DNA from: Selenomonadaceae bacterium
GTDB taxonomy: Bacteria > Bacillota > Negativicutes > Selenomonadales > Selenomonadaceae
Direction of reading: 5' to 3'
Length of the DNA stretch: 64,000 nucleotides
Assembly: GCA_024698045.1 (NCBI GenBank)
Contig: JAILRS010000018.1
Location: forward strand, 1-64,000
This document shows positions 1-64,000 of the stretch, piece by piece (positions within the stretch are counted from its first letter, which is position 1; the number at the start of each line of letters is the position of its first letter). Made by a program: the position numbers and the translations under genes. Below the pieces are notes generated by a model that was not told where the DNA came from, searched no databases, and was given only the letters and a program-made list of their open reading frames with translations.

Positions 1-137
1 CGCCCGATAAAATCACGTCCTCAATCATCCGCCGTACACTCGTCGACTTGCAATTCAATCTAGCGGACAGTGCGCAATTACAATGCTATTCCTTTAAATC
101 GGCACGAAGATAACTTTTCGGAGCCGTTAACATGAAA
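1..137. other. Left-edge stretch with no firm gene
   Basis: One frame on the plus strand is open from the window edge to a stop at 111-113 (about 36 codons) and could be the tail of a gene that starts outside the window. Nothing in it is recognisable, so I leave it uncalled. A 15-codon ATG frame at 132-179 overlaps the promoter of the next gene and is not called either. Confidence 0.25.
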
Positions 138-166
138 TTGACCGCCGCGCAGGTTTTTGTTACAAT
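138..166 (+). promoter_or_regulatory. Sigma-70/SigA-type promoter of the STAS gene
   Basis: TTGACC at 138-143 and TACAAT at 161-166 are separated by exactly 17 nt. The expected transcript start is near 173, giving a leader of about 45 nt before the ATG at 218. A purine-rich ribosome site lies at about 203-212. Confidence 0.65.
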
Positions 167-217
167 GCATGAAGATTAATCGCCTGTTGCGGTATTTTTG
201 TTGAAAGAAGGATTTGT

Positions 218-547
218 ATGGAGATACGTAAAGTTTCGGAAGGCGCGGATATGACGATTTACATTAGCGGCAGACTTGATGCGGTTACCGCCTTTGAGCT
301 CGATAAAGATTTAAGCGCGTCGCTTGACGCTGTGGAAAATCTTACGATTGATTTGAAAGATTTGGAATATATTTCTTCGGCAGGTTTGCGCACGTTGCTT
401 AAACTTCAAAAGCGTATGGATACACAGGGCTCGATGAAGATTTGCAATGTCAAAAAAGATGTTCAAGATGTTTTGGATATGACAGGCTTTTCGAAATTCC
501 TTACGATTACCGACGAGAAGAAATCACAATTTTACGTAAGCTTTTAA
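218..547 (+). CDS. STAS-domain anti-sigma factor antagonist
   Basis: A 109-residue single-domain protein of the SpoIIAA/RsbV type. The core motif DLEYISSAGLRTL (residues 48-60) matches the phosphorylation loop of the family, and Ser54 is the probable phospho-acceptor by alignment with the DSSGL loop of SpoIIAA. Such proteins in their unphosphorylated form bind an anti-sigma kinase and free a sigma factor or a related signalling output. No kinase or phosphatase partner gene is present here, so the target is unknown. It has its own promoter and is followed after 12 nt by an unknown gene, probably co-transcribed. Confidence 0.88.
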   Translation: MEIRKVSEGADMTIYISGRLDAVTAFELDKDLSASLDAVENLTIDLKDLEYISSAGLRTLLKLQKRMDTQGSMKICNVKKDVQDVLDMTGFSKFLTITDEKKSQFYVSF

Positions 548-559
548 GTAGGTGATGAC

Positions 560-901
560 ATGATTAAGAATTTGGATATTGATAATCTTCTTTTGCGTTC
601 AAAGGTAGCGATTCCGTTTGTGGAAGAAAATTACTATTTACCCGAAAAAGTTTTCATTGACGGGGTTTTTCCGGCAGGTACGATTTTCAAATTCATAGGA
701 CCGGTCTTCAGTAAGAAAGTAGATTCGTTTGGGGATCAAGTTAACGATTACGCACATGCGGCGTCTCTTTTCTACAGCAACAAGTTAAACGGAGCTGCGC
801 CCGACGAAGATGAATACTCTGTCGTATTTCATGTGGATTTGAGTGCGTTATTTTTGCTGACGGATCCGATTGATTCCGAAGGCAATGTCATTGAGATTTA
901 A
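560..901 (+). CDS. Hypothetical protein, 113 aa, downstream of STAS gene
   Basis: The ATG at 560 follows an AGGTGATGAC ribosome site and lies 12 nt after the STAS stop, so the two genes probably form an operon. The protein has no signal peptide or membrane segment. It contains a hydrophobic, aromatic first half and an acidic stretch (residues 79-85). I do not recognise the family. The pairing suggests a link to the STAS signalling output, but that is inference only. Confidence 0.75.
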   Translation: MIKNLDIDNLLLRSKVAIPFVEENYYLPEKVFIDGVFPAGTIFKFIGPVFSKKVDSFGDQVNDYAHAASLFYSNKLNGAAPDEDEYSVVFHVDLSALFLLTDPIDSEGNVIEI

Positions 902-1176
902 AAATTATTACCGAGACTTATCACACAACTTTTGTCCCGTGATTCTATGGATAAGCAAGTAGATAACATTTATTTGATGAAATCAATTACAAATACTGCA
1001 ACCGTTCAAGCATAAATTCAAGCAACCGATAAAAAAAACTCCATCGAATTTATGCTATTTTTATTTGAAAAATCCGCACATTATATAGGATAGTGGTTAC
1101 TTTGGTTTTGATGGTGCGAAGTTTAAGTTAAGGAAATGTAAAACACCGGAGCAAATTTCTTTAAAGGAGGAGTATA

Positions 1177-2379
1177 ATGTTTATCACACAAAAAGCTAAG
1201 AAATGGAAAGTGGCGGCATCTCTTGTAGCTTGTGCGGTTGCTTCCCTTGTAGTCTGTTCAGAGCCCTCATCCGTGGCTTTTGCCGCAAAAAGGATTACCG
1301 ATAGCACCCCCAGACAAGATGGCTTTCGTATGCCCGGCGAATTTGAAGAGCAGAAACAGATTTGGATGGTCTGGCCGGAGCGTCCCGACAATTGGCGCAA
1401 CGGCGGTAAGCCTGCACAGGAAGCCTTTATTAACGTGGCATGTGCAATTGCGGAATTCGAACCTGTGACAATGCTTGTTTCAAACGGACAGTATGCTAAC
1501 GCCCGCGCACGTTTGCCCGAGCACATTCGGGTTGTGGAAATGAGTAATGATGATGCTTGGGTGCGTGACAGTGGTCCTACCTTTGTTATTAACGACAAGG
1601 GCGAAATACGTGGCTGCGATTGGACTTTTAATGCTTGGGGCGGTCTGGTGGATGGTCTTTACTTTCCTTGGGCAAATGATGACAATCTAGCTCAAAAGGT
1701 CTGCGAACTGGAAGGAATTGACAGTTACCATACAAAAGGTTTCGTGCTCGAAGGCGGCGCGATTCACGTCGATGGCGAAGGCACTCTGATTACTACCGAA
1801 ATGTGTTTGCTCAGTGAGGGACGAAATCCCCACATGAACAAAGGACAAATTGAAAACATGTTAAGGGAATATCTGAATGTTGATAAAATAATTTGGGTAA
1901 AAGATGGCATCGACCCCGATGAAACAAACGGACATATAGATCTTGTGGCATCATTTATTCGCCCCGGAGAAGTGGCCTGCATTTGGACTGATGACCCTAA
2001 TAATCCTTTCTACGAAACTTGTCAGGCCGCATATAAGACGCTCAGTGAGGCAACCGACGCAAAAGGGCGTAAGCTGAAAGTCTGGAAATTGACTATGCCT
2101 AAGAACGTGGTTTATCAGGAAGGTACCGCGACCGTAGATCGCACAGAGACTACCAGAGCTCTTGAAGACGGCGATAAATGCGCTGCCTCCTATATGAACT
2201 TCCTTATCGTTAACGGTGGCGTTATTGTTCCTCAGTATGGTGATGAATACGATTCCTTGGCAATTGAACAGTTTAAAAAGATGTTCCCCGATCGCAAGGT
2301 TGTCGGTGTACAAACGCGTGAAGTTATTTACGGCGGCGGCAATATTCACTGTATCACTCAGCATCAGCCCAAGGCCTGA
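1177..2379 (+). CDS. aguA: Agmatine deiminase family protein with export signal
   Basis: A 400-residue member of the PAD_porph/agmatine deiminase family, which hydrolyses agmatine to N-carbamoylputrescine and ammonia. Visible family features are DDAWVRDSGP (about residues 125-134), the TNGHID histidine motif (near 250) and the C-terminal GGGNIHCITQ motif with the probable nucleophile Cys392. Unlike usual cytosolic AguA, residues 1-37 look like a Sec signal: basic start, hydrophobic stretch about 11-27, and an AFA|A-like cleavage site. An AAAGGAGGAG ribosome site precedes the ATG. It is followed by a terminator, so it is probably a single-gene transcript. No putrescine carbamoyltransferase or carbamate kinase gene is adjacent. 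A peptidyl-arginine-deiminase-like role is an alternative. Confidence 0.9.
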   Translation: MFITQKAKKWKVAASLVACAVASLVVCSEPSSVAFAAKRITDSTPRQDGFRMPGEFEEQKQIWMVWPERPDNWRNGGKPAQEAFINVACAIAEFEPVTMLVSNGQYANARARLPEHIRVVEMSNDDAWVRDSGPTFVINDKGEIRGCDWTFNAWGGLVDGLYFPWANDDNLAQKVCELEGIDSYHTKGFVLEGGAIHVDGEGTLITTEMCLLSEGRNPHMNKGQIENMLREYLNVDKIIWVKDGIDPDETNGHIDLVASFIRPGEVACIWTDDPNNPFYETCQAAYKTLSEATDAKGRKLKVWKLTMPKNVVYQEGTATVDRTETTRALEDGDKCAASYMNFLIVNGGVIVPQYGDEYDSLAIEQFKKMFPDRKVVGVQTREVIYGGGNIHCITQHQPKA

Positions 2380-2458
2380 GAATTTTGATTTCTATTTGTT
2401 TGTTATTACAATACATGTGATGAAGATTTTCTTTGATATGGTAAGTCTTGGTTATCAT

Positions 2459-2488
2459 AAGCTCCGCCGAAATGACGGAGCTTTTTTA
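2459..2488 (+). terminator. Intrinsic terminator after aguA
   Basis: AAGCTCCG at 2459-2466 pairs with CGGAGCTT at 2476-2483 across a 9-nt loop and is followed by a T-run. This ends the aguA transcript before the convergent polC. Confidence 0.85.
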
Positions 2489-2548
2489 TTGGCTACGGCT
2501 GTTTATCAAGCCTATCGAAACCTACGGCGCGATTGCAGGATACAACGA

Positions 2549-5500
2549 TTAAAATAATGTACATTGATTTGTTTCCTCAAGTTTATCAAAACACCCGTGA
2601 TCTTTGAGAGCTATGACGGTTGTTTTGTTAAGACCTGCGCGATTTTTCAAGTCGTCAACCGAAGTGAAATCACCTTTGGCACGTGCCTCGACTATTGCGT
2701 TTGCCGCGGCTTCACTTACGCCGTCAATCGAGCTCAACGACATCAATAATCCGTTTTTCTTGATGATAAAATCTTGCGCGTCGGATTCATACAAGTTGGC
2801 AGGTTCAAAAGTAAAACCGCGTAACAAATATTCGTAGACAACTTGATAATCGGCAAGGCGATCGCTTTCCTTCGTATCAAGTTTTCTTTCGTCCGCCAAA
2901 AATTCCAAGTCATCCAATTTGTTTTTGATGTAACCTATTCCCTTGATAACTTCGTTGGCATCAAATTCTTCTGTACGTTTGGAAAAATAGGCGGCGTAGT
3001 ACGCAAGAGGATAATGCACTTTACAATAGGCGATTCGATAAGCCATCATAACGTAGGCGGTAGCATGTGCACGAGGGAACAGATATTTTATTTTTTGACA
3101 GGAATCAATGTACCAATCGGGGACGTCATGCGCCTTCAAATCCTCGATTACTTCCGGCTTAATGCCTCTGCCTTTGCGCACGCCCTCCATCGTCTTGAAG
3201 GACTTGAGCGCGTTAACGCCGTGATGAATCAGATACATCATGATATCGTCGCGAGCAGAGATTGCATTTTTCAAAGTACATGTGCCGTCTTTGATTAAGT
3301 CTTGGGCATTGCCGAGCCAAACATCGGTACCGTGCGAAAAGCCCGAGATTCTGACCAAATCACTGAAACAATCGGGATGAGTATCGTCAATCATGTTTCT
3401 GGTAAAAGCTGTACGGAATTCGGGCAGACCGTAAGTGCCCGATTTGGTGCGCAACTGTTGGGGAGTGAGATTGAGCGCGTCGGTTGAGTAAAATAAACTC
3501 AAAGTAGCTTTATCGTCGAGCGGAATGGTTTTGGGGTCGCGATGCGTAAGATTTTGCAACATGCGAATCATAGTCGGGTCGACGTGCCCGAGTATATCCA
3601 ATTTGACAAGACGTTCGCTGATTGAATGATAATCAAAGTGAGTTGTCGTGGTGGAGGCGTCTTTATTATCGGCAGGAAATTGAATGGGCGTGAAGTAGTG
3701 AACATCCATATCGCGCGGCACAACCATAATGCCGGCAGGATGTTGACCTGTGGTGCGCTTGACGCCCTGACAACCTTCGGCGATTTTTGCGATAAAAGAG
3801 CCGTGCTTTGTTTTACCACGCTCCTCCAAAAATTTTTTGACAAGACCGAAGGAAGTTTTTTCAGCAACGGTTGATATCGTACCTGCGCGGAAGACATTGT
3901 ATTTGCCGAAAAGAACTTCGGTGTATTTGTGAGCGGTGGATTGATATTCGCCCGAGAAATTCAAATCGATATCGGGGACTTTATCGCCGTCGAATCCCAA
4001 AAACACAGCGAAGGGAATATCATGACCGTCTTTGATGAGAGGATGACCGCAGACGGGACAATTTTCGCGCGGTAAATCGTAACCGCAACCGACTTCGCCC
4101 TTGGTAAAAAATTTACTGTATTGACATTTCGGGCAACGGTAATGCGGCGGCAACGGATTGACTTCGGTAATGCCTGTCATGGTGGCGACGAATGATGAGC
4201 CGACAGAACCACGGGAGCCGACAAGATAACCGTCGTCATTTGATTTTTTAACAAGCCTCTGCGCAATCATATAGAGCGCGGCGAAACCGTGAGAGATAAT
4301 CGGTTTTAATTCCTGTTCCAAACGAGCCTCGACAACCTGCGGAAGATTTTTCCCGTAAAGTTTTCGCGCGTTGTAGTAAGACATTTCCCGAATCTCAACA
4401 TTTGCACCGTCAAGCAAAGGCGAATAAGTTCCATCGGGAATCGGTTTGAGTACCTCGACGGATTCGGCAATCTTATTGGGATTTGTAACAATCGCATCAT
4501 AGGCGGTTGCCTCGTCGAGATAATCAAATTCGGCGAACATTTCATCTGTCGTACGCAGATACAAAGGCGGTTGCAGTTCGGCATCTTTATAGCCCTTACC
4601 TGCCATGAGTACCGCACGACAAATTGAATCGTTCGAGTTGAGAAAATGGGCATCGGTTGTCGCGACAAGAGGTTTGCCCAATTTTTTTGCCAACGCCGCA
4701 ACTTTTCGATTTATATCGCGTAAATCTTCATCGCTGTTGACGTTGGGGAAATCTGCGCTGCGGACAAGAAAATCATTGTTATGAATCGGCTGTATCTCCA
4801 AGTAATCGTAAAAGTCGGCGATTTTTTCAAGTTCCTCATCACTTTTGCCGGCGACGATTGCGCGAATTACTTCACCTGCTTCGCACGCCGAACCGATAAT
4901 CAAACCTTCGCGCATTTCGGCAAGAATATCTTTCGGAATACGCGGCTGATAGTACATGTACTTTATTTGACTGATAGAGACGAGCCGATAGAGATTGCCC
5001 AATCCGATTTTGTTTTTCGCCAGAATGATAACGTGATTGGCGTGTTTTTGTTTGTAATCGTTACCGACAAGATATCCTTCCATGCCGTAAATAATTTTAA
5101 TCGGCGTACCCTGTTTTGCCAATTTATCGGCGGTCTGAGCGGCTTGCGGAAAAGCTTGAATAACGCCGTGATCCGTAATTGCGACGGCAGGCCAATGCCA
5201 AGCGGCGGCAGTCGTGATAAGTTTGTCGACGGGTATAACCGCATCCATCGCGCTCATTTTCGTATGCACATGCAATTCCACGCGTTTAACTTCCGCCGAA
5301 TCCTGTCGCTCTTCCCTTTCCACCAACTCGAGCGCATTGATAAAAACTACTGTTTCCTTCAAATAGTCGTCGTATTTTGTCGTGCCGGAAATTTTCACGA
5401 GCGAACCGGATTTTATCGAATCGGCAAAAGGTTGCGCCTCGGATTTTTTATCGCTCTTGAAAAATTTTTTGCAACAAATGCCGTCGGTGTCATCGCTCAC

Positions 5501-6022
5501 GCAGAAAGATACGCATGCACTTCCTGTCTTGAATTCGCGCAGGTTGACGCCGTTTTTGTCGCCGCTGCCAACTTCACCGATTATTATTACCGCGCCGCTA
5601 TCCTCTTTGATGTTTTCGATTTTGGTAACCGCTCCCGAAATTTTTTTACCGATAACTTTTTGCGTCGGTAATTTTGCCTCGACGGGTTGGGGAGTATCAA
5701 CGTTAACGGGCGCGGATTTTTTTACGGACTTCTGCGCAGGTTTCGAGACCGAAGATTTTATTTCATCGGATACCGAAAACTCGTGGAGGATTTCAACTTC
5801 TGCGCCGTAACGAGCCGATAAAAATTCTTCCGCCGTACGAAAAATTTGTCGGTCGAAATTTTTATCCGTACGTAAAGTCAATTGCCACATATTTATTTCG
5901 GGCGTCACAACCACGTCCGTTAACTTGCAAGTTTGCAATTGCGCCGCCGTCGTCGCTCCTATTCCCCTAAACAACTTCGCCAAAATTTTTTCATCGTTTA
6001 CTTTCAATCTGTATCTATCCAA
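2549..6022 (-). CDS. polC: DNA polymerase III alpha subunit, PolC type, lacking the internal exonuclease
   Basis: A 1157-residue replicative polymerase. Order of parts: N-terminal region and OB fold (to about 240), PHP domain starting at ELHVHTKMSAMDA (249-261), palm and fingers with GSRGSVGSSF (602-611), a zinc site (C630, C633, C655, C658), catalytic PDIDLNF (683-689; Asp684 and Asp686), and the C-terminal helix-hairpin region ending in QCTLF, a probable clamp-binding peptide. Classical PolC of about 1440 residues carries a DnaQ-like proofreading exonuclease inside the PHP domain. Here the PHP sequence runs straight through the insertion point (about 319-330) with no DEDD exonuclease. The start is TTG at 6022 behind an AGGGGTGA site. 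Conserved blocks are intact, so the gene is not decayed. Confidence 0.95.
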   Translation of the reverse strand: MDRYRLKVNDEKILAKLFRGIGATTAAQLQTCKLTDVVVTPEINMWQLTLRTDKNFDRQIFRTAEEFLSARYGAEVEILHEFSVSDEIKSSVSKPAQKSVKKSAPVNVDTPQPVEAKLPTQKVIGKKISGAVTKIENIKEDSGAVIIIGEVGSGDKNGVNLREFKTGSACVSFCVSDDTDGICCKKFFKSDKKSEAQPFADSIKSGSLVKISGTTKYDDYLKETVVFINALELVEREERQDSAEVKRVELHVHTKMSAMDAVIPVDKLITTAAAWHWPAVAITDHGVIQAFPQAAQTADKLAKQGTPIKIIYGMEGYLVGNDYKQKHANHVIILAKNKIGLGNLYRLVSISQIKYMYYQPRIPKDILAEMREGLIIGSACEAGEVIRAIVAGKSDEELEKIADFYDYLEIQPIHNNDFLVRSADFPNVNSDEDLRDINRKVAALAKKLGKPLVATTDAHFLNSNDSICRAVLMAGKGYKDAELQPPLYLRTTDEMFAEFDYLDEATAYDAIVTNPNKIAESVEVLKPIPDGTYSPLLDGANVEIREMSYYNARKLYGKNLPQVVEARLEQELKPIISHGFAALYMIAQRLVKKSNDDGYLVGSRGSVGSSFVATMTGITEVNPLPPHYRCPKCQYSKFFTKGEVGCGYDLPRENCPVCGHPLIKDGHDIPFAVFLGFDGDKVPDIDLNFSGEYQSTAHKYTEVLFGKYNVFRAGTISTVAEKTSFGLVKKFLEERGKTKHGSFIAKIAEGCQGVKRTTGQHPAGIMVVPRDMDVHYFTPIQFPADNKDASTTTTHFDYHSISERLVKLDILGHVDPTMIRMLQNLTHRDPKTIPLDDKATLSLFYSTDALNLTPQQLRTKSGTYGLPEFRTAFTRNMIDDTHPDCFSDLVRISGFSHGTDVWLGNAQDLIKDGTCTLKNAISARDDIMMYLIHHGVNALKSFKTMEGVRKGRGIKPEVIEDLKAHDVPDWYIDSCQKIKYLFPRAHATAYVMMAYRIAYCKVHYPLAYYAAYFSKRTEEFDANEVIKGIGYIKNKLDDLEFLADERKLDTKESDRLADYQVVYEYLLRGFTFEPANLYESDAQDFIIKKNGLLMSLSSIDGVSEAAANAIVEARAKGDFTSVDDLKNRAGLNKTTVIALKDHGCFDKLEETNQCTLF

Positions 6023-6034
6023 AGCGTCACCCCT

Positions 6035-6073
6035 AAAAAATAAGTCGAGAGCGAAACGGTTGACGCCCTCGAC
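6035..6073 (-). terminator. Intrinsic terminator between the ACT gene and polC
   Basis: Read on the minus strand, GTCGAGGGCG (6073-6064) pairs with CGCTCTCGAC (6053-6044) in a 10-bp stem with one G-U pair, followed by TTATTTTTT. It would end the phenylacetate-CoA ligase/ACT transcript just before polC. Confidence 0.75.
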
Positions 6074-6099
6074 TGATTATTGTTGTTGTTTAGTTGAAT

Positions 6100-6525
6100 T
6101 TAAACGGCGGCAATTTCCTCTTGCGTCAGAGATTTTAAACCTTTGCCATTCAATACGGCTTCCGCCTTTTTCGTATCATTTACGCGGAAAATCATGTAGG
6201 CGCGTTCTTTACCGGCGAACGCATACATATATTCGATATTGACATCGGCTTCGGTAAAGTTCTGCAGCAAATTGTTTAAATAACCTGCCTCATCTGCGAT
6301 ACCGTAAACCAAAACGGGCGTTAAGATTGCCACGAAATTATTTTCTTTGAGCACGTTGACGGCATCGAATACATCATTGACAATCATGCGAACGATACCG
6401 AATTCGCTACTGTCAGCCAAACTCAACGCGCGGATATTTATGTTATTTACCGCCAAAACTTCGGTCATGCGATTAAGTGTGCCCGATTTATTTTCGAGGA
6501 AGACGGAAACTTGATTGACGCTCAT
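6100..6525 (-). CDS. Tandem ACT-domain protein
   Basis: A 141-residue protein made of two ACT domains (about 3-70 and 71-136), starting MSVNQVSVFLENKSGTLNR. ACT domains bind amino acids and act as allosteric sensors. Small two-ACT proteins of this kind are commonly found next to phenylacetate-CoA ligase and indolepyruvate oxidoreductase genes, as here (15 nt after the ligase), and probably sense an aromatic or branched amino acid. A GGAGGTG ribosome site precedes the ATG. A terminator follows. Confidence 0.88.
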   Translation of the reverse strand: MSVNQVSVFLENKSGTLNRMTEVLAVNNINIRALSLADSSEFGIVRMIVNDVFDAVNVLKENNFVAILTPVLVYGIADEAGYLNNLLQNFTEADVNIEYMYAFAGKERAYMIFRVNDTKKAEAVLNGKGLKSLTQEEIAAV

Positions 6526-6540
6526 TTGCTTACACCTCCG

Positions 6541-7842
6541 TTAAATTTTGCGCGTATCGATAACGCGGACGGCTTTACCTTCGCTGCGGACAATTGTTTT
6601 AGGTGCTACGAGAGTGACTTTGGCCTTTATGCCGAGCATGGCGCGCAAACCATCCTCGAGGACTTTGCGACGCGCTTGAACTTCGCCGAGATTATCGGTA
6701 AACATATCGGGCGTCATTTCCACTTTGACTTCAAAAGTATCTGTATTGTTCACGCGCCCGACGATAATTTGATAATTTGCCGCGTAACCGTTATTCATAA
6801 GAACAGTTTCGATTTGACTCGGGAAGACGTTTACGCCGCGGATAATAAGCATGTCATCCGAACGTCCTTTAGGTTTCGCCATACGAATATGAGTACGGCC
6901 GCAGGAACATTTTTCGCGCGTGAGAGTGCAGATGTCACGAGTACGATAGCGCAGGAGCGGAAATGCTTTTTTGTCGAGGGAAGTGAAAACCAATTCGCCC
7001 TGAGAACCTTCGGGCAAAACTTCGCCCGTATCGGGGTCGATAATTTCGGCGATAAAGTGATCTTCGTTGATATGCATGCCGCGCTGTTCCGAACATTCAA
7101 AGGCAACACCGGGGCCGCTGATTTCGGTCAAGCCGTAGATGTCATAGGCTTTGATGCCCAAAGTTTTTTCGATATCGCGGCGCATTTCTTCCGACCATGC
7201 TTCCGCGCCAAAGATACCTGCCTTAAGGGGAATATCTTCGGGCTTGTAACCCATTTCCTTGAGCGTTTCGGCGATATAAGCGGCGTAGCTGGGTGTGCAG
7301 CAGAGAATCGTCGCCTGTAAATCCATGATGAACATGATTTGACGTTCGGTATTGCCCGAGCTTGCAGGAATAGTCAAGCAGCCGACTTTATGTGAGCCGC
7401 CGTCAAGACCTGCGCCGCCCGTGAATAATCCATAACCGTAAGCAACTTGACAGACATCATCTTTGGTGCCGCCTGCCGCTACTATCGCGCGTGCCGTGCA
7501 ATCATCCCAAATATCAATATCTTCTTTGGTGTAGAATGCTACAACGCGTTTGCCCGTCGTGCCCGAAGTCGAGTGAATGCGTACGCAATCTTTCAGCGGC
7601 ACAGCCAATAAGCCGTAAGGATAAGCTTCTTTCAAATCGGCTTTGGAAAGGAAGGGGAGTTTATACAAATCGTCGGCGGATTTGATATCGTCGGGCGTAA
7701 CGCCTTTGTCTTCCATCTTCTTGCGGTAATAGGGGACATTTTCCCAAACGTAGCGGACTTGTTTAGGCAGTAATTCATCCTGTAACGCTTTTATTTTTTC
7801 TACGGGCGCACATTCGATTTCCTCTTGAAAATAATTTCCCAT
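6541..7842 (-). CDS. paaK: Phenylacetate-CoA ligase
   Basis: A 433-residue AMP-forming acyl-CoA ligase of the PaaK family. The adenylate-binding loop HSTSGTTGKRV is near residue 90, followed by YDIYGLTEISGPG (about 235-248) and a C-terminal domain with the GRSDDMLIIRGVNVFPSQIE hinge. It activates arylacetates such as phenylacetate to CoA thioesters with ATP. With IorAB upstream (beyond the repeat) and the ACT protein downstream, the set forms an aromatic amino-acid/arylacetate module: IorAB interconverts aryl-pyruvates and arylacetyl-CoA, and this ligase interconverts arylacetyl-CoA and the free acid. Its own promoter lies at 7909-7937. Confidence 0.92.
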   Translation of the reverse strand: MGNYFQEEIECAPVEKIKALQDELLPKQVRYVWENVPYYRKKMEDKGVTPDDIKSADDLYKLPFLSKADLKEAYPYGLLAVPLKDCVRIHSTSGTTGKRVVAFYTKEDIDIWDDCTARAIVAAGGTKDDVCQVAYGYGLFTGGAGLDGGSHKVGCLTIPASSGNTERQIMFIMDLQATILCCTPSYAAYIAETLKEMGYKPEDIPLKAGIFGAEAWSEEMRRDIEKTLGIKAYDIYGLTEISGPGVAFECSEQRGMHINEDHFIAEIIDPDTGEVLPEGSQGELVFTSLDKKAFPLLRYRTRDICTLTREKCSCGRTHIRMAKPKGRSDDMLIIRGVNVFPSQIETVLMNNGYAANYQIIVGRVNNTDTFEVKVEMTPDMFTDNLGEVQARRKVLEDGLRAMLGIKAKVTLVAPKTIVRSEGKAVRVIDTRKI

Positions 7843-7908
7843 GCAGATACCTCTTTCTGTTACAACATTGAATCAACGAAAATCTTTGGAAAAATTTCCG
7901 TCGCGATG

Positions 7909-7937
7909 ATTATAATCTGTCAAAAAATTTATGACAA
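7909..7937 (-). promoter_or_regulatory. Promoter for paaK
   Basis: On the minus strand TTGTCA (7937-7932), a 17-nt spacer and TATAAT (7914-7909). The leader to the ATG at 7842 is about 60 nt. Confidence 0.7.
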
Positions 7938-7949
7938 GAGCGAGGGTGA

Positions 7950-8165
7950 TACTCCTTTCGTTGGTTAAGCAAAAGGAGACAAAGTCAACTTTGTAATTAT
8001 TATAAGCGCGGTCATTAACTTTGTTTGTCAAAACAATTGGGCGCGATTTCAGGATGCAACGTCACGTTGCCGGCGGCCGCCCGTCCGTGGGCGACCTCAA
8101 CCGTAATCAACACCCAAAGTCAATGTTACTTCAACCGCGGTTATTTGTTTCGGTTGGTAAAAACG
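7950..8165 (+). repeat. Dispersed modular repeat, copy R1
   Basis: This fills most of the 333-nt gap between iorB and paaK. It starts with a TCCTTTCGTT..GTTAAGCAAAAGG block (also at about 19757), continues with an AAGCGCGG..TCATT block, the palindrome CAACGTCACGTTG at about 8059-8071, a GGCGGCCGCC block, and the AAGTCAATGTTACTTCAACC block at about 8118-8140. It stops about 10 nt short of the iorB stop codon. Single-unit copy. No protein is encoded. Confidence 0.8.
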
Positions 8166-8175
8166 TTGCTGTGAT

Positions 8176-8754
8176 TTATTTACCGAAGTTTTTTCCAAAC
8201 TCAAAGGCACGGCGATTCAGTTCCAAAAATTTCGGCGGAACATTGGCGGCGAGAGAATTTTGCCAAGAGGATTCGGCGATATCAAAGTAGTGAGACAACC
8301 GCCCGAGCAAGACGATATTAACTGCCTTCTGCGAACCGGCTTCACGTGCCAAAGTCAAACAATCCATTGCGTCAATTTTAATGCCCTTATCGCGAATTTT
8401 TTCTACCAATCCTTGCGGATATTGCGCCGCACCGGTTATGACGGGCATCGGGTCGATTTGCTGAGTATTCGTCACAATTTGTCCGCCTTCTTTGAGATAC
8501 GACAGCCACCGCGCAGTTTCCAATATCTCGAACGATACAATATAATCCGCCTCACCTTTATCCACGACGGGCGAATAAACTTTGTCACCGAAACGAACAT
8601 ATGTTATGACACTGCCGCCGCGTTGACTCATACCGTGCACTTCCGATACTTTCACGTCAAAACCTTCATTGAGAAGCAAATGACCCAAAATTTTACTGGC
8701 GAGCAAGGAGCCCTGTCCGCCTACGCCTACGATTATTATATTTTTAGTTTCCAC
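8176..8754 (-). CDS. iorB: Indolepyruvate ferredoxin oxidoreductase, beta subunit
   Basis: A 192-residue gamma-domain-type oxidoreductase subunit, beginning NIIIVGVGGQGSLLASKILG and carrying EVHGMSQRGGSV (about 38-49), both hallmark motifs of the 2-oxoacid:ferredoxin oxidoreductase gamma fold. It pairs with IorA to decarboxylate aryl-pyruvates to aryl-acetyl-CoA while reducing ferredoxin. The start is GTG at 8754, behind AAAGGAGG, 3 nt after the iorA stop, so translation is probably coupled. Confidence 0.93.
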   Translation of the reverse strand: METKNIIIVGVGGQGSLLASKILGHLLLNEGFDVKVSEVHGMSQRGGSVITYVRFGDKVYSPVVDKGEADYIVSFEILETARWLSYLKEGGQIVTNTQQIDPMPVITGAAQYPQGLVEKIRDKGIKIDAMDCLTLAREAGSQKAVNIVLLGRLSHYFDIAESSWQNSLAANVPPKFLELNRRAFEFGKNFGK

Positions 8755-8757
8755 GGC

Positions 8758-10494
8758 TCAAGCCTCCTTTGTGCTGATAAATGCTTTTTTGGGGCAAAGT
8801 TGACTGCAAACATTACAGCCGACACATTGCGTTTGATCTACAACTGCTTTGCCGTCCTTCATCGAGATTGCCGGACAACCTATCTTCATGCACGATTGAC
8901 AGCCGATACATTTATCTTTGTCCACGTACAGAGGCGGATTATGCTTAACGGTCTTGAGCAGAGCGCACGGACGACGCGAAATAATGACACTGGGTTCGGG
9001 CGCGGCTAATTCTTCCTTAATAGCAGTGTCGCATTCCTTAAGGTTATACGGGTCGACAACACGCACCCGATTTATTCCCATTGCGCGGCACAATGATTCC
9101 AAATCAATTTTGCCTGCGGGATCTCCCTTGATGTTTAAACCTGTCGACGGATTTTGTTGATGACCCGTCATGCCAGTTATCGAGTTATCCAAAATAATTA
9201 CGGTCGAATTTGATTGATTGTAGGCAACATTAGCCAAACCGGTCATGCCCGAATGAATGAAAGTGGAATCGCCGATAACTGCGACGGTTTTGCCTTCGGC
9301 GGCGGCTCCCAACATTTTGTTAAAGCCGTGTGTCGCGCCGATACTTGCGCCCATGCAAAGTGTCAATTCAATGGTAGAGAGCGGAGGCACTGCGCCCAAA
9401 GTATAGCAACCGATATCGCCCAAGACTGTACACTTGCGTTTCTTGAGCGAATAGAACATACCGCGATGCGGACAACCTGCGCACATGACGGGCGGACGAG
9501 CAGGGATAACATCATCAAGCGCGACGCCCGAAGAAATTTCCTTCCCGAACTTTTCGGCGATAAGATTCTGTGAAAATTCATCAATGCGCGGAAGAATATC
9601 GGAGCCCTCGACTTTAAGACCGAGCGATTTGACATGAGTTTCGATAACCGAATCCAATTCCTCCACCACGACAAGCCGCTTGACTTTCGCCGCAAAATTT
9701 TTAATCAGCTCAACGGGCAGAGGGTTTATCATTCCCAATTTGAGTACGCTTGCATTTTCGCCGAAAGTTTCCTTCACATATTGATAGGAAGTCGACGAAG
9801 TAATAATGCCGATTTCGTCCGTGGAAAATTCGACACGGTTAATCGGAGTGTTCTCGGCATATTCGATTAATTTGCGCGTACGCTCCTCGACAATCGGATG
9901 ACGACGTTTTGCATTACCCGGCATCATTACGTATTTGGCGATATTTTTTTCGTAGGGTTTACTGTGTTCGACGCGTTCGCCCGTTTCGACGACTGATTGA
10001 CTGTGCGCAACGCGTGTGCACATCTTGATTATTACGGGCGTGTCGAATTGTTCTGAAATATCGTAGGCAAGTTTAGCGAATGCCAAAGCCTCGGCGGAAT
10101 CACTCGGCTCGAGCATCGGCACTTTTGCCGCGATTGCGTAATGTCTGCTGTCTTGTTCATTCTGCGACGAATGCATGCCGGCATCATCGGCAACGACAAC
10201 CACAAGACCGCCGTTGACGCCCGTATAGCTCAATGTAAACAACGGATCTGCGGCGACATTCAATCCGACATGTTTTTGCGCGCAAAAGGCACGACGACCG
10301 GCAAGTGATGCCCCGAAAGCCGATTCCATTGCAACTTTTTCGTTAGGTGCCCATTCGCAATAGATGTCGTCAAATTTGACAGCCTCTTCGGTTATTTCCG
10401 TCGAGGGTGTCCCCGGGTAGCTGGAGATAAATTTTACTCCTGCCTCCCATAATCCGCGAGCCAGTGCCTTATTGCCCAACATTAACTCTTTCAT
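8758..10494 (-). CDS. iorA: Indolepyruvate ferredoxin oxidoreductase, alpha subunit
   Basis: A 578-residue subunit. The N-terminal pyrimidine-binding domain starts MKELMLGNKALARGLWEAG; the thiamine-diphosphate domain holds CAGCPHRGMFY and the GDSTFIHSG..N metal-binding region; the C-terminus has two [4Fe-4S] ferredoxin motifs (CIGCQSCMKIGCP and CVGCNVCSQLCP). I start it at ATG 10494, preceded by GGGAGATG; a longer frame to 10566 adds 24 residues without family similarity. First gene of the iorA-iorB pair. Confidence 0.94.
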   Translation of the reverse strand: MKELMLGNKALARGLWEAGVKFISSYPGTPSTEITEEAVKFDDIYCEWAPNEKVAMESAFGASLAGRRAFCAQKHVGLNVAADPLFTLSYTGVNGGLVVVVADDAGMHSSQNEQDSRHYAIAAKVPMLEPSDSAEALAFAKLAYDISEQFDTPVIIKMCTRVAHSQSVVETGERVEHSKPYEKNIAKYVMMPGNAKRRHPIVEERTRKLIEYAENTPINRVEFSTDEIGIITSSTSYQYVKETFGENASVLKLGMINPLPVELIKNFAAKVKRLVVVEELDSVIETHVKSLGLKVEGSDILPRIDEFSQNLIAEKFGKEISSGVALDDVIPARPPVMCAGCPHRGMFYSLKKRKCTVLGDIGCYTLGAVPPLSTIELTLCMGASIGATHGFNKMLGAAAEGKTVAVIGDSTFIHSGMTGLANVAYNQSNSTVIILDNSITGMTGHQQNPSTGLNIKGDPAGKIDLESLCRAMGINRVRVVDPYNLKECDTAIKEELAAPEPSVIISRRPCALLKTVKHNPPLYVDKDKCIGCQSCMKIGCPAISMKDGKAVVDQTQCVGCNVCSQLCPKKAFISTKEA

Positions 10495-10578
10495 TAAAAC
10501 ATCTCCCGAAAATTTTTGTACTGTAAAATTTTTCGCCGGCAATGAAAATCCTGCCGAAGATATCAATTTGTAATCTGC

Positions 10579-11166
10579 TCACTTTTCAAATTTGTAATTG
10601 CCCGAAGGTAATTCCATAAAGTGCAAATTAAAAGTATCATCGTCAATCGGAATGTAAGCGGTAGCACGATGATAAACTTTTTGTCCCGTCACGGAACTTG
10701 TCGCCTGCGCCACACTGAAGAAGTAATAACTTGTTATAAAAACATCCTTCTTACCTTTGCCAATTTTTTTGGCGACATTTTCCTTTAGGCTCTCACTTTC
10801 AATGTTATAACTCACTTTATATGAATGCATTTTAATTTGTTCGCCCCAAGTTTGCACGGTTATCGTCCCGAATTTTGAATAGGATTTATTAATCGTGCCG
10901 AAGTCGTGTTGATTGTTTATGCGGCTGCCGGGGCTGTAGGGAAGGGGATTCGGCGGCAAAAGTTCCTCGCCGTTTTCTTTGGCAATACGGACTTCTTCGG
11001 CGGCAACATAAATCCCGTAATCGGCGGCATTGCGTAGCGCGGCTTTGAATTGAAAATCTTCCGTTTCGCGAATGTGATTGCGTTCGGTCTCCTGAATGCC
11101 CTTGACGACAAACGCGATAATCAGAATCAAACACAGCGCGAATATATTTGCAAAACCTTTCTCCAT
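10579..11166 (-). CDS. Pilus-associated membrane protein (minor pilin-like)
   Basis: A 195-residue protein with an N-terminal hydrophobic helix (about 4-22, FANIFALCLILIIAFVVKG) and a polar extracellular part. It lacks a clear prepilin G|F....E site, although MEKG|FANIF resembles a very short leader with the Glu5 missing. It is last in the run of four pilin-like genes, 15 nt after the previous stop, and has an AGGGAGG ribosome site. PilX-like assembly proteins occupy this place in related operons, so a minor pilin role is plausible but not shown. Confidence 0.7.
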   Translation of the reverse strand: MEKGFANIFALCLILIIAFVVKGIQETERNHIRETEDFQFKAALRNAADYGIYVAAEEVRIAKENGEELLPPNPLPYSPGSRINNQHDFGTINKSYSKFGTITVQTWGEQIKMHSYKVSYNIESESLKENVAKKIGKGKKDVFITSYYFFSVAQATSSVTGQKVYHRATAYIPIDDDTFNLHFMELPSGNYKFEK

Positions 11167-11181
11167 CGCGCGACGACCTCC

Positions 11182-11739
11182 CTAGCTGCCGTAGCCCGGC
11201 ATGAATACCGCCGTGTTTATCTTTATCTTGTGTCCGCTAATCAAACTTTCCATTTCCAAAGTGACGTGCAAAATTTTTTCGGTCTCATTTAAATCGCAGT
11301 GGAATAAATTTATCTGCGTACCACCGAAATAATTATCGCCCGTTATCGGTGAGGTTGAAGCCCCATCATCAATTCTTTTAGCATGTAATTTTTTATTGTC
11401 GACAACAAAAATTTGACGTTCCAAAACATCGGCGACATTGAGATTAGCATTTTCCGGGTCGTCGTTTACCGCGCGATACTTCAACTCAATCTTATCGATT
11501 TTTAGATTATATTTCTCTTCTCGTTCAACAGTTATCGAAGATGCCGCCCGTGCTCTTTGCGTGACTCGTTCTATGACATATTGCGCCTCGGTCTCTAATA
11601 CATAATCCGCCAATTGATTTTTGCTCAGGTAAAAAATTTTTGCGGTAACGGAAGCCAAACCCCAAGCAATCAAAATTAAAAGCGGTAGGGCTATCGCGAA
11701 TTCAATCAGTACGAATCCGCCGTCACGACGTTTCAACAA
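11182..11739 (-). CDS. Prepilin-like protein (PilW-like)
   Basis: A 185-residue pseudopilin. The prepilin peptidase site is RRDGG|FVLIEFAIALPLL, with Glu5 present and a hydrophobic helix after it. I start it at TTG 11739, where AAAGGACG sits about 9 nt upstream; the frame extends to 11769, but that lies far inside the preceding gene. It overlaps that gene by 17 nt. Probably a minor pilin that primes pilus assembly. Confidence 0.72.
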   Translation of the reverse strand: MLKRRDGGFVLIEFAIALPLLILIAWGLASVTAKIFYLSKNQLADYVLETEAQYVIERVTQRARAASSITVEREEKYNLKIDKIELKYRAVNDDPENANLNVADVLERQIFVVDNKKLHAKRIDDGASTSPITGDNYFGGTQINLFHCDLNETEKILHVTLEMESLISGHKIKINTAVFMPGYGS

Positions 11740-12142
11740 TGCGAATCGTCCTTTCAGATTCAATCTCAAAATTTTCGCCGCCCGATTGCCACTTAACGGT
11801 TACGGTTACACTGCGCAGATTGCCGCCGCCCGTCACGGAAGTTTCCACGGTAAAATTTATCGGCATATTTTCGTTCCCGAAACTGTCATTGATTAAATCT
11901 TCGCCTTCGCCTAAAAATCCTGCGTCCGGTTCCAATCCCCTTGCCGCGCGACTCTCCAAATATGCAAATTGTTCGTTCGCCAAATTCAGCGCGATTAATC
12001 GCATGGAAGTCTGATTGTTTCGTATACGTGGCGCGGCATCCATCAAAATCATTGCGGCAAACGAAGTTATTACCGTGAGAAAAACAACATTTATCAACAT
12101 GAAGCCGCGTTGATTCCCTAAAATATTTTTCAATCTGCGCAT
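11723..12142 (-). CDS. Prepilin-like protein (PilV-like)
   Basis: A 139-residue protein with leader MRRLKNILGNQRG and cleavage site G|FMLINVVFLTVITSF. Position 5 is Asn rather than Glu, which may affect methylation or incorporation. The C-terminal part is rich in beta strands. The ATG at 12142 overlaps the TAA of the gene before it (TAATG), so translation is coupled. Probable minor pilin. Confidence 0.72.
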   Translation of the reverse strand: MRRLKNILGNQRGFMLINVVFLTVITSFAAMILMDAAPRIRNNQTSMRLIALNLANEQFAYLESRAARGLEPDAGFLGEGEDLINDSFGNENMPINFTVETSVTGGGNLRSVTVTVKWQSGGENFEIESERTIRIVETS

Positions 12143-12651
12143 TAGTTATTTTCCCTGATAAAGTGTTTCGCACGAATTCGCCCGACGCTGTCGAATACTA
12201 TCGCGGTCTTCCTGCCGAATCGTGAAGTATAAGTTATATTTCCGCTCAAAACCGATTGATTGTTCGTCAATTGCCCGAGATGATTAAAAATTAATTCGTC
12301 TCGGTCTACGTTAATATCGAAATTAAGATTAATGCTCTTTATGTTCCTTATGGTGTGTTCGTCACCGAAAACAACTTTTCCCGACATAAATCGATATTTC
12401 TTATTCAGCGGAATAATTTTCAACTTTAAATTTTGGCTTTGGATATCTGTTCTGCTTGTGCCGGTCATTTGCACCGTTGCCGCACGATTTACAGTTTGCA
12501 GGTAACGCAAATCGCCGTAAAGTTTTTTAGTCTCGTAATCGAGAGAAACTCTGTCGAAAAGATTTTTAGCGTTTGGAATTGCTGCGGTCATAAGGATTCC
12601 GATTATCATGGTGACGATAATGATTTCAATTGTTGCAATTCCCTTTTGCAT
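12142..12651 (-). CDS. Prepilin-like protein (FimT/GspH-like)
   Basis: A 169-residue pseudopilin with a very short leader MQKG|IATIEIIIVTMIIGIL (Glu5 present) and a GspH/FimT-like globular part. A GAGGAG ribosome site precedes the ATG. First of four consecutive pilin-like genes and 11 nt downstream of ftsE. A major pilin gene is not apparent in this window. Confidence 0.78.
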   Translation of the reverse strand: MQKGIATIEIIIVTMIIGILMTAAIPNAKNLFDRVSLDYETKKLYGDLRYLQTVNRAATVQMTGTSRTDIQSQNLKLKIIPLNKKYRFMSGKVVFGDEHTIRNIKSINLNFDINVDRDELIFNHLGQLTNNQSVLSGNITYTSRFGRKTAIVFDSVGRIRAKHFIRENN

Positions 12652-12662
12652 GATGATTCTCC

Positions 12663-13382
12663 TCAGCGGTAATAAAGTTTTTCCAGATTGCGCGATTGTT
12701 CTTCGGAATAAGTACCTTTTGCTTCGTCGCGAATTATTTTCCCGTCAACTATTTCGACAACGCGCTTTTGCATTTGGTCGACGATTGTCTTGTCATGTGT
12801 CGCCATTACTATTGTCGTACCTGCCGCGTTGATTCGCTGAAAAATATCCATGATATCCCAACCGGTATCGGGGTCTAAATTTCCCGTAGGTTCATCGGCT
12901 ATTACAATCTTCGGATCGTTCACTATCGCTCGGGCTATCGCTACTCGTTGTTGTTCGCCGCCCGAAAGTTGTGCGGGAAAACTTTTTGACTTGTCGCGTA
13001 ACCTTACGATATCGAGAACAGTGTCGACGCTCCTCTGCATAATTTTTCGCGGTGCCTCGATAACCTGCATTGCGAACGCCACATTTTCGTAGACGGTTTT
13101 ATCTTCAAGCAGGCGATAATCTTGGAAGATAACGCCCAATCTTCGCCGCAAGTAAGGTACTTCCTTCGGCTTGATTTTTGTTACATCAGTGCCGTCGACA
13201 AAAACACTGCCCGACGTTGCTACTTCCTCATGCATTAACAATTTCATCAAGGTTGATTTACCGCTACCCGAAGTGCCCACGATAAAAACAAATTCGCCGC
13301 GATTTATATCCAAAGTTATTCCGTCGAGCGCGGTCACATTATTTTCTTTGTAAACTTTTGTCACGTCTTTTAAATGAATCAT
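12663..13382 (-). CDS. ftsE: Cell-division ATP-binding protein FtsE
   Basis: A 239-residue ABC ATPase very close to FtsE: Walker [11 protein letters not shown] (about 36-45), Q-loop FQDYRLL, signature LSGGEQQR, Walker [14 protein letters not shown] and the switch His in ATHD. FtsE works with the membrane protein FtsX to control peptidoglycan hydrolases at the septum. I start at ATG 13382, preceded by GGAG; the frame to 13403 adds seven residues. FtsX, which normally follows FtsE, is absent: the next gene is a pseudopilin 11 nt away. Confidence 0.93.
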
Positions 13383-13399
13383 TTCAACTCTCCGATTAA

Positions 13400-14596
13400 T
13401 CAAAGCAAATTGGTTGTGTCGAGAATCGGCAGAATTACCGCGAAAGCCAACGTAGCCACAATTATTCCTGCCAATAGTGTTCCGAAAATTTCCGCCTTCG
13501 CCGGTAACGTCCTCAAGATTTCCTCTACCTCAAAATCCGCCATCGTCTCGCATTGTCGCAACATGTTAACCAATTCGCCGCCCGTTTCGCCCGTCACTAT
13601 CAATCCGATATACAGTGACGGCATATTTTTTTCGGCAAGTGTATCGCTCAAAGTTGCTCCGCGTTCCACCGAAAATTTTACTTCTTCCAAAATGTTTTTC
13701 ACGTGTAAATTTTTTGTTGCGTCTGCGCAGAGTTTAACGGCCTCATCCAATGTCACGCCGCTCTCCAACAGAAAAGCCAATCGCCCGAAAAAATTCCTCA
13801 ACTCTGTTTCGCGCAAGAGTTTGATTGTCAACTTCATTTTATCTGCGAACATTTTCAACGCCGTAAATTTTCGTAAAAGGTATATGCCGCCGATTATTCC
13901 GCCCGTCAACAAAATCAAAATCAGAAACCAGTAGCGCGACATAAAGCGTCCGCCGTACAGAAGGATTAAAGTTACCGTGGGGAGATTGCCGCCCTGTTGC
14001 GCGAAAAAATTTTCAAATACGGGCAAAGTTACGTTGACCAGTACAACCATAGCGATTAGAGCCGCCAGCAAGACAAAAATCGGGTAGTACATTGCTCCGC
14101 GGACTTTCTTTTCGGTTTCGTAATTGCGTTCCGTTTGCCTTGCAAGTTGTGCCGTTACTTCCTGCAAATTGCCGCTGCGCTCCCCTATCTCCACCGATTG
14201 AATCGCATCGCCGCCGAATATTATATCATATCGTGACAATGCCGCCGATAAATTTTGTCCTTCGCCGACTGCCGCATGTAAGCCCGATAAAATTTTTTGC
14301 GAGGGATGATTTTTAGCCGCGTCCGTCAAAACTTTCAGCGATTCATGAAGTGTCATCACGCCGAGCATTACGCTTAACTGTCGGAAAAAAATTCCCTGCC
14401 ATTGTCCGCTCAATTTCATTTTGAGATAAAAATTTTCAAGTGTCGTCGCTAAATCCGTTTGTATCTCTTCCAACTTTATGACGGTGATACCCTGATAATT
14501 CAGCGCGGCATATGCTTCCGTGTAATTTTCTGCCTCTAATGTCCCGACTTGTTTTGCGCCCTGCGCAGTGTAACCGATATACTTAAATTTTTTCAT
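13400..14596 (-). CDS. pilC: Type IV pilus inner-membrane platform protein PilC
   Basis: A 398-residue GspF/PilC family protein with two cytoplasmic helical domains separated by membrane segments (around 170-190, 220-240 and the C-terminal 370-390). The duplicated family motifs FFRQLSVML and FFGRLAFLLESGVTL are present, as is TGETGGELVNML. It anchors the pilus motor ATPases. It overlaps pilT by 14 nt, so the two are translationally linked. Confidence 0.93.
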   Translation of the reverse strand: MKKFKYIGYTAQGAKQVGTLEAENYTEAYAALNYQGITVIKLEEIQTDLATTLENFYLKMKLSGQWQGIFFRQLSVMLGVMTLHESLKVLTDAAKNHPSQKILSGLHAAVGEGQNLSAALSRYDIIFGGDAIQSVEIGERSGNLQEVTAQLARQTERNYETEKKVRGAMYYPIFVLLAALIAMVVLVNVTLPVFENFFAQQGGNLPTVTLILLYGGRFMSRYWFLILILLTGGIIGGIYLLRKFTALKMFADKMKLTIKLLRETELRNFFGRLAFLLESGVTLDEAVKLCADATKNLHVKNILEEVKFSVERGATLSDTLAEKNMPSLYIGLIVTGETGGELVNMLRQCETMADFEVEEILRTLPAKAEIFGTLLAGIIVATLAFAVILPILDTTNLL

Positions 14597-15566
14597 GACA
14601 ACCGATTGCCTTCAAAGCCATATCCATAGTCTGCATACCTTGCGCCCGTCCGCTCATCATTACGTTGGGCAATTGAACATATTTTCCTTGACGAATAAGA
14701 GAACGCGCCGCAGGATTCGCCAATAAAACTTCCGCCGCGCATTTTCTTCCGCCAGATGTCTTGATTAATTGCTGTGAAATTATCGCGCTGAATTCATCGG
14801 CGAATAAATCGCGTATTGCGTCGCGCTGTACCAACGGGAACATTGTTTCGACACGCATAGCAGTTTCGGCCGCCGAACGCGTATGAAGTGTCGCCAAAAC
14901 CAAAACGCCCGCCGCTGAGGCCTCAAGTGCCGCATGCATTGTTTCCGCATCGCGTATTTCGCCGATTAACATTACATCGGGCATTTGCCGCATTGCCGTC
15001 CGTACCGCGTCCGCGAAATTCAAAAAGTCTTGTTTCAATTCTCTTTGACTGACAAAAGAATTTTCCGCGGCATATTCAAATTCTATAGGGTCTTCGAGCG
15101 TCAAGAGGTGGCACGAACGTTTATGACACAATTCGTTCAGAAAAGCCGCCAAGGTCGTGGATTTGCCCGAGCCCGTTCGTCCCGTCACCAAAATCAATCC
15201 CTGACCTGCATTGAAAAAATTTTTCAGCGCGATAGGTGCGCCCAATTCGTCGAGGGTAGGAATTTTATCGGCAATCAGACGGAAGGCAAGTGCGGGAAAA
15301 TTTTTTTGATTGTAGACATTTACTCTGAAACGTCGCGCGATTTTCTTGTCGGCGTAAGAAAAATCTACCGCTAAATTTTTTTCGTACTCTTCACGCAAAC
15401 GCGGTGTCAATAATTCATTCAAAATAAATTCTGCTGTCTGCGCGGAAATAATTTCGCCGTGCGGAAACAAATCACCGTCTACCCGAAAAAAAGGCGGCTG
15501 CCCGACAGTCAGATGAATATCCGAAGCGCCGAGGCTTGCCGCATAATTTAAAATCGTTGCTAACAT
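14583..15566 (-). CDS. pilT: Type IV pilus retraction ATPase PilT
   Basis: A 327-residue PilT/GspE-family ATPase: Walker A GRTGSGKSTTLAAFL, Asp box LLTLEDPIEFEY, Walker B MLIGEIRDAETM and the His box LATLHTRSA. Its length and the N-terminal ASDIHLTVG signature fit PilT rather than the longer assembly ATPase PilB, which is not in this window. The start is ATG 15566 with AAAGGAT upstream; the frame to 15599 lacks a ribosome site. It follows the PBP1A gene by 36 nt. Confidence 0.9.
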   Translation of the reverse strand: MLATILNYAASLGASDIHLTVGQPPFFRVDGDLFPHGEIISAQTAEFILNELLTPRLREEYEKNLAVDFSYADKKIARRFRVNVYNQKNFPALAFRLIADKIPTLDELGAPIALKNFFNAGQGLILVTGRTGSGKSTTLAAFLNELCHKRSCHLLTLEDPIEFEYAAENSFVSQRELKQDFLNFADAVRTAMRQMPDVMLIGEIRDAETMHAALEASAAGVLVLATLHTRSAAETAMRVETMFPLVQRDAIRDLFADEFSAIISQQLIKTSGGRKCAAEVLLANPAARSLIRQGKYVQLPNVMMSGRAQGMQTMDMALKAIGCHEKI

Positions 15567-15602
15567 TTTGATATCCTTTGCGTAGCGATAAAAATTCAAC
15601 CG

Positions 15603-17864
15603 TTAATAATTTTCGCCGCCCTTGGATAATTCTCCGCCGGGTGCGGGTGCGTCGTCATATGGCGCAGGTTCATAAGCCGGCGTTGGTTCGTAAGTGGGTT
15701 CGGGCTCGTAAGTCGGTTCGGGTTCGTAAGTCGGTTCGGGTTCGTAAGTTGGCTCGGGTTCGTAAGTCGGCTCGTCTATAGGGCCCGGGTCGTAACGATA
15801 ATCGGGGTCGGGTGTACCGTAGGACGAATTATTTTCGGGTTGCGGCTCCGGTTCTTGAGAGTTGTTGTCAGTGTAATCGTTGCTGTATTCGTCACGATAA
15901 TCATTGCTGTAATTATCATTGCTGTGACTGTTATCGCGGACTTCGGTAACGGGATTGCTGTTGTAGTAAACACCTTCAACGTAATCGAAATCATGAACGG
16001 GAACATTTAATAAAGCGTTCTGCATAAAGTGACTCCAAACGGTTGCGGGCAACGCGCCGCCCGTCATGCCACCTAAATCGCTGTTATCGTCGCAACCAAT
16101 CCAAACGGAAGCAACCAAATCGGGCGTGTAGCCGACGAACCACGCATCATGATAATCGCTGGTTGTACCGGTTTTGCCTGCGGCAGGTCGTCCGATTCCT
16201 GCGCCCGTACCCGTGCCGCGCTTGATGACATCCGATAACATACCCGTCAAAAGATACGCGCTTTGAGGTGTAATAACTTGTTTGCCTTCGGGTACATTTT
16301 CGTAGATAACTTTGCCGTTACGGTCGAGGACTTTTGTTATCGCAACATGCGGAACATGTACGCCGTTATTTGCAAAAGTACCGTACGCGCTTGCCATTTC
16401 CAACGGCGTCACACCTCTTGTCAGACCGCCCAACGATATCGCAAGATTATTGTCGCTCGGATCTCCTTCCAATACGAAAGTAGAAATGCCCATCTCCTGC
16501 GCATAGTGAATTACTTGATCTATGCCCAAAGCTTGAGCCATAACGACAGTGGGGACATTCATGGAAAATATGGCGACTGTACGCAAGGGGACACTACCGC
16601 TGAAACGACGACTGTAGTTTTGCGGAGACCAACCGCCGATTGTTATTGGTTTATCGTCGATAATTGTGTCGGGAGTGTAACCGTTTTCAAGACCCGTGGC
16701 GAATACAAAGGGTTTGAAGGTAGAACCGGGCTGACGTTCTGCCAGAGTTGCGCGGTTAAATTGATCCGTACCGCGTCCGCCAACCATTGCGCGAATATAT
16801 CCCGTCTTCGGCTCGATTGCCACGATTGCGCCCTGCGGTTGCACTACTCCGTTCGCATCGGTGTAATAATCGGGCAGGTATGATAACAAAGCTTCTTCCG
16901 CCATATGTTGTGTATCCAAATCGATTGTCGTGTAGACTTTCAAGCCGTCTTTGTACACGGCATCGGCACCGTAGCGATCTACTAAAAGTTGCGTGACATA
17001 ATCGATGAAATACGCGGCATCTTTCGGGCGTTCGGATTGATTTTGCGGAGCCAATACCAATTCATAATTTTTGGCTTCGTACGCGGCTTGATTGGAGGCG
17101 TAACCGTAAATAACCATCTGATCCAAAACGGTATTGCGGCGTTCGATAGCGGCATTGAGATTGTTAAACGGCGAATAATAATTCGGGCTCTTAGGTATAC
17201 CTGCCAACATTGCGCATTCGCTCAAATTTAATTCGTCGACGTTTTTACCGAAGTAAGTACGTGCCGCCGCTTGCACCCCGTAAGCACCTTGACCGAAGTA
17301 AATTTGATTCAAATACATCTCAAGAATTTCTTGTTTGGTATATTGCTTTTCGAGTTGGAGTGCGAGAAAAATTTCTTGAATCTTACGCTTGTAAGTCCTG
17401 TCCTGTGTCAAGTAAGCGTTTTTTGCAAGCTGTTGAGTGATTGTGGAACCGCCTTCGGTTATTTCCTGCGCAACAATGTTTTTGTAAACGGCACGAAGCA
17501 AACCGCGCGGATCTACACCCGAATGTTGATAGAAGCGATTGTCTTCTATTGCAACGAAAGCATTTTGCAGATTAACGGGTATCTGTTCGATTTTAACCGG
17601 TCTGCGATTTTCGGCGGCGTGAATGTTTGCAATTTCATTTCCTGCCGAATCGTAAATCTGCGAGGACGCGGGCGGAATGATATCTTTCGTCAAATCCGTC
17701 TTTACATTCAGATTGGCGGTGACAAAACCTATTGTCGCGCCTACAGCCATAACCAGTACAAAGATTATAAGTCCGATAAAAACTTTCAGAAACATTGAGC
17801 CTTTTTTCTTTACCGGTTGTTTTGGCGTCTGATTGTCATCCCGATTTAAATCTTGATTGTCCAT
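15603..17864 (-). CDS. Penicillin-binding protein 1A (bifunctional transglycosylase/transpeptidase)
   Basis: A 753-residue class A PBP. One N-terminal membrane helix (about 25-50), a GT51 glycosyltransferase domain (FVAIEDNRFYQHSGVDPRG, then GGSTITQQLAKN), and a transpeptidase domain with the serine motif PGSTFKPF, SMN and KTGTT. It polymerises and cross-links peptidoglycan outside the membrane. The tail after about residue 640 is low complexity: an Asn/Ser/Asp-rich stretch, then TYEPEP repeats. The ribosome site is weak. It is first in the run with pilT, pilC, ftsE and pilins, which ties wall synthesis to pilus genes by position. Confidence 0.94.
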   Translation of the reverse strand: MDNQDLNRDDNQTPKQPVKKKGSMFLKVFIGLIIFVLVMAVGATIGFVTANLNVKTDLTKDIIPPASSQIYDSAGNEIANIHAAENRRPVKIEQIPVNLQNAFVAIEDNRFYQHSGVDPRGLLRAVYKNIVAQEITEGGSTITQQLAKNAYLTQDRTYKRKIQEIFLALQLEKQYTKQEILEMYLNQIYFGQGAYGVQAAARTYFGKNVDELNLSECAMLAGIPKSPNYYSPFNNLNAAIERRNTVLDQMVIYGYASNQAAYEAKNYELVLAPQNQSERPKDAAYFIDYVTQLLVDRYGADAVYKDGLKVYTTIDLDTQHMAEEALLSYLPDYYTDANGVVQPQGAIVAIEPKTGYIRAMVGGRGTDQFNRATLAERQPGSTFKPFVFATGLENGYTPDTIIDDKPITIGGWSPQNYSRRFSGSVPLRTVAIFSMNVPTVVMAQALGIDQVIHYAQEMGISTFVLEGDPSDNNLAISLGGLTRGVTPLEMASAYGTFANNGVHVPHVAITKVLDRNGKVIYENVPEGKQVITPQSAYLLTGMLSDVIKRGTGTGAGIGRPAAGKTGTTSDYHDAWFVGYTPDLVASVWIGCDDNSDLGGMTGGALPATVWSHFMQNALLNVPVHDFDYVEGVYYNSNPVTEVRDNSHSNDNYSNDYRDEYSNDYTDNNSQEPEPQPENNSSYGTPDPDYRYDPGPIDEPTYEPEPTYEPEPTYEPEPTYEPEPTYEPTPAYEPAPYDDAPAPGGELSKGGENY
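15669..15774 (-). repeat. 18-bp coding tandem repeat in the PBP1A tail
   Basis: About six near-identical 18-bp units encode TYEPEP four times and then TYEPTP and AYEPAP. The units differ by few bases, so copy number is likely to vary between strains. The proline-rich tail could span or contact the wall. Confidence 0.85.
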
Positions 17865-18112
17865 AAAATCGTTACCGAAAACTTACAAAGCCCTTTGCTC
17901 TCGATTGATGTTTTCGGTTAACTCTCCTTTCCTTAATATTTTTATTGCCATATGGTTTTATTTCAAGTTAATTATTCGGTTACAAGTGTGGTCATTTATT
18001 ACGGTTAGTGAAAAATTTGGGCACGATAAACATAAATACTTTGCGTATACTATCACAAATTTAGCCGATAAGTCTACAGAAAGTTAGAGACGGCAATTTA
18101 AGCAGAAATAAA
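17865..18112. other. Intergenic, upstream of PBP1A
   Basis: AT-rich gap between the oadB terminator and the PBP1A start. It should hold the PBP1A promoter on the minus strand, but I see no pair of well-spaced consensus hexamers. No small gene with a convincing ribosome site is visible. Confidence 0.4.
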
Positions 18113-18139
18113 AATGACCGCCCGATAAAGACGGTCAAC
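18113..18139 (-). terminator. Intrinsic terminator after oadB
   Basis: On the minus strand TGACCG and CGGTCA form a short stem around a 10-11-nt loop, followed by TTTTTATTT, about 20 nt past the oadB stop. Confidence 0.7.
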
Positions 18140-18159
18140 AAAATATTTACGAACAAAAA

Positions 18160-19293
18160 TTACTTGAGCATTGCCAACATGGTACCGGCGGCGACGGCTG
18201 TGCCGATAACACCCGCGACGTTAGGACCCATAGCATGCATAAGCAAATAGTTACCGGGTTTTGATTTCATGCCGACGAGTTGCGAAACACGCGCCGCCAT
18301 AGGTACGGCGGAAACACCTGCGGAACCGATAAGCGGATTGATTGCGCCGTTTGTAAATCTGCACATAATTTTACCGAAGATAAGACCGCCTGCGGTACCG
18401 CCCATAAATGCAACGAGACCAAGAGCGATGATAAGGAGAGTATCGGCGCGCAAGAAGTCATTTGCATTCATAGTCATGCCGGTACCTGTGCCGAGGAATA
18501 TTGTTACGATATTAATCAAAGAGTTCTGCGCGGTATCGCTCAATCTGTCTGTAACGCCCGACTCTCTGAACAAATTGCCCAACATCAAGCAACCGAGTAA
18601 GGCAGCGATAGGCGGCAAAAGCAAGCTGATAAAAATAGTCGAAGCAATCGGAAAGACAACGCGTTCAAATTTGGTAACGGGGCGCAGTTCCTTCATGACA
18701 ATTTCGCGTTCTGCTTGCGTGGTCATCAATTTCATGATAGGCGGTTGAATCAAGGGCACGAGCGACATGTAAGAGTAAGCGGCAACAGCAATCGCACCGA
18801 GCAGATGCGGAGCCAATTTGGTAGAAAGATAAATGGATGTGGGACCGTCCGCGCCGCCGATAATACCGATAGCCGCGGCTTCATGAACATCAAAGCCGAC
18901 AAGCATGGCACCGCCGAGGGCAACGAATACACCGATTTGAGCAGCGGCACCGAGTAACAGCGTCGAAGGTCTGGCGAGTAACGGACTAAAGTCGGTCATC
19001 GCGCCAATGCCCAAAAAGATTAGCGGCGGAAAAATTTCGTTGGTGATACCAAAGTTAATAGCCTTCATAACATTCATCTCTTCGCCGAAAAATCCCGTGT
19101 TGGGGAAATTGGCAAGGATACAACCAAAGGCAATAGGTCCGAGCAAAAGCGGTTCAAATTCTTTGACGAATGCCATGTAGATTAACAATAAGCCGACGAG
19201 AATCATAATGCCGTTGCCCATGGTGAAGGCGGAAAAGCCACTGTCATTCCAAACGGCTTGTATCGAAACTATAAAAGCATTTAAAGCTTCCAA
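18160..19293 (-). CDS. oadB: Sodium-pumping decarboxylase, beta subunit
   Basis: A 377-residue, highly hydrophobic protein of the OadB/MmdB/GcdB family. The family signature GGADGPTSIYLS (about 144-155) and the second region NPLIGSAGVSAVPMAARV are present. This subunit releases CO2 from carboxybiotin and couples it to sodium export across the membrane. The start is TTG 19293 behind GAGGGGAGTGA, 15 nt after the gamma-type gene. Whether the substrate is oxaloacetate, methylmalonyl-CoA or glutaryl-CoA cannot be told, because no carboxyltransferase or biotin-carrier gene is nearby. Confidence 0.93.
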   Translation of the reverse strand: MEALNAFIVSIQAVWNDSGFSAFTMGNGIMILVGLLLIYMAFVKEFEPLLLGPIAFGCILANFPNTGFFGEEMNVMKAINFGITNEIFPPLIFLGIGAMTDFSPLLARPSTLLLGAAAQIGVFVALGGAMLVGFDVHEAAAIGIIGGADGPTSIYLSTKLAPHLLGAIAVAAYSYMSLVPLIQPPIMKLMTTQAEREIVMKELRPVTKFERVVFPIASTIFISLLLPPIAALLGCLMLGNLFRESGVTDRLSDTAQNSLINIVTIFLGTGTGMTMNANDFLRADTLLIIALGLVAFMGGTAGGLIFGKIMCRFTNGAINPLIGSAGVSAVPMAARVSQLVGMKSKPGNYLLMHAMGPNVAGVIGTAVAAGTMLAMLK

Positions 19294-19308
19294 AAAAAAT
19301 CACTCCCC

Positions 19309-19662
19309 TCATTTACGTTGCAGATTATTGAAACGTGCCGAGGCTCTCCAAGGCGTCGACTCGTGATTGATAATGCGAACGGCTTTGATTTGTCCCGAGA
19401 AACCGTAGGCGGTAATGGCGGCAGATATCGCCGCAATAATTTCGGGTGATACACCTTCCTCGATAACCGGCGCAGGTTGCGGCGCAGGTTGTACGGGTGT
19501 GGGTGGTGCCTCTTCTACTTCGGGTTCCGCCGGCTGTTTTGTCGGGTCGATAAAGTGAATGAATTTGATTACGAAAATCAACGATACGAGCACGATAAAG
19601 ACGACTGTCATATTAATCATCATGATTATCAACGGATTGGTTGTAACCGTTGCATGCTCCAT
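19309..19662 (-). CDS. Sodium-pumping decarboxylase, gamma/delta-type subunit
   Basis: A 117-residue OadG-family protein: an N-terminal membrane helix (about 12-33), a Pro/Ala/Glu-rich linker (45-68) and a short C-terminal region ending WRASARFNNLQRK, which resembles MmdD. The subunit links the biotin-dependent carboxyltransferase to the membrane beta subunit. An AAAGGAGTGA ribosome site precedes the ATG. It is first in the two-gene unit with oadB. Confidence 0.85.
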   Translation of the reverse strand: MEHATVTTNPLIIMMINMTVVFIVLVSLIFVIKFIHFIDPTKQPAEPEVEEAPPTPVQPAPQPAPVIEEGVSPEIIAAISAAITAYGFSGQIKAVRIINHESTPWRASARFNNLQRK

Positions 19663-19751
19663 AAAAAATCACTCCTTTTGAATTTGGTTTATAGAAATAA
19701 TTTGGTAGACGAGAATTGTAATTTTTTGTGCCGCGGTTAATTATGTTGTTG

Positions 19752-20374
19752 GCGGCTCCTTTCGTTCGTTAAGCAAAAGGAGACAAAGTCAACTTAAGTA
19801 TCGTTACAAGCGCGGCGATTTGCTTCGATTTGGATTAGAAATATTTTTTATTAGCTGTGAATACTTTTCTTTGCTCGCCCAAAGAAAAGTAACAAAAGAA
19901 AGGGCGCCTCGCGGGGGCGTTAGCGTTCGGTATCCATAGTGTGTAGATAATGCGTGTCGAGTGTGCCGCATACAAAACATCCATGTTTTGAGCGTGCGGC
20001 GGCCGCCCGTCCATGGGCGGCCTCTTTCATAATCAACACCCCAAGTCAATGCTACTTCAACCGCGGCAGTTTATTTCGGTTATTGAAACATTTATCGCGA
20101 CAATTGGATGCAACGTCACGTTGCCGGCGGCCGCCCATCCATGGGCGACCTCTTCCGTAAGCAACACCCCAAGTCAATGCTACTTCAACCGCGGCAGTTT
20201 ATTTCGGTTATTGAAACCCTTATCGCGACCATTGGATGCAAAGTCACGTTGCCCGCCGTGGGCGGTCTCTTCCGTAATCAACACCCCAAGTCAATGCTAC
20301 TTCAACCGCGGCAGTTTATTTCGGTTATTGAAACATTTATCGCGACCATTGGATGCAACGTCACGTTGCCCGTT
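19752..20374 (+). repeat. Dispersed modular repeat, copy R2 (head plus three tandem units)
   Basis: It fills the 634-nt gap before the nagA stop and runs into nagA. Head: a TCCTTTCGTT..GTTAAGCAAAAGG block near 19757, then a hairpin CTTTTCTTTG/CAAAGAAAAG around 19864-19890, and AAAACATCCATGTTTT near 19975-19990. Tail: three units with period 128 then 117 nt, judged from AAGTCAATGCTACTTCAACC blocks starting at 20043, 20171 and 20288. Units end in the palindrome CAACGTCACGTTG (one unit has CAAAGTCACGTTG). The third unit is shorter by 11 nt in its GC-rich block. Frames across it are repeat shadows, not genes. Confidence 0.88.
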
Positions 20375-21481
20375 GATGAAAGTTTTATCAATGTTAAAAT
20401 CGTCGTCAAAGATAACGATATCGGCGGACTTGCCAACCTCGAGGGAGCCGAGCAAATCGAAAATGCCGAGCTCTTGCGCAGGATTTTTAGTGACGGTGGA
20501 AACACAGGAGGGTATGTCAAGATTTGTATTGACGTGAAAATTTTTAAGGACGGTGTTCATAGTGGCTACACTGCCTGCGATAGTACCGTCGGCAAGCCGC
20601 GCCAAATTGCCGGAGACAAAAACTTTCTGACCGCCCAATTCGCTGACACCTTCGCCTATGCCGCACGCCCTGAACGAATCAGTTATCAAAGTGATTTGCG
20701 ACAATGGTTTAACTTTCGCCGTAATTCGTTGAGCAGTCGGACTGACATGGATATTATCGGCAATCAATTCAACCATGACGGACGAATCAAGAGCCGCACC
20801 CACAATTCCGGGTTTTCTGTGATGCAAAGGAGTCTGCGCATTGAAAAGATGTGTTACATGATTTGCGCCGCGTTTAATGGCGGAAATAGCGGTATCGTAA
20901 TCGGCGGCACTGTGCCCGATAGACACGACGATATTTTTTTCGCGACAACGGTCGATAAATTCAAAGTCAATTTCTTCGGGCGCGACGGTTATGATTTTGA
21001 TGACGTCGGAAAAATTTTCAATCAGGGAGAAATCGGCGGCGATGATATTTTCTTCTGCCTGCGCACCGTTAAATTTTCTGCTGATAAAAGGTCCTTCCAT
21101 ATTTGCGCCTAAAATTTTGGCACCGCCCGAAAAATTTTTCGCCAATCGAATACGTTCAAAGGCACGATAAATTTTATCGAGAGGCATAGTCATGGTTGTA
21201 GGCAGGAAGGAAGTAACACCGCAGGACGGCAGGAAATTCGCGAAAGTTTTCAGCGCGTTAATATCGTCGTCCATTGTATCGACACCGTTTGCGCCGTGTA
21301 TATGAACGTTAATAAAACCCGGCGAAACAAATTGCCCGTGTGCGTCGATAATTTCCGCGTCCTCAATCGGATTGCCTATCGAAATGATTTTTTCCCCGAA
21401 GTTAATCGCCTTGCCTGCGCAGATTGTAAAGTTACCGTCGTCATCGGGAATAATCAATCGCCCGTTTATCACAGATGTCAA
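20297..21481 (-). CDS. nagA: N-acetylglucosamine-6-phosphate deacetylase
   Basis: An amidohydrolase of about 394 residues that converts GlcNAc-6-phosphate to glucosamine-6-phosphate for amino-sugar recycling. Visible motifs are NVHIHGANGVDTMD (metal site), GANMEGPFIS, SIGHSAADYD, NHVTHLFNAQTPLHHR and LITDSFRACG with the catalytic Asp. I start it at TTG 21481, preceded by GGAGGG; a longer TTG start at 21496 would begin within that site. The last about 24 codons, after FINGQ, lie entirely in the R2 repeat, which also supplies the TAG stop. No nagB gene is adjacent. Confidence 0.92.
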   Translation of the reverse strand: MTSVINGRLIIPDDDGNFTICAGKAINFGEKIISIGNPIEDAEIIDAHGQFVSPGFINVHIHGANGVDTMDDDINALKTFANFLPSCGVTSFLPTTMTMPLDKIYRAFERIRLAKNFSGGAKILGANMEGPFISRKFNGAQAEENIIAADFSLIENFSDVIKIITVAPEEIDFEFIDRCREKNIVVSIGHSAADYDTAISAIKRGANHVTHLFNAQTPLHHRKPGIVGAALDSSVMVELIADNIHVSPTAQRITAKVKPLSQITLITDSFRACGIGEGVSELGGQKVFVSGNLARLADGTIAGSVATMNTVLKNFHVNTNLDIPSCVSTVTKNPAQELGIFDLLGSLEVGKSADIVIFDDDFNIDKTFINGQRDVASNGRDKCFNNRNKLPRLK

Positions 21482-21494
21482 AGGATTGCCCTCC

Positions 21495-21518
21495 AAACAA
21501 AAACACCGCCGAAGCGGT
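21495..21518 (-). terminator. Intrinsic terminator after leuD
   Basis: On the minus strand ACCGC-TTCG-GCGGT with a stable tetraloop, followed by GTTTTTGTTT. It ends the leuCD transcript about 50 nt past leuD, so nagA would need its own promoter or read-through. Confidence 0.8.
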
Positions 21519-21566
21519 TAAAACGTATAGCAAGTATCTTAACCGAAAAAAATTTGGATTGCAAAA

Positions 21567-22055
21567 TTAATTTTTGGATTTGATATAGTTGATGAGACCG
21601 CCGGCATTGGCAATTTCCTGCACGAAACCGGGTAACGGATGAGCATGGAAAATATCGCCCGTGGTTACATCTTCAATCGTGCCCGTGGCAGTATCTATCT
21701 TCAAAATATCGTCGGCATGAATTTTTTCAACGTCGTCGCCAATCTCGAGGAGCGGCAAACCGATATTGATACCGTTACGATAGAAAATACGCGCGAAACT
21801 GGCGGCAATGACGACGGGAATACCCGACGCCTTAATCGCTACGGGCGCATGTTCGCGACTGGAACCGCAACCGAAATTTTTTCCGCCGACCATTATATCG
21901 CCTGCTTTGACATTGACGGCAAAAGTTTCGTCGATATCAACCATGCAATGTTTCGCCAATTCCGCAGGATCGAATGTATTCAGATAACGCGCGGGAATAA
22001 TGACATCGGTATCGATATTGTCACCGTAACGCCAGACTTTACCCTCAATTTGCAT
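21567..22055 (-). CDS. leuD: 3-isopropylmalate dehydratase, small subunit
   Basis: A 162-residue swivel domain of the aconitase family, with the opening [19 protein letters not shown] and the signature [15 protein letters not shown]. It works with LeuC to isomerise 2-isopropylmalate in leucine synthesis. The frame overlaps leuC by 11 nt and has GAGGAGG upstream. The short archaeal/bacterial LeuD2 type also serves citramalate or homoaconitate substrates, so specificity is inferred. Confidence 0.93.
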
Positions 22056-23316
22056 TGTCTAAAACCTCCTCGGGAGTGGCAATCTTGCCGAGTACTGCGG
22101 AAGCCGCCGCGACAAAAGGACTCGCCAAATATACTTCGCTGTCAACATGCCCCATACGTCCGCGGAAATTTCTGTTGGTGGTCGATACACAACGTTCGCC
22201 CGCCGCCAAAATTCCCATGTAACCGCCGAGACAAGGACCGCATGTCGGAGTAGATACTACACAACCTGCGTCGATAAAAGTTTCAATCCAATGACAGCGC
22301 ATTGCTTCCTTGTAAATCTCTTGACTGCCGGGGATAACTATGCAACGTACATCGGGATGAATTTTTCTGCCCTTCAAGATTCCTGCGGCGATACCCAAAT
22401 CCTCAAGTCGTCCGTTCGTACATGAACCGATAACTACCTGATTGATTTTTATTTCGCCCAGTTCGTCGACGGGTTTAACATTCTCGGGCAGATGAGGCAA
22501 CGCTACAACGGGTTTGAGTTCGCTCAAATTAATTTCAACCGTTGCGCAATACTTTGCATCTTCGTCGGCATAAGCAGGCTCAAATTTTTTCTTGACGCGT
22601 CGCGCTACATACATCTGCGCCCTATCGTCAAACGGGAAGACGCCGGCTTTTGCTCCTGCCTCGATTGCCATATTGGAGATTGTCAAACGATCTGTCATGC
22701 TCAATTCGGCAACGCCTTCGCCCGTAAATTCCAGTGCTTTGTAAAGAGCACCGTCCACGCCGATTTTCCCGATTAACGTCAAGATAACATCTTTGCCGCA
22801 AATATTTTTCGGCTTCTTACCTGTCAAGTGAACGTTAATCGCCTCGGGTACTTTGAACCACGCTTTACCGGTAGCCAGACCGACAGCCAAATCGGTTGTA
22901 CCTACACCCGTAGAGAAAGCATTTACTGCGCCGTAAGTGCAGGTATGAGAATCCGCGCCGATAATCAGCATACCGGGGGCGACGATACCGAATTCGGGTA
23001 AAATGACATGCTCGATTCCTACGCGTCCTTGCTCGTAATAGTGAACGATATTATTTTTACGGGCAAAGTCGCGCATGATTTTCGCCAGCTCCGAACTCTT
23101 GATGTCCTTAGCAGGTTGGAAGTGATCGGGTATGAGCGCGATTTTGTTCGGGTCGAAGACAGGGCGTCCGATTTTTTCAAACTCTTTAATCGAAGGCGGT
23201 CCCGTTACGTCGTTCGCCATGACCAAATCCAAATCGCAGATGACAAGTTGTCCTGCCGTGACCGAATCAAGACCCGCATGACGCGCGAGAATTTTTTCGC
23301 TCATTGTCATTGCCAT
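22045..23316 (-). CDS. leuC: 3-isopropylmalate dehydratase, large subunit
   Basis: A 423-residue aconitase-family subunit with the [4Fe-4S] ligands in VIGSCTNGR and [10 protein letters not shown], and [22 protein letters not shown] in the N-terminal part. Its length fits the short LeuC2 subtype. AGGAGG precedes the first ATG at 23316. The pair leuC-leuD has its own promoter, and leuA and leuB are not in the window. Confidence 0.94.
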
Positions 23317-23390
23317 GATAAAAATTCCTCCTAAATTGGTTACAGATAATCAAATGAATATCACGGGCACGATGGCGCCCATGTTTGTTG

Positions 23391-23419
23391 ATTCTAAACG
23401 ACGATAAACTTTTTGGCAA
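23391..23419 (-). promoter_or_regulatory. Promoter for leuCD
   Basis: Minus-strand TTGCCA (23419-23414), a 17-nt spacer and TAGAAT (23396-23391). The leader of about 70 nt is too short for a T-box, and none is seen. Confidence 0.6.
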
Positions 23420-23478
23420 GTTTTTTACACCGTAACTTATAACTTGACTGTCACTTTTAATCACGGGAAAAATTTTTC

Positions 23479-23507
23479 TTGACATACGGCGGACAGTGTG
23501 GTAATTT
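23479..23507 (+). promoter_or_regulatory. Promoter for tRNA-Ser
   Basis: TTGACA at 23479-23484, a 17-nt spacer and TAATTT at 23502-23507, about 20 nt before the tRNA 5' end. Confidence 0.7.
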
Positions 23508-23526
23508 ATGCAAGGTTTTTGAGCAC

Positions 23527-23615
23527 GGAGTGGTACTCAAGAGGCTGAAGAGGACGGTTTGCTAAATCGTTAGGCTCGCAAGGGCGCGGAGGTTCAAATC
23601 CTCTCCACTCCGCCA
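23527..23615 (+). tRNA. tRNA-Ser (anticodon GCT)
   Basis: An 89-nt type II tRNA. The acceptor stem GGAGTGG (23527-23533) pairs with CCACTCC (23605-23611), the discriminator is G, and the CCA end is encoded. The anticodon loop TTGCTAA is closed by ACGGT/ATCGT, with GCT at 23561-23563. A long variable arm follows and the T loop is GGTTCAAATCC. It decodes AGC/AGT. Confidence 0.96.
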
Positions 23616-23653
23616 CTACAGAAATAACCCGTCACTTTGGCGGTTATAAAAGG

Positions 23654-23688
23654 TCGTCGTACGGTATCCCCGTACGGCGATTTTGTTT
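23654..23688 (+). terminator. Hairpin terminator after tRNA-Ser
   Basis: An 11-bp stem with one G-U pair (core CGTACGG/CCGTACG, loop TATCC), followed by TTTTGTTTT. It ends 16 nt before the dapL ATG, so it may also act as an attenuator between the tRNA and dapL. Confidence 0.75.
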
Positions 23689-23703
23689 TAAGGGGGAAAT
23701 TCC

Positions 23704-24930
23704 ATGGCGAAGATTAACGAAAACTATTTGAAATTACCCGGTAGCTATTTGTTCTCCGAAATTGCAAAACGTGCGGCGAAATTCCAAAGCGAACATCCCA
23801 ACACAAAAATTATTCGATTGGGAATAGGTGATGTCACTCGTCCTCTGCCGCAAGTATGCATAGACGCAATGAAATACGCCGCCGATGAAATGGGCAGTGT
23901 CGAAACTTTTCGCGGTTACGGTCCCGAACAAGGTTACTCCTTCCTGCGCGATAAGATTGCCGAATACAATTACAAACGTCGAGGACTTGATATCTCCGCC
24001 GACGAAATTTTTATCAGCGACGGATCTAAATGCGATTGCGGTAACATTCAGGAAATATTTTCTACGGATTGCAGAATAGCGATTGCCGATCCCGTTTATC
24101 CCGTTTATCTTGATACAAACGTAATGGCAGGGCGCACGGGTTATTTACAAGCCGACGGACATTTTGACGGAGTAACTTATTTGCCGTGTACCGTTGAAAA
24201 TAATTTTTCGCCCGAACCGCCGACGAATAAAGTTGACATGATTTATCTTTGTTCGCCGAATAATCCCACGGGCACGACGCTCGACAAAACCGCGCTTGAA
24301 AATTGGATTGCCTACGCCAAAGAAAACGACGCAGTGATTTTGTTTGATGCTGCTTATGCCGCTTACATCACCGAAAAAAATATTCCGCGCTCGATTTACG
24401 AAATCGACGGGGCGCGCGATGTTGCGATAGAGTTCCGTTCATTCAGCAAGACGGCAGGATTTACGGGTACACGTTGCGGCTATATCGTCATCCCGAAAAA
24501 TTTGACGGGCACAACCTCGAGCGGCGAACGTATTCCCTTCGGCAAATTATGGGCGCGTCGACACACAACCAAATTCAACGGCACAAGTTATATCACTCAA
24601 CGCGGCGCGGCTGCTATTTATTCCGATGAAGGTCAGGCACAAGTAAAGACCTTGATTGACTATTACCTTGAGAACGCCAAAATCATTCGCGAAAGTTTGA
24701 CTGCGGCAGGCTTCACAGTTTACGGCGGTGTGAATGCTCCTTACATCTGGTTGAAGACGCCCGAAGATATTCCGTCGAGTTGGGATTTCTTCGATAAACT
24801 TCTGCGCGAAAAAAATATTATCGGCACACCCGGCGTAGGTTTCGGCACTTGCGGTGAAGGTTTCTTCAGATTGACTTCCTTTAACAGCCGCGAAAATACA
24901 ATCGAGGCTTGCAACCGAATCAAAGAATAA
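23704..24930 (+). CDS. dapL: LL-diaminopimelate aminotransferase
   Basis: A 408-residue class I PLP aminotransferase of the DapL type, which makes LL-diaminopimelate directly from tetrahydrodipicolinate for lysine and peptidoglycan. The Schiff-base lysine is Lys249 in [25 protein letters not shown] (183-191) and DAAYAAYI (215-222) are typical. AAGGGGGAAA precedes the ATG. No separate promoter is obvious between the tRNA terminator and this start. It is followed by a bidirectional terminator. Confidence 0.95.
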
Positions 24931-25004
24931 AATTCCTCTTCGCAGGCTACAAAGTTTTCATAAACTGAATTTATAATCCTACGCAGATTCTTAATCGGCA
25001 AACA

Positions 25005-25042
25005 AAAAAACTCTCTCCTATTTTGGGAGGGAGTTTTAATTT
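25005..25042. terminator. Bidirectional terminator between dapL and jag
   Basis: AAAACTCTCTCC and GGGAGGGAGTTTT form the arms around a 6-nt loop, with A-runs before and T-runs after. It can serve the convergent dapL and jag transcripts. Confidence 0.8.
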
Positions 25043-25054
25043 TTTTACGGTCGA

Positions 25055-25951
25055 TTAGTGTTTGCCTTTCTTCGGCGTGACGATAACATAGCGGTAAGGC
25101 TCTTCGCCCGAGCTATATGTTTCTACTCTATCGTTGCCTTGCAAAACCGTATGAATTATTTTGCGTTCGTGTCTGTTCATAGGTTCGAGCCGAACATCGC
25201 GCCGAGTTTTTATCGCGCGTTCCGCTACACTGTTCGCCAATTTCGTCAACGTCTCTTCACGACGGCGGCGATAATCTTCGATGTCAAGCGTAAAATGTAC
25301 TTTGTTTTCGGAGCTGCGATTAACCGACAAATTCAGGAGATATTGCAGGGCGTCGAGTGCCTGACCGCGTCGCCCGATTAACACGCCCAAACTTTTGCCG
25401 CTCAAATCAAATAAGTAACCTTCTTCGCCTTCATCCTTCACCGTGATTTCTACTTCGAGATTCATCGCCGCAAAAACATCTTGCAAATATTTCTGCGCAG
25501 ATTCGACAACGGCATTACGGTCGAAAGTTTCAACGGCGGTAGTTTCTTCAACTACGGGCGAAGGAGATAATATCGGCTCGAATTTTTCCGCAAGTTCCTC
25601 GACGGGCGTCTCGCTTACGGGCGTCTCCGTTATCGATTTGTCTAACGGCTCTTCGGTTATTTCGTTGACTGTCTTACTTGCCGTCTGCTCTATCGTTTCC
25701 GTCACTACTTCGCTGATTATTTCGTTGACGGGTTCGCTTACTTCTTCGTTAACGTTTTCGCTTATCGGTTCGGATTCTTTTACCGTCGCGCGAATTTTGG
25801 CGGGAGTTTCACCCAGTAAGCCGAAAAATTTTTTCGTCGGTGTCTCCAATACTTCGACGATTAAATCTCGTTCCGCCACTCCCAATTCATCTACTGCCGC
25901 CTGTATCGCCTCGTTAATTGTCTTACCGGTTTTCTCAATAGTCTTCGCCAT
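25055..25951 (-). CDS. jag: RNA-binding protein Jag (KhpB)
   Basis: A 298-residue protein: Jag N-terminal domain (about 1-60, with KKFFGLLGETPAKI), an acidic Glu/Val/Thr-rich linker (about 60-145), a KH domain with the GVLIGRRGQALDALQYL loop, and a C-terminal R3H domain (LEPMNRHERKIIHTVL). It binds RNA and influences cell-wall growth in other Bacillota. It directly follows yidC with no gap, as in most genomes. The linker is longer than in many homologues. Confidence 0.94.
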   Translation of the reverse strand: MAKTIEKTGKTINEAIQAAVDELGVAERDLIVEVLETPTKKFFGLLGETPAKIRATVKESEPISENVNEEVSEPVNEIISEVVTETIEQTASKTVNEITEEPLDKSITETPVSETPVEELAEKFEPILSPSPVVEETTAVETFDRNAVVESAQKYLQDVFAAMNLEVEITVKDEGEEGYLFDLSGKSLGVLIGRRGQALDALQYLLNLSVNRSSENKVHFTLDIEDYRRRREETLTKLANSVAERAIKTRRDVRLEPMNRHERKIIHTVLQGNDRVETYSSGEEPYRYVIVTPKKGKH

Positions 25952-26629
25952 TTAAGCAACCTCCTTGTCGTCGTCCTGTCTGTTCACCCACCATTGTTGA
26001 ACAATCTGCACGACGTTCATTGTCACCCAGTAGAGCACAAGCCCCGCGGGGAAACTCAAACTTATCCAGCCGATAAATATCGGCATTATAATCATCATGA
26101 TTTTCATTTGGGGATTTTGTTCGGTAGTGGTAGACATCATCTTTTGCGGCAGGAATGTAGTCAATGCCGCCAGCAACGGCAAAACATAATAGGGATCGGG
26201 TTCGGATAAACTCGGCAGCCACATGAACGAAGGTGCCGCGCCGCCGTAATCCAAATTAAACAATGTGTAGTACATGCCCATCAATATCGGCATTTGAATT
26301 AACATCGGCAAACAGCCCGACATCGGGTTGACATCTTCTTTTTGATACAACTCCATCATTTTTTGTTGCATGACTTTCGGGTCTTTCTTGTATTTCTCTT
26401 GCAACTTCTTCATTTCGGGCTGTAGTCTTTGCATTGCCTTCATTGACTTGAATTGTTTCTTCGTTAACGGGTAAACCAAAATTTTTACCAAGACCGTAAG
26501 CAAAATGATAGCCAAGCCGTAACTGGGCATGCCGAACATTTCAGTTATGGAATATAATCCGGTAAGCGCCACATTCATGACATATTCTATCGGCGCGAAA
26601 ATACCGCTGAAGATTCCCGGTTCTTCCAA
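25952..26629 (-). CDS. yidC: Membrane protein insertase YidC
   Basis: A 225-residue YidC/Oxa1 family insertase with the short five-helix core: FGMPSYGLAIILLTVLVKILVYPLTKKQF (first core helices), the cytoplasmic helical hairpin MQRLQPEMKKLQEKY, and GCLPMLIQMPILMGMYYTLF. There is no lipobox, unlike Bacillus SpoIIIJ. The start is TTG 26629 behind AAGGATGTGA. It lies between the hydantoinase-like gene and jag. Confidence 0.94.
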   Translation of the reverse strand: MEEPGIFSGIFAPIEYVMNVALTGLYSITEMFGMPSYGLAIILLTVLVKILVYPLTKKQFKSMKAMQRLQPEMKKLQEKYKKDPKVMQQKMMELYQKEDVNPMSGCLPMLIQMPILMGMYYTLFNLDYGGAAPSFMWLPSLSEPDPYYVLPLLAALTTFLPQKMMSTTTEQNPQMKIMMIIMPIFIGWISLSFPAGLVLYWVTMNVVQIVQQWWVNRQDDDKEVA

Positions 26630-26683
26630 AAAATCACATCCTTAACGATTCCAAAAAATTTTTATCGATAAAATTATTGCCGC

Positions 26684-28822
26684 CTAATTTTTGACGGCAA
26701 GCAAAATAATCTGTTCATCTTCGGGAAACAAATCGAGTTCCGTTTCCAAAACCGAAATTATTTGATCCCGTTCGTTCATGCCGGATAAATTCAGTTGTTT
26801 TTCTCCGAAGTAAGCGAAAAGATTGGGAAGACTTTCGCCGATTGTGTCGTAACTCGAAGTCTCTTCAATGAGCATATTAAAATTATCGGTGATATTTTTT
26901 TTGGAGGTAACGACCAAGCCGAGTCCTTCGCGCTGTAATGTCACTACTCCGTTCCTATCCAATACTCTCACTTCGTGTTTAGTCACGGGAAAGAAAAAGA
27001 GTATTTTTTTCACGTCTTCACCGTCGAAAATATGCCATTTCCCTACTGCGGCAACTTCCTTCACTTTCTCGGGAGGCAGGTTCATTGATTTTGCGGCTAT
27101 TTCTTGTAATTCCTCCGCCATCAAAATTTTATCGTTGGCGTCGCCGATTTTCATTTCGGATGCACCCGTAGCCACCGCACGAAGTGTATTTGATTTCTTG
27201 TCGATTTCTATTTCTATCTCTACTGTAGATTCGTCCGCACCCGATTTCATTATCTGTTCGAGGACTTCGCGGCGTATTGCTTTGATATCCTGTTCCGTCG
27301 GATCTACTACAGTTCTTTCGCTGACTTCGCGAATCATCGCCAGCGCAACGCCTATCGTGGAAATTATCGGCGCATTGCGGACTATTTTCCATGTCATTTG
27401 ATTTTGATTGCCCAGATACGGAACAACTACTCCGCACGAACCGCCACCGCCTACCAAGCAGAAAATATTTTTCGACAGCTTATAATCTTTGATAAGTTGG
27501 TCGACGATAGTCCAAATCTTTTGCGCCGCGATATCCATAGCTTGTCGCGCGGCTTCCTCGGCGGAACAGCCCAAGACATCGCCCAATACTTGCCATGCCG
27601 CTCGGGCACTTTCGGGATTTTCTTTGTAGGCATAATCATATTTCGGTATGACACCCAAAACATTTGCCGCGCCCGTCAATGTAAGCGATACTCTATTACC
27701 GTTTTCGTCCGTTATCGCAGCGTATACTTTATCGTCGCCACTCTTCGGCGCAATCGTTTCAAAATGAGCATTATTCAATTTCGGCGAAAAGACTTCGTAA
27801 GGTAAGCCGGCTATGTGTGCACTGCGAGGCCCCACATCAGTTATCTTACCGTCCTCAACGCGAATCATACTGCCGCCCGCCACGCCGATTGTACGCACGT
27901 CAAGCGATGACAGATACATTTTGTGTCCGCCTATTTCTCCGTAACGAACCATGACGCGCCCATCTTTGATAACCGATATATCAGTTGAGGTGCCGCCCGA
28001 TTCCAAAAATATTCCGTCGGATAATTTTTCATACATCAAAACTCCCGCGACACCTGCCGCCAAACCCGAAAGCATTGTCAAAATCGGACGCCTGCGCACT
28101 TCGTCGACAGTCATTACACCGCCGTCGCAACGCATTATCATCAACGGTGACGATATCCCCGATTGTTTTACGCATGACTCCGTCATATCGGCGGTCTCCA
28201 TCATTCGCGGAATCAAACTACCGTTTACCACTGCCGTACGCGTGCGGACTTTCATGCCGTATAATTTTGACACTTCATATCCTGCCGTAGCGTATAAACC
28301 TTTTGCCCGTGCCGCATCTACCACAAATTTTTCATTGGCAATGTCGTCAACGCCAAAGACTTCTGTTGCCACTACCACTTCGGCTCCGTTGCTCTTTAAT
28401 CTGTCTATCGCGTGATTTATTTCTTCTGCGGAACTTTCGGCATCTTCTGTTTCGACGAACTCAAAAACCGTACGCAACTCTTTGCCGTGAGCCAGCGGAA
28501 TATTTCCGATATCGCTGACTTTTTTTACGCGATCCGATTTTATACCGCTACCCATTGCCAATATTCCTGCAGTCGCTACATCGCCCTCAAGTAATGCATT
28601 CGTTGCCTGGGTCGTGCCGTGCGCTATGAAAATTATTTCTTCGGGCGCGATATTGTTTTTCGTCATGAGATTTTGCAGGACGGTTATTATTCCTTGCGCT
28701 ACGCCTTCTTTGTGCGTTGTCGGGATTTTTTCCTGCGCTATTATCTCGTAAGTGCTGTTGTCTATGGCTACTGCATCGGTAAATGTTCCGCCGACGTCTA
28801 TGCCTATTCTTACTTTTCTCAT
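26684..28822 (-). CDS. Hydantoinase/oxoprolinase family protein (HyuA-like)
   Basis: A 712-residue protein with the ATP-binding N-terminal motif IGIDVGGTFTDAVAID, HGTTQATNALLEGDV, SGGTSTDIS and GGGGSCGVVVPYLG, typical of HyuA/N-methylhydantoinase A and 5-oxoprolinase. Family members hydrolyse cyclic amides with ATP. No HyuB gene is present. I start at ATG 28822, which overlaps the permease stop (ATGA); the frame to 28930 runs into the permease. The permease/hydantoinase pair is a plausible uptake-and-hydrolysis unit, but the substrate is unknown. Confidence 0.87.
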   Translation of the reverse strand: MRKVRIGIDVGGTFTDAVAIDNSTYEIIAQEKIPTTHKEGVAQGIITVLQNLMTKNNIAPEEIIFIAHGTTQATNALLEGDVATAGILAMGSGIKSDRVKKVSDIGNIPLAHGKELRTVFEFVETEDAESSAEEINHAIDRLKSNGAEVVVATEVFGVDDIANEKFVVDAARAKGLYATAGYEVSKLYGMKVRTRTAVVNGSLIPRMMETADMTESCVKQSGISSPLMIMRCDGGVMTVDEVRRRPILTMLSGLAAGVAGVLMYEKLSDGIFLESGGTSTDISVIKDGRVMVRYGEIGGHKMYLSSLDVRTIGVAGGSMIRVEDGKITDVGPRSAHIAGLPYEVFSPKLNNAHFETIAPKSGDDKVYAAITDENGNRVSLTLTGAANVLGVIPKYDYAYKENPESARAAWQVLGDVLGCSAEEAARQAMDIAAQKIWTIVDQLIKDYKLSKNIFCLVGGGGSCGVVVPYLGNQNQMTWKIVRNAPIISTIGVALAMIREVSERTVVDPTEQDIKAIRREVLEQIMKSGADESTVEIEIEIDKKSNTLRAVATGASEMKIGDANDKILMAEELQEIAAKSMNLPPEKVKEVAAVGKWHIFDGEDVKKILFFFPVTKHEVRVLDRNGVVTLQREGLGLVVTSKKNITDNFNMLIEETSSYDTIGESLPNLFAYFGEKQLNLSGMNERDQIISVLETELDLFPEDEQIILLAVKN

Positions 28823-30195
28823 CTTATTATCGCCACTAAAATCATAGTCAAAATACATGCCGCCCAAGCATAGGGCAAAATTTTCTTCAAGATACTGGTC
28901 GTGTCGACACCGGCATAACCTGCAAGCCATGTGTTTTGCGAATTGGTCGGATCCGCTATTGATTGTATAAAGCCCACGCCACTAAAAATACCGTAAAGAC
29001 TACTGCTTGGCATGAAATTTAAACCGGTCAAAATGGTTGCGATACCCGAGCCCATGCCGTACATATTGAAAGGTCCTCTGTAAAGTGCCAACGGCGCAAG
29101 GACAGTGAAGAAAACCAATACGCCGAAAAACGACGAAGGCATTACCGCGTTAATCATTGGATTTAAAATTTTAATTGCTGCCTCTTGAGTTGTGGCAGTA
29201 ATCAACATGCCGATACCGATAAACAAAAACAATACGCCCGCAATATCTTTTATTCCCTCGACAAGCGAACCCGTGAAAAGATTTATCGCTTGCTTCGGTT
29301 TTGTCAAAAGTGCCGCGTAAAATGACGCAAATAAGAAACCCAGTACGGCCGCCGCCACAGGATTTATTTCACCTTTATCGGAGCCTAATCCGACAGTAAA
29401 ATTTATTACGGCAATTACAATCAACGGCAAAATCGGACTGATTAATGCGGCAGTCGGCAAAGATTGTTTTTTCTTTATCAGCGACGAATTTTGTTTCGTG
29501 AAAACTTTTGCGATTGTCTTTAACAAACTTATGGGCACGGAAATAATCGCGGTAAAAAATTCTTTGAGTATGACAAGTAATGAACTCAATGTGCCTTTTG
29601 AATGTGGGATATTGATAACTATGTAGGCAACTGTAATAATCAGCGAGACGACAGCTATTGGGATAAAATATTGTAACACTGCTTCGGCACCGAAAATAGC
29701 GATACCGGTAGCCGCGCCGGCAAAGTTTAACGATGCACCCGTCAGCATACCCAGCAGAATTAAAATTGCCGCGTCTATCGGCTCAATCCCCGCGCTTGTC
29801 ATTATCGGAATTGCAATCGAACCAATCATAATTATTGTGCCCAGACCGCTCATGCCCAAAAATACGAAAGCAGTTGCGCCCGTCATCAAGATTGCTATTG
29901 CTATTGGTTTATCGCCCGACAGTTCCGCGGCGTTTTTTATTATTTCATTCGATATTCCCGTTTTCTGTATTACTCTTGCGAACATTGCGCCGAAGATTAC
30001 CAAAATAATCGGCGCACTCAAACGCAACGAGCCCTTTAAAAGAATTTCGTTGAGCCAATCGGTAAATGATATTTCGCTTACTATCGCTATCCATGTCGCC
30101 ATAAGCGGCAACGCCAAAAGTGTCGGCATAAGTCTGGCTACCATTAACAGCGAAAAGAAAACAAAACCCAAGAAAAGAAATGTGACCGACAGCAT
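28819..30195 (-). CDS. Multi-pass permease, ion-transporter superfamily (GntP/CitMHS-like)
   Basis: A 458-residue membrane protein with about 11-12 hydrophobic segments in two halves. Two family-like loops are seen: MSGLGTIIMIGSIAIPIM near 114-131 and YRGPFNMYGMGSG in the second half. It most resembles organic-anion permeases of the ion-transporter superfamily, but I cannot fix the family or the substrate. The ATG at 30195 follows GAGGAG by 9 nt; the TTG just before it is an alternative. Translationally coupled to the hydantoinase-like gene, and inserted between yidD and yidC. Confidence 0.75.
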   Translation of the reverse strand: MLSVTFLFLGFVFFSLLMVARLMPTLLALPLMATWIAIVSEISFTDWLNEILLKGSLRLSAPIILVIFGAMFARVIQKTGISNEIIKNAAELSGDKPIAIAILMTGATAFVFLGMSGLGTIIMIGSIAIPIMTSAGIEPIDAAILILLGMLTGASLNFAGAATGIAIFGAEAVLQYFIPIAVVSLIITVAYIVINIPHSKGTLSSLLVILKEFFTAIISVPISLLKTIAKVFTKQNSSLIKKKQSLPTAALISPILPLIVIAVINFTVGLGSDKGEINPVAAAVLGFLFASFYAALLTKPKQAINLFTGSLVEGIKDIAGVLFLFIGIGMLITATTQEAAIKILNPMINAVMPSSFFGVLVFFTVLAPLALYRGPFNMYGMGSGIATILTGLNFMPSSSLYGIFSGVGFIQSIADPTNSQNTWLAGYAGVDTTSILKKILPYAWAACILTMILVAIIR

Positions 30196-30223
30196 CAATT
30201 ACAACTCCTCGAAAAAAATATCG

Positions 30224-30433
30224 TCACGGAACAGGATCGTAGCCGCCTTTGCAAAACGGATTGCAGCGGACAATTCTCTTTAACGTCAACAAGCTACCAC
30301 GTGCCCAACCGTATTTTTGCAGAGCCTCAAGCGCGTAAGCCGAACATGTCGGGACAAATCGACAGCACGGACTTTTCAGCGGCGATAACCACCGTCGATA
30401 AAATTTTACCAATGATATTAAAAATCTCGTCAT
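30224..30433 (-). CDS. yidD: Membrane protein insertion efficiency factor YidD
   Basis: A 69-residue protein with the family signature FYRRWLSPLKSPCCRFVPTCSAYALEAL and the C-terminal CNPFCKGGYDPVP. The ATG at 30433 overlaps the rnpA stop (ATGA), so the two are coupled. It normally lies directly before yidC; here about 3.5 kb separate them. Confidence 0.95.
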   Translation of the reverse strand: MTRFLISLVKFYRRWLSPLKSPCCRFVPTCSAYALEALQKYGWARGSLLTLKRIVRCNPFCKGGYDPVP

Positions 30434-30789
30434 TGCGAATCGTCTTCCTTGAAAAGTTTGGCGCGTCGGCATAAGGCAATAAAAGCTTTTTCGACGTCCT
30501 TAAATTTCGCGGTGACGGTAAATTTTCGACCGACGAGAATCATTCCACAGTTGCGGCGCAGAGAATTTTTATTGAGCCGATAGACTTCGCGCATTAATCG
30601 CTTTACTCTGTTACGGGCGACTGCACACCCTAATTTTTTTCCTGCCGCAAATCCGACTTTGCCGTTGTACTTTTCCTCCTCGACTACCAACATAACCAAT
30701 GCATGATTATTGTAGGATTGTCCGCCTCCGTGCACCGCGTTAAAGTCTTGTTTGCTGCGCAGTATTTCACTCTTCTTTAACTCAAACAT
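30430..30789 (-). CDS. rnpA: Ribonuclease P protein component
   Basis: A 119-residue basic protein with the RNR motif VARNRVKRLMREVYR that binds the RNase P RNA and pre-tRNA leader. I start at ATG 30789, preceded by CGGAGGA; the frame to 30831 has no site. It lies 68 nt downstream of rpmH. Confidence 0.95.
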   Translation of the reverse strand: MFELKKSEILRSKQDFNAVHGGGQSYNNHALVMLVVEEEKYNGKVGFAAGKKLGCAVARNRVKRLMREVYRLNKNSLRRNCGMILVGRKFTVTAKFKDVEKAFIALCRRAKLFKEDDSQ

Positions 30790-30857
30790 CAATAATCCTC
30801 CGACCGCATATATCGCGAAAAAAAAGGCCACTTGTAATCAGTGACCTGTCGCACTCC

Positions 30858-30992
30858 TTAAGCTGTGAGCACTTTTCTGCCACGCTGACGGCGTCTTTTG
30901 ATGACAAGTCGTCCGCCTTTGGTCTTCATGCGCTCGCGGAAGCCGTGTGTTTTTTTGCGCCAATGTGTATTAGGTTGAAATGTTCTTTTCAA
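30858..30992 (-). CDS. rpmH: Ribosomal protein bL34
   Basis: A 44-residue, strongly basic protein [20 protein letters not shown]..., ending GRKVLTA, easily recognised as L34. The start is TTG at 30992, seven nt after AAGGAGG. First gene of the rpmH-rnpA-yidD cluster, transcribed from the consensus promoter at 31108-31136. Confidence 0.97.
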
Positions 30993-31107
30993 GCCCGACA
31001 CCTCCTTAGTAAAATTCCGGCTCGAATTTTTATCTACAGCCGTAATTTAATATTTACCTTCGCGATTAATATCAACCGCCGTTCTCAGCGATATGATAAC
31101 AACGCAG

Positions 31108-31136
31108 ATTATAGACGAGCGGTTTTTTTGTGTCAA
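31108..31136 (-). promoter_or_regulatory. Consensus promoter for rpmH
   Basis: Minus-strand TTGACA (31136-31131), a 17-nt spacer and TATAAT (31113-31108): both hexamers match the consensus. The leader is about 110 nt. The strength suits a ribosomal-protein gene. Confidence 0.85.
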
Positions 31137-31202
31137 GCTTACGCGCTTAACTTTCTTGTATTGATGAAAGCATTTAAAGACAATTTGAGTTGCATGATTG
31201 CA

Positions 31203-31297
31203 TTTCGCTGAACGTAGCTACACTTTCAGTCGGTTACCGAAAGTATTCAAAGCCAACTTGGTTGCGATGGTCTTTCGCTGAACGTAGCTACACTTTC
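31203..31297 (+). repeat. Two-copy 70-bp tandem repeat
   Basis: A 25-nt block starting TTTCGCTGAACGTAGC occurs at 31203-31227 and again at 31273-31297, exactly 70 nt apart, with partly similar sequence before each. It sits between the rpmH promoter and repeat copy R3. Not translated in a convincing frame. Confidence 0.85.
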
Positions 31298-31302
31298 TAA
31301 AT

Positions 31303-31770
31303 TAGATTAGAAAAATTTTTTATTAGTTGTGAATACTTTTCTTTGCGTGCCCAAAGAAAAGTAACAAAAGAAAGGGCACCTCGCAGGGGCGTTAGTATTC
31401 GGTAGGCAAAGTGAGTAGGCTACTCGTGTCTGATGTGCCGCATACAAAACATCCATGTTTTGAGCGTGCGGCGGCCGCCCGTCCGTGGGCGGCCTCTTCC
31501 GTAAGCAACACCCCAAGTCAATGTTACTTCAATCGCGGCGATTGACTAAGGCTGTCGAAAACTTTATCGCGACAATTGGATGCAACGTCACGTTGCCGGC
31601 GGTCGCCCGTCCGTGGGCGGCCTCTTCCGTAAGCAACACCCCAAGTCAATGTTACTTCAATCGCATCGATTGACTAAGGCTGTCGAAAACTTTATCGCGA
31701 CAATTGGATGCAACGTCACGTTGCCGGCCTCTTCCGTAAGCAACTCCCTAAGTTAATGTTACTTTAACCG
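31303..31770 (+). repeat. Dispersed modular repeat, copy R3 (head plus tandem units)
   Basis: It has the same head as R2, with the CTTTTCTTTG/CAAAGAAAAG hairpin near 31336-31361 and AAAACATCCATGTTTT near 31446-31461. Two full units and a shortened third follow, with AAGTCAATG or AAGTTAATG blocks at 31515, 31643 and 31750 (periods 128 and about 107). It ends about 20 nt upstream of the fhs promoter. With the 70-bp repeat it fills the 836-nt gap between rpmH and fhs. I see no dnaA gene there, though rpmH often borders one. Confidence 0.88.
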
Positions 31771-31788
31771 CGGTAAGCCGTTTAAATG

Positions 31789-31797
31789 TGATATAAT
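31789..31797 (+). promoter_or_regulatory. Extended -10 promoter for fhs
   Basis: TGATATAAT, an extended -10 element (TGnTATAAT), lies 32 nt before the fhs ATG. No good -35 hexamer is seen at 16-18 nt; the sequence upstream belongs to the end of repeat R3. Confidence 0.55.
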
Positions 31798-31828
31798 CTT
31801 CCCACAAAATTTTAGGAGGAGATAATAG

Positions 31829-33496
31829 ATGTTGACTGATGTGGAGATTGCACAGGGGACAAAGATTGAAAAGATAACCGCAGCGGCGTCGAAACTTGGA
31901 TTAACCGAAGATGATTTGGAATTGTACGGGAAATTTAAAGCGAAGATATCGCCCGAAGTGTGGCAACGCGTCAAAGACAATCCCAATGGGAAATTAGTCC
32001 TGGTCACCGCGATAACACCAACTCCGGCCGGCGAAGGTAAGACGACTACTTCAATCGGTTTGGCGGACGCGTTCGGGCAAATGGGTAGGAAAATATGTGT
32101 GGCATTGCGTGAGCCAAGCTTAGGACCTTGTTTCGGAATCAAGGGCGGTGCGGCAGGTGGCGGCTATTCGCAAGTCGTTCCTATGGAAGATATCAACTTG
32201 CATTTCACGGGCGATTTCCACGCCCTGACTACTGCCCATAATCTTTTGGCGGCAATGTTGGATAACCATATACAACAGGGTAATGAATTGGGAATAGATG
32301 TTCGGCGCGTCGTTTGGAAAAGAGTACTCGATTTGAATGACAGAGCATTGCGGCAAGTAGTTATAGGTCTGGGCGGCAAGTCTAACGGAGTACCGCGCGA
32401 ATCCGGTTTCGATATAACTGTCGCCTCCGAAATGATGGCTATACTTTGTTTGGCTAATGACTTCGCCGATTTGAAAAATCGTTTGGGCAAAATAATTGTC
32501 GCCTATACTTATGACGGTAAGGCAGTCACGGCAAACGATTTGAAAGTCACAGGCTCACTTGCGTTGCTACTTAAGGACGCGATTAAACCAAATATAGTAC
32601 AGACATTGGAAGGAACACCGGCAATAATTCACGGGGGACCTTTCGCGAATATAGCGCACGGGTGTAACTCGGTCACCGCAACACGCTACGCACTGAAGTT
32701 GGCTGATGTCGTAGTAACCGAGGCAGGATTCGGCGCGGATTTAGGTGCTGAAAAATTTCTCGATATCAAATGCCGCATGAGTGGTTTGCGTCCCGATTCG
32801 GTTGTCATCGTCGCTACCGTTCGAGCCTTGAAAATGCACGGCGGAGTCGATAAGAAAAATTTAAATGCGGAAAATGTCGAGGCGGTAAATCGCGGACTGG
32901 ATAATCTCGCCAAACACATAGAAAATATTCAGGGGTTCGGTTTACCCGTAGTTGTCGCGCTCAATGATTTCCCGACCGATACCGCTGAAGAAATTGCGGC
33001 TGTAGAAAATTTGTGCGCTACCAAAAATGTTCGGTTCGCAGTGTCGAAAGTATTCGCCCAAGGCGGTAAGGGCGGAATCGAATTGGCGCAAGCAGTCGAG
33101 GAAAGTTTTAACGACGCCAAAGATTTTAAGTTCACATACGAAGACGAAATGACGATAGAGGAAAAAATAACCGCAGTCGCTACGAAGATATACGGGGCTG
33201 ACGGTGTCGAATTCACTGCCGCGGCAAAAAAACACCTTGCCGATATAAATCGTCAAGGCTTCTCGAATATGCCAATTTGTATCGCCAAAACACAGTATTC
33301 GTTATCCGATGACGCGACTAAATTAGGTCGCCCGAAAAACTTCAAGGTTACGGTACGCGAATTGAAAATTTCAGCCGGCGCAGGTTTTATAGTGGTATTG
33401 TTGGGTAGTATCTTGACAATGCCCGGTTTGCCTAAACATCCCGCCGCAGAAAATATTGATATCACTGCCGACGGAATTATCACCGGTTTATTCTGA
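31829..33496 (+). CDS. fhs: Formate-tetrahydrofolate ligase
   Basis: A 555-residue enzyme that makes 10-formyl-tetrahydrofolate from formate, ATP and THF. The nucleotide loop [18 protein letters not shown] (64-81) and [22 protein letters not shown] (95-116) are diagnostic. It feeds purine synthesis (PurN is at the window end) and one-carbon metabolism; a Wood-Ljungdahl role would need further genes not seen here. AGGAGGAG precedes the ATG. Its stop overlaps the stop of the convergent binding-protein gene by 9 nt. Confidence 0.96.
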
Positions 33497-34579
33497 TAAT
33501 CCTACTTCCTCGGGTGCGTAATAACCCGTATCCAATAAATGCTCCTTGATATTGTCCTTCGTTATCAAAATAGGTTCGCAAAGATACGAAGGCACTATCA
33601 TTTCGCCGTTGTTGTAAGTCATATTGTCGGTGACTTCGGGTAAAGTACCGTTAAAAATCGATTCGACGACATGAGCACATTTATCCGCAAGTAGACGACT
33701 GTCTTTGAAAACCGTCATTGCTTGTTTACCTGCAACTATGTACTGAATCGAATACAAATCGCCATCCTGTCCCGTAATGATGGGGCGCAGAGATGAATTG
33801 TTCAATACATTGACAATACCGTTGGCGATGACGTCGGATGAACAGATAACCGCATCGAGTCTCGTCCCGTTACCGTAAACGCTGTTCAAAAGATTGGTCA
33901 TACGTTTCTGCGCCTCTTCTTTACGCCAAAGATAAGTCGCTGTTTCTTCAAAGGCTATTTGTCCCGACGGTATTCTAATTTGTCCGTTATCGATATACGG
34001 TTGCAATACCTCAAGTAGTCCTTCATATATTACTTCTGCGTTACTGTCACTGGCAGAACCCGAAAAGATTTCGGCATTGCAAAATCCTGCGCCGGAGTTG
34101 AGCGCAAAAGTATTTTCGATATATTCGCCGAACAATCTGCCTACTGCCTTATTGTCAAAGGAAACGTAGAAAGAAACCGCATCGCTATTCATTACCAATC
34201 TGTCGTAGGCTATAACCGGTATATTCTTTTCTTTTGCACCGACAAGTACATCGGAAAGGGCGCCCGAATCAATCGGAGTAATTATTATGGCATCCGCTCC
34301 GTTATCAATCATGTACTTTAATTGCGAGCGTTGACGCTCAACATCATTATCCGAACTTTGCAAGTCGACTTTGTAGCCGCGTTTTTCAAATTCGTAGCGC
34401 AGATTGTTACCGTCTTTTATCCACCGCGGCGATTCTCTGTGCGGCATCAGTACTCCGACTATTTTCTGATCGCGTTTCACGGGGTTAACTGTCTTTTTGG
34501 TATCGGTTTTTGTTTGACCGCACCCCACAGCCGTTATCAACATCATCACACTAACGATGATTAGAAGAAACTTTTTCAT
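33488..34579 (-). CDS. Sugar-binding lipoprotein, xylose/ribose ABC type (paralogue 1)
   Basis: A 363-residue periplasmic binding protein of the CUT2 (XylF/ChvE-like) family. It has a lipoprotein signal with a lipobox-like AVGC (Cys20) and the two-lobed sugar-binding fold with [26 protein letters not shown] and [11 protein letters not shown]. Last of five paralogues on the minus strand. No permease or ATPase gene adjoins it. It may supply a distant transporter or act as a sensor ligand-binder. Its start has the hairpin leader described at 34580-34622. Confidence 0.9.
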
Positions 34580-34622
34580 ATAAATGACGCAATACTAACT
34601 ATAGTGTGCGTCGCTCACATCC
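34580..34622 (-). promoter_or_regulatory. Hairpin between SD and start codon, sugar-binding paralogue 1
   Basis: On the minus strand: GGA (34622-34620) of AAGGATGTGA, 7 nt, a 27-nt hairpin with stem GACGCA/TGCGTC (34612-34586), 6 nt, then the ATG. No closer ribosome site exists. Confidence 0.65.
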
Positions 34623-34639
34623 TTTCCTTCTTTTGTCGA

Positions 34640-35716
34640 TTATATTCCCAATTCTTCAGCCGTGTAATAACCGCTGTTCACAAGTACTTCTTTGATATTA
34701 TCCTTAGTTACCAAAATCGGTTGACAAAGGTATGTAGGGACGACGACGATATTATTGTTATACGTGGATGTGTCGTTGACCTCGATTGTATCGCCGTTAA
34801 AAATTGCCTCAACGGTTCGAGCACATTGGTTGGCAAGCAGGCGCGTATCTTTGAAGAGTGTCATTGATTGTTTACCTTCGAGTATGTATTTGACCGCAGC
34901 TATATCGCCATCCTGTCCGGTAATGATGGGTTGACTGTCTACATGGTGAGAATCCAGGGCGCGGATAACTCCGTTGGCAATCCCGTCGGAAGCACAGATA
35001 ACCGCATCAAGTTTCGTTCCGTCATTGTAAACGTTATGCAACAGATAATTCATACGGTTTTGCGCTTCCTCTTTACGCCAGCGATGTGTTGTTGTATCGC
35101 CGAACTCGATTTTTCCCGAAGGTACTTTCAATTGTCCGTTGTCGATATACGGCTGCAATACTCCCATAAGTCCCTCACTTATTACTCGCGCATTGTTATC
35201 GTCGGCGGAACCGGAGAATATTTCGATATTGAATGTATTTGCGCTATCGTTCAATCCCAAACTTTTTTCAACGAATCTCCCGTAACTCTCACCTATACCC
35301 CTATTGTCGAATGTTATGTAGTAGGTTACTGCCGTACTGTTCATTATCAATCTGTCGTAGGCTATAACCGGTATATTTTTCTCCTTGACTTCAATCAAGA
35401 TATCCGACAGCGAGGTCGAATCGACGGCGGCAATGATGAAAATATCCGTGCCCGTCGCTAACATCTCTTGCAATTGAGCACGTTGAGTATCGGCATCGTT
35501 ATCGGCATTCCTCAAGTCGACTTTGTACCCTCTCTTTTCCAATTCCGTTTTGAGGTTGTTGCCGTCCTTTATCCACCGCGGCGATTCTTTTTTTGGCATC
35601 AATATTCCTACTCTTTTGACGCTTTCTTCGCTCGTAGTTGCTTGCTTATCTTTGCCGCAACCTGCTACCGTAATCATCATCATTACGCTTAATATGACGA
35701 TTAATATCTTCTTCAT
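34640..35716 (-). CDS. Sugar-binding lipoprotein, xylose/ribose ABC type (paralogue 2)
   Basis: A 358-residue CUT2-type binding protein. The signal peptide has a lipobox-like VAGC (Cys20), and the family blocks [26 protein letters not shown] and ITGQDGDIAAVKYIL are present. It is clearly related to its four neighbours over the whole length. Start ATG 35716. The upstream leader differs from the others: AAGGAG lies about 29 nt from the ATG, with only a weak 4-bp hairpin AACG/CGTT between, again ending 6 nt before the ATG. Confidence 0.9.
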   Translation of the reverse strand: MKKILIVILSVMMMITVAGCGKDKQATTSEESVKRVGILMPKKESPRWIKDGNNLKTELEKRGYKVDLRNADNDADTQRAQLQEMLATGTDIFIIAAVDSTSLSDILIEVKEKNIPVIAYDRLIMNSTAVTYYITFDNRGIGESYGRFVEKSLGLNDSANTFNIEIFSGSADDNNARVISEGLMGVLQPYIDNGQLKVPSGKIEFGDTTTHRWRKEEAQNRMNYLLHNVYNDGTKLDAVICASDGIANGVIRALDSHHVDSQPIITGQDGDIAAVKYILEGKQSMTLFKDTRLLANQCARTVEAIFNGDTIEVNDTSTYNNNIVVVPTYLCQPILVTKDNIKEVLVNSGYYTAEELGI

Positions 35717-35742
35717 GGAGTTAACGCCACCGTTCGCTCACT

Positions 35743-36816
35743 TTACTCCTTGTCCCCTACTTGCTCGGCAGTATAGAATCCCGAATCCAAAAGTACTTCT
35801 TTGACATTGTCTTTGGTAATGACAACCGGCGTGTAAAGATATGACGGCACGTCAACATTACCGTTATTGTAAATTGTTGCGTCTTTCGTATCGGGAGTTT
35901 TACCTTGCATCAACGCATCTACTATCTCTATACATTTGGGCGCCAAAAGATGTGTATCCTTTAACATCGTCAAGGCTTGTTTATCTGCCATGATGTATTT
36001 GTACGCCGAGATATTGGCGTCTTGTCCCGTGATTACAGGCCAGCTTTCTCCGTTACCATAATTTTTGGCAATCAACGAAGAGATAACGCCGTCGGCAACG
36101 CAATCGGAGGCGCAGATAACCGCGTCGAGTTCGGTACCGTCGTTGTAAATATTCGTCATAAATTCATTCATACGTCTGTACGATTCTTGTTTAAGCCATC
36201 TATATGTATCAGTGTTGTTGAATTTGGTTTGTCCCGAGGGCACTTTCAATTGTTCGTTATCGATATACGGCTGCAACACTTTGAGTAATGACTCGTGAAT
36301 TAATTTGGCGTTGCTGTCGTCGATTGAGCCGGCGAAAAACTCCACATTGTAGCCGCCTTTACCATCTTTGAGCCCAAACTCTTTTTCGATATATTCGCCG
36401 TAGGTTCTGCCGACAAATTCGCTGTCGAAGGCGACGAAATAAGAAATCGCGTTGCTGTTCATAATCAGCTTGTCGAAAGAAATGACAGGTATCTTTTTCT
36501 CTTCGGCTCCGATTAAAACATCCTCAAGAGCAAGAGTATCGACCGCTCCGATTATCATTACGTCGACATCTTTGGATATCATTTCCTTTATCTGTTCTAT
36601 CTGCGTTTCTACGTCGTCTTGAGCATTGAGCACTTCGACTTCGTAGCCGCGTTTTTCAAATTCCTCCTTGAATGTTTCGCCGTCTCTTATCCATCTGTCG
36701 GAATTTGTTTTCGGTATCAACACGCCTATTTTCTTGGTTCCGGTATCATTTGTGCCGCCGCAGCCCGTCATTGTCAACATCATTACTGCAAGTATAATCC
36801 CAAGTATTTTTTTCAT
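35743..36816 (-). CDS. Sugar-binding lipoprotein, xylose/ribose ABC type (paralogue 3)
   Basis: A 357-residue paralogue and the most divergent of the five. Lipobox-like MTGC (Cys19), then IGVLIPKTNSDRWIRDGETF, VISFDKLIMNSNAISYFVAFD and ITGQDANISAYKYIM. It lies 38 nt downstream of mnmE, and 26 nt separate it from paralogue 2, so all are probably in one transcript. It has the hairpin leader at 36817-36849. Confidence 0.9.
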   Translation of the reverse strand: MKKILGIILAVMMLTMTGCGGTNDTGTKKIGVLIPKTNSDRWIRDGETFKEEFEKRGYEVEVLNAQDDVETQIEQIKEMISKDVDVMIIGAVDTLALEDVLIGAEEKKIPVISFDKLIMNSNAISYFVAFDSEFVGRTYGEYIEKEFGLKDGKGGYNVEFFAGSIDDSNAKLIHESLLKVLQPYIDNEQLKVPSGQTKFNNTDTYRWLKQESYRRMNEFMTNIYNDGTELDAVICASDCVADGVISSLIAKNYGNGESWPVITGQDANISAYKYIMADKQALTMLKDTHLLAPKCIEIVDALMQGKTPDTKDATIYNNGNVDVPSYLYTPVVITKDNVKEVLLDSGFYTAEQVGDKE

Positions 36817-36849
36817 CTTTCTGACGCTTTATTTGCGTCCTTCACTTCC
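36817..36849 (-). promoter_or_regulatory. Hairpin between SD and start codon, sugar-binding paralogue 3
   Basis: On the minus strand: GGA (36849-36847) of AAGGAAGTGA, 7 nt, a 17-nt hairpin with stem GACGC/GCGTC and loop AAATAAA (36839-36823), 6 nt, then the ATG. Confidence 0.65.
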
Positions 36850-36854
36850 TTTCC

Positions 36855-38213
36855 TCATTTGCCTATACAGAACTTTGAAAATATTTCGTTGAGGATATCT
36901 TCGCTAACCGATTCGCCCGTCAATTCGCTGAGGCAATCAAGGGCGGCATGCAAATCAATTGAAACGAAATCAATGGCGAAATTATTTTTGATGGTAAGTT
37001 GAGCGTCGCGCAAATGTTTAACGATGCGCCGAAGTAAATCGGCCTCACGTTCGTCGCGTACGAAACTCATTTCAAAGTCTATATTTCCTACTTTATTCTC
37101 GATTGCCTTCAAAAGTTTATCGGTGCCCGTACCTTTCTTCAGTGACACTTCGATTATCTGCGCAGCGGGAAATTTTTTCTTAAGCCGGTTGACTGTCGTA
37201 ACTTTGTTCAAATCGATTTTCGTCAGCAGAATTAAAACATTTCGGTTAGTCAGCAGTTTAAAAATTTCTTCGTCTTCGTCGTCCAATTCTCTGGAGCCGT
37301 CAAACAAGGCAAGTATCAATTCGGCGCGTGCGGCATAATCTTTGGCGCGTTCGATTCCTATTTGCTCTACGGTATTAACAGAATTTCTGATACCCGCAGT
37401 ATCGATTATTTTCAAGGGAATTCCGCCAACGTTGACATATTCTTCAATGCTGTCGCGCGTTGTGCCGGGGATATCGGTTACTATTGCCCGTTCGGTTTTG
37501 GCGAAAAAATTCAGCAGACTTGATTTACCTACATTAGGCTTTCCGATTATCGCCGTCTCCAAACCTTCGCGCAATATTTTCCCCTTTGCTTGATTCGTCA
37601 TCAATTCTTCCAGTTTTGCGATTTGACTTGAAATATTTTGGTTGACTTCGCCGATAACTACATCATCCAAATCGTCCTCGGGGAAATCAATTGTTGCTTC
37701 GATATGTGCCGCCGAATTTATTATCGCCCGACGAATTTCCTTTATCGTCCGTGAAGTTGTGCCGGCTAATTGATTTTGCGAAACGGTCAACGCCGCGGAA
37801 GTTTTGGCTTGAATGACATCTAATACCGCCTGAGCTTGAGTCAAATCTATTCGTCCGTTTAAAAATGCACGCTTTGTAAATTCGCCTCGTTCGGCAGGAC
37901 GCGCCCCCGCCATATACGTCAACTTCAAAACTTCACGCAGAACGACACTACCGCCGTGACATTGCAACTCAACTACGTTTTCCCTTGTGTAGGATTTGGG
38001 CGCGCGCATCACCAACGCTATTACTTCGTCGATTATATTTCCCTCGGCATTTTTGATATGACCGTAGACTAGTGCCTTATCGCCCACTTCGGTTAATGAT
38101 TTGCCGCTGAAAATTTTATTGGCAATCTCAATTGAATCTTTACCGCTCAATCTGATTATGCCTACGCCTGCCGCGCCCGGTGCGGTTGCTATTGCACTGA
38201 TTGTTTCATCCAA
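36855..38213 (-). CDS. mnmE: tRNA modification GTPase MnmE
   Basis: A 452-residue enzyme that with MnmG modifies uridine 34 of some tRNAs. N-terminal folate-binding domain, G domain with GKPNVGKSSLLNFF (G1), DIPGTTRD (G2), DTAGI (G3) and LTKID (G4), and the C-terminal catalytic CIGK (Cys449). The start is TTG 38213, eight nt after GGAGG. MnmG is not nearby. The gene sits among the sugar-binding paralogues rather than after jag, its usual place. Confidence 0.96.
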   Translation of the reverse strand: MDETISAIATAPGAAGVGIIRLSGKDSIEIANKIFSGKSLTEVGDKALVYGHIKNAEGNIIDEVIALVMRAPKSYTRENVVELQCHGGSVVLREVLKLTYMAGARPAERGEFTKRAFLNGRIDLTQAQAVLDVIQAKTSAALTVSQNQLAGTTSRTIKEIRRAIINSAAHIEATIDFPEDDLDDVVIGEVNQNISSQIAKLEELMTNQAKGKILREGLETAIIGKPNVGKSSLLNFFAKTERAIVTDIPGTTRDSIEEYVNVGGIPLKIIDTAGIRNSVNTVEQIGIERAKDYAARAELILALFDGSRELDDEDEEIFKLLTNRNVLILLTKIDLNKVTTVNRLKKKFPAAQIIEVSLKKGTGTDKLLKAIENKVGNIDFEMSFVRDEREADLLRRIVKHLRDAQLTIKNNFAIDFVSIDLHAALDCLSELTGESVSEDILNEIFSKFCIGK

Positions 38214-38227
38214 ATTATTTACCTCCG

Positions 38228-39328
38228 TTAAAGTCCGACATCTTCCGCCGCGTAATAACCGGTATCCAACAATACTTCTTTGAAATTCTCTTTGGTGACC
38301 AAGACAGGCTGACAGAGATAGCTCGGGACGATAATACTACCGTTATCGTAAGTCATATTGTCGTTGATATCGGGTAATTTGCCCTCCATTATATCAATAA
38401 CCATTTCGGCACATTTGGCGGAAAGAACGCGCGTATCTTTGAAGAGTGTCATTGACTGTTTGCCGGCAATAATATTTTTAATTGCGCTGATATCGGCGTC
38501 TTGACCCGTGATAATAGGCCAGTTGACGCCCACTGTGTAACCTTGTTCATCGAGAGCCTTGACGGCACCTTCGGCAAGCCCGTCGGAGGAGCAAATAATA
38601 GCATCGGGTTTTATACCGTTGTAGGTGTTTATCAAAAGTTTGGTGACACGTGTGTAAGCTTCTTCACTAAACCAGCGATAAGTATTTGTCTCACTCAAAG
38701 AGATTTGTCCCGAAGGTACTTTTATTTGTCCGTTTTCGATATAGGGATAAAGCACCTCGAAAATGCCGCTGTTAACGATAATGGCATTATTGTCGTCAAG
38801 CGAACCCCCAACAAATTCCACATTGAAAGAGCCTCGACCGTCTTTTAGTCCTAAGGTATCTTCAACAAATTCGCCGAAAAACATGCCGATAGCTTTGTTA
38901 TCGAAAGTGACGTAAAAAGAAACGGCGTCGCTGTTCATAATCAATCTGTCGTAGGCAATGACGGGTATTAGTTTTTCTTTGGCAGCAACCAAAATATCGG
39001 CAAGAGCCCCCGAATCAACCGCCGCCACGATGATAATATCGGCTCCGTTATCAATCATGTACTTTAATTGCGAGCGTTGTTTTTCAACGTTGTTATCGGA
39101 ATTTTGCATATCGACTTTGTAGCCGCGTTTTTCAAATTCATACTTAAGATTATTGCCGTCTTTCGTCCAGCGTGGCGAATCCTTTTGAGGCATCAATATT
39201 CCGATAATTTTTTGTTTGGGCTTGACTTCATTGTGATTGTTACTTTGATTGACAGGTTCCGCCTTCTGACAACCTGCCATCAAGACCAACATCATGACAC
39301 TCAAGGCAATAAGGAGAAATTTTTTCAT
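38228..39328 (-). CDS. Sugar-binding lipoprotein, xylose/ribose ABC type (paralogue 4)
   Basis: A 366-residue CUT2-type binding protein with lipobox-like MAGC and [41 protein letters not shown] and ITGQDADISAIKNII. I start at ATG 39328. A GTG four codons upstream lies too close to the ribosome site. GGA of AAGGATGTGA is 13 nt before the ATG with no hairpin, which gives the natural comparison for the hairpin leaders of paralogues 1, 3 and 5. mnmE starts 14 nt after its stop. Confidence 0.9.
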   Translation of the reverse strand: MKKFLLIALSVMMLVLMAGCQKAEPVNQSNNHNEVKPKQKIIGILMPQKDSPRWTKDGNNLKYEFEKRGYKVDMQNSDNNVEKQRSQLKYMIDNGADIIIVAAVDSGALADILVAAKEKLIPVIAYDRLIMNSDAVSFYVTFDNKAIGMFFGEFVEDTLGLKDGRGSFNVEFVGGSLDDNNAIIVNSGIFEVLYPYIENGQIKVPSGQISLSETNTYRWFSEEAYTRVTKLLINTYNGIKPDAIICSSDGLAEGAVKALDEQGYTVGVNWPIITGQDADISAIKNIIAGKQSMTLFKDTRVLSAKCAEMVIDIMEGKLPDINDNMTYDNGSIIVPSYLCQPVLVTKENFKEVLLDTGYYAAEDVGL

Positions 39329-39384
39329 GAAGTCGTTCACATCCTTTCCGCTTGGTTAATGGTTAAAATTATTCACCTCCCAAA

Positions 39385-40488
39385 TCAAAGCCCGACATCT
39401 TCGGGCGCGTAATAACCGGTATCCAAGAAAACTTCTTTGAAATTATCTTTGGTGACTACAACAGGTTGACAAAGGTAGCTCGGGACAATAATTTCGCCGT
39501 TATCATAAGTCATATTGTCATTGATATCGGGAATATTACCGTTAAATAAGTCGTCGACCATTTCGGCACATTTGGCAGAAAGAACGCGTGTATCCTTGAA
39601 GATAGTCATCGATTGCTTGCCGGTAATGATATTTCTTGCGGCAACGACATCGCCATCTTGCCCTGTGACGATAGGCCAATAGTCAGGGGCGCGAAAACCA
39701 TAGGCCTCAAGAGCGGAGATAACGCCGGAAGAAATACTGTCGGAAGCGCAAATAACGGCATCGGGTGGGGTTTGACCGCCGTAAACATTTTCCAAAATAT
39801 TGCCCATACGTTTGTTAGATTCTTCGTTGCGCCAACGATAAATAGTGGTCTGGTCGAAATCGATTTGTCCCGAAGGTATATTAAGTTGCCCGTTATCGAT
39901 ATATGGCTGCAGGACTTCTAACAAAGAATCGTTAACGATGCGAGCGTTGTTGTCGTCGACGGAACCGGCAAAAAATTCTACGTTGAAGTTGCCTGCGCCA
40001 TTATTAAGCCCAAAAGTATTTTCGATATATTCGCCCAACAATCTGCCCACAGCTTTATTATCAAAAGAAACGTAGTAAGAGACGGCATCAGTGTTCATGA
40101 TTAATCTGTCGTAAGCAATAACGGGAATATTTTTGGTTTTGGCTTCGGCGAGCACCTCGGCAAGAGCCTCCGAATCAACCGCCGCCACGATGATAATATC
40201 GGCTCCGTTCTCAATCATGTATTTCAACTGGTCTTGTTGACGTTGTGTATCGTTCTCGGAATTTTGCATATCGACTTTGTAACCGCGTTTTTCAAATTCG
40301 TAACGCAAATTATCGCCATCTTTAGTCCAGCGCAATGAATCACGTTTCGGCATTAAAATTCCGATAATTCTCTGTTTAGTTTTTTCCCGAACATCATTGG
40401 CATTATGATTCACCTCCTCGTAAACGCCGCAACCTGTAAGAGCGAGGAAGATAAATGAACTCAAAATAATCAGAAAAAACTTTTTCAT
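39385..40488 (-). CDS. Sugar-binding lipoprotein, xylose/ribose ABC type (paralogue 5)
   Basis: A 367-residue CUT2-type binding protein, first in the run, with a lipobox-like LTGC and the same family blocks ([41 protein letters not shown]). ATG 40488 gives a normal lipoprotein signal MKKFFLIILSS. A second in-frame ATG at 40539 has a well-spaced GAAGGGA site and would add 17 residues before the signal, so either could be used. The hairpin leader lies between the two. Confidence 0.88.
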   Translation of the reverse strand: MKKFFLIILSSFIFLALTGCGVYEEVNHNANDVREKTKQRIIGILMPKRDSLRWTKDGDNLRYEFEKRGYKVDMQNSENDTQRQQDQLKYMIENGADIIIVAAVDSEALAEVLAEAKTKNIPVIAYDRLIMNTDAVSYYVSFDNKAVGRLLGEYIENTFGLNNGAGNFNVEFFAGSVDDNNARIVNDSLLEVLQPYIDNGQLNIPSGQIDFDQTTIYRWRNEESNKRMGNILENVYGGQTPPDAVICASDSISSGVISALEAYGFRAPDYWPIVTGQDGDVVAARNIITGKQSMTIFKDTRVLSAKCAEMVDDLFNGNIPDINDNMTYDNGEIIVPSYLCQPVVVTKDNFKEVFLDTGYYAPEDVGL

Positions 40489-40547
40489 GCATACGACGCC
40501 CAAAACCATCACAAATTTTAAATAGACAGCCTGCGTCATTCACATCC
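40489..40547 (-). promoter_or_regulatory. Hairpin between SD and start codon, sugar-binding paralogue 5
   Basis: On the minus strand: GGA (40547-40545) of AAGGGATGTGA, 7 nt, a 43-nt element closed by GACGC/GCGTC (40537-40495), 6 nt, then ATG 40488. The loop is long (33 nt), so this is the weakest of the set. An in-frame ATG at 40539 is a simpler alternative start. Confidence 0.45.
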
Positions 40548-40808
40548 CTTCATATTGATTTTATCGGGTGTAAACGTGTAAAAAACCGCTTTCGTGATAT
40601 GTATTTATTTTACACGACGGCAATCTTTTTGGCAATTTATTTGCACGTGCAGTAAGTATAAAAGTCATGTGAATTTTCACGTACAAACCGCAAAGCAATC
40701 GGTTGGCAAACGGCGATAAAAAATGTCGTGTCAAATAAGGTTGGGCAGGATTTATGAAACCTTTGGCGAAAAATTGTTGCTAGTGTTACACCGGCACTGT
40801 ATGTGTTA
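40548..40808. other. Divergent intergenic region between sugar-binding genes and hydrogenase operon
   Basis: It should hold promoters for both directions. For the plus strand an extended -10 is seen (next entry). For the minus strand I see no convincing hexamer pair. TGTAAACGTGTAAA at about 40569-40582 resembles a catabolite-response element, with two mismatches; weak. No gene is visible. Confidence 0.4.
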
Positions 40809-40817
40809 TGTTATAAT
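40809..40817 (+). promoter_or_regulatory. Extended -10 promoter of the hydrogenase operon
   Basis: TGTTATAAT fits the extended -10 consensus (TGnTATAAT), about 59 nt before the hyaA start. No strong -35 hexamer at 17 nt. Confidence 0.55.
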
Positions 40818-40875
40818 CATTCGGGGAACTCATTTGTAATTATCAATCAATCGTCAACCTGAGGAGGGGCGAAAA

Positions 40876-41958
40876 TTGGAAAAACGGGAGAGTTTATGGG
40901 AGGCATATCTCAAACGAGGATTTAGTCGCCGCAGTTTTTTAAAGGGCTGTGTCGCACTGACATCACTTATGGGTCTTAGTACCGATATGTTCTCGAAAGT
41001 GGTGGAAGCAGCAGAGAAAAAGCCGCTTCCTGTGGTCATCTGGATTCACGGACACGAATGCACGGGCTGTGACGAATCTTTCATAAGATCTGGCGCGCCT
41101 TTGGCATCGGATGTCGTGTTGTCGTCAATCGCGCTTGAGTACGATCATTTACTTAGTGCGGCCTGCGGCGAACCGTTCGAGGCTCATCTCGACGAAACTA
41201 TCCAAAAGTACAACGGGCAATATATCCTTGCGGTAGAAGGAGCGATTGCCACGAAGGCAAGCGGTATTCATTGCATGTCGGGCGGTCACACTTTTACGCA
41301 CTTGCTCAGTAAGGCGGCCAAGGGTGCTGCGGCAATCATTGCCTACGGAAGTTGTTCGGCGTACGGCGGCATACAGGCGGCGAAACCCAATCCGACGGGC
41401 TCGGCAGGTATTGAACGCTTTGTAGGTGGCAAACCTGTTGTGAAAGTGCCCGGGTGTCCGCCGATTCCCGAAGTCATGACGGGTGTTGTGATGCATGTCG
41501 CGCTGTTCGGTACACTTCCGCCGCTCGACGGTGACGGACGTCCGAAACAATTCTACGGCAACAGAATTCACGATACATGTTATCGTCGTCCGTTCTTCGA
41601 CGCGGGTATGTTTGCCGAAACTTTCGACGACGCCGGAGCAAAAGCAGGTTGGTGTCTCTACAAACTCGGTTGCAGAGGCCCCGAGACTTATAACTCTTGC
41701 GGAAATCTGCGGTGGTGGCAAGGTATGAGTTATCCGATTCAATCGGGCGCGCCCTGCATAGGTTGTTCCAATGCCAAATTCTGGGATGAAGATCCATTCA
41801 CGGCACGTCTACCGAAATACGGCAAAATCGGCGATGCGGATAAAATCGGCGTAGGTTTGGGCGTACTTACTGCGGCAGGTGTTGTAGGTCACGCAGTCGC
41901 CAGCGTCATTCAGCGTAACCAACGCGATAATTTGCTTGAAGAGGAACATAAAGAATAA
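40876..41958 (+). CDS. hyaA: [NiFe] hydrogenase small subunit, Tat-exported
   Basis: A 360-residue small subunit of a group 1 membrane-bound uptake hydrogenase. The twin-arginine signal SRRSFLKG (17-24) directs export of the folded heterodimer. Iron-sulfur ligands include ECTGC (Cys62 and Cys65) and the Cys-rich C-terminal half (CRGPETYNSCGN, CIGCSNAKFWD). A hydrophobic segment near 315-335 anchors it in the membrane. The start is TTG 40876 behind GAGGAGGGG. It passes electrons from the large subunit to the cytochrome b. The large-subunit gene is separated from it by recT. Confidence 0.95.
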   Translation: MEKRESLWEAYLKRGFSRRSFLKGCVALTSLMGLSTDMFSKVVEAAEKKPLPVVIWIHGHECTGCDESFIRSGAPLASDVVLSSIALEYDHLLSAACGEPFEAHLDETIQKYNGQYILAVEGAIATKASGIHCMSGGHTFTHLLSKAAKGAAAIIAYGSCSAYGGIQAAKPNPTGSAGIERFVGGKPVVKVPGCPPIPEVMTGVVMHVALFGTLPPLDGDGRPKQFYGNRIHDTCYRRPFFDAGMFAETFDDAGAKAGWCLYKLGCRGPETYNSCGNLRWWQGMSYPIQSGAPCIGCSNAKFWDEDPFTARLPKYGKIGDADKIGVGLGVLTAAGVVGHAVASVIQRNQRDNLLEEEHKE

Positions 41959-42014
41959 ACTGCGCCGAAAATTTAATACATCTGGCGATTTATCAATAAC
42001 GGAGGGCGTCGACG

Positions 42015-42845
42015 ATGGCGAGCGAATTGCAAAAGTTACTTGACAGAGAAAATGTGAAGAAACGTTTCAATGAAGTCTTAGGCGAAAATGCGCCGGGTTT
42101 TTTGTCGGCGTTGCTCACGATTTACAATTCAAATAAGCTCCTGCAAAATTGTGACGCGTGGAGTATATTGGGCGCGGCAGGATTGGCGGCTACTCTTAAG
42201 TTATCTATAACTCCGTCATTGGGACAAGCGTATGTAGTTCCGTATAACGGCAGGGCGACTTTTCAAATAGGATTTCGCGGCTTGATTCAATTGGCTCATC
42301 GTACGGGCAAATATACCGCTCTGCATGCCGGTAAAGTTTGCGAAGGGGAATTAAAGGGATTCAATCCGATAACAGGCGAACCTATTCCGGGTGAAAAACT
42401 TTCCGATGAAATTGTCGGCTACATTGCTTATATGCGGCTTAATAACGGATTCGAGAAAACTTTATACATGACGGTCGGAGAAATTGAGGAGCACGCCGAA
42501 AAATTTTCGCAAGGATATCAGACGGATAAAAGGAAAGGCTGTAGCTTTTCGCCGTGGTCGAAACATTTCGAAGCGATGGCTACTAAAACCGTACTGAAAA
42601 AATTACTCAACAATTGGGGAATATTGAGCCCTGATTTAGCCGAGGCAATACAAGGCGATCAATCTGTCGTTGACAAAAAAAGTTTTGCGTACATAGACAA
42701 TGGCGGAGACGTACAAAACCGCGGTGAAATAAATATCCCCGAAGATTTTCCCGTCGTTTACGACGAATATGTAGACGAGGAAACGGGCGAAGTGCAAGAA
42801 ACTTCCGAGCCGCCCGAGAATGACGGCACAACTATTGAAAAATAA
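42015..42845 (+). CDS. recT: RecT family single-strand annealing protein
   Basis: A 276-residue RecT-type recombinase, normally encoded by phages and prophages, which anneals complementary single strands. Typical features are the N-terminal NSNKLLQNCDAWSILGAAGLAATLKLSITPSLGQAYVVPY-like region, TFQIGFRGLIQLAHRTG, and SPWSKHFEAMATKTVLKKLL. The C-terminus is acidic. It has a good GGAGGG ribosome site, and lies 56 nt after hyaA and 52 nt before hyaB on the same strand. No RecE-type exonuclease or other phage gene is seen. The reading frame is intact, so it is probably expressed with the hydrogenase. Confidence 0.93.
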   Translation: MASELQKLLDRENVKKRFNEVLGENAPGFLSALLTIYNSNKLLQNCDAWSILGAAGLAATLKLSITPSLGQAYVVPYNGRATFQIGFRGLIQLAHRTGKYTALHAGKVCEGELKGFNPITGEPIPGEKLSDEIVGYIAYMRLNNGFEKTLYMTVGEIEEHAEKFSQGYQTDKRKGCSFSPWSKHFEAMATKTVLKKLLNNWGILSPDLAEAIQGDQSVVDKKSFAYIDNGGDVQNRGEINIPEDFPVVYDEYVDEETGEVQETSEPPENDGTTIEK

Positions 42846-42897
42846 ATCGGCAGATAAAAAGATATTGGCAAGGGTTTAACCGGAGGAGGAAAAATTA

Positions 42898-44799
42898 ATG
42901 CAACACGTTGTAGTAGACCCTATCACGAGAATTGAAGGGCATCTGCGCGTTGAAGTTACTGTAGACGAATCGAGCGGTACAGTTACCGATGCAATTTCAA
43001 GCGGTACGGCATGGCGCGGTTTGGAACTGATATTGAAAGACCGCGATCCTCGTGACGCGTGGGCATATATTCAACGCATTTGCGGCGTCTGCACGACAGC
43101 GCATGCACTGGCATCAGTCCGCGCGGTAGAAGATGCATTGGGAATTTCGATTCCGAACAACGCGAATTATATCCGCAACATTATGGCGGCAACTTTAACG
43201 GTACAAGATCACTTAGTACATTTCTATCATCTGCACGCGCTCGATTGGGTCAGTCCCGTTGATGCGCTCAATGCCGATGCGATAAAGACGGCAGAATTAC
43301 AAAACGCGGTTTTAAATGCGTATCGTCTTGATTTGAAAGTACCCGACGAAGTTGCGACGGAAGCATATCCGCATGATTTCCCCGCAGCTACGCCGCAATA
43401 TTTCGAGAGTATCAAGGCAAGAGTCAAGGCGATAGTCGAAAGCGGACAGCTTGGAATATTCGCCGCGCAATGGTGGGATCACCCCGATTATAAATTGTTA
43501 CCGCCCGAAGTTCATTTGATGGCAGTAGCTCATTATCTTGAGATGTTGGATAAACAGCGCGAAATAGTTACGCCGCATGTAATCTTCGGCGGAAAAAATC
43601 CGCATCCGCACTATGCAGTCGGCGGCATGCCCTGTTCTATTTCGATGACGGACGGCAATGCACCCGTAAACACCGCGCGTCTTGCGATAGTCGACCGCGC
43701 TATCAATATGGCGAGAGATTTAGTGAATAACTATTATCTGCCCGACCTGCTTGCTATCGGCGTGATATATGCCAAGGCAGGACGTGTAGACGGTGGCGGC
43801 ATGTCTAAAACGCGCGTCATGGCATTCGGCGATTATCCGCTTATGGGTTATAAGGGTACGTCTAACGGCGGCGGTTACTTTGATAATCTGCTTGTACGTT
43901 CAAACGGTGTTGTTGAAAATTTCGGCATGGGCGTCGACAAAGCTACGTTCTACGAATTGAAAGCCGAAGACCTCAAAGCGGAAGAGACGATAACCGAAGG
44001 CGTAGAGCATGCATGGTACGAATACCCGGAGAACGGCGCAAAAGATCGTCATCCGTGGCAGGGTGTAACTAAAGACAAATATACCGGACCCAAGACGGGT
44101 ACGGCTACGATGTGGGAGACGCTCAACGAGGCTGGAAAATATTCGTGGCTCAAAACGCCGAAATGGAAAGGCAAACTTTGCGAAGTAGGTCCGTTGGCTC
44201 ATTACATCATCATCTACACAAAATCGGTCAAGGGATTATTGCCCGAACCTACTTGGGCGGAACAAATGATGCTTAAACAGATTGAGGCAGTGACAAAAGT
44301 TTTGGGCGTTGCTCCCGAAATTTGGATGCCTACAATGTTGGGACGTACTGCCTGCCGCTGCTTAGATGCACAAGTTGCCGCGGAAGTCAATAAATTCTTC
44401 TTCGACAAACTCATTTCAAATATCAAGATGGGCGATACTGCCGTCATGAATAATGAAAAGTGGTTCCCCGAAACTTGGCCGAAAGAATGCATGGGCGTCG
44501 GTCTCTACGAAGCTCCGCGCGGCGCGTTAAGTCACTGGGTATGCATTAAAGACGAGAAAGTCGATAATTATCAGTGCGTCGTCCCGACAACATGGAATGC
44601 ATGTCCGCGCGATGATGAAGCCGGTCACGGTGCTTACGAAATGGCGATGATGACTACACATGTGGCAATACCGAACAAACCGCTTGAAATTGCCAAAGTC
44701 GTTCGTTCATTCGACCCGTGTATGGCTTGCGCTACTCACATGTATAACGCCAAGGGCGAAGAGATTAATATTATATCTACCGACCCTTACGGGAGGTGA
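42898..44799 (+). CDS. hyaB: [NiFe] hydrogenase large subunit (precursor)
   Basis: A 633-residue catalytic subunit. The nickel-binding motifs are RICGVC (Cys62 and Cys65) and DPCMACATH (Cys608, Cys611, His614). A 19-residue tail follows His614; in this family a dedicated protease removes such a tail after metal insertion. Oxidises H2 at the outer face. GGAGGAGG precedes the ATG. The maturation protease and nickel-insertion (hyp) genes are not in this window. Confidence 0.96.
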   Translation: MQHVVVDPITRIEGHLRVEVTVDESSGTVTDAISSGTAWRGLELILKDRDPRDAWAYIQRICGVCTTAHALASVRAVEDALGISIPNNANYIRNIMAATLTVQDHLVHFYHLHALDWVSPVDALNADAIKTAELQNAVLNAYRLDLKVPDEVATEAYPHDFPAATPQYFESIKARVKAIVESGQLGIFAAQWWDHPDYKLLPPEVHLMAVAHYLEMLDKQREIVTPHVIFGGKNPHPHYAVGGMPCSISMTDGNAPVNTARLAIVDRAINMARDLVNNYYLPDLLAIGVIYAKAGRVDGGGMSKTRVMAFGDYPLMGYKGTSNGGGYFDNLLVRSNGVVENFGMGVDKATFYELKAEDLKAEETITEGVEHAWYEYPENGAKDRHPWQGVTKDKYTGPKTGTATMWETLNEAGKYSWLKTPKWKGKLCEVGPLAHYIIIYTKSVKGLLPEPTWAEQMMLKQIEAVTKVLGVAPEIWMPTMLGRTACRCLDAQVAAEVNKFFFDKLISNIKMGDTAVMNNEKWFPETWPKECMGVGLYEAPRGALSHWVCIKDEKVDNYQCVVPTTWNACPRDDEAGHGAYEMAMMTTHVAIPNKPLEIAKVVRSFDPCMACATHMYNAKGEEINIISTDPYGR

Positions 44800-44805
44800 A
44801 CAGTC

Positions 44806-45504
44806 ATGGCAAATAAATCCGTCAAGGAAGTCAACCGCAAAGAGTATTACATTTTCAGTCCGTTCTTGAGAATTTTCCATTGGATTATGGCATCGCAAAT
44901 TGTAATTCTTTTCGCTACGGGTCTGTTAATCACAAAGCCGATGAACGTCGCAATAACCGAGCCGGTATTTTCCATTACCTCAATGGATTTGGTGCGTGAT
45001 ATCCATTTCACTTCGGCGTTCATACTCTGCGCATCTCTTATCCTTCGTATCTACGGCTTTATCGTCAACAAGGGCGACAGACTTTTCCCGCGTGTTTGGG
45101 AAGGTCATTTCTATGAGGAAACTGTCGACGTCGCTTTACACTACATGTTAATCAGACCGCATCACGCTTCCTTCCTGCGCAATCCTCTGGCGCGTGGTTC
45201 CTACGCCGCTTTGTATGTCATGTTGTTGATTGAAATTCTTACGGGTTTCGCAATGTACTTCATGACTTCGCCTTACACGGCGGGCGGAATACTTTTCGGT
45301 TGGGTGAATACTTTGGCAGGCAGTGAGATGATGGTGCATTACATTCATCACTATGTCGCCTGGTTTATCATCCTGTTTGCAATCGGTCACATGTACATGG
45401 TTATTCGCGCCGAATTTATGGAGGGCGAAAGTGAAATTTCTTCGATGTTCTCCGGCAAAAAGATTTTGGCGCATACTCCCAAAGATGCAAACGAACTCGA
45501 TTAA
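44806..45504 (+). CDS. hyaC: Hydrogenase cytochrome b subunit
   Basis: A 232-residue integral membrane protein with four to five hydrophobic segments and conserved His residues (for example in RIFHWIMASQ, RDIHFTSAF and HYIHHYVAWFIILFAIGH) that bind two b hemes. It accepts electrons from the small subunit and reduces quinone. It begins 6 nt after hyaB with GGGAGGTGA and ends the operon before a terminator. Confidence 0.93.
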   Translation: MANKSVKEVNRKEYYIFSPFLRIFHWIMASQIVILFATGLLITKPMNVAITEPVFSITSMDLVRDIHFTSAFILCASLILRIYGFIVNKGDRLFPRVWEGHFYEETVDVALHYMLIRPHHASFLRNPLARGSYAALYVMLLIEILTGFAMYFMTSPYTAGGILFGWVNTLAGSEMMVHYIHHYVAWFIILFAIGHMYMVIRAEFMEGESEISSMFSGKKILAHTPKDANELD

Positions 45505-45523
45505 AATTTTAACCGCGTAAATA

Positions 45524-45562
45524 AAAAAGCCCCTGCCGAAATTATCGACGGGGGTTTTTGTT
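45524..45562. terminator. Terminator after hyaC, probably bidirectional
   Basis: CCCCTGCCGA pairs with TCGACGGGGG (one mismatch, one G-U) around a short loop, with an A-run before and TTTTTGTTTT after. It lies between hyaC and the convergent minus-strand gene. Confidence 0.82.
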
Positions 45563-45578
45563 TTCGTTATATCAGTTA

Positions 45579-45962
45579 TTAAAGTTCTTCTATATCTTCG
45601 GGATGTTTCTTAATGTATTCGCAATACTTTTCGTATTCTTCGGCGAAAGATTTGTTTTCGGTGGCTGAAAGTTGATTCGCAAGCATAACGACCGACATCA
45701 ATCTTGCAAGATCGTATGACTTGTAAGTTTTGAGTAAATCCGAAATCGTCTTTGCGACATCATCAAGTAATTCCGAATCCCCATTGTTGAAACGATTGAG
45801 CAGAAGCAAATCAAACATTTGTTGTTCGAGTGCCGACCAACCGAGCGCGACGCCTGCATTGGAATGAGGAACACCGTCGTGAACATTGGCAAAATCAGAA
45901 TCGTCATCGCTTATCTCCGGGAGATACATTTCTTCTTCGTCTTCATACCGTGGTTTGAGCAT
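45579..45962 (-). CDS. Hypothetical acidic protein, 127 aa
   Basis: I start at ATG 45962, preceded by CAGGAGGA; the frame to 46055 lacks a site. The N-terminal 30 residues are very acidic (EDEEEMYLPEISDDDSD); the rest is predicted helical. No signal or membrane segment. Family not recognised. Confidence 0.7.
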   Translation of the reverse strand: MLKPRYEDEEEMYLPEISDDDSDFANVHDGVPHSNAGVALGWSALEQQMFDLLLLNRFNNGDSELLDDVAKTISDLLKTYKSYDLARLMSVVMLANQLSATENKSFAEEYEKYCEYIKKHPEDIEEL

Positions 45963-46210
45963 TAAAAATCCTCCTGAAAAATTTATTGGAAAATATGTTG
46001 AATCTATTGTACTATATTGACATGCTCCCTTACGATATTCTGCCGTCGTCAGCATTTATTGCCGTGCCTAAGCAAAGGTTGATGTCGCAACCCTACACGA
46101 TTCGATTGTCATTATATACATGGATTTTACTTTTAGCAAGTTTTTTTGACGCTGCTCAGTCGGCGGAATTTTGACGGTGCACTTTGACAAAACAAAAGCG
46201 GAGGTCATTC

Positions 46211-46660
46211 ATGCAAAAATTTTTACTTGGTATTGGCGTGATATTGATTCTCTCGGGAATTTTCGGCACGAGTTACATATGGCATCACGACCATCGTGAA
46301 GCAGAAAGTTTGGATAAATACGCGACGACCGATTTTCAAGTAGGAAGGGATATTTACGGCGAATTGGAAAGCGCCACGCTCAGTCTTTGGGATTATCGTT
46401 ACGACAAAGCGCAACTTTTGCCCAAAGTCATTCTCATAACCGACGGCGCGCCTTGGGAAATCGACGCGGTCACCAAACAAACTCAACAGGGTATGCTTAA
46501 CGAAAACAAATTGTTCTTTCACTTTCCGCGCTCAAGTTTTAAAGACATACTCAACGCAAAAAAAGTTCGCTTGAAAATTTACTACGATAACGGGCAATCG
46601 ATTGAGTTGCCGCTAACCAAAAACGAATTGCTTTCATGGCAAAGAAAATTACGCTGGTAG
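46211..46660 (+). CDS. Hypothetical membrane-anchored protein, 149 aa
   Basis: ATG 46211 follows GGAGGT by 5 nt. The N-terminal helix (about 4-22, FLLGIGVILILSGIFGTSYI) looks like an uncleaved signal anchor; the rest would face outside and is mixed alpha/beta with no cysteines. Unknown function. cobS starts 24 nt downstream, so it may share a transcript. Confidence 0.72.
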   Translation: MQKFLLGIGVILILSGIFGTSYIWHHDHREAESLDKYATTDFQVGRDIYGELESATLSLWDYRYDKAQLLPKVILITDGAPWEIDAVTKQTQQGMLNENKLFFHFPRSSFKDILNAKKVRLKIYYDNGQSIELPLTKNELLSWQRKLRW

Positions 46661-46684
46661 TTTTAACTGTTAAGAGGAATACAA

Positions 46685-47467
46685 ATGAATTCATTTTTAA
46701 TCGGGCTTCAATTTTTGACTAGAATATTTGTCGTGAAGCAAACGGTATGGACGGAAAAAAGTTTCGGGGAATCTGTACGATATTTCCCGTTAATCGGCGC
46801 GGTACTCGGGATAATTTCCGCGGCAATCGTCGGCGCGTTGAATATTTTTACCGGCGGAAGTTTACCGTTATTTACCGGCGTCATTGCCTTCGTGTCGCTG
46901 ATAATTTTGACGGGCGGCATGCATTGCGACGGGTTAATGGATTCGGTCGACGGATTATTTTCGGGACGTGAGGGCGAAAAAATTCTGCAGATAATGAAAG
47001 ACAGTCGCGCAGGCTCTTTCGGTGTAGTTGCGATGATTTTGGTTGCGGCATTAGAAATTTCCTCGTTAGCCGAATTGGCAAGACTGTCGACATGGCAACT
47101 GATTGCGGCGATTTATTCCGCGCCGATAATCGGGCGAATGATGATGGTTACGACAATCGGATTATTTCCCTACGCACGACCCGAGGGCATGGGCAAAGCG
47201 TTCGCCGAATACACGACACGGCGGACGATTTTTTTCGCGGTGATTGAAACGATTTTACTTTTATTGCCGCTGATTATTTTGGGCGGACAATTTTTAATCT
47301 GCGCAGGTCTTGCGACATTGACGGCGTTGCTAATCACATGGCGATTCGCGATGCTGGCGAAGGAAAAGATAGGCGGAGTAACGGGCGATATTTACGGCGC
47401 AGTGACGACTTTATCGGAAGTAACCGCAGTCATAACATTTTTATTGACGGCGGTGGCGATGAAATGA
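46685..47467 (+). CDS. cobS: Cobalamin synthase (adenosylcobinamide-GDP ribazoletransferase)
   Basis: A 260-residue membrane enzyme that joins adenosylcobinamide-GDP and alpha-ribazole in the last stage of B12 synthesis. The signature GGMHCDGLMDSVDGLFSG (about 77-94) with acidic metal ligands is clear, as are DSRAGSFGVVAM and several hydrophobic helices. Its stop overlaps the next ATG (ATGA). Confidence 0.95.
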   Translation: MNSFLIGLQFLTRIFVVKQTVWTEKSFGESVRYFPLIGAVLGIISAAIVGALNIFTGGSLPLFTGVIAFVSLIILTGGMHCDGLMDSVDGLFSGREGEKILQIMKDSRAGSFGVVAMILVAALEISSLAELARLSTWQLIAAIYSAPIIGRMMMVTTIGLFPYARPEGMGKAFAEYTTRRTIFFAVIETILLLLPLIILGGQFLICAGLATLTALLITWRFAMLAKEKIGGVTGDIYGAVTTLSEVTAVITFLLTAVAMK

Positions 47468-48246
47468 AAATTGTTGTGAAAATGCGTGGTACGTGCGGAG
47501 AATTGGCGCAGGGATTTTTTCGCGGCGAACCGATTTTAATTACCTGCCCGATAGAAAAATATTCGACGGTGACGATATCGGAAGAGCTGACGGGCGCAGA
47601 AAATTTGGGTGCAAAATCTTTGGCAATGGTCGACAAAGTTTTAAAAATGTTGGGCGTAAAAAATTTGCCGTACGGATTGAAATTGACATCGGAACTTCCG
47701 CGCGGAAAAGGTTTGGCATCATCCTCGGCCGATACGGCGGCGGTTGCCCAAGCTGTCGCGTTATCCTTCGGGCAAAAATTTTCGGCGGAGGATTTGGGGA
47801 AATTATGTGCGCAGATTGAGCCTACGGACGGAATTTTTTTCGACGGCGTTGTAGCAATGAATCCGCTGACCGGTAAATTTATCAAATCGATTCGTGCGCA
47901 GGAAAAATTTTTGATTGCGGTTTTCGATTACGGCGGCACGGTCAACACCGTTGAGTTTAACAGGCGCAGTGACTTTGAAATTACCGCACTTGATGACGTG
48001 ATTGACTTTGCGCTAACTAAAAAATCCGCGCTGGCGAATCAAAAGATTTTGCCTAAACGCGGACTTAACAATCTTATTGAATTTGCCGAGGACTTTGGAG
48101 CCGTCGGCGTAAACATTGCTCATTCGGGGACTGTCGTCGGGATTTTTTTTCATGCCGATGATTTACATGTCGACGAAAAAATTTGTGACGTCCGAAAACG
48201 TTTTGAGTTCCTGTCGTTCATGATGTTGACTTCGTTGGCCGTTTAA
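47464..48246 (+). CDS. GHMP kinase, probable L-threonine kinase (PduX-like)
   Basis: A 260-residue GHMP-superfamily kinase: substrate loop GTCGELAQGFFRGEPILITCPI and ATP loop LPRGKGLASSSADTAAV. PduX phosphorylates threonine for the aminopropanol arm of cobalamin. Overlap with cobS by the ATGA junction supports that role. The longer frame from 47338 lies inside cobS and is not used. Confidence 0.85.
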   Translation: MKIVVKMRGTCGELAQGFFRGEPILITCPIEKYSTVTISEELTGAENLGAKSLAMVDKVLKMLGVKNLPYGLKLTSELPRGKGLASSSADTAAVAQAVALSFGQKFSAEDLGKLCAQIEPTDGIFFDGVVAMNPLTGKFIKSIRAQEKFLIAVFDYGGTVNTVEFNRRSDFEITALDDVIDFALTKKSALANQKILPKRGLNNLIEFAEDFGAVGVNIAHSGTVVGIFFHADDLHVDEKICDVRKRFEFLSFMMLTSLAV

Positions 48247-48834
48247 TTATTTTGCCAAGTTATCAAAGTCTTCTTGCGGTATGAGCGTAACCAAGCCCAT
48301 TATCGCCAAAATCTGTTCAAAGGCAACGCGCGCCGTAGACGTATTCTTTACCACAAAATCCACATCGCGCCAGTGATCGAATTCGCCTGTTTCCTCGGCG
48401 GTCTCGACATAGTAACGTATTTCATCATTTGAACAACCTGTACGCAACATCCTGTCAACAAATACTTGATCGTCAATCATAAGGAAAACGGTTACCAAGT
48501 CTTGATTTATAAATTTGGTGAGCTGCTTGATGCCGGAAGGGTCGTGCATGATTGCTATGCTTATTTTATGATTCTGGTAAGCCTCGAGGACATCACTTTT
48601 GCGCAAACCGTAAGAGTGCGATTGATATGACGTGTTGACTATAAATTTTTCCTGTTCGTATTCTCTGCTTTTGACTGTCTGATAAAGTTTGCGTTTGTAA
48701 GCAAAACGATCGTCGAAAACGCGCGTGGTAACGGTAGGGATGTAGTGAATACCCATGGACAGCAACTGAGATACCATAGTCGATTTGCCCGAGGTATGAG
48801 GTCCCAAAAATGCGTAAATTTTATTTCTGGCCAT
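48247..48834 (-). CDS. Guanylate-kinase-like P-loop protein
   Basis: A 195-residue protein with the P-loop GPHTSGKST (11-19) and TVTTRVFDDRFAYKR, comparable to the nucleotide-binding part of guanylate kinase, but with divergent remaining motifs. It is unlikely to be the essential Gmk. Its stop abuts the convergent threonine-kinase-like stop. Upstream is a small zinc-ribbon gene 11 nt away. Confidence 0.72.
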   Translation of the reverse strand: MARNKIYAFLGPHTSGKSTMVSQLLSMGIHYIPTVTTRVFDDRFAYKRKLYQTVKSREYEQEKFIVNTSYQSHSYGLRKSDVLEAYQNHKISIAIMHDPSGIKQLTKFINQDLVTVFLMIDDQVFVDRMLRTGCSNDEIRYYVETAEETGEFDHWRDVDFVVKNTSTARVAFEQILAIMGLVTLIPQEDFDNLAK

Positions 48835-48845
48835 AAGAATTCTCC

Positions 48846-49058
48846 TTAGCGTCTTTGTTTGGCGATTACGCGAACTGTATCTTCATCTTCATCTATTTCC
48901 GCGCCGCAACGGGGACAACATTTATATTGAGTGCCGTCGGGCAACGAGCGTTTGCCCGTGCACTTGGTACAAAATTCCAACTCGCAACGATTACATTTCA
49001 AAATTTCCCCAAAATCAGTCCGTCCGCAACGAGGACAACTCTTGTAGTCATTCGCCAT
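48846..49058 (-). CDS. Small zinc-ribbon protein, 70 aa
   Basis: Four CxxC pairs (CPRC, CNRC, CTKC, CPRC) suggest two zinc sites. The C-terminus is acidic and then basic. Function unknown; zinc ribbons often bind nucleic acid or proteins. Between the guanylate-kinase-like gene and a small unknown gene, all on the minus strand. Confidence 0.8.
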   Translation of the reverse strand: MANDYKSCPRCGRTDFGEILKCNRCELEFCTKCTGKRSLPDGTQYKCCPRCGAEIDEDEDTVRVIAKQRR

Positions 49059-49073
49059 GAGAATTTCACCCTT

Positions 49074-49385
49074 TCAATAGTGAGGATGTGCCTTGACATA
49101 ATCGACGGGACGACTCCAATCAACATGGACGCCCGTAGCCTCCCACAACCGCGTTAAAACGATTTGCAGATTCTTCGCGCTTTCGTTGGGGTCTATATTT
49201 TCCGCAGTGAAATCCAAAAGAGTTTCATGCGGAATTTTTATTTCGTGCGATGTGGTTAAAAATTTTTCGGCAAGTGCTTTGCCCTCGGCGTCGTCAAGAT
49301 TTACTTTTACTTTGCGTTCTGCCTCGTCGTATTCCACCCAGCCCAAACTTCCGTTGTAACTTATCGCCACGCTGAAATTTTCCAA
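49074..49385 (-). CDS. Hypothetical protein, about 103 aa
   Basis: Starts are ambiguous. TTG 49385 has AGGAG about 9 nt upstream; ATG 49394 directly touches that site; ATG 49442 overlaps the previous gene. The protein contains ISYNGSLGWVEYDEAERKVKVNLDD, resembling a beta-rich domain, and a C-terminal TGVHVDWSRPVDYVKAHPHY. Family not recognised. Confidence 0.65.
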   Translation of the reverse strand: MENFSVAISYNGSLGWVEYDEAERKVKVNLDDAEGKALAEKFLTTSHEIKIPHETLLDFTAENIDPNESAKNLQIVLTRLWEATGVHVDWSRPVDYVKAHPHY

Positions 49386-49416
49386 ACAAATCATCTCCTC
49401 TCGCGCGTACGTATTT

Positions 49417-49956
49417 TTAATCTTCCCAAAGTGACATTCCAAGGTTCGCTAAATATTCCCGTGAATGTTCATAGTAATGCATTGCCGACGCTCTGAGCGC
49501 GACTATTTCGTCTTCACGAAGAGCACGCATGATTTTCGCCGGGTTGCCAAATACCAAAGAGTTATGAGGAATTTTTTTGTATTGAGTTATGACAGTACCC
49601 GCGCCGATGATACAGTTATCGCCAATTTCGGAATAGCCCAGAATAATCGAGCCCATGCCTATAAGACAATCGTTGCCGATAGAATTGCAGTGGATTATCG
49701 CGTTATGTCCGACAGTGACGTAATTGCCGATTTTGGTCGGCGAATCGCCCATGACATGAACGGTACAGTTATCTTGAATATTTGTATAGCAGCCGATTGT
49801 TACTGGTTGGAAATCGCCGCGTACGGTTGCGCCGAACCAAATACTCGATCCCACACCGATTTCGACTTCACCGACAACCGACGCACCCGGCGCGACAAAA
49901 ACATCGGGAGCTATTTTGGGTTTTTTCCCTTTGTAAGGCAAAATTATGGAGTCCAT
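49417..49956 (-). CDS. Gamma-carbonic-anhydrase-like hexapeptide-repeat protein
   Basis: A 179-residue left-handed beta-helix protein with repeating hexapeptides (for example IGVGSSIWFGATVRGD, IGNYVTVGHNAIIHC). The three His positions of the family are visible in NCTVHVM, VTVGHNAIIHC, fitting the metal site. I start at ATG 49956 (AAAGGAT upstream); the frame to 49998 adds 14 residues. Many such proteins are of unproven activity. Confidence 0.85.
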   Translation of the reverse strand: MDSIILPYKGKKPKIAPDVFVAPGASVVGEVEIGVGSSIWFGATVRGDFQPVTIGCYTNIQDNCTVHVMGDSPTKIGNYVTVGHNAIIHCNSIGNDCLIGMGSIILGYSEIGDNCIIGAGTVITQYKKIPHNSLVFGNPAKIMRALREDEIVALRASAMHYYEHSREYLANLGMSLWED

Positions 49957-50011
49957 TTTATCAATCCTTTCGGTAAAAATTATAAGTATTGGTGACATGA
50001 ACGATTATAAA

Positions 50012-51148
50012 TTATTTTGATGATTGCAGTCTTTTTATTTCGTCCTCAAGTTCGGCGATACGCGCCTTGTCTTTCGCCGCCGATTCTTGCAGCTGTTTTA
50101 TTGTGCCGTTAGCCTGCGCCGCCAGCTGTTGCATTCTCTGATTGTTAACCGTGTTGATTCTCTGCAGAGTGTTGACGAACGAACAGAGTGCGGAAATTAA
50201 TACATCGTTATCGCCGAAATGTTTGCCGTATTCCTGTTTGATTGTCTCATAAACTTCAAACGGATTAAGATTAAAACTTGCTTGCAGACATGCACCGAAT
50301 TTTTGACGAAGAAATATTTCCAACAGAGCATAACGATATTGCGGATTGGCTTTGAAGAATTCAATCTTACTCATGAAGTTATCAAGTGCCTTCATTCCAA
50401 AAAGAATCGGACTAATCCAAAAATTGACTATTTGTTGCGGCGTCTTTTTTATCCGTGAAACAGAATTAAAACTTAAACGTTGCTTATAAAACATGTTAGG
50501 TATTAGCAAATATCTTTTTGAATGAAATACTAAACCGTAAGTCCAGACATCATCTTCGGAAATTTTACAATGAGGAAAAAATATTTGATGGTTGATAACA
50601 AAACTACGTCTAACAATCTTTGTCCACGGCTGTACTCGATATTGCCCTCTTATTATTTTTTGAACGCGTTCGACCAAATTATCCGATTCAAAAGTCGGCT
50701 TATCAACAAAATAATCTTTATGTGGAAGCTCTTCATGTAATCCTGTTCCGTCTTCCTGTACTCGGTAATTATTGTCGCAATCGACAACATCGGCATCATA
50801 TTTCTTCGCCAAGGTGTAAAGTTCTTCGAGCGCAGTTTTTGTATATAAATCATCTGCATCCTAAAAGGTAACGTATTCGCCGCGAGATAAATATAATCCC
50901 TTGTTACGAGGCATGGCACCGCTGCCGGTGTTTTCTTCCATGTGAAACAAAGTTAATCTGCCATTGAATTTTTCTTTATAATTTTCGACGATGGCACAAC
51001 TTGAATCGGTAGAGCAATCGTCAACGACTATGACTTCAAAATTTTTGAAAGTCTGGGCAAGCAAACTGTCCAGAGCTTCGCCGATATATTTTTCGACGTT
51101 GTAAAGGGGAATGATGACCGAAACAGGTATGCCCGATAAATTTTCCAT
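50012..51148 (-). pseudogene. Family-2 glycosyltransferase broken by an in-frame TAG
   Basis: The frame 51148-50861 begins MENLSGIPVSVIIPLYNVEKYIGEALDSLLAQTFKNFEVIVVDDCSTDSS-like residues (GT-A nucleotide-sugar fold). It stops at TAG (50863-50861) exactly where the intact paralogue has a Leu codon before the DxD-type DDDD motif. The rest continues in the same frame to 50012 with strong similarity to the paralogue, ending in a coiled coil. One base change (TTG to TAG) would explain it. A read-through function or a sequencing error are alternatives. Confidence 0.85.
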
Positions 51149-51184
51149 TAATCAATTTCCTTTCCAATATATTCGGTAAGACGC

Positions 51185-52321
51185 TTAAGTATTACTTTGC
51201 AGTCTTTTTATTTCGGCCTCAAGTTCGGCGATACGCGCCTTGTCTTTCGCCGCCGATTCTTGCAGCTGTTTTATCGTGCCGTTAGCCTGCGCCGCAAGCT
51301 GTTGCATTCTCTGATTGTTAACCGCGTTGATTCTCTGCATGGTATTGACGAATGAACAAAGTGCGGAAATTAATACATCGTTATCGCCGAAATGTTTGCC
51401 GTATTCCTGTTTGATTGTATCGTAAACTTCGAACGGATTAAGCTTGAAACTTGCCGGCAAAAGAACACCAAATATTCTAATAAAACGATTTTCCAATAAA
51501 GCATAACGATATTGTGGATTGGCTTTGAAAAATTTAATCTTACTCATGAAGTTATCAAGTGATTTCAGTCCCAAAAGCATGGGATTAAGCCAGAAATTAA
51601 TTGTCTGCCGGGGTGTCTTTTGCACTCTCGTAATTGAGCTTGAGTTTGACCGTTGTATGTAAACTTTATTTGGCACGCGCAAATATCTTTTCGCGTAGAA
51701 TGCTAAGCCGCAAGTCCATACGACATCATCGCTCGGGCGTGTATTCGGAAAAAATATTTCATGTTCAAAAATCAAATTACGTCGTACAAGTTTTGTCCAC
51801 TGTTCTACTCGATATTGTCTTTTTATTATTTTTGGAACACGTTCGACTAAATTATCCGATTCAAAAGTCGGCTTATCTACAAAATAATCCTTATGGGGTA
51901 ATGCTTCACGAAATCCTGTTCCGTCTTCCTGTATCCGGTAATTATTGTCGCACTGGACAACATCGGCATCATATTTCTTCGCCAATGTGTAAAGTTCTTC
52001 AAGTGCAGATTTGGTATACAAGTCATCATCATCCAGAAAAGCAACATATTCACCGCGCGACATCATCAAGCCTTTATTTTTGGGCATAGCACCGCTGCCG
52101 GTGTTTTCTTCCATGTGAACCAAAATTAATCTGCCACTGAATTTTTCTTTGTAACTTTCGACGATGGCACAACTTGAATCGGTAGAGCAATCGTCAACTA
52201 CTATAACTTCAAAATTTTTAAAAGTCTGAGCAAGCAAACTGTCCAGAGCTTCGCCGATAAATTTTTCTGCGTTGTAGAGGGGAATGATGACCGAAACAGG
52301 TATGCCCGATAAATTTTCCAT
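51185..52321 (-). CDS. Family-2 glycosyltransferase
   Basis: A 378-residue GT2 enzyme, intact twin of the broken gene next to it. GT-A domain to about residue 220 with VSVIIPLYNAEKFIGEAL, VVDDCSTDSS and the metal-binding LDDDDLY. The C-terminal 60 residues form a coiled coil (QRMQQLAAQANGTIKQLQ...). It probably adds sugars to surface polysaccharide or protein. The ATG overlaps the previous TAA (TAATG), so translation is coupled. Confidence 0.92.
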   Translation of the reverse strand: MENLSGIPVSVIIPLYNAEKFIGEALDSLLAQTFKNFEVIVVDDCSTDSSCAIVESYKEKFSGRLILVHMEENTGSGAMPKNKGLMMSRGEYVAFLDDDDLYTKSALEELYTLAKKYDADVVQCDNNYRIQEDGTGFREALPHKDYFVDKPTFESDNLVERVPKIIKRQYRVEQWTKLVRRNLIFEHEIFFPNTRPSDDVVWTCGLAFYAKRYLRVPNKVYIQRSNSSSITRVQKTPRQTINFWLNPMLLGLKSLDNFMSKIKFFKANPQYRYALLENRFIRIFGVLLPASFKLNPFEVYDTIKQEYGKHFGDNDVLISALCSFVNTMQRINAVNNQRMQQLAAQANGTIKQLQESAAKDKARIAELEAEIKRLQSNT

Positions 52322-53556
52322 TAATCAATTTCCTTTCTGTATATCTCGGTGAAAAGTTGAGCTCGTTTTTCAAGAATCCATTTGCCGATATCCGCACCCG
52401 TTAAATCTTGCGGTACGATACTGCCGTTTATTTTCAACAGCTCGGCAATAATTTCCTGCGCATGCTCAAGATACGGCGGTAACCCGTGATTATCTGCGCG
52501 GATGATGTCGCAGAAATTTTTCACGCCGATTTTCGGATTGTTTATCGCAATCAGCAACTTAACGATTTTCTCGGGCTTTTTCAACCGCGACGCGCGCATA
52601 TGTTCACGAATAACGAACGCCGCCATTTTTTTCCAATCGCTCGGCAATCGCATTCGTTCGTTCATTTTTTCCAGCACATCAAGTCCGCGAAATTCATGCC
52701 TGTAATGATGAGGCAACATTTCGGGCGGTGTAGTACCCTTGCCGATATCGTGAACCAAAGCCGCAAATCTTACGACGGGATTATCATTGACTTTGGCAAC
52801 CTCGTCGACAATCTGCATTGTATGTTCGTAGGCATCGCCCTCGGGATGATATACTATCGGCTGAATTTTTCCGCGTAGTTGTGTAATTTCGGGAAAAATT
52901 ATTTTCAGTAAATCTGCTCGATCCAAATTCCTAAAGAAAATCGACGGCTTATCCGTACGCAATGCCGTTTCTGTCTCGTTGAAAATTCTTTCGCTTGGTT
53001 CGTGTGCCAATTCCGCGCCGCATTTTTTCATCGCCTCGATTGTTTCGGGACATATCTCAAAATCGAATTGAGCGGATTGTCGCGCGGCACGCAGAGCACG
53101 AACGGAATCATCAATAAAATGTTCGCTTACGGCTCGAATTTTTTTGTTAATGACATCTTCGCGTCCGCCGAACGGGTCGACAAGTTCACCGCTTAAAATA
53201 TCAACCGCCATTGCATTAATGGTTGTATCGCGCCGAAATAAATCTTGTTCAATCGTAACAGTTGGCGCGAATAAAATTTCAAAGCCGCGGTAACCTATGT
53301 CGACTTTGTGTTCGGTGCGCGCGAAAGCGACTTCGCAAAAATCTTTGTCGATATCGACGGAATAAACGGGAAAAGATTTGCCGAATTTGCGCGCGTTCGG
53401 GAATGTCTTCGCGAAAATTTTTTCTTCCAATCCCGTGACGCAATAATCTCTGTCGTGCGCCTTCACACCACGAAATTTATCGCGAACCGCCCCGCCCACA
53501 AGATACGCTCGTCCGCCCAATTCGTTTACCTTTTTTGCAAAGTCCTGTTCCGTCAT
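52321..53556 (-). CDS. cca: CCA-adding tRNA nucleotidyltransferase family, with HD domain
   Basis: A 411-residue class II nucleotidyltransferase: YLVGGAVRDKFRG (11-30) with the DRDYCVTG acid pair, RRDTTINAMAVD, RALRAARQSAQFDFEI, and an HD domain (RFAALVHDIGKGTTP..HHYRHE) like the gamma-proteobacterial CCA enzyme. It repairs or adds the tRNA 3' CCA. A poly(A) polymerase role cannot be excluded by sequence alone. The tRNA-Ser here encodes its CCA, so the job may be repair. Confidence 0.9.
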   Translation of the reverse strand: MTEQDFAKKVNELGGRAYLVGGAVRDKFRGVKAHDRDYCVTGLEEKIFAKTFPNARKFGKSFPVYSVDIDKDFCEVAFARTEHKVDIGYRGFEILFAPTVTIEQDLFRRDTTINAMAVDILSGELVDPFGGREDVINKKIRAVSEHFIDDSVRALRAARQSAQFDFEICPETIEAMKKCGAELAHEPSERIFNETETALRTDKPSIFFRNLDRADLLKIIFPEITQLRGKIQPIVYHPEGDAYEHTMQIVDEVAKVNDNPVVRFAALVHDIGKGTTPPEMLPHHYRHEFRGLDVLEKMNERMRLPSDWKKMAAFVIREHMRASRLKKPEKIVKLLIAINNPKIGVKNFCDIIRADNHGLPPYLEHAQEIIAELLKINGSIVPQDLTGADIGKWILEKRAQLFTEIYRKEID

Positions 53557-53571
53557 AAAAATTTTCCTGTC

Positions 53572-55077
53572 TCAATTACGAGAGAATTGATCTCTCAAAA
53601 TTACATCGTGACTGCCGCCCTCGACTATACTCGTCGCCGATACCAACGTTATTTTAGCCTTTTCGCGCAGCTCGGATAAATTCAGTGCGCCGCAATTGCA
53701 CATAGTCGACCGAATTTTTGACAGCGTGATATTTATATTGTCTTTGAGCGCGCCGGCATAAGGTACGTAAGAATCTACACCCTCCTCGAACGAAAGTTTT
53801 TTATCGCCGCCCAAATCGTAGCGTTGCCAATTCCGAGCACGATTGGATCCTTCGCCCCAGTACTCTTTATAATATGTTCCGTTGATTCTGATTTTATCCG
53901 TCGGTGATTCGTCGAAACGCGAAAAATATCTGCCCAACATGAGGAAGTCCGCGCCCATCGCCAATGCCAAAGTCATATGATAATCATGGACGATACCGCC
54001 GTCGGAACAAACGGGAATATAAATCCCCTTCTCCTTGAAATACTCATCGCGCGCACGACAAACATCGATAACCGCCGTTGCCTGTCCGCGCCCGATACCT
54101 TTTGTTTCGCGCGTGATACAAATAGATCCGCCACCGATTCCGACCTTAACGAAATCCGCACCGGCATCCGCCAAAAATCTGAAGCCTTCCGCGTCGACAA
54201 CATTGCCCGCGCCGACTTTGATATCTTCGCCGAAATTTTTGTGGATATATTCCAGCGTAATTTTCTGCCATTCGCTGAATCCTTCCGATGAATCAATACA
54301 AAGAACATCCGCACCGGCTTTCAACAATGCGGGGACACGATCGGCATAATCGCGCGTGTTTATTCCTGCGCCTACCACATATCTTTTGCGCTTGTCTATT
54401 AATTCCAGCGGATTGATTTTGTTATCCGTATAATCTTTGCGGAAGACCATGTAGCGCAAACGTTGCTTTTTATCTACCAACGGCAACATATTCAATTTAT
54501 GTTCCCAAATCAAATCGTTGGCCATGGGGAGAGTCGTTGAATCGGCATCGGCGTAAATAAGTTTATCGAAAGGTGTCATGAAATCGCGTACAAGTTCATC
54601 ACCGGTCATGCGCGTCGTGCGATAATCGCGGCTCGTCACTATGCCCAACAATTTTCCCGTAGGTTTGCCGTCTTCCGTCACCGCCATTGTAGAATGACCC
54701 GTCTCCCTCAATAACTCCAACATTTCGCGCAATGTCGTTGTCGGTTTTAAATTCGAGTCGCTCGATACAAAACCCGATTTGTAATTTTTGACTCGCGATA
54801 CCATTGCACACTGTTCCTTTATCGATTGAGATCCGTAGATAAAGGATACGCCGCCTTCTTTTGCCAACGCGATTGCCATTGTGTCGTTGGATACCGATTG
54901 CATGATTGCCGAAGTCATCGGGATATTCATCGTCAATTTACATTCTTCGCCGCGTTTGAATTTTACCAACGGTGTCGACAAGTCGACGTTGACGGGAATG
55001 CAATCCGTTGACGAATAGCCGGGTACCAAAAGATATTCCCCGAATGTGTGTGATGGTTCTTTGTAATAAAATGCCAC
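53572..55077 (-). CDS. guaB: IMP dehydrogenase with CBS domains
   Basis: A 501-residue enzyme converting IMP to XMP in guanine synthesis. The catalytic loop [15 protein letters not shown] (Cys320), a CBS pair (about 105-223), [13 protein letters not shown] and the [20 protein letters not shown] phosphate site are present. GTG 55077 lies 8 nt after GGGAGG; TTG 55083 is too close to it. The N-terminal part differs from Bacillus GuaB in detail. Stand-alone; other purine genes lie about 4 kb away on the plus strand. Confidence 0.9.
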
Positions 55078-55101
55078 TGCCAATCCCTCCCAAAAATTCT
55101 T

Positions 55102-55437
55102 TTACTGCTTGCCAAAATCTTGATTCGTATCGACAAACTCGATAAGCTCGTCGACACTGTAACACTCGATAATAAGTTCAAAAGTCTCTTTTAAAAGCTG
55201 TTGCAATTTATGAAAATCGCCGTTGGGCGGAAAAGGTTCCTCGGCGTTTATCACGGCGGTTAAAGTTTCGGGGCGAATGTAAGCGGCAGGATAAAAATTT
55301 TTATACAAGACGAGATTGCCCGCAATACCGGTTGATACAATTAACAGTTCGCCGTAATCTTCGCTGATTAACGCGCGGCAAGTTCCCACGGGAAAATTTC
55401 CTTTCAGAGTGTTTTGCACTTCGGCTTTGGTTATCAT
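55102..55437 (-). CDS. Hypothetical protein, 111 aa
   Basis: Starts at ATG 55437 behind GGGGGTGAT; a longer frame to 55611 is translated from the R4 repeat and not real. No signal or membrane segment. It has an alpha/beta pattern (GTCRALISEDYGELLIVSTGIAGNLVLYKNF) and a Cys at 35. Family not recognised. guaB starts 24 nt downstream, so they may be co-transcribed. Confidence 0.78.
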   Translation of the reverse strand: MITKAEVQNTLKGNFPVGTCRALISEDYGELLIVSTGIAGNLVLYKNFYPAAYIRPETLTAVINAEEPFPPNGDFHKLQQLLKETFELIIECYSVDELIEFVDTNQDFGKQ

Positions 55438-55460
55438 AGTATCACCCCCGTCAAGAAAGA

Positions 55461-55669
55461 CAACGTGGTCACTTTGAAAGGCAACGTGACGTTGGCCACT
55501 TTGAAAGTGGCGGAAGCAACGTGACGTTGCATCCAATGGTCGCGGCAAAGTTCTCGATAAACGAAATAAATGACCGCGGCAACGTGACGTTGCATCCAAT
55601 GGTCGCGACAAAATTCTCGATAAGCGAAGTAAATGACCGCGCTTGTAACGGTACTCAAGTTGACTTTGA
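55461..55669 (-). repeat. Dispersed modular repeat, copy R4
   Basis: Read on the minus strand, it carries the AAAGTCAACTT..TTACAAGCGCGG head block, two CGACCATTGGATGCAACGTC-type blocks about 73 nt apart and a third decayed one, each ending in CAACGTCACGTTG. It lies in the 380-nt gap between the 111-aa gene and the glycosyltransferase at 55818, and the GC-rich GGCGGCCGCC and AAGTCAATG blocks of R1-R3 are missing. The rest of the gap (55670-55817) shows nothing I can name. Confidence 0.82.
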
Positions 55670-55817
55670 ATACTTTTGGCTGAAAATGTATAAAGTTTAT
55701 TCGGCGATAATCACTACAATTCCTGCGTATCGTCATTTCAAAAATCCCTGCGCCCGTCGGCATTTATCGGTTGCGATAAAAAAATTCGTGAATTATAATT
55801 GATAAGAGGTGATGCAT

Positions 55818-56936
55818 ATGCAAGGAGCTTACACGATAGCTTCCACGGGTAATCCCGAAATCGGCGGCGGCTGGAACAATCAACAGTTACTTAAAGACTG
55901 CGGACTTGTGCCCTATCTTCTGCATAAAAATTATGGTTTTCGTTCGGTGATGGTCGGAATAAAAAACGACGAAAGTTATCCCTACCTTGATAAATATGTT
56001 TGCGGTTTGGAAATGGATTTTTTACCGGAAGATACGGAGAAAGCTCGAATCAATTATATCAAAGAGCATGCCGCAGATATGGACTTATTGATATTGTACG
56101 GAGCATATCCGGCTTATATTCCGTTGGTTAAATTCTACAAAACCTTACGCCCCGACGGAAAAATTTATCTTGCCACGGATATGAATATCGCTTGGGCGGA
56201 CAGAATCCCCCACGAATCACAGATATATAAAAATTTCTTGCAGTCGTGCGATGTGGTTGCCGCCAGTTGTCGCGCTACGCAAAAATATATTTCAACCAAA
56301 TGGAGTGTTCCCGTCGATTTGCTCCGTAACGGTTGGTATAATTTTTTCAATGTCAAATTTAACGACGTACCCAAAGAAAATATTATCTTGACGGTCGGGC
56401 GCATAGGTTCCCAACAAAAACAAAATCATATTTTGCTTGAGGCATTCGCCAAAGTCGCGAATAAATTGCCCGATTGGAATCTCAGATTAGTCGGCGGCGT
56501 CGATAAAAATTTCAAAACTTACACGGAAAAATATTTTGCTCAAAATCCCAATCTGCGCAGTCGCGTAACTTTTACGGGATTAATTGCGGATAAGGCAACT
56601 TTAATCGAGGAATACAAACGCGCGAAAATTTTCTGCCTGACGTCAAATTTTGAGGGAGCTCCCAACGTCATTGCCGAAGCTTTATTTTCCGGCGACTACA
56701 TAATTACTTCCGCGGTTGATGCCGCCGATGATATGACCGATAGCGGTAATTGCGGAAAAATTTTCCCGATAGGTAATGTGAATGCGCTTGCCGAAATTTT
56801 CGCCGAAGTTTGTCGTGATGATAAACTGCTTAAAAACGGCGGACGACTTGCCGCAGCTAATGCCGCGAAAAATTTTGACGAAAATAAAATCGTCGCCAAA
56901 CTTTATTATTTGCTTTACGGAGGCGACAACACTTGA
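55818..56936 (+). CDS. Family-4 glycosyltransferase
   Basis: A 372-residue GT-B enzyme. The donor-binding half has ILTVGRIGSQQKQNHILLEAF and SNFEGAPNVIAEALFSGDYIITS, matching the E-x7-E motif of GT4. ATG 55818 is spaced 6 nt from AGAGGTG; two upstream alternatives add up to three residues. It is likely to build a cell-surface glycan, alongside the minus-strand GT2 pair. Its stop overlaps the next start (TTGA). Confidence 0.9.
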   Translation: MQGAYTIASTGNPEIGGGWNNQQLLKDCGLVPYLLHKNYGFRSVMVGIKNDESYPYLDKYVCGLEMDFLPEDTEKARINYIKEHAADMDLLILYGAYPAYIPLVKFYKTLRPDGKIYLATDMNIAWADRIPHESQIYKNFLQSCDVVAASCRATQKYISTKWSVPVDLLRNGWYNFFNVKFNDVPKENIILTVGRIGSQQKQNHILLEAFAKVANKLPDWNLRLVGGVDKNFKTYTEKYFAQNPNLRSRVTFTGLIADKATLIEEYKRAKIFCLTSNFEGAPNVIAEALFSGDYIITSAVDAADDMTDSGNCGKIFPIGNVNALAEIFAEVCRDDKLLKNGGRLAAANAAKNFDENKIVAKLYYLLYGGDNT

Positions 56937-57898
56937 ACAATATAAAATATCAAAACGGAATATTTTTTTTGGCGGAAGGAAATCAATATAAATCTTTGCT
57001 CAATGTTCGTTTACCGATTGCGAACAAAAGTTGTGTCAGCTCCCATCAATTCAGCGAAAAAAGCGGCGTTATATATCCGCTGGAGAAAATGACTACGGAC
57101 GCGTTGAAGAAAATTTTTCAAAATACGGTAACATCCTTTGCGGAAATGATAGCTTATTCGCGGATTGTCGCACGATTATTGACCAAGCCCCAAATTCATT
57201 CCGTATTGCAAATCGGAAATTGGTCGGCATTCGGCGAATGTTTATCCGCAATTCTGCCGCATTTCAATCCGCAAAATAAATTCTGTTGCATGACATCACT
57301 CCGTCCCGTCGGAAAAATTCCCACGGTTAATTTTATCTTCAACGAAGGCAGCGATTATCTTTTGCCCGAAAACAAATTCGATTCGGTCGTTTTCACGGAA
57401 AAAGTTTTGCCGCCGCCCGAAGTTTTTTTGTCCGTCAAAGACTACGGCAGAATTTATTTCATCGCGGAAGAATCTACACCGATTGACGAAATCAAATCGA
57501 ACGCGATAATTTATAACGTGGAAAATGATACGGCACTTGTGGAAACGGAAATGACGCCGCAACTTCGCGAAAAATTTTATCTACGTACGCCGCAAGGACA
57601 ACTCAACGAAAAAATTTCCGCGATAAGACAACTCGTCAATCAAGTCCCGATAATTTTGCGACAGTATAAATCATCAACCGGCAAAAATAAAAAATCTCTG
57701 CTCGATAAATATATAGCCGAATTGATTCGCGCCGAAAAAGTATTGGCGGAAATTTTCCCGATGTTACGCGATGCGGATATCAAATTCAATTTCAATTTGC
57801 TGAAGGAATTTTTGATAGACTTACGCCTCGATAACGGTTCGCCCGCACAAATCGAAAGCCGATATAAAATTCTTGCGCAGTCTTTAACCAACACTTGA
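56933..57898 (+). CDS. Hypothetical protein, 321 aa, partner of GT4
   Basis: Starts at TTG 56933, 9-10 nt after GGAGG, overlapping the GT4 stop, so the genes are coupled. Soluble; no signal. The central part (about 88-200) looks like a Rossmann-type fold (SVLQIGNWSAFGECLSAIL, then FDSVVFTEKVLPP), and the C-terminus is helical. It may be a degenerate methyl- or glycosyltransferase-like protein in glycan synthesis, but the family is not recognised. Confidence 0.75.
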   Translation: MNNIKYQNGIFFLAEGNQYKSLLNVRLPIANKSCVSSHQFSEKSGVIYPLEKMTTDALKKIFQNTVTSFAEMIAYSRIVARLLTKPQIHSVLQIGNWSAFGECLSAILPHFNPQNKFCCMTSLRPVGKIPTVNFIFNEGSDYLLPENKFDSVVFTEKVLPPPEVFLSVKDYGRIYFIAEESTPIDEIKSNAIIYNVENDTALVETEMTPQLREKFYLRTPQGQLNEKISAIRQLVNQVPIILRQYKSSTGKNKKSLLDKYIAELIRAEKVLAEIFPMLRDADIKFNFNLLKEFLIDLRLDNGSPAQIESRYKILAQSLTNT

Positions 57899-57912
57899 TT
57901 GGAGGAATCTTT

Positions 57913-58890
57913 TTGAATTTCAAACAGAAAATTGCAATGTTAATGACGGTTTTGGCGACAACACAAATTCCGTTGACAGGTTACGCCGCCGAGGAAGACA
58001 AAGAACTTGCAATGATAGCCGCCGAACAAGAACGCTCCGCCGAAGATGAAAATTTGAGCGAAATAAATCCTCTGTTGACCGACAGTATAACAACAGATCC
58101 GATTGACGAAACAGATAAAGATCGTAAGGAGCGCAAAAAGAAACTCGAGCAGACGCGTAAAGACAAAGAGAAAGAGAATAAGCGCAAACTGAAAGAGCTG
58201 TCAGATAAGAAAGATAAGGATAAACGCGAAACCGAAACCATAATAATAGACACAAACGATGTCCCGAAATATCAGCCGATACAACAGTCGCAAACAGAAA
58301 TACAGTCAAAAACAGAAACGCCAACGAGAATCGAAACACCTTCGACAATTCAGTCTACACCGATAGAATCAATTCAAAGACAAGCGGCGACGATTAGGGA
58401 ACCTGTTACCGCAAACAACAACATTATGCCTACACCAAAGGCAGTGGAAACCGAAGAAATTCCCAATCAAAAAGTTGCCTATTCCAATTTTGCCGAGGCA
58501 GCTCGTGCGGTGAATTTTGTTCCGCTTTATATGCCGCACAAATCCGGTTACGAAATTGTCAACGTTTTAGTCGAAGGCAATGTAGTTGAAATTCAATACG
58601 GACGCAGATGGGAACCGAATGTATCTTTGACGGTAAGGACTTATAAACGTACCGAGGGCGAAGAGTTACAGGATATCAGCGGCGTCACGGCTGCCAAATG
58701 GCGCATGGATGATTCAACGGGCACTTCGGTTTATCTGTCAAAAATTTCCGAGGTCGAACAGGTTGCGGCGTGGGCTGTCGGGCATTATACTTTTTCCGCT
58801 CATTCAAAAAATTTATCGTTCGCCGGTTTTCATTCCTTAGTTGCCGATGAACTTGTCGATTTGTCTACTCATTACTACTTAGATTTGTGA
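57913..58890 (+). CDS. Secreted protein with charged linker and C-terminal domain
   Basis: A 325-residue protein. TTG 57913 lies 8 nt after GGAGG. The signal peptide is about 1-25 (FKQKIAMLMTVLATTQIPLTGYAA). A Lys/Glu/Asp-rich coil follows (about 65-110, e.g. KERKKKLEQTRKDKEKENKR), then a Thr/Gln-rich linker and a C-terminal globular domain (about 195-325), resembling DUF4367-like anti-sigma or lipoprotein domains. Function unknown; it follows two glycan genes directly. Confidence 0.8.
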   Translation: MNFKQKIAMLMTVLATTQIPLTGYAAEEDKELAMIAAEQERSAEDENLSEINPLLTDSITTDPIDETDKDRKERKKKLEQTRKDKEKENKRKLKELSDKKDKDKRETETIIIDTNDVPKYQPIQQSQTEIQSKTETPTRIETPSTIQSTPIESIQRQAATIREPVTANNNIMPTPKAVETEEIPNQKVAYSNFAEAARAVNFVPLYMPHKSGYEIVNVLVEGNVVEIQYGRRWEPNVSLTVRTYKRTEGEELQDISGVTAAKWRMDDSTGTSVYLSKISEVEQVAAWAVGHYTFSAHSKNLSFAGFHSLVADELVDLSTHYYLDL

Positions 58891-58910
58891 TTCCATAAAA
58901 ATAAGCGAAA

Positions 58911-58952
58911 GGAAGTGAACGGCGCAGTAACATATAACTTGCGCCAATTTTT
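58911..58952 (+). promoter_or_regulatory. Hairpin between SD and start codon, purB
   Basis: GGA (58911-58913) of AAAGGAAGTGA, 7 nt, a 25-nt hairpin with stem GGCGCA/TGCGCC (58921-58945), 7 nt, then ATG 58953. There is no other ribosome site near the ATG. Confidence 0.7.
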
Positions 58953-60245
58953 ATGATTGAAAGGTACACTTTGCCCGAAATGGGTAAACTTTGGTCAATC
59001 GAAAACGAATGGCAGACGATTCTTGATGTGGAGCTTGCTGCCTGCGATGCAATGGCGGAGTTGGGCGAAATTCCTGTCGAAGCTGCGCAGAATATTCGCG
59101 CCAAAGCAAATTTCAATCTCGAACGCATTCACGAAATCGAATCGGTAACACATCATGACATCATTGCGTTCTTGACTTGTGTCGGCGAATACGTCGGCGA
59201 AGACTCCAAATACATCCACAAAGGTTTAACCTCGAGCGACGTGAAAGATACCGCGATTTGTATCATGATGAAACGTTCGGCGGAAATTATCCTTGATGAC
59301 TTGAAAAAATTCCTCGAAGTCCTTCGCCGTCGTGCCGTTGAATTCAAACATACTCCGTGTATCGGCAGAACGCACGGCATACATGCCGAACCAATGACTT
59401 TCGGCTTGAAACTTTTACTGTGGAACGACGAAATTGAACGCGATATAGAACGTGTCGAGCACGCTAAAAAAATCGTGAGCGTCGGGAAATTATCGGGTGC
59501 GGTCGGTACTTACTCCAATATAGATCCGAAGATTGAAGAACTTGTCTGCCAAAAATTGGGCTTAACTCCCGTACGTTTGGCAACTCAAGTCATTCAGCGC
59601 GACAGACATGCCGAATACATGACGACTTTGGCGATAGTAGCGAGTACCTTGGAAAAAATCGCGACGGAAATCCGTAACCTGCAACGCACCGATATCCGCG
59701 AAGCCGAAGAATATTTTTCACCCGGTCAAAAAGGTTCGTCGGCTATGCCGCATAAACGTAACCCGATTAATTGCGAACGCGTTGCCGGTATGGCGCGACT
59801 CGTACGCGGAAATGCAATCGCCGCTATGGAAGATATTACCCTGTGGCACGAACGCGATATCTCACATAGTTCCGTCGAGCGCGTCATTCTCCCCGATTCA
59901 ACCATCAACGTAGATTATTGCACGCGCAAAATTACAAACATTGTCGATAAATTACTTGTTTATCCCGAAGCAATGTTGCATAATATGAATCGCACGGGCG
60001 GATTGATTTACAGTCAACGACTCATGTTGGAAATTGTCGGCAAGGGCGTTTTGCGTGAAGATGCTTACAAATGGGTACAGCGTAACGCAATGAAACGTTG
60101 GCTCGAGGGCGAAGACTTCAAGACGAATGCCGCCAAAGATCCCGATATCACGAAGTATTTGACGCCCGAGGAAGTTGCCGCCTGTTTCGATTTTAAATTC
60201 TTCCTGCGGCATGTCGATATGATTTTCGCGCGTTACGGTCTCTGA
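58953..60245 (+). CDS. purB: Adenylosuccinate lyase
   Basis: A 430-residue fumarase-superfamily enzyme acting twice in purine synthesis (SAICAR to AICAR and adenylosuccinate to AMP). THHDIIAFL, GRTHGIHAEPMTFG and the signature GSSAMPHKRNPINCE are present. It lies 62 nt after the previous gene and has the hairpin leader above. Confidence 0.96.
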   Translation: MIERYTLPEMGKLWSIENEWQTILDVELAACDAMAELGEIPVEAAQNIRAKANFNLERIHEIESVTHHDIIAFLTCVGEYVGEDSKYIHKGLTSSDVKDTAICIMMKRSAEIILDDLKKFLEVLRRRAVEFKHTPCIGRTHGIHAEPMTFGLKLLLWNDEIERDIERVEHAKKIVSVGKLSGAVGTYSNIDPKIEELVCQKLGLTPVRLATQVIQRDRHAEYMTTLAIVASTLEKIATEIRNLQRTDIREAEEYFSPGQKGSSAMPHKRNPINCERVAGMARLVRGNAIAAMEDITLWHERDISHSSVERVILPDSTINVDYCTRKITNIVDKLLVYPEAMLHNMNRTGGLIYSQRLMLEIVGKGVLREDAYKWVQRNAMKRWLEGEDFKTNAAKDPDITKYLTPEEVAACFDFKFFLRHVDMIFARYGL

Positions 60246-60267
60246 TAAATTTTCGGGAGAATTTTAA

Positions 60268-60471
60268 GTGAACTTGATTAAAACAAATGACGGCGGTTAT
60301 GTTAATCCCGGTTTAATCAGATATTTCCATATAACGAAACCGAATGACGAAAAAGATGCGGAGCGTTGGGCGGTTTATGCAGACGAAATTTTATTGCAGA
60401 CCTTTGAATCGCGTAACGAGGCGGAAAGATATTTGGATATACTGGAAAAACATTTACACTATTCGCTATAA
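60268..60471 (+). CDS. Small hypothetical protein in the purine run, 67 aa
   Basis: Starts at GTG 60268 behind GGGAGA. Soluble, alpha/beta, with RYFHITKPNDEKDAERWAVYAD and NEAERYLDILEKHL. Spaced 22 nt after purB and 35 nt before purC, so it is probably in the operon. Family not recognised. Confidence 0.78.
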   Translation: MNLIKTNDGGYVNPGLIRYFHITKPNDEKDAERWAVYADEILLQTFESRNEAERYLDILEKHLHYSL

Positions 60472-60506
60472 AAATTAGGCAACACATTTTTAGGAGGTAA
60501 AGCACA

Positions 60507-61214
60507 ATGACCAAAGGTAATCTTCTCTACGAGGGCAAAGCCAAAAGCGTTTTCGAAACAAGCAATCCCGACGAACTTCTTGTCTACTTCAAGGACGACG
60601 CAACCGCGGGCAACGGCGAAAAGCACGGCATCATTCAGGGTAAAGGCGTAATGAACAACAAAATCAGTACGTTTTTCTTCAAACAGCTCAAAGACCGCGG
60701 AATCGCCACGCATTTTATCGAGGCAGTCAGCGACCGCGAAATGTTAGTCAAACGTCTCGACATGATTAAACTTGAAATCGTTATCCGCAATATCGTTGCC
60801 GGCAGTTTGGTAAAACGTTTGGGCATGGCGGAAGGTACTCCCTTGAGCGTTCCGATTATCGAATACGATTACAAGAGCGATGAGCTCGGAGATCCGATGT
60901 TTAACCGTTGGCACATCATGGCTTTGAATTTGGCGACCATCAACGAGATGAACGCTATCGAACATATTTCCCTTTCGGTTAATACAATCATGCGTTCAAT
61001 CCTCAAGGCGAAAAACGTAGACTTGATTGATTTCAAACTTGAGTTCGGGCGCGCGAAAAACGGCGAAATCCTTCTTGCCGACGAAATTTCTCCTGATAAC
61101 TGCCGTTTCTGGGACAGCGAAACTCAAGAGAAATTAGACAAGGATCGTTTCCGTCATGACTTGGGCGGCGTCGAGGAAGCTTATCAAGAAATTTTGAATC
61201 GTTTGACTTTGTAA
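60507..61214 (+). CDS. purC: SAICAR synthetase
   Basis: A 235-residue ATP-dependent ligase that condenses CAIR with aspartate. Opens with [25 protein letters not shown] and carries the signature [10 protein letters not shown] and [21 protein letters not shown] precedes the ATG. A terminator-like hairpin follows the stop. Confidence 0.96.
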
Positions 61215-61232
61215 TTTAACGGAAAATTTTTC

Positions 61233-61276
61233 GGGACGGGGGTAAAAATTTTTGCCCCTTGTCCCTTTGATTTTTG
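61233..61276 (+). terminator. Hairpin between purC and uxs
   Basis: GGGAC...GTCCC outer and GGGG...CCCC inner pairs (61233-61265) around an AT-rich loop, followed by TTTGATTTTT. It could terminate or attenuate the purine transcript before uxs. Confidence 0.65.
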
Positions 61277-61310
61277 ACGGCACTTAAAATTTCTTCAAGG
61301 AGAATATTTA

Positions 61311-62240
61311 ATGAAAAGAGTTTTGGTAACGGGCGGCGCAGGTTTTTTAGGTTCGCACCTTTGCGACAGATTAATCGCCGACGGTCACGAAGTCATTTGC
61401 TTGGATAATTTTTTCACGGGTACGAAGAAAAACATCGCGCATCTTTTGGGCAATCCCAATTTTGAAATAATGCGTCATGATGTCATTCAACCGATTTACG
61501 CCGAAGTTGATTGGATTTTCAATTTGGCATGCCCCGCAAGCCCGATTCACTATCAGCGCGATCCCGTCCGTACAATCAAAACAAATATCATTGGCGCGTT
61601 GAATTGTTTGGGTCTGGCTAAACAAAATAGGGCGCGTGTCTTGCAGGCAAGTACTTCCGAAGTTTACGGAGATCCCAAAGTTCATCCGCAACCGGAAAGT
61701 TATCGCGGCGCGGTCAACACAATCGGCATTCGTGCCTGTTACGACGAAGGTAAACGCACTGCCGAAACGCTTTTCTTTGATTATCACCGTCAACATAATG
61801 TAGATATTCGCGTCATCAGAATTTTTAATACGTACGGTCCTCGAATGACTGCGCACGACGGGCGTGTCGTCTCCAATTTCATTACTCAAGCATTGTCGGG
61901 CAGAGACTTGACTATTTACGGCGACGGCTCCCAAACTCGCAGTTTTTGTTACGTTGATGATTTGATTGACGGCATTGTAAAAATGATGAACACCGAAAAT
62001 TTTACGGGTCCGGTTAATTTGGGTAACCCCGGCGAATTTACAATGTTGGAACTTGCCGAATTGGTATTGAAACTCACGGGCAGTAAATCCAAAATTATTT
62101 ATCAGCCGTTGCCCAGTGACGATCCTACTCAACGTTGTCCCGTCATTGATTTGGCAAAAGAGAAACTCAATTGGCAACCTACTGTCAAACTTGAAGACGG
62201 ATTGAAACTTACAATCGACTACTTTAAGAAAAATTATTGA
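61311..62240 (+). CDS. UDP-glucuronate decarboxylase (UDP-xylose synthase type)
   Basis: A 309-residue short-chain NAD-binding enzyme: [16 protein letters not shown] (6-21), [19 protein letters not shown], a YxxxK active site in YDEGKRTAE, and FNTYGPRM. These fit UXS, which makes UDP-xylose. AAGGAGA precedes the ATG. The UDP-xylose could feed the nearby glycosyltransferases, while xylose-type binding proteins are encoded elsewhere in the window. It sits between purC and purM, which is unusual. Confidence 0.9.
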
Positions 62241-62279
62241 GCCGATAGAATTGCCGGCATTTCGGAAAGGAAAAAATTT

Positions 62280-63326
62280 ATGGAACAAATGACATACAAA
62301 GATTCGGGCGTAGATATAGATGCGGGAAATGAATCGGTACGCCTGATAAAAAATTTCGTCCGCTCGACTTACCGACCCGAAGTGCTGGGAGATTTGGGCG
62401 GCTTCGGCGGATTATTCGCGCTGAAAAATTACGACGAACCGATTTTGATTTCGGGTACCGATGGCGTCGGTACAAAACTCAAAATTGCCTTCCTGCTGAA
62501 TAAACATGATACAATCGGTCAAGATGCCGTAGCGATGTGCGTTAACGATATTCTCGTTCAGGGAGCCGAACCGCTTTTCTTTTTGGATTATTTGGCAGTC
62601 GGTAAACTCGTACCCGAACAAGTTGCCGATATTGTCCGTGGTGTCGCCAATGCCTGCAAAGAATCGGGCTGCGCGTTAATCGGCGGAGAAACTGCCGAGA
62701 TGAGCGGATTTTATTCCGAAGGTGAATATGATATCGCAGGTTTTGCGGTTGGTGTCGTCGAAAAGAAATCGCTGATAACTTCCGCGCGTGTCAAAGTCGG
62801 CGATGTGGTTATCGGTTTACCTTCAAGCGGTCTTCATTCAAACGGTTTCAGTCTCGTCCGTAAAATAGTTTTCGATCGTATGAAATTCAAAGGCGATGAA
62901 AAAATTTCGGAACTGGGCAAAACAATCGGCGAAGAATTGTTGACACCTACGCGGCTTTATCCTGCGACGTGTTTACCGTTAATCCGCAAGTTCGGCGAAA
63001 AAATTCACGGACTCGTTCACATTACGGGCGGCGGATTCTACGAAAATATTCCGCGTGCATTGCCCGACGGTTTGGGCGTGACCATCGACGCAGATAAATG
63101 GACTGTTCCCAAAATTTTCGGCTTGCTACAGGAGTGGGGAAATGTTCCGAGGCGCGAAATGTTGCGGACGTTTAATTGCGGTATCGGCATGATTTTAATC
63201 GTCGATGAAAATTCTGTTGACGAATTGGGCAAACATCTGACCGATAGCGGCGAAGAATTTTATACAATCGGGCGCGTCGTCGAGGGTAACGGCGTCGAGG
63301 TTATCGGCGGTAATTTGAAGGATTGA
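62280..63326 (+). CDS. purM: Phosphoribosylformylglycinamidine cyclo-ligase (AIR synthetase)
   Basis: A 348-residue enzyme of the PurM/SelD fold: [46 protein letters not shown] and [11 protein letters not shown]. It converts FGAM to AIR. GGAAAGGA precedes the ATG. Next in the run is a small membrane peptide overlapping purN. Confidence 0.96.
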
Positions 63327-63354
63327 GCGTCAATTTTTCTGCAGGTAACGATTT

Positions 63355-63522
63355 ATGTTTTGGATAGTTTTGATATTTATATTTGCGATAGCTTTGTTGG
63401 TTGCGTTCATTCATATGTTGATAACAAACGGAACAAATATATTTGACAACTATGACGGCGATGGCGAAGATAATGACGACGACGATAACGATAGTGACGG
63501 AGGCGGTGACGGTGGCGATTGA
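63355..63522 (+). CDS. Small single-span acidic membrane peptide, 55 aa
   Basis: ATG 63355 follows GCAGGTAACG. The N-terminal 25 residues are a hydrophobic helix (FWIVLIFIFAIALLVAFIHML) and the tail is Asp/Gly-rich (DGDGEDNDDDDNDSDGGGD). Its 3' end overlaps the purN start by 11 nt. The tail may bind calcium or be unstructured. Too short for automatic calling; the ribosome site is moderate. Confidence 0.6.
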   Translation: MFWIVLIFIFAIALLVAFIHMLITNGTNIFDNYDGDGEDNDDDDNDSDGGGDGGD

Positions 63523-64000
63523 AAAAAATTTAACGAAATTGGGCGTATTGTGTTCGGGACGCGGTACCGATTTACAATCCATAATAGACGCGATAGACAG
63601 CGGATTTCTTAAGGCAAAAATTTCTGTCGTGTTGACGGATAAGCCGAATGTCGGAGCATTGACGCGCGCACAAAAAGCCGGTATCAAAAATATCTGCGTG
63701 GACAGAAAAAATTTTTCAAATCGCGCAGACTTTGAAAGTGAATTGCTGAAACATTTGGAAGGCGTCGACTTGGTTATCTTAGCCGGTTTCATGCGAATAT
63801 TGAGTGCGGATTTCGTGCGGCAGTATGCAGGGCGGTTAATGAATATACATCCGTCGTTACTGCCGTCATTCCCCGGCGCACATGCTCACCGTGATGTATT
63901 GGCTTACGGCGCAAAAGTTTCGGGCTGTACCGTTCACTTCGTCGACGAAGGTACCGACTCGGGGCCTATAATTTTGCAGGCAGCTGTCGAGGTTTTGGAG
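63512..64000 (+). CDS. purN: Phosphoribosylglycinamide formyltransferase, truncated by the window end
   Basis: About 163 codons before the edge; the family is about 190-200 residues, so most is present. The N-terminal LGVLCSGRGTDLQSIIDAI loop and the catalytic NIHPSLLPSFPGAHAHRD (Asn-His) with DEGTDSGPII are seen. It uses 10-formyl-THF, made by Fhs upstream. GTG 63512 lies 8 nt after GGAGG; GTG 63506 is an alternative. Confidence 0.93.
   Translation, partial: MAIEKNLTKLGVLCSGRGTDLQSIIDAIDSGFLKAKISVVLTDKPNVGALTRAQKAGIKNICVDRKNFSNRADFESELLKHLEGVDLVILAGFMRILSADFVRQYAGRLMNIHPSLLPSFPGAHAHRDVLAYGAKVSGCTVHFVDEGTDSGPIILQAAVEVLE

Follow-up and report, generated by a model that had tools for sequence, protein, structure and literature searches.

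How can a ribosome-binding site serve a gene from which a hairpin separates it, and where does such a leader come from? The question is raised by the purB leader (58911-58952), in which an extended Shine–Dalgarno (SD) sequence is followed by a hairpin and then by ATG. The window analysed here is the whole stretch of 64,000 nucleotides (contig JAILRS010000018.1, positions 1 to 64,000), part of a Quinella-like Selenomonadaceae metagenome-assembled genome (MAG) of 2.08 Mb; its near relatives are Quinella sp. 1Q7 and other rumen Selenomonadaceae. The purB leader is one of many copies in this genome, and the window holds the following features of it and of a group of sugar-binding paralogues.

58907..58918, plus strand: purB SD, extended but imperfect, GAAAGGAAGTGA (covariance model 51.1 bits, E 2e-11)
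58921..58945, plus strand: purB hairpin between SD and start, stem GGCGCA/TGCGCC, 13-nt loop (sequence and fold)
58953..58956, plus strand: purB start, ATG followed by A, the reverse complement of the transposon target TCAT (start conserved in relatives)
34615..34626, minus strand: SD of sugar-binding paralogue 1, GAAAGGATGTGA (motif and covariance model)
34586..34612, minus strand: paralogue 1 hairpin, stem GACGCA/TGCGTC, then 6 nt and ATGA at 34579-34576 (sequence and fold)
36842..36853, minus strand: paralogue 3 SD, GAAAGGAAGTGA (motif and covariance model)
36823..36839, minus strand: paralogue 3 hairpin, stem GACGC/GCGTC, then 6 nt and ATGA at 36816-36813 (sequence and fold)
40540..40551, minus strand: paralogue 5 SD-like sequence, GAAGGGATGTGA (motif)
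40495..40537, minus strand: paralogue 5 hairpin, stem GACGC/GCGTC, then 6 nt and ATGA at 40488-40485 (weak covariance score, 9.9 bits)
39325..39348, minus strand: paralogue 4, GAAAGGATGTGA (39348-39337), 8 nt and ATGA, without hairpin (covariance model 25.5 bits)
35714..35752, minus strand: paralogue 2, decayed copy with AAGGAGTAAAGTGA, 4-bp stem AACG/CGTT, 6 nt and ATGA (sequence)

The SD-hairpin leader and its copies in the genome

The original prediction named purB and paralogues 1, 3 and 5 as four loci with the order SD, hairpin, ATG, and the coordinates of all four were confirmed; paralogue 4, said to lack the hairpin, and paralogue 2, said to carry a degenerate version with a 4-bp stem, were likewise found as described. 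The five paralogues are neighbouring genes for periplasmic sugar-binding lipoproteins (PF13407; window 33488-40539, minus strand) with leaders at different stages: the hairpin is present in 1, 3 and 5, decayed in 2 and lost in 4. The leader was probably duplicated along with the gene. We read the paralogue 4 leader as a copy after hairpin loss, and purE in the same genome looks like a hairpin-less derivative of this kind. For paralogue 5, a start at ATG 40539 had been considered, but ATG 40488 is most likely the start, because the lipoprotein signal MKKFF... lies there, as in the other paralogues.

The element is not restricted to purB and the sugar-binding genes; it is genome-wide, with ~38 copies in the ~60% of the genome (1.24 Mb) that was read as stretches; the remaining ~40% was seen through pattern searches only. 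All 19 exact matches to GGANGTGANNGRCGC in the 2.08-Mb genome consist of an extended SD, 2-3 nt, a hairpin, 5-8 nt and ATG. Pattern searches of the window's genome gave 17 matches to AGGANGTGANNGRCGC versus 0 for the reversed pattern, and 30 versus 2 for GAAAGGAWGTGA. With the start taken as the first downstream ATG with an open frame, picked blind to structure, a stem score of at least 14 was reached at 30 of 31 far GAAAGGA[A/T]GTGA sites in the stretches read, whereas 200 dinucleotide shuffles averaged 2.6 such sites and never exceeded 8. Applied to 1.24 Mb of this genome, a covariance model found 33 distinct matches at E < 5e-4 (hairpin-less paralogue 4 among them), the model having been trained on many of the very copies that it then matched. 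The SD-hairpin-ATG layout is real and far above chance, and the large excess over shuffled sequence bears out the original expectation.

The SD of the element reads GAAAGG, then AA, AT, AC, TG or CG (21, 9, 1, 4 and 3 copies, respectively), then GTGA. It had been described as the extended SD complementary to the 16S rRNA end; an SD in fixed register to the start is present, but it is nearly always imperfect (GAAAGGAAGTGA, or -AT-, -TG- or -CG- in its place). GAAAGGAGGTGA, which we take to be the perfect complement of the usual 16S tail, was not among the true copies in the window's genome, and the SDs nearly always deviate from that complement at one or other of two middle bases, as though full complementarity over 12 bp were avoided. 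The 16S gene was not found in the window's genome, nor the 16S tail in any of 66 relatives; with the tail unreadable in the assemblies, the anti-SD is assumed from general knowledge. Ordinary genes of the relatives also use GAAAGGAAGTGA, but 4-5 nt from the start and without preference for the base after it.

The stems covary, as had been anticipated. When 30 trimmed copies were placed in one register, which pairs position x counted from GTGA with position x+5 counted back from ATG, 88.8% of pairs were standard, a percentage biased because the register was chosen from the same sequences; double changes are still informative, and six of eight pairs have changed on both sides. Doubly changed cells numbered 27 versus 8.5 in shuffles, the covariation score was 0.358 versus 0.21 (0/500), and these signals collapsed when the register slid by one. 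Analysed separately, the copies in the window's genome show 85-100% standard pairing at each of six stem pairs, with more than two kinds of base pair represented. One arm of many stems carries a bulged base (lepB of G013, G029, G030, G034, G039, G040 and G042; purB), and such bulges resemble the imperfect palindromes bound by Y1 transposases.

In the window's genome, the loops of the copies are unrelated in sequence and 3-65 nt long. The genes downstream (purB, purD, glgA, plsY, kdsB, htpX-like, cysK-like, periplasmic/sugar-binding proteins and others) have no common theme, which makes a regulon, riboswitch or thermometer unlikely. Control by temperature or a protein, as initially suggested, or by a ligand finds no support in these leaders: loops and upstream sequence are unconserved, the genes have no shared function and the frame of the GTG is random. 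It is true that conserved sequence and structure overlap the initiation region and that the SD pairs with the start in some folds; in paralogues 1 and 5, pairing of part of the SD with the start region could, on the predicted folds, lower translation. Nevertheless, a regulatory RNA (thermometer, riboswitch or protein operator) that opens and closes the SD-start link at co-regulated genes seems very improbable to us, given the unrelated loops and the lack of any Rfam match for the leaders (the only match in the window is a tRNA), and since a transposon-end origin and empty sites, described below, account for the distribution. CsrA/RsmA sites were rejected, as the GGA of all copies precedes the hairpin and is never part of a loop, and intron-like excision of the hairpin found no support.

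We give next to no credence to the conserved GTG as the start of a short leader peptide translationally coupled at ATGA: the GTG frame does end at the TGA of ATGA in a few copies (e.g., purB), but the GTG-to-ATG distance modulo 3 is random (23/22/18) and in-frame stops are common (e.g., paralogue 1). A different structure precedes ftsZ (GTG start; L205 minus strand from 2507, G000:C24), where AAGGAGGTGA is followed by a 15-bp inverted repeat with a second SD (GGAG) in its 3' arm just before the start; it looks like SD sequestration unrelated to the element and was excluded from the set.

Transposon units and empty sites in related genomes

A point that the original prediction overlooked is that the SD-hairpin is, with high probability, the left end (LE) of an IS200/IS605-type transposon inserted at TCAT/ATGA. 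In six related genomes (G001, G002, G011, G016, G029 and G050), the SD-hairpin forms one terminus of a longer unit, and a divergent tnpB starts shortly upstream of it in four of them (G001, G016, G029 and G050). The TnpB of the G016 copy has OrfB_IS605 and TNB domains, and close homologues adjoin the same end in other relatives. Nine tnpB-less units of 185-416 bp have the same left end and a constant other end, GTAAAC..CCCCAC..GGGG, while the G001 copy with tnpB sequence measures 1384 bp. All ten units end directly before ATGA (TCAT on the tnpB strand), and the sequence outside GTAAAC varies. IS200/IS605 elements as a rule insert immediately 3' of a fixed tetra- or pentanucleotide, which adjoins their left end, and leave the right flank unconstrained (PMC7290912, PMC8612924); the ends require hairpins for transposition (PMC7290912). 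The hairpin of the element is subterminal at the left end, where a member of IS200/IS605 has to carry it. IS200/IS605 elements can have a right-end RNA whose guide comes from the flank; the right end is conserved among the units, and Rfam gave no match in three transposon loci. Upstream sequence of the L141 type was also tried as the right end next to GAAAGG and rejected, the constant end GTAAAC..CCCCAC being 138-353 nt further out.

Two further observations concern the transposons of the genus. Its more distant TnpB elements (L405, L406, L408 and L409) have another conserved left end, like TTTTAGAGGTCTCGTTCACAACGGCTCGC, without SD-hairpin. In addition, several contigs end within ~200 bases of a GAAAGGAAGTGA site (G026:C55, G026:C57, G029:C4, G029:C5, G047:C2, G002:C61 and G033:C8), as expected if some of these sites are repeated mobile sequence that breaks assemblies.

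The target explains a feature of the leaders themselves. The position after the start codon is A in 30 of 31 copies versus 121 of 287 (42%) ordinary SD-gene starts (p = 1e-9). Insertion 3' of TCAT means, on the opposite strand, landing directly 5' of ATGA, often a start codon (ATG + A), so the A follows from the TCAT/ATGA target; a K-turn or tandem-GA contact between GUGA and AUGA was dropped on this ground. In the transposon-bearing genomes, 13 of 16 exact-motif copies are at ATGA starts, which make up ~24% of non-coding ATGA sites (p = 2e-6), an excess that may reflect insertion preference or survival, indistinguishable from these counts.

When the flanks of the ten units were joined, a good native SD stood 5-10 nt before the ATG at most sites. 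The restored leaders include GGAGG-TAATGTTAAA-ATG, GAGGAG-CGGTCATT-ATG, GAGGAG-AACTGACT-ATG, GAGGAG-AGTTA-ATG, TGGAGG-TACAAGCAGT-ATG, GGAGG-AAGGGTT-ATG and AAAGG-TTGATTTT-ATG, among others. A search of the joined flanks against 17 related genomes recovered uninterrupted empty sites for eight of the ten insertions (L384, L385, L386, L387, L388, L389, L390 and L397); aligned across the junction, the relatives have an SD and an ATG of their own, with small indels in some. The G002 site matches its G050 counterpart base for base across the junction, with no base lost and no target duplication. At two sites in G029 (L387 and L391), the reading frame of the upstream gene continues into the unit, where the TAA of GTAAAC ends it, and the joined flanks give the TGA of ATGA. 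In an overlapping ATGA pair, the upstream gene thus appears to receive a replacement stop from the GTAAAC right end, its position unchanged (NNA TGA to NNG TAA).

These sites also bear on the possibility that the SD-hairpin is an older host feature, upstream of which transposons inserted or which they captured as an end. The window-genome leaders indeed stand without a transposon or sequence like the right end, and some leaders occur in other genera (G088 and G125). At most of the ten insertions, however, a suitably spaced native SD is located outside the entire unit, and taking out the unit together with the SD-hairpin restores the leader seen in relatives; moreover, the A after ATG is a signature of the target, and the G088 loop resembles the transposon LE loop. 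We therefore hold a host origin to be quite unlikely.

Origin of the leaders in the window's genome and proposed mechanism

Taken together, we regard it as highly likely that the leaders are outward-facing left ends of an IS200/IS605-type (TnpB class) transposon and of its short tnpB-less derivatives, the SD of the end working across its own hairpin and replacing the displaced native SD. What ties the window's genome to the transposon is agreement in the SD, in hairpin position and in the core of the stem, together with the A-after-ATG target signature; from this we infer that the copies in this genome descend from such insertions. Neither a close TnpB in the window's genome nor the right end in 1.24 Mb of it was found, and the regions upstream of its copies do not repeat one another, except at the paralogous sugar-binding genes. 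An upstream stop codon precedes several copies by 1-20 nt, which suggests that only the left end is left in this genome. The loops of its copies show little likeness to transposon LE loops; the most similar is that of glgA (GGTTCCTCCCCAAGGAGTATCCGC), with p ~0.003 before correction for 35 tests.

The transposase of the element is presumably a Y1 enzyme. PF01797 (Y1 transposase) was not detected in the window's genome (G000), G001, G011 or G029 and is present in 7 of 66 genomes of the genus, which is not decisive because the MAGs are incomplete and TnpA can act in trans.

In a strict model search, the element was found in 25 of the 66 genomes of the genus, with by far the highest copy number in the window's genome. 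At least two other family members beyond the genus have elements that look real on inspection (G088 and G125), and there is hardly any further out; weak matches outside the genus in G087, G108 and G136 look like chance, and candidate model matches also occur in G193, G322 and G349. Conservation of the leader in homologues, a prediction of the first reading, was borne out at lepB, where orthologues of seven species retain the element with stems changed yet paired. The lepB leader of G033 has AAGGAGTGA, 9 nt and GTG, with the SD kept and no hairpin, and looks like a hairpin-less derivative. In one element of G011 (L144/L272, G011:C63), minisatellite-like repeats (TAGGAGTTAGGAGTTAGG / CTAAATCCTAACTCC) have expanded within the loop, which is 109 nt long, and the stem is intact; these repeats are common between genes of the genus and are also found in the purB leaders L035, L037 and L046.

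We propose the following course of events. The element would insert 3' of TCAT without duplicating its target and shift the native SD away by ~0.2-1.4 kb, while its left end would supply, in this order, GAAAGGAWGUGA (which complements the 16S tail over an extended stretch, though imperfectly), a gap of 2-3 nt, the terminal hairpin and a further 5-8 nt. Folding of the hairpin would leave ~8-11 unpaired nt from SD to AUG, so that the ribosome could use this SD and the gene would stay translated. In the window's genome, only the left end would remain of each insertion, and these ends would serve purB, purD, glgA, plsY, kdsB and the sugar-binding genes; selection for translation would keep SD and stem, while loop and upstream sequence drift. 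That ribosomes bridge the hairpin we infer from the arrangement of the sequences. The purB start is conserved in relatives, none of whose 80 purB leaders has the hairpin, and a nearer SD would not fit into the 7 nt that separate the hairpin from the ATG, which makes a mechanism like that of T4 genes 25 and 38 likely.

Alternatively, the hairpin could be kept only for DNA recognition by the transposase, with the genes initiating without an SD. The hairpin requirement of IS200/IS605 ends (PMC7290912) speaks for this, as do several stems that are bulged, imperfect palindromes. We consider it unlikely, since no transposase was detected in the window's genome, yet SD and stem are conserved there while loops and upstream sequence have fully diverged; lepB, too, keeps SD and stem across the seven species, and its hairpin-less G033 version keeps the SD. 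Returning to transposon ends used in translation, we think it somewhat more probable than its opposite that this TnpB-class family lives by start codons with ends built for translation: its TCAT target leads to ATGA, its left end carries an SD over a hairpin, its GTAAAC end can supply an upstream stop, and its ends have become fixed as start regions of dozens of housekeeping genes, a state that in one lineage or more has outlasted the transposon.

Comparison with known systems

In the open-access literature, to which our search was confined, we found no report of an insertion sequence that provides a gene with an SD acting over the element's own hairpin. That transposons can bring promoters is known, and insertion sequences can carry outward-facing ones. 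Such insertion sequences and the present element both give a neighbouring gene expression signals, but where the former supply a promoter, the end of this TnpB-class transposon appears to supply a ribosome-binding site, linked to the start codon by a hairpin. A gene cut off from its SD by such an insertion would then not have to fall silent. REP/RAYT palindromes are short palindromes by a conserved tetranucleotide, related to Y1 transposases and dispersed in many copies. The element resembles them in its short palindrome beside a conserved tetranucleotide, its relation to Y1 and its many scattered copies, but differs in that its copies stand at start codons with a conserved SD and in that a Y1 transposase was not found in the window's genome.

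With IS200/IS605 and PATEs, the element shares an OrfB_IS605 TnpB, the left-end hairpin, a fixed target, the lack of target duplication and short derivatives that consist of the ends only (PMC7290912, PMC8612924); its tnpB-less short units resemble PATEs (PMC7290912). Unlike IS200/IS605, its target TCAT puts many insertions at ATGA starts, and its left end carries an outward SD that the host gene can use. This would be a case of transposon ends recruited for translation, which bears on why such elements sit at start codons.

The nearest mechanistic precedent is phage T4 (PMC3014915). In its genes 25 and 38, a hairpin brings a distant SD to the AUG, and mutations that break the stem lower translation (Nivinskas et al. 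1999; Malys & Nivinskas 2009; reviewed in PMC3014915). In both systems, the SD is too far away and the hairpin shortens the distance, from 22 to 5 nt and from 27 to 11 nt in T4 and, by prediction, from ~25-134 to ~8-11 nt in the element (PMC3014915). The T4 cases are single genes without a transposon origin and were demonstrated experimentally, whereas the element, known from sequence, recurs at dozens of genes in a genome, its SD and register almost constant, and consists of transposon ends. The split SD of two T4 genes would thereby become a natural experiment repeated at dozens of genes in a genome that differ in stem, loop and spacing, in which the limits of SD-start bridging would be directly testable.
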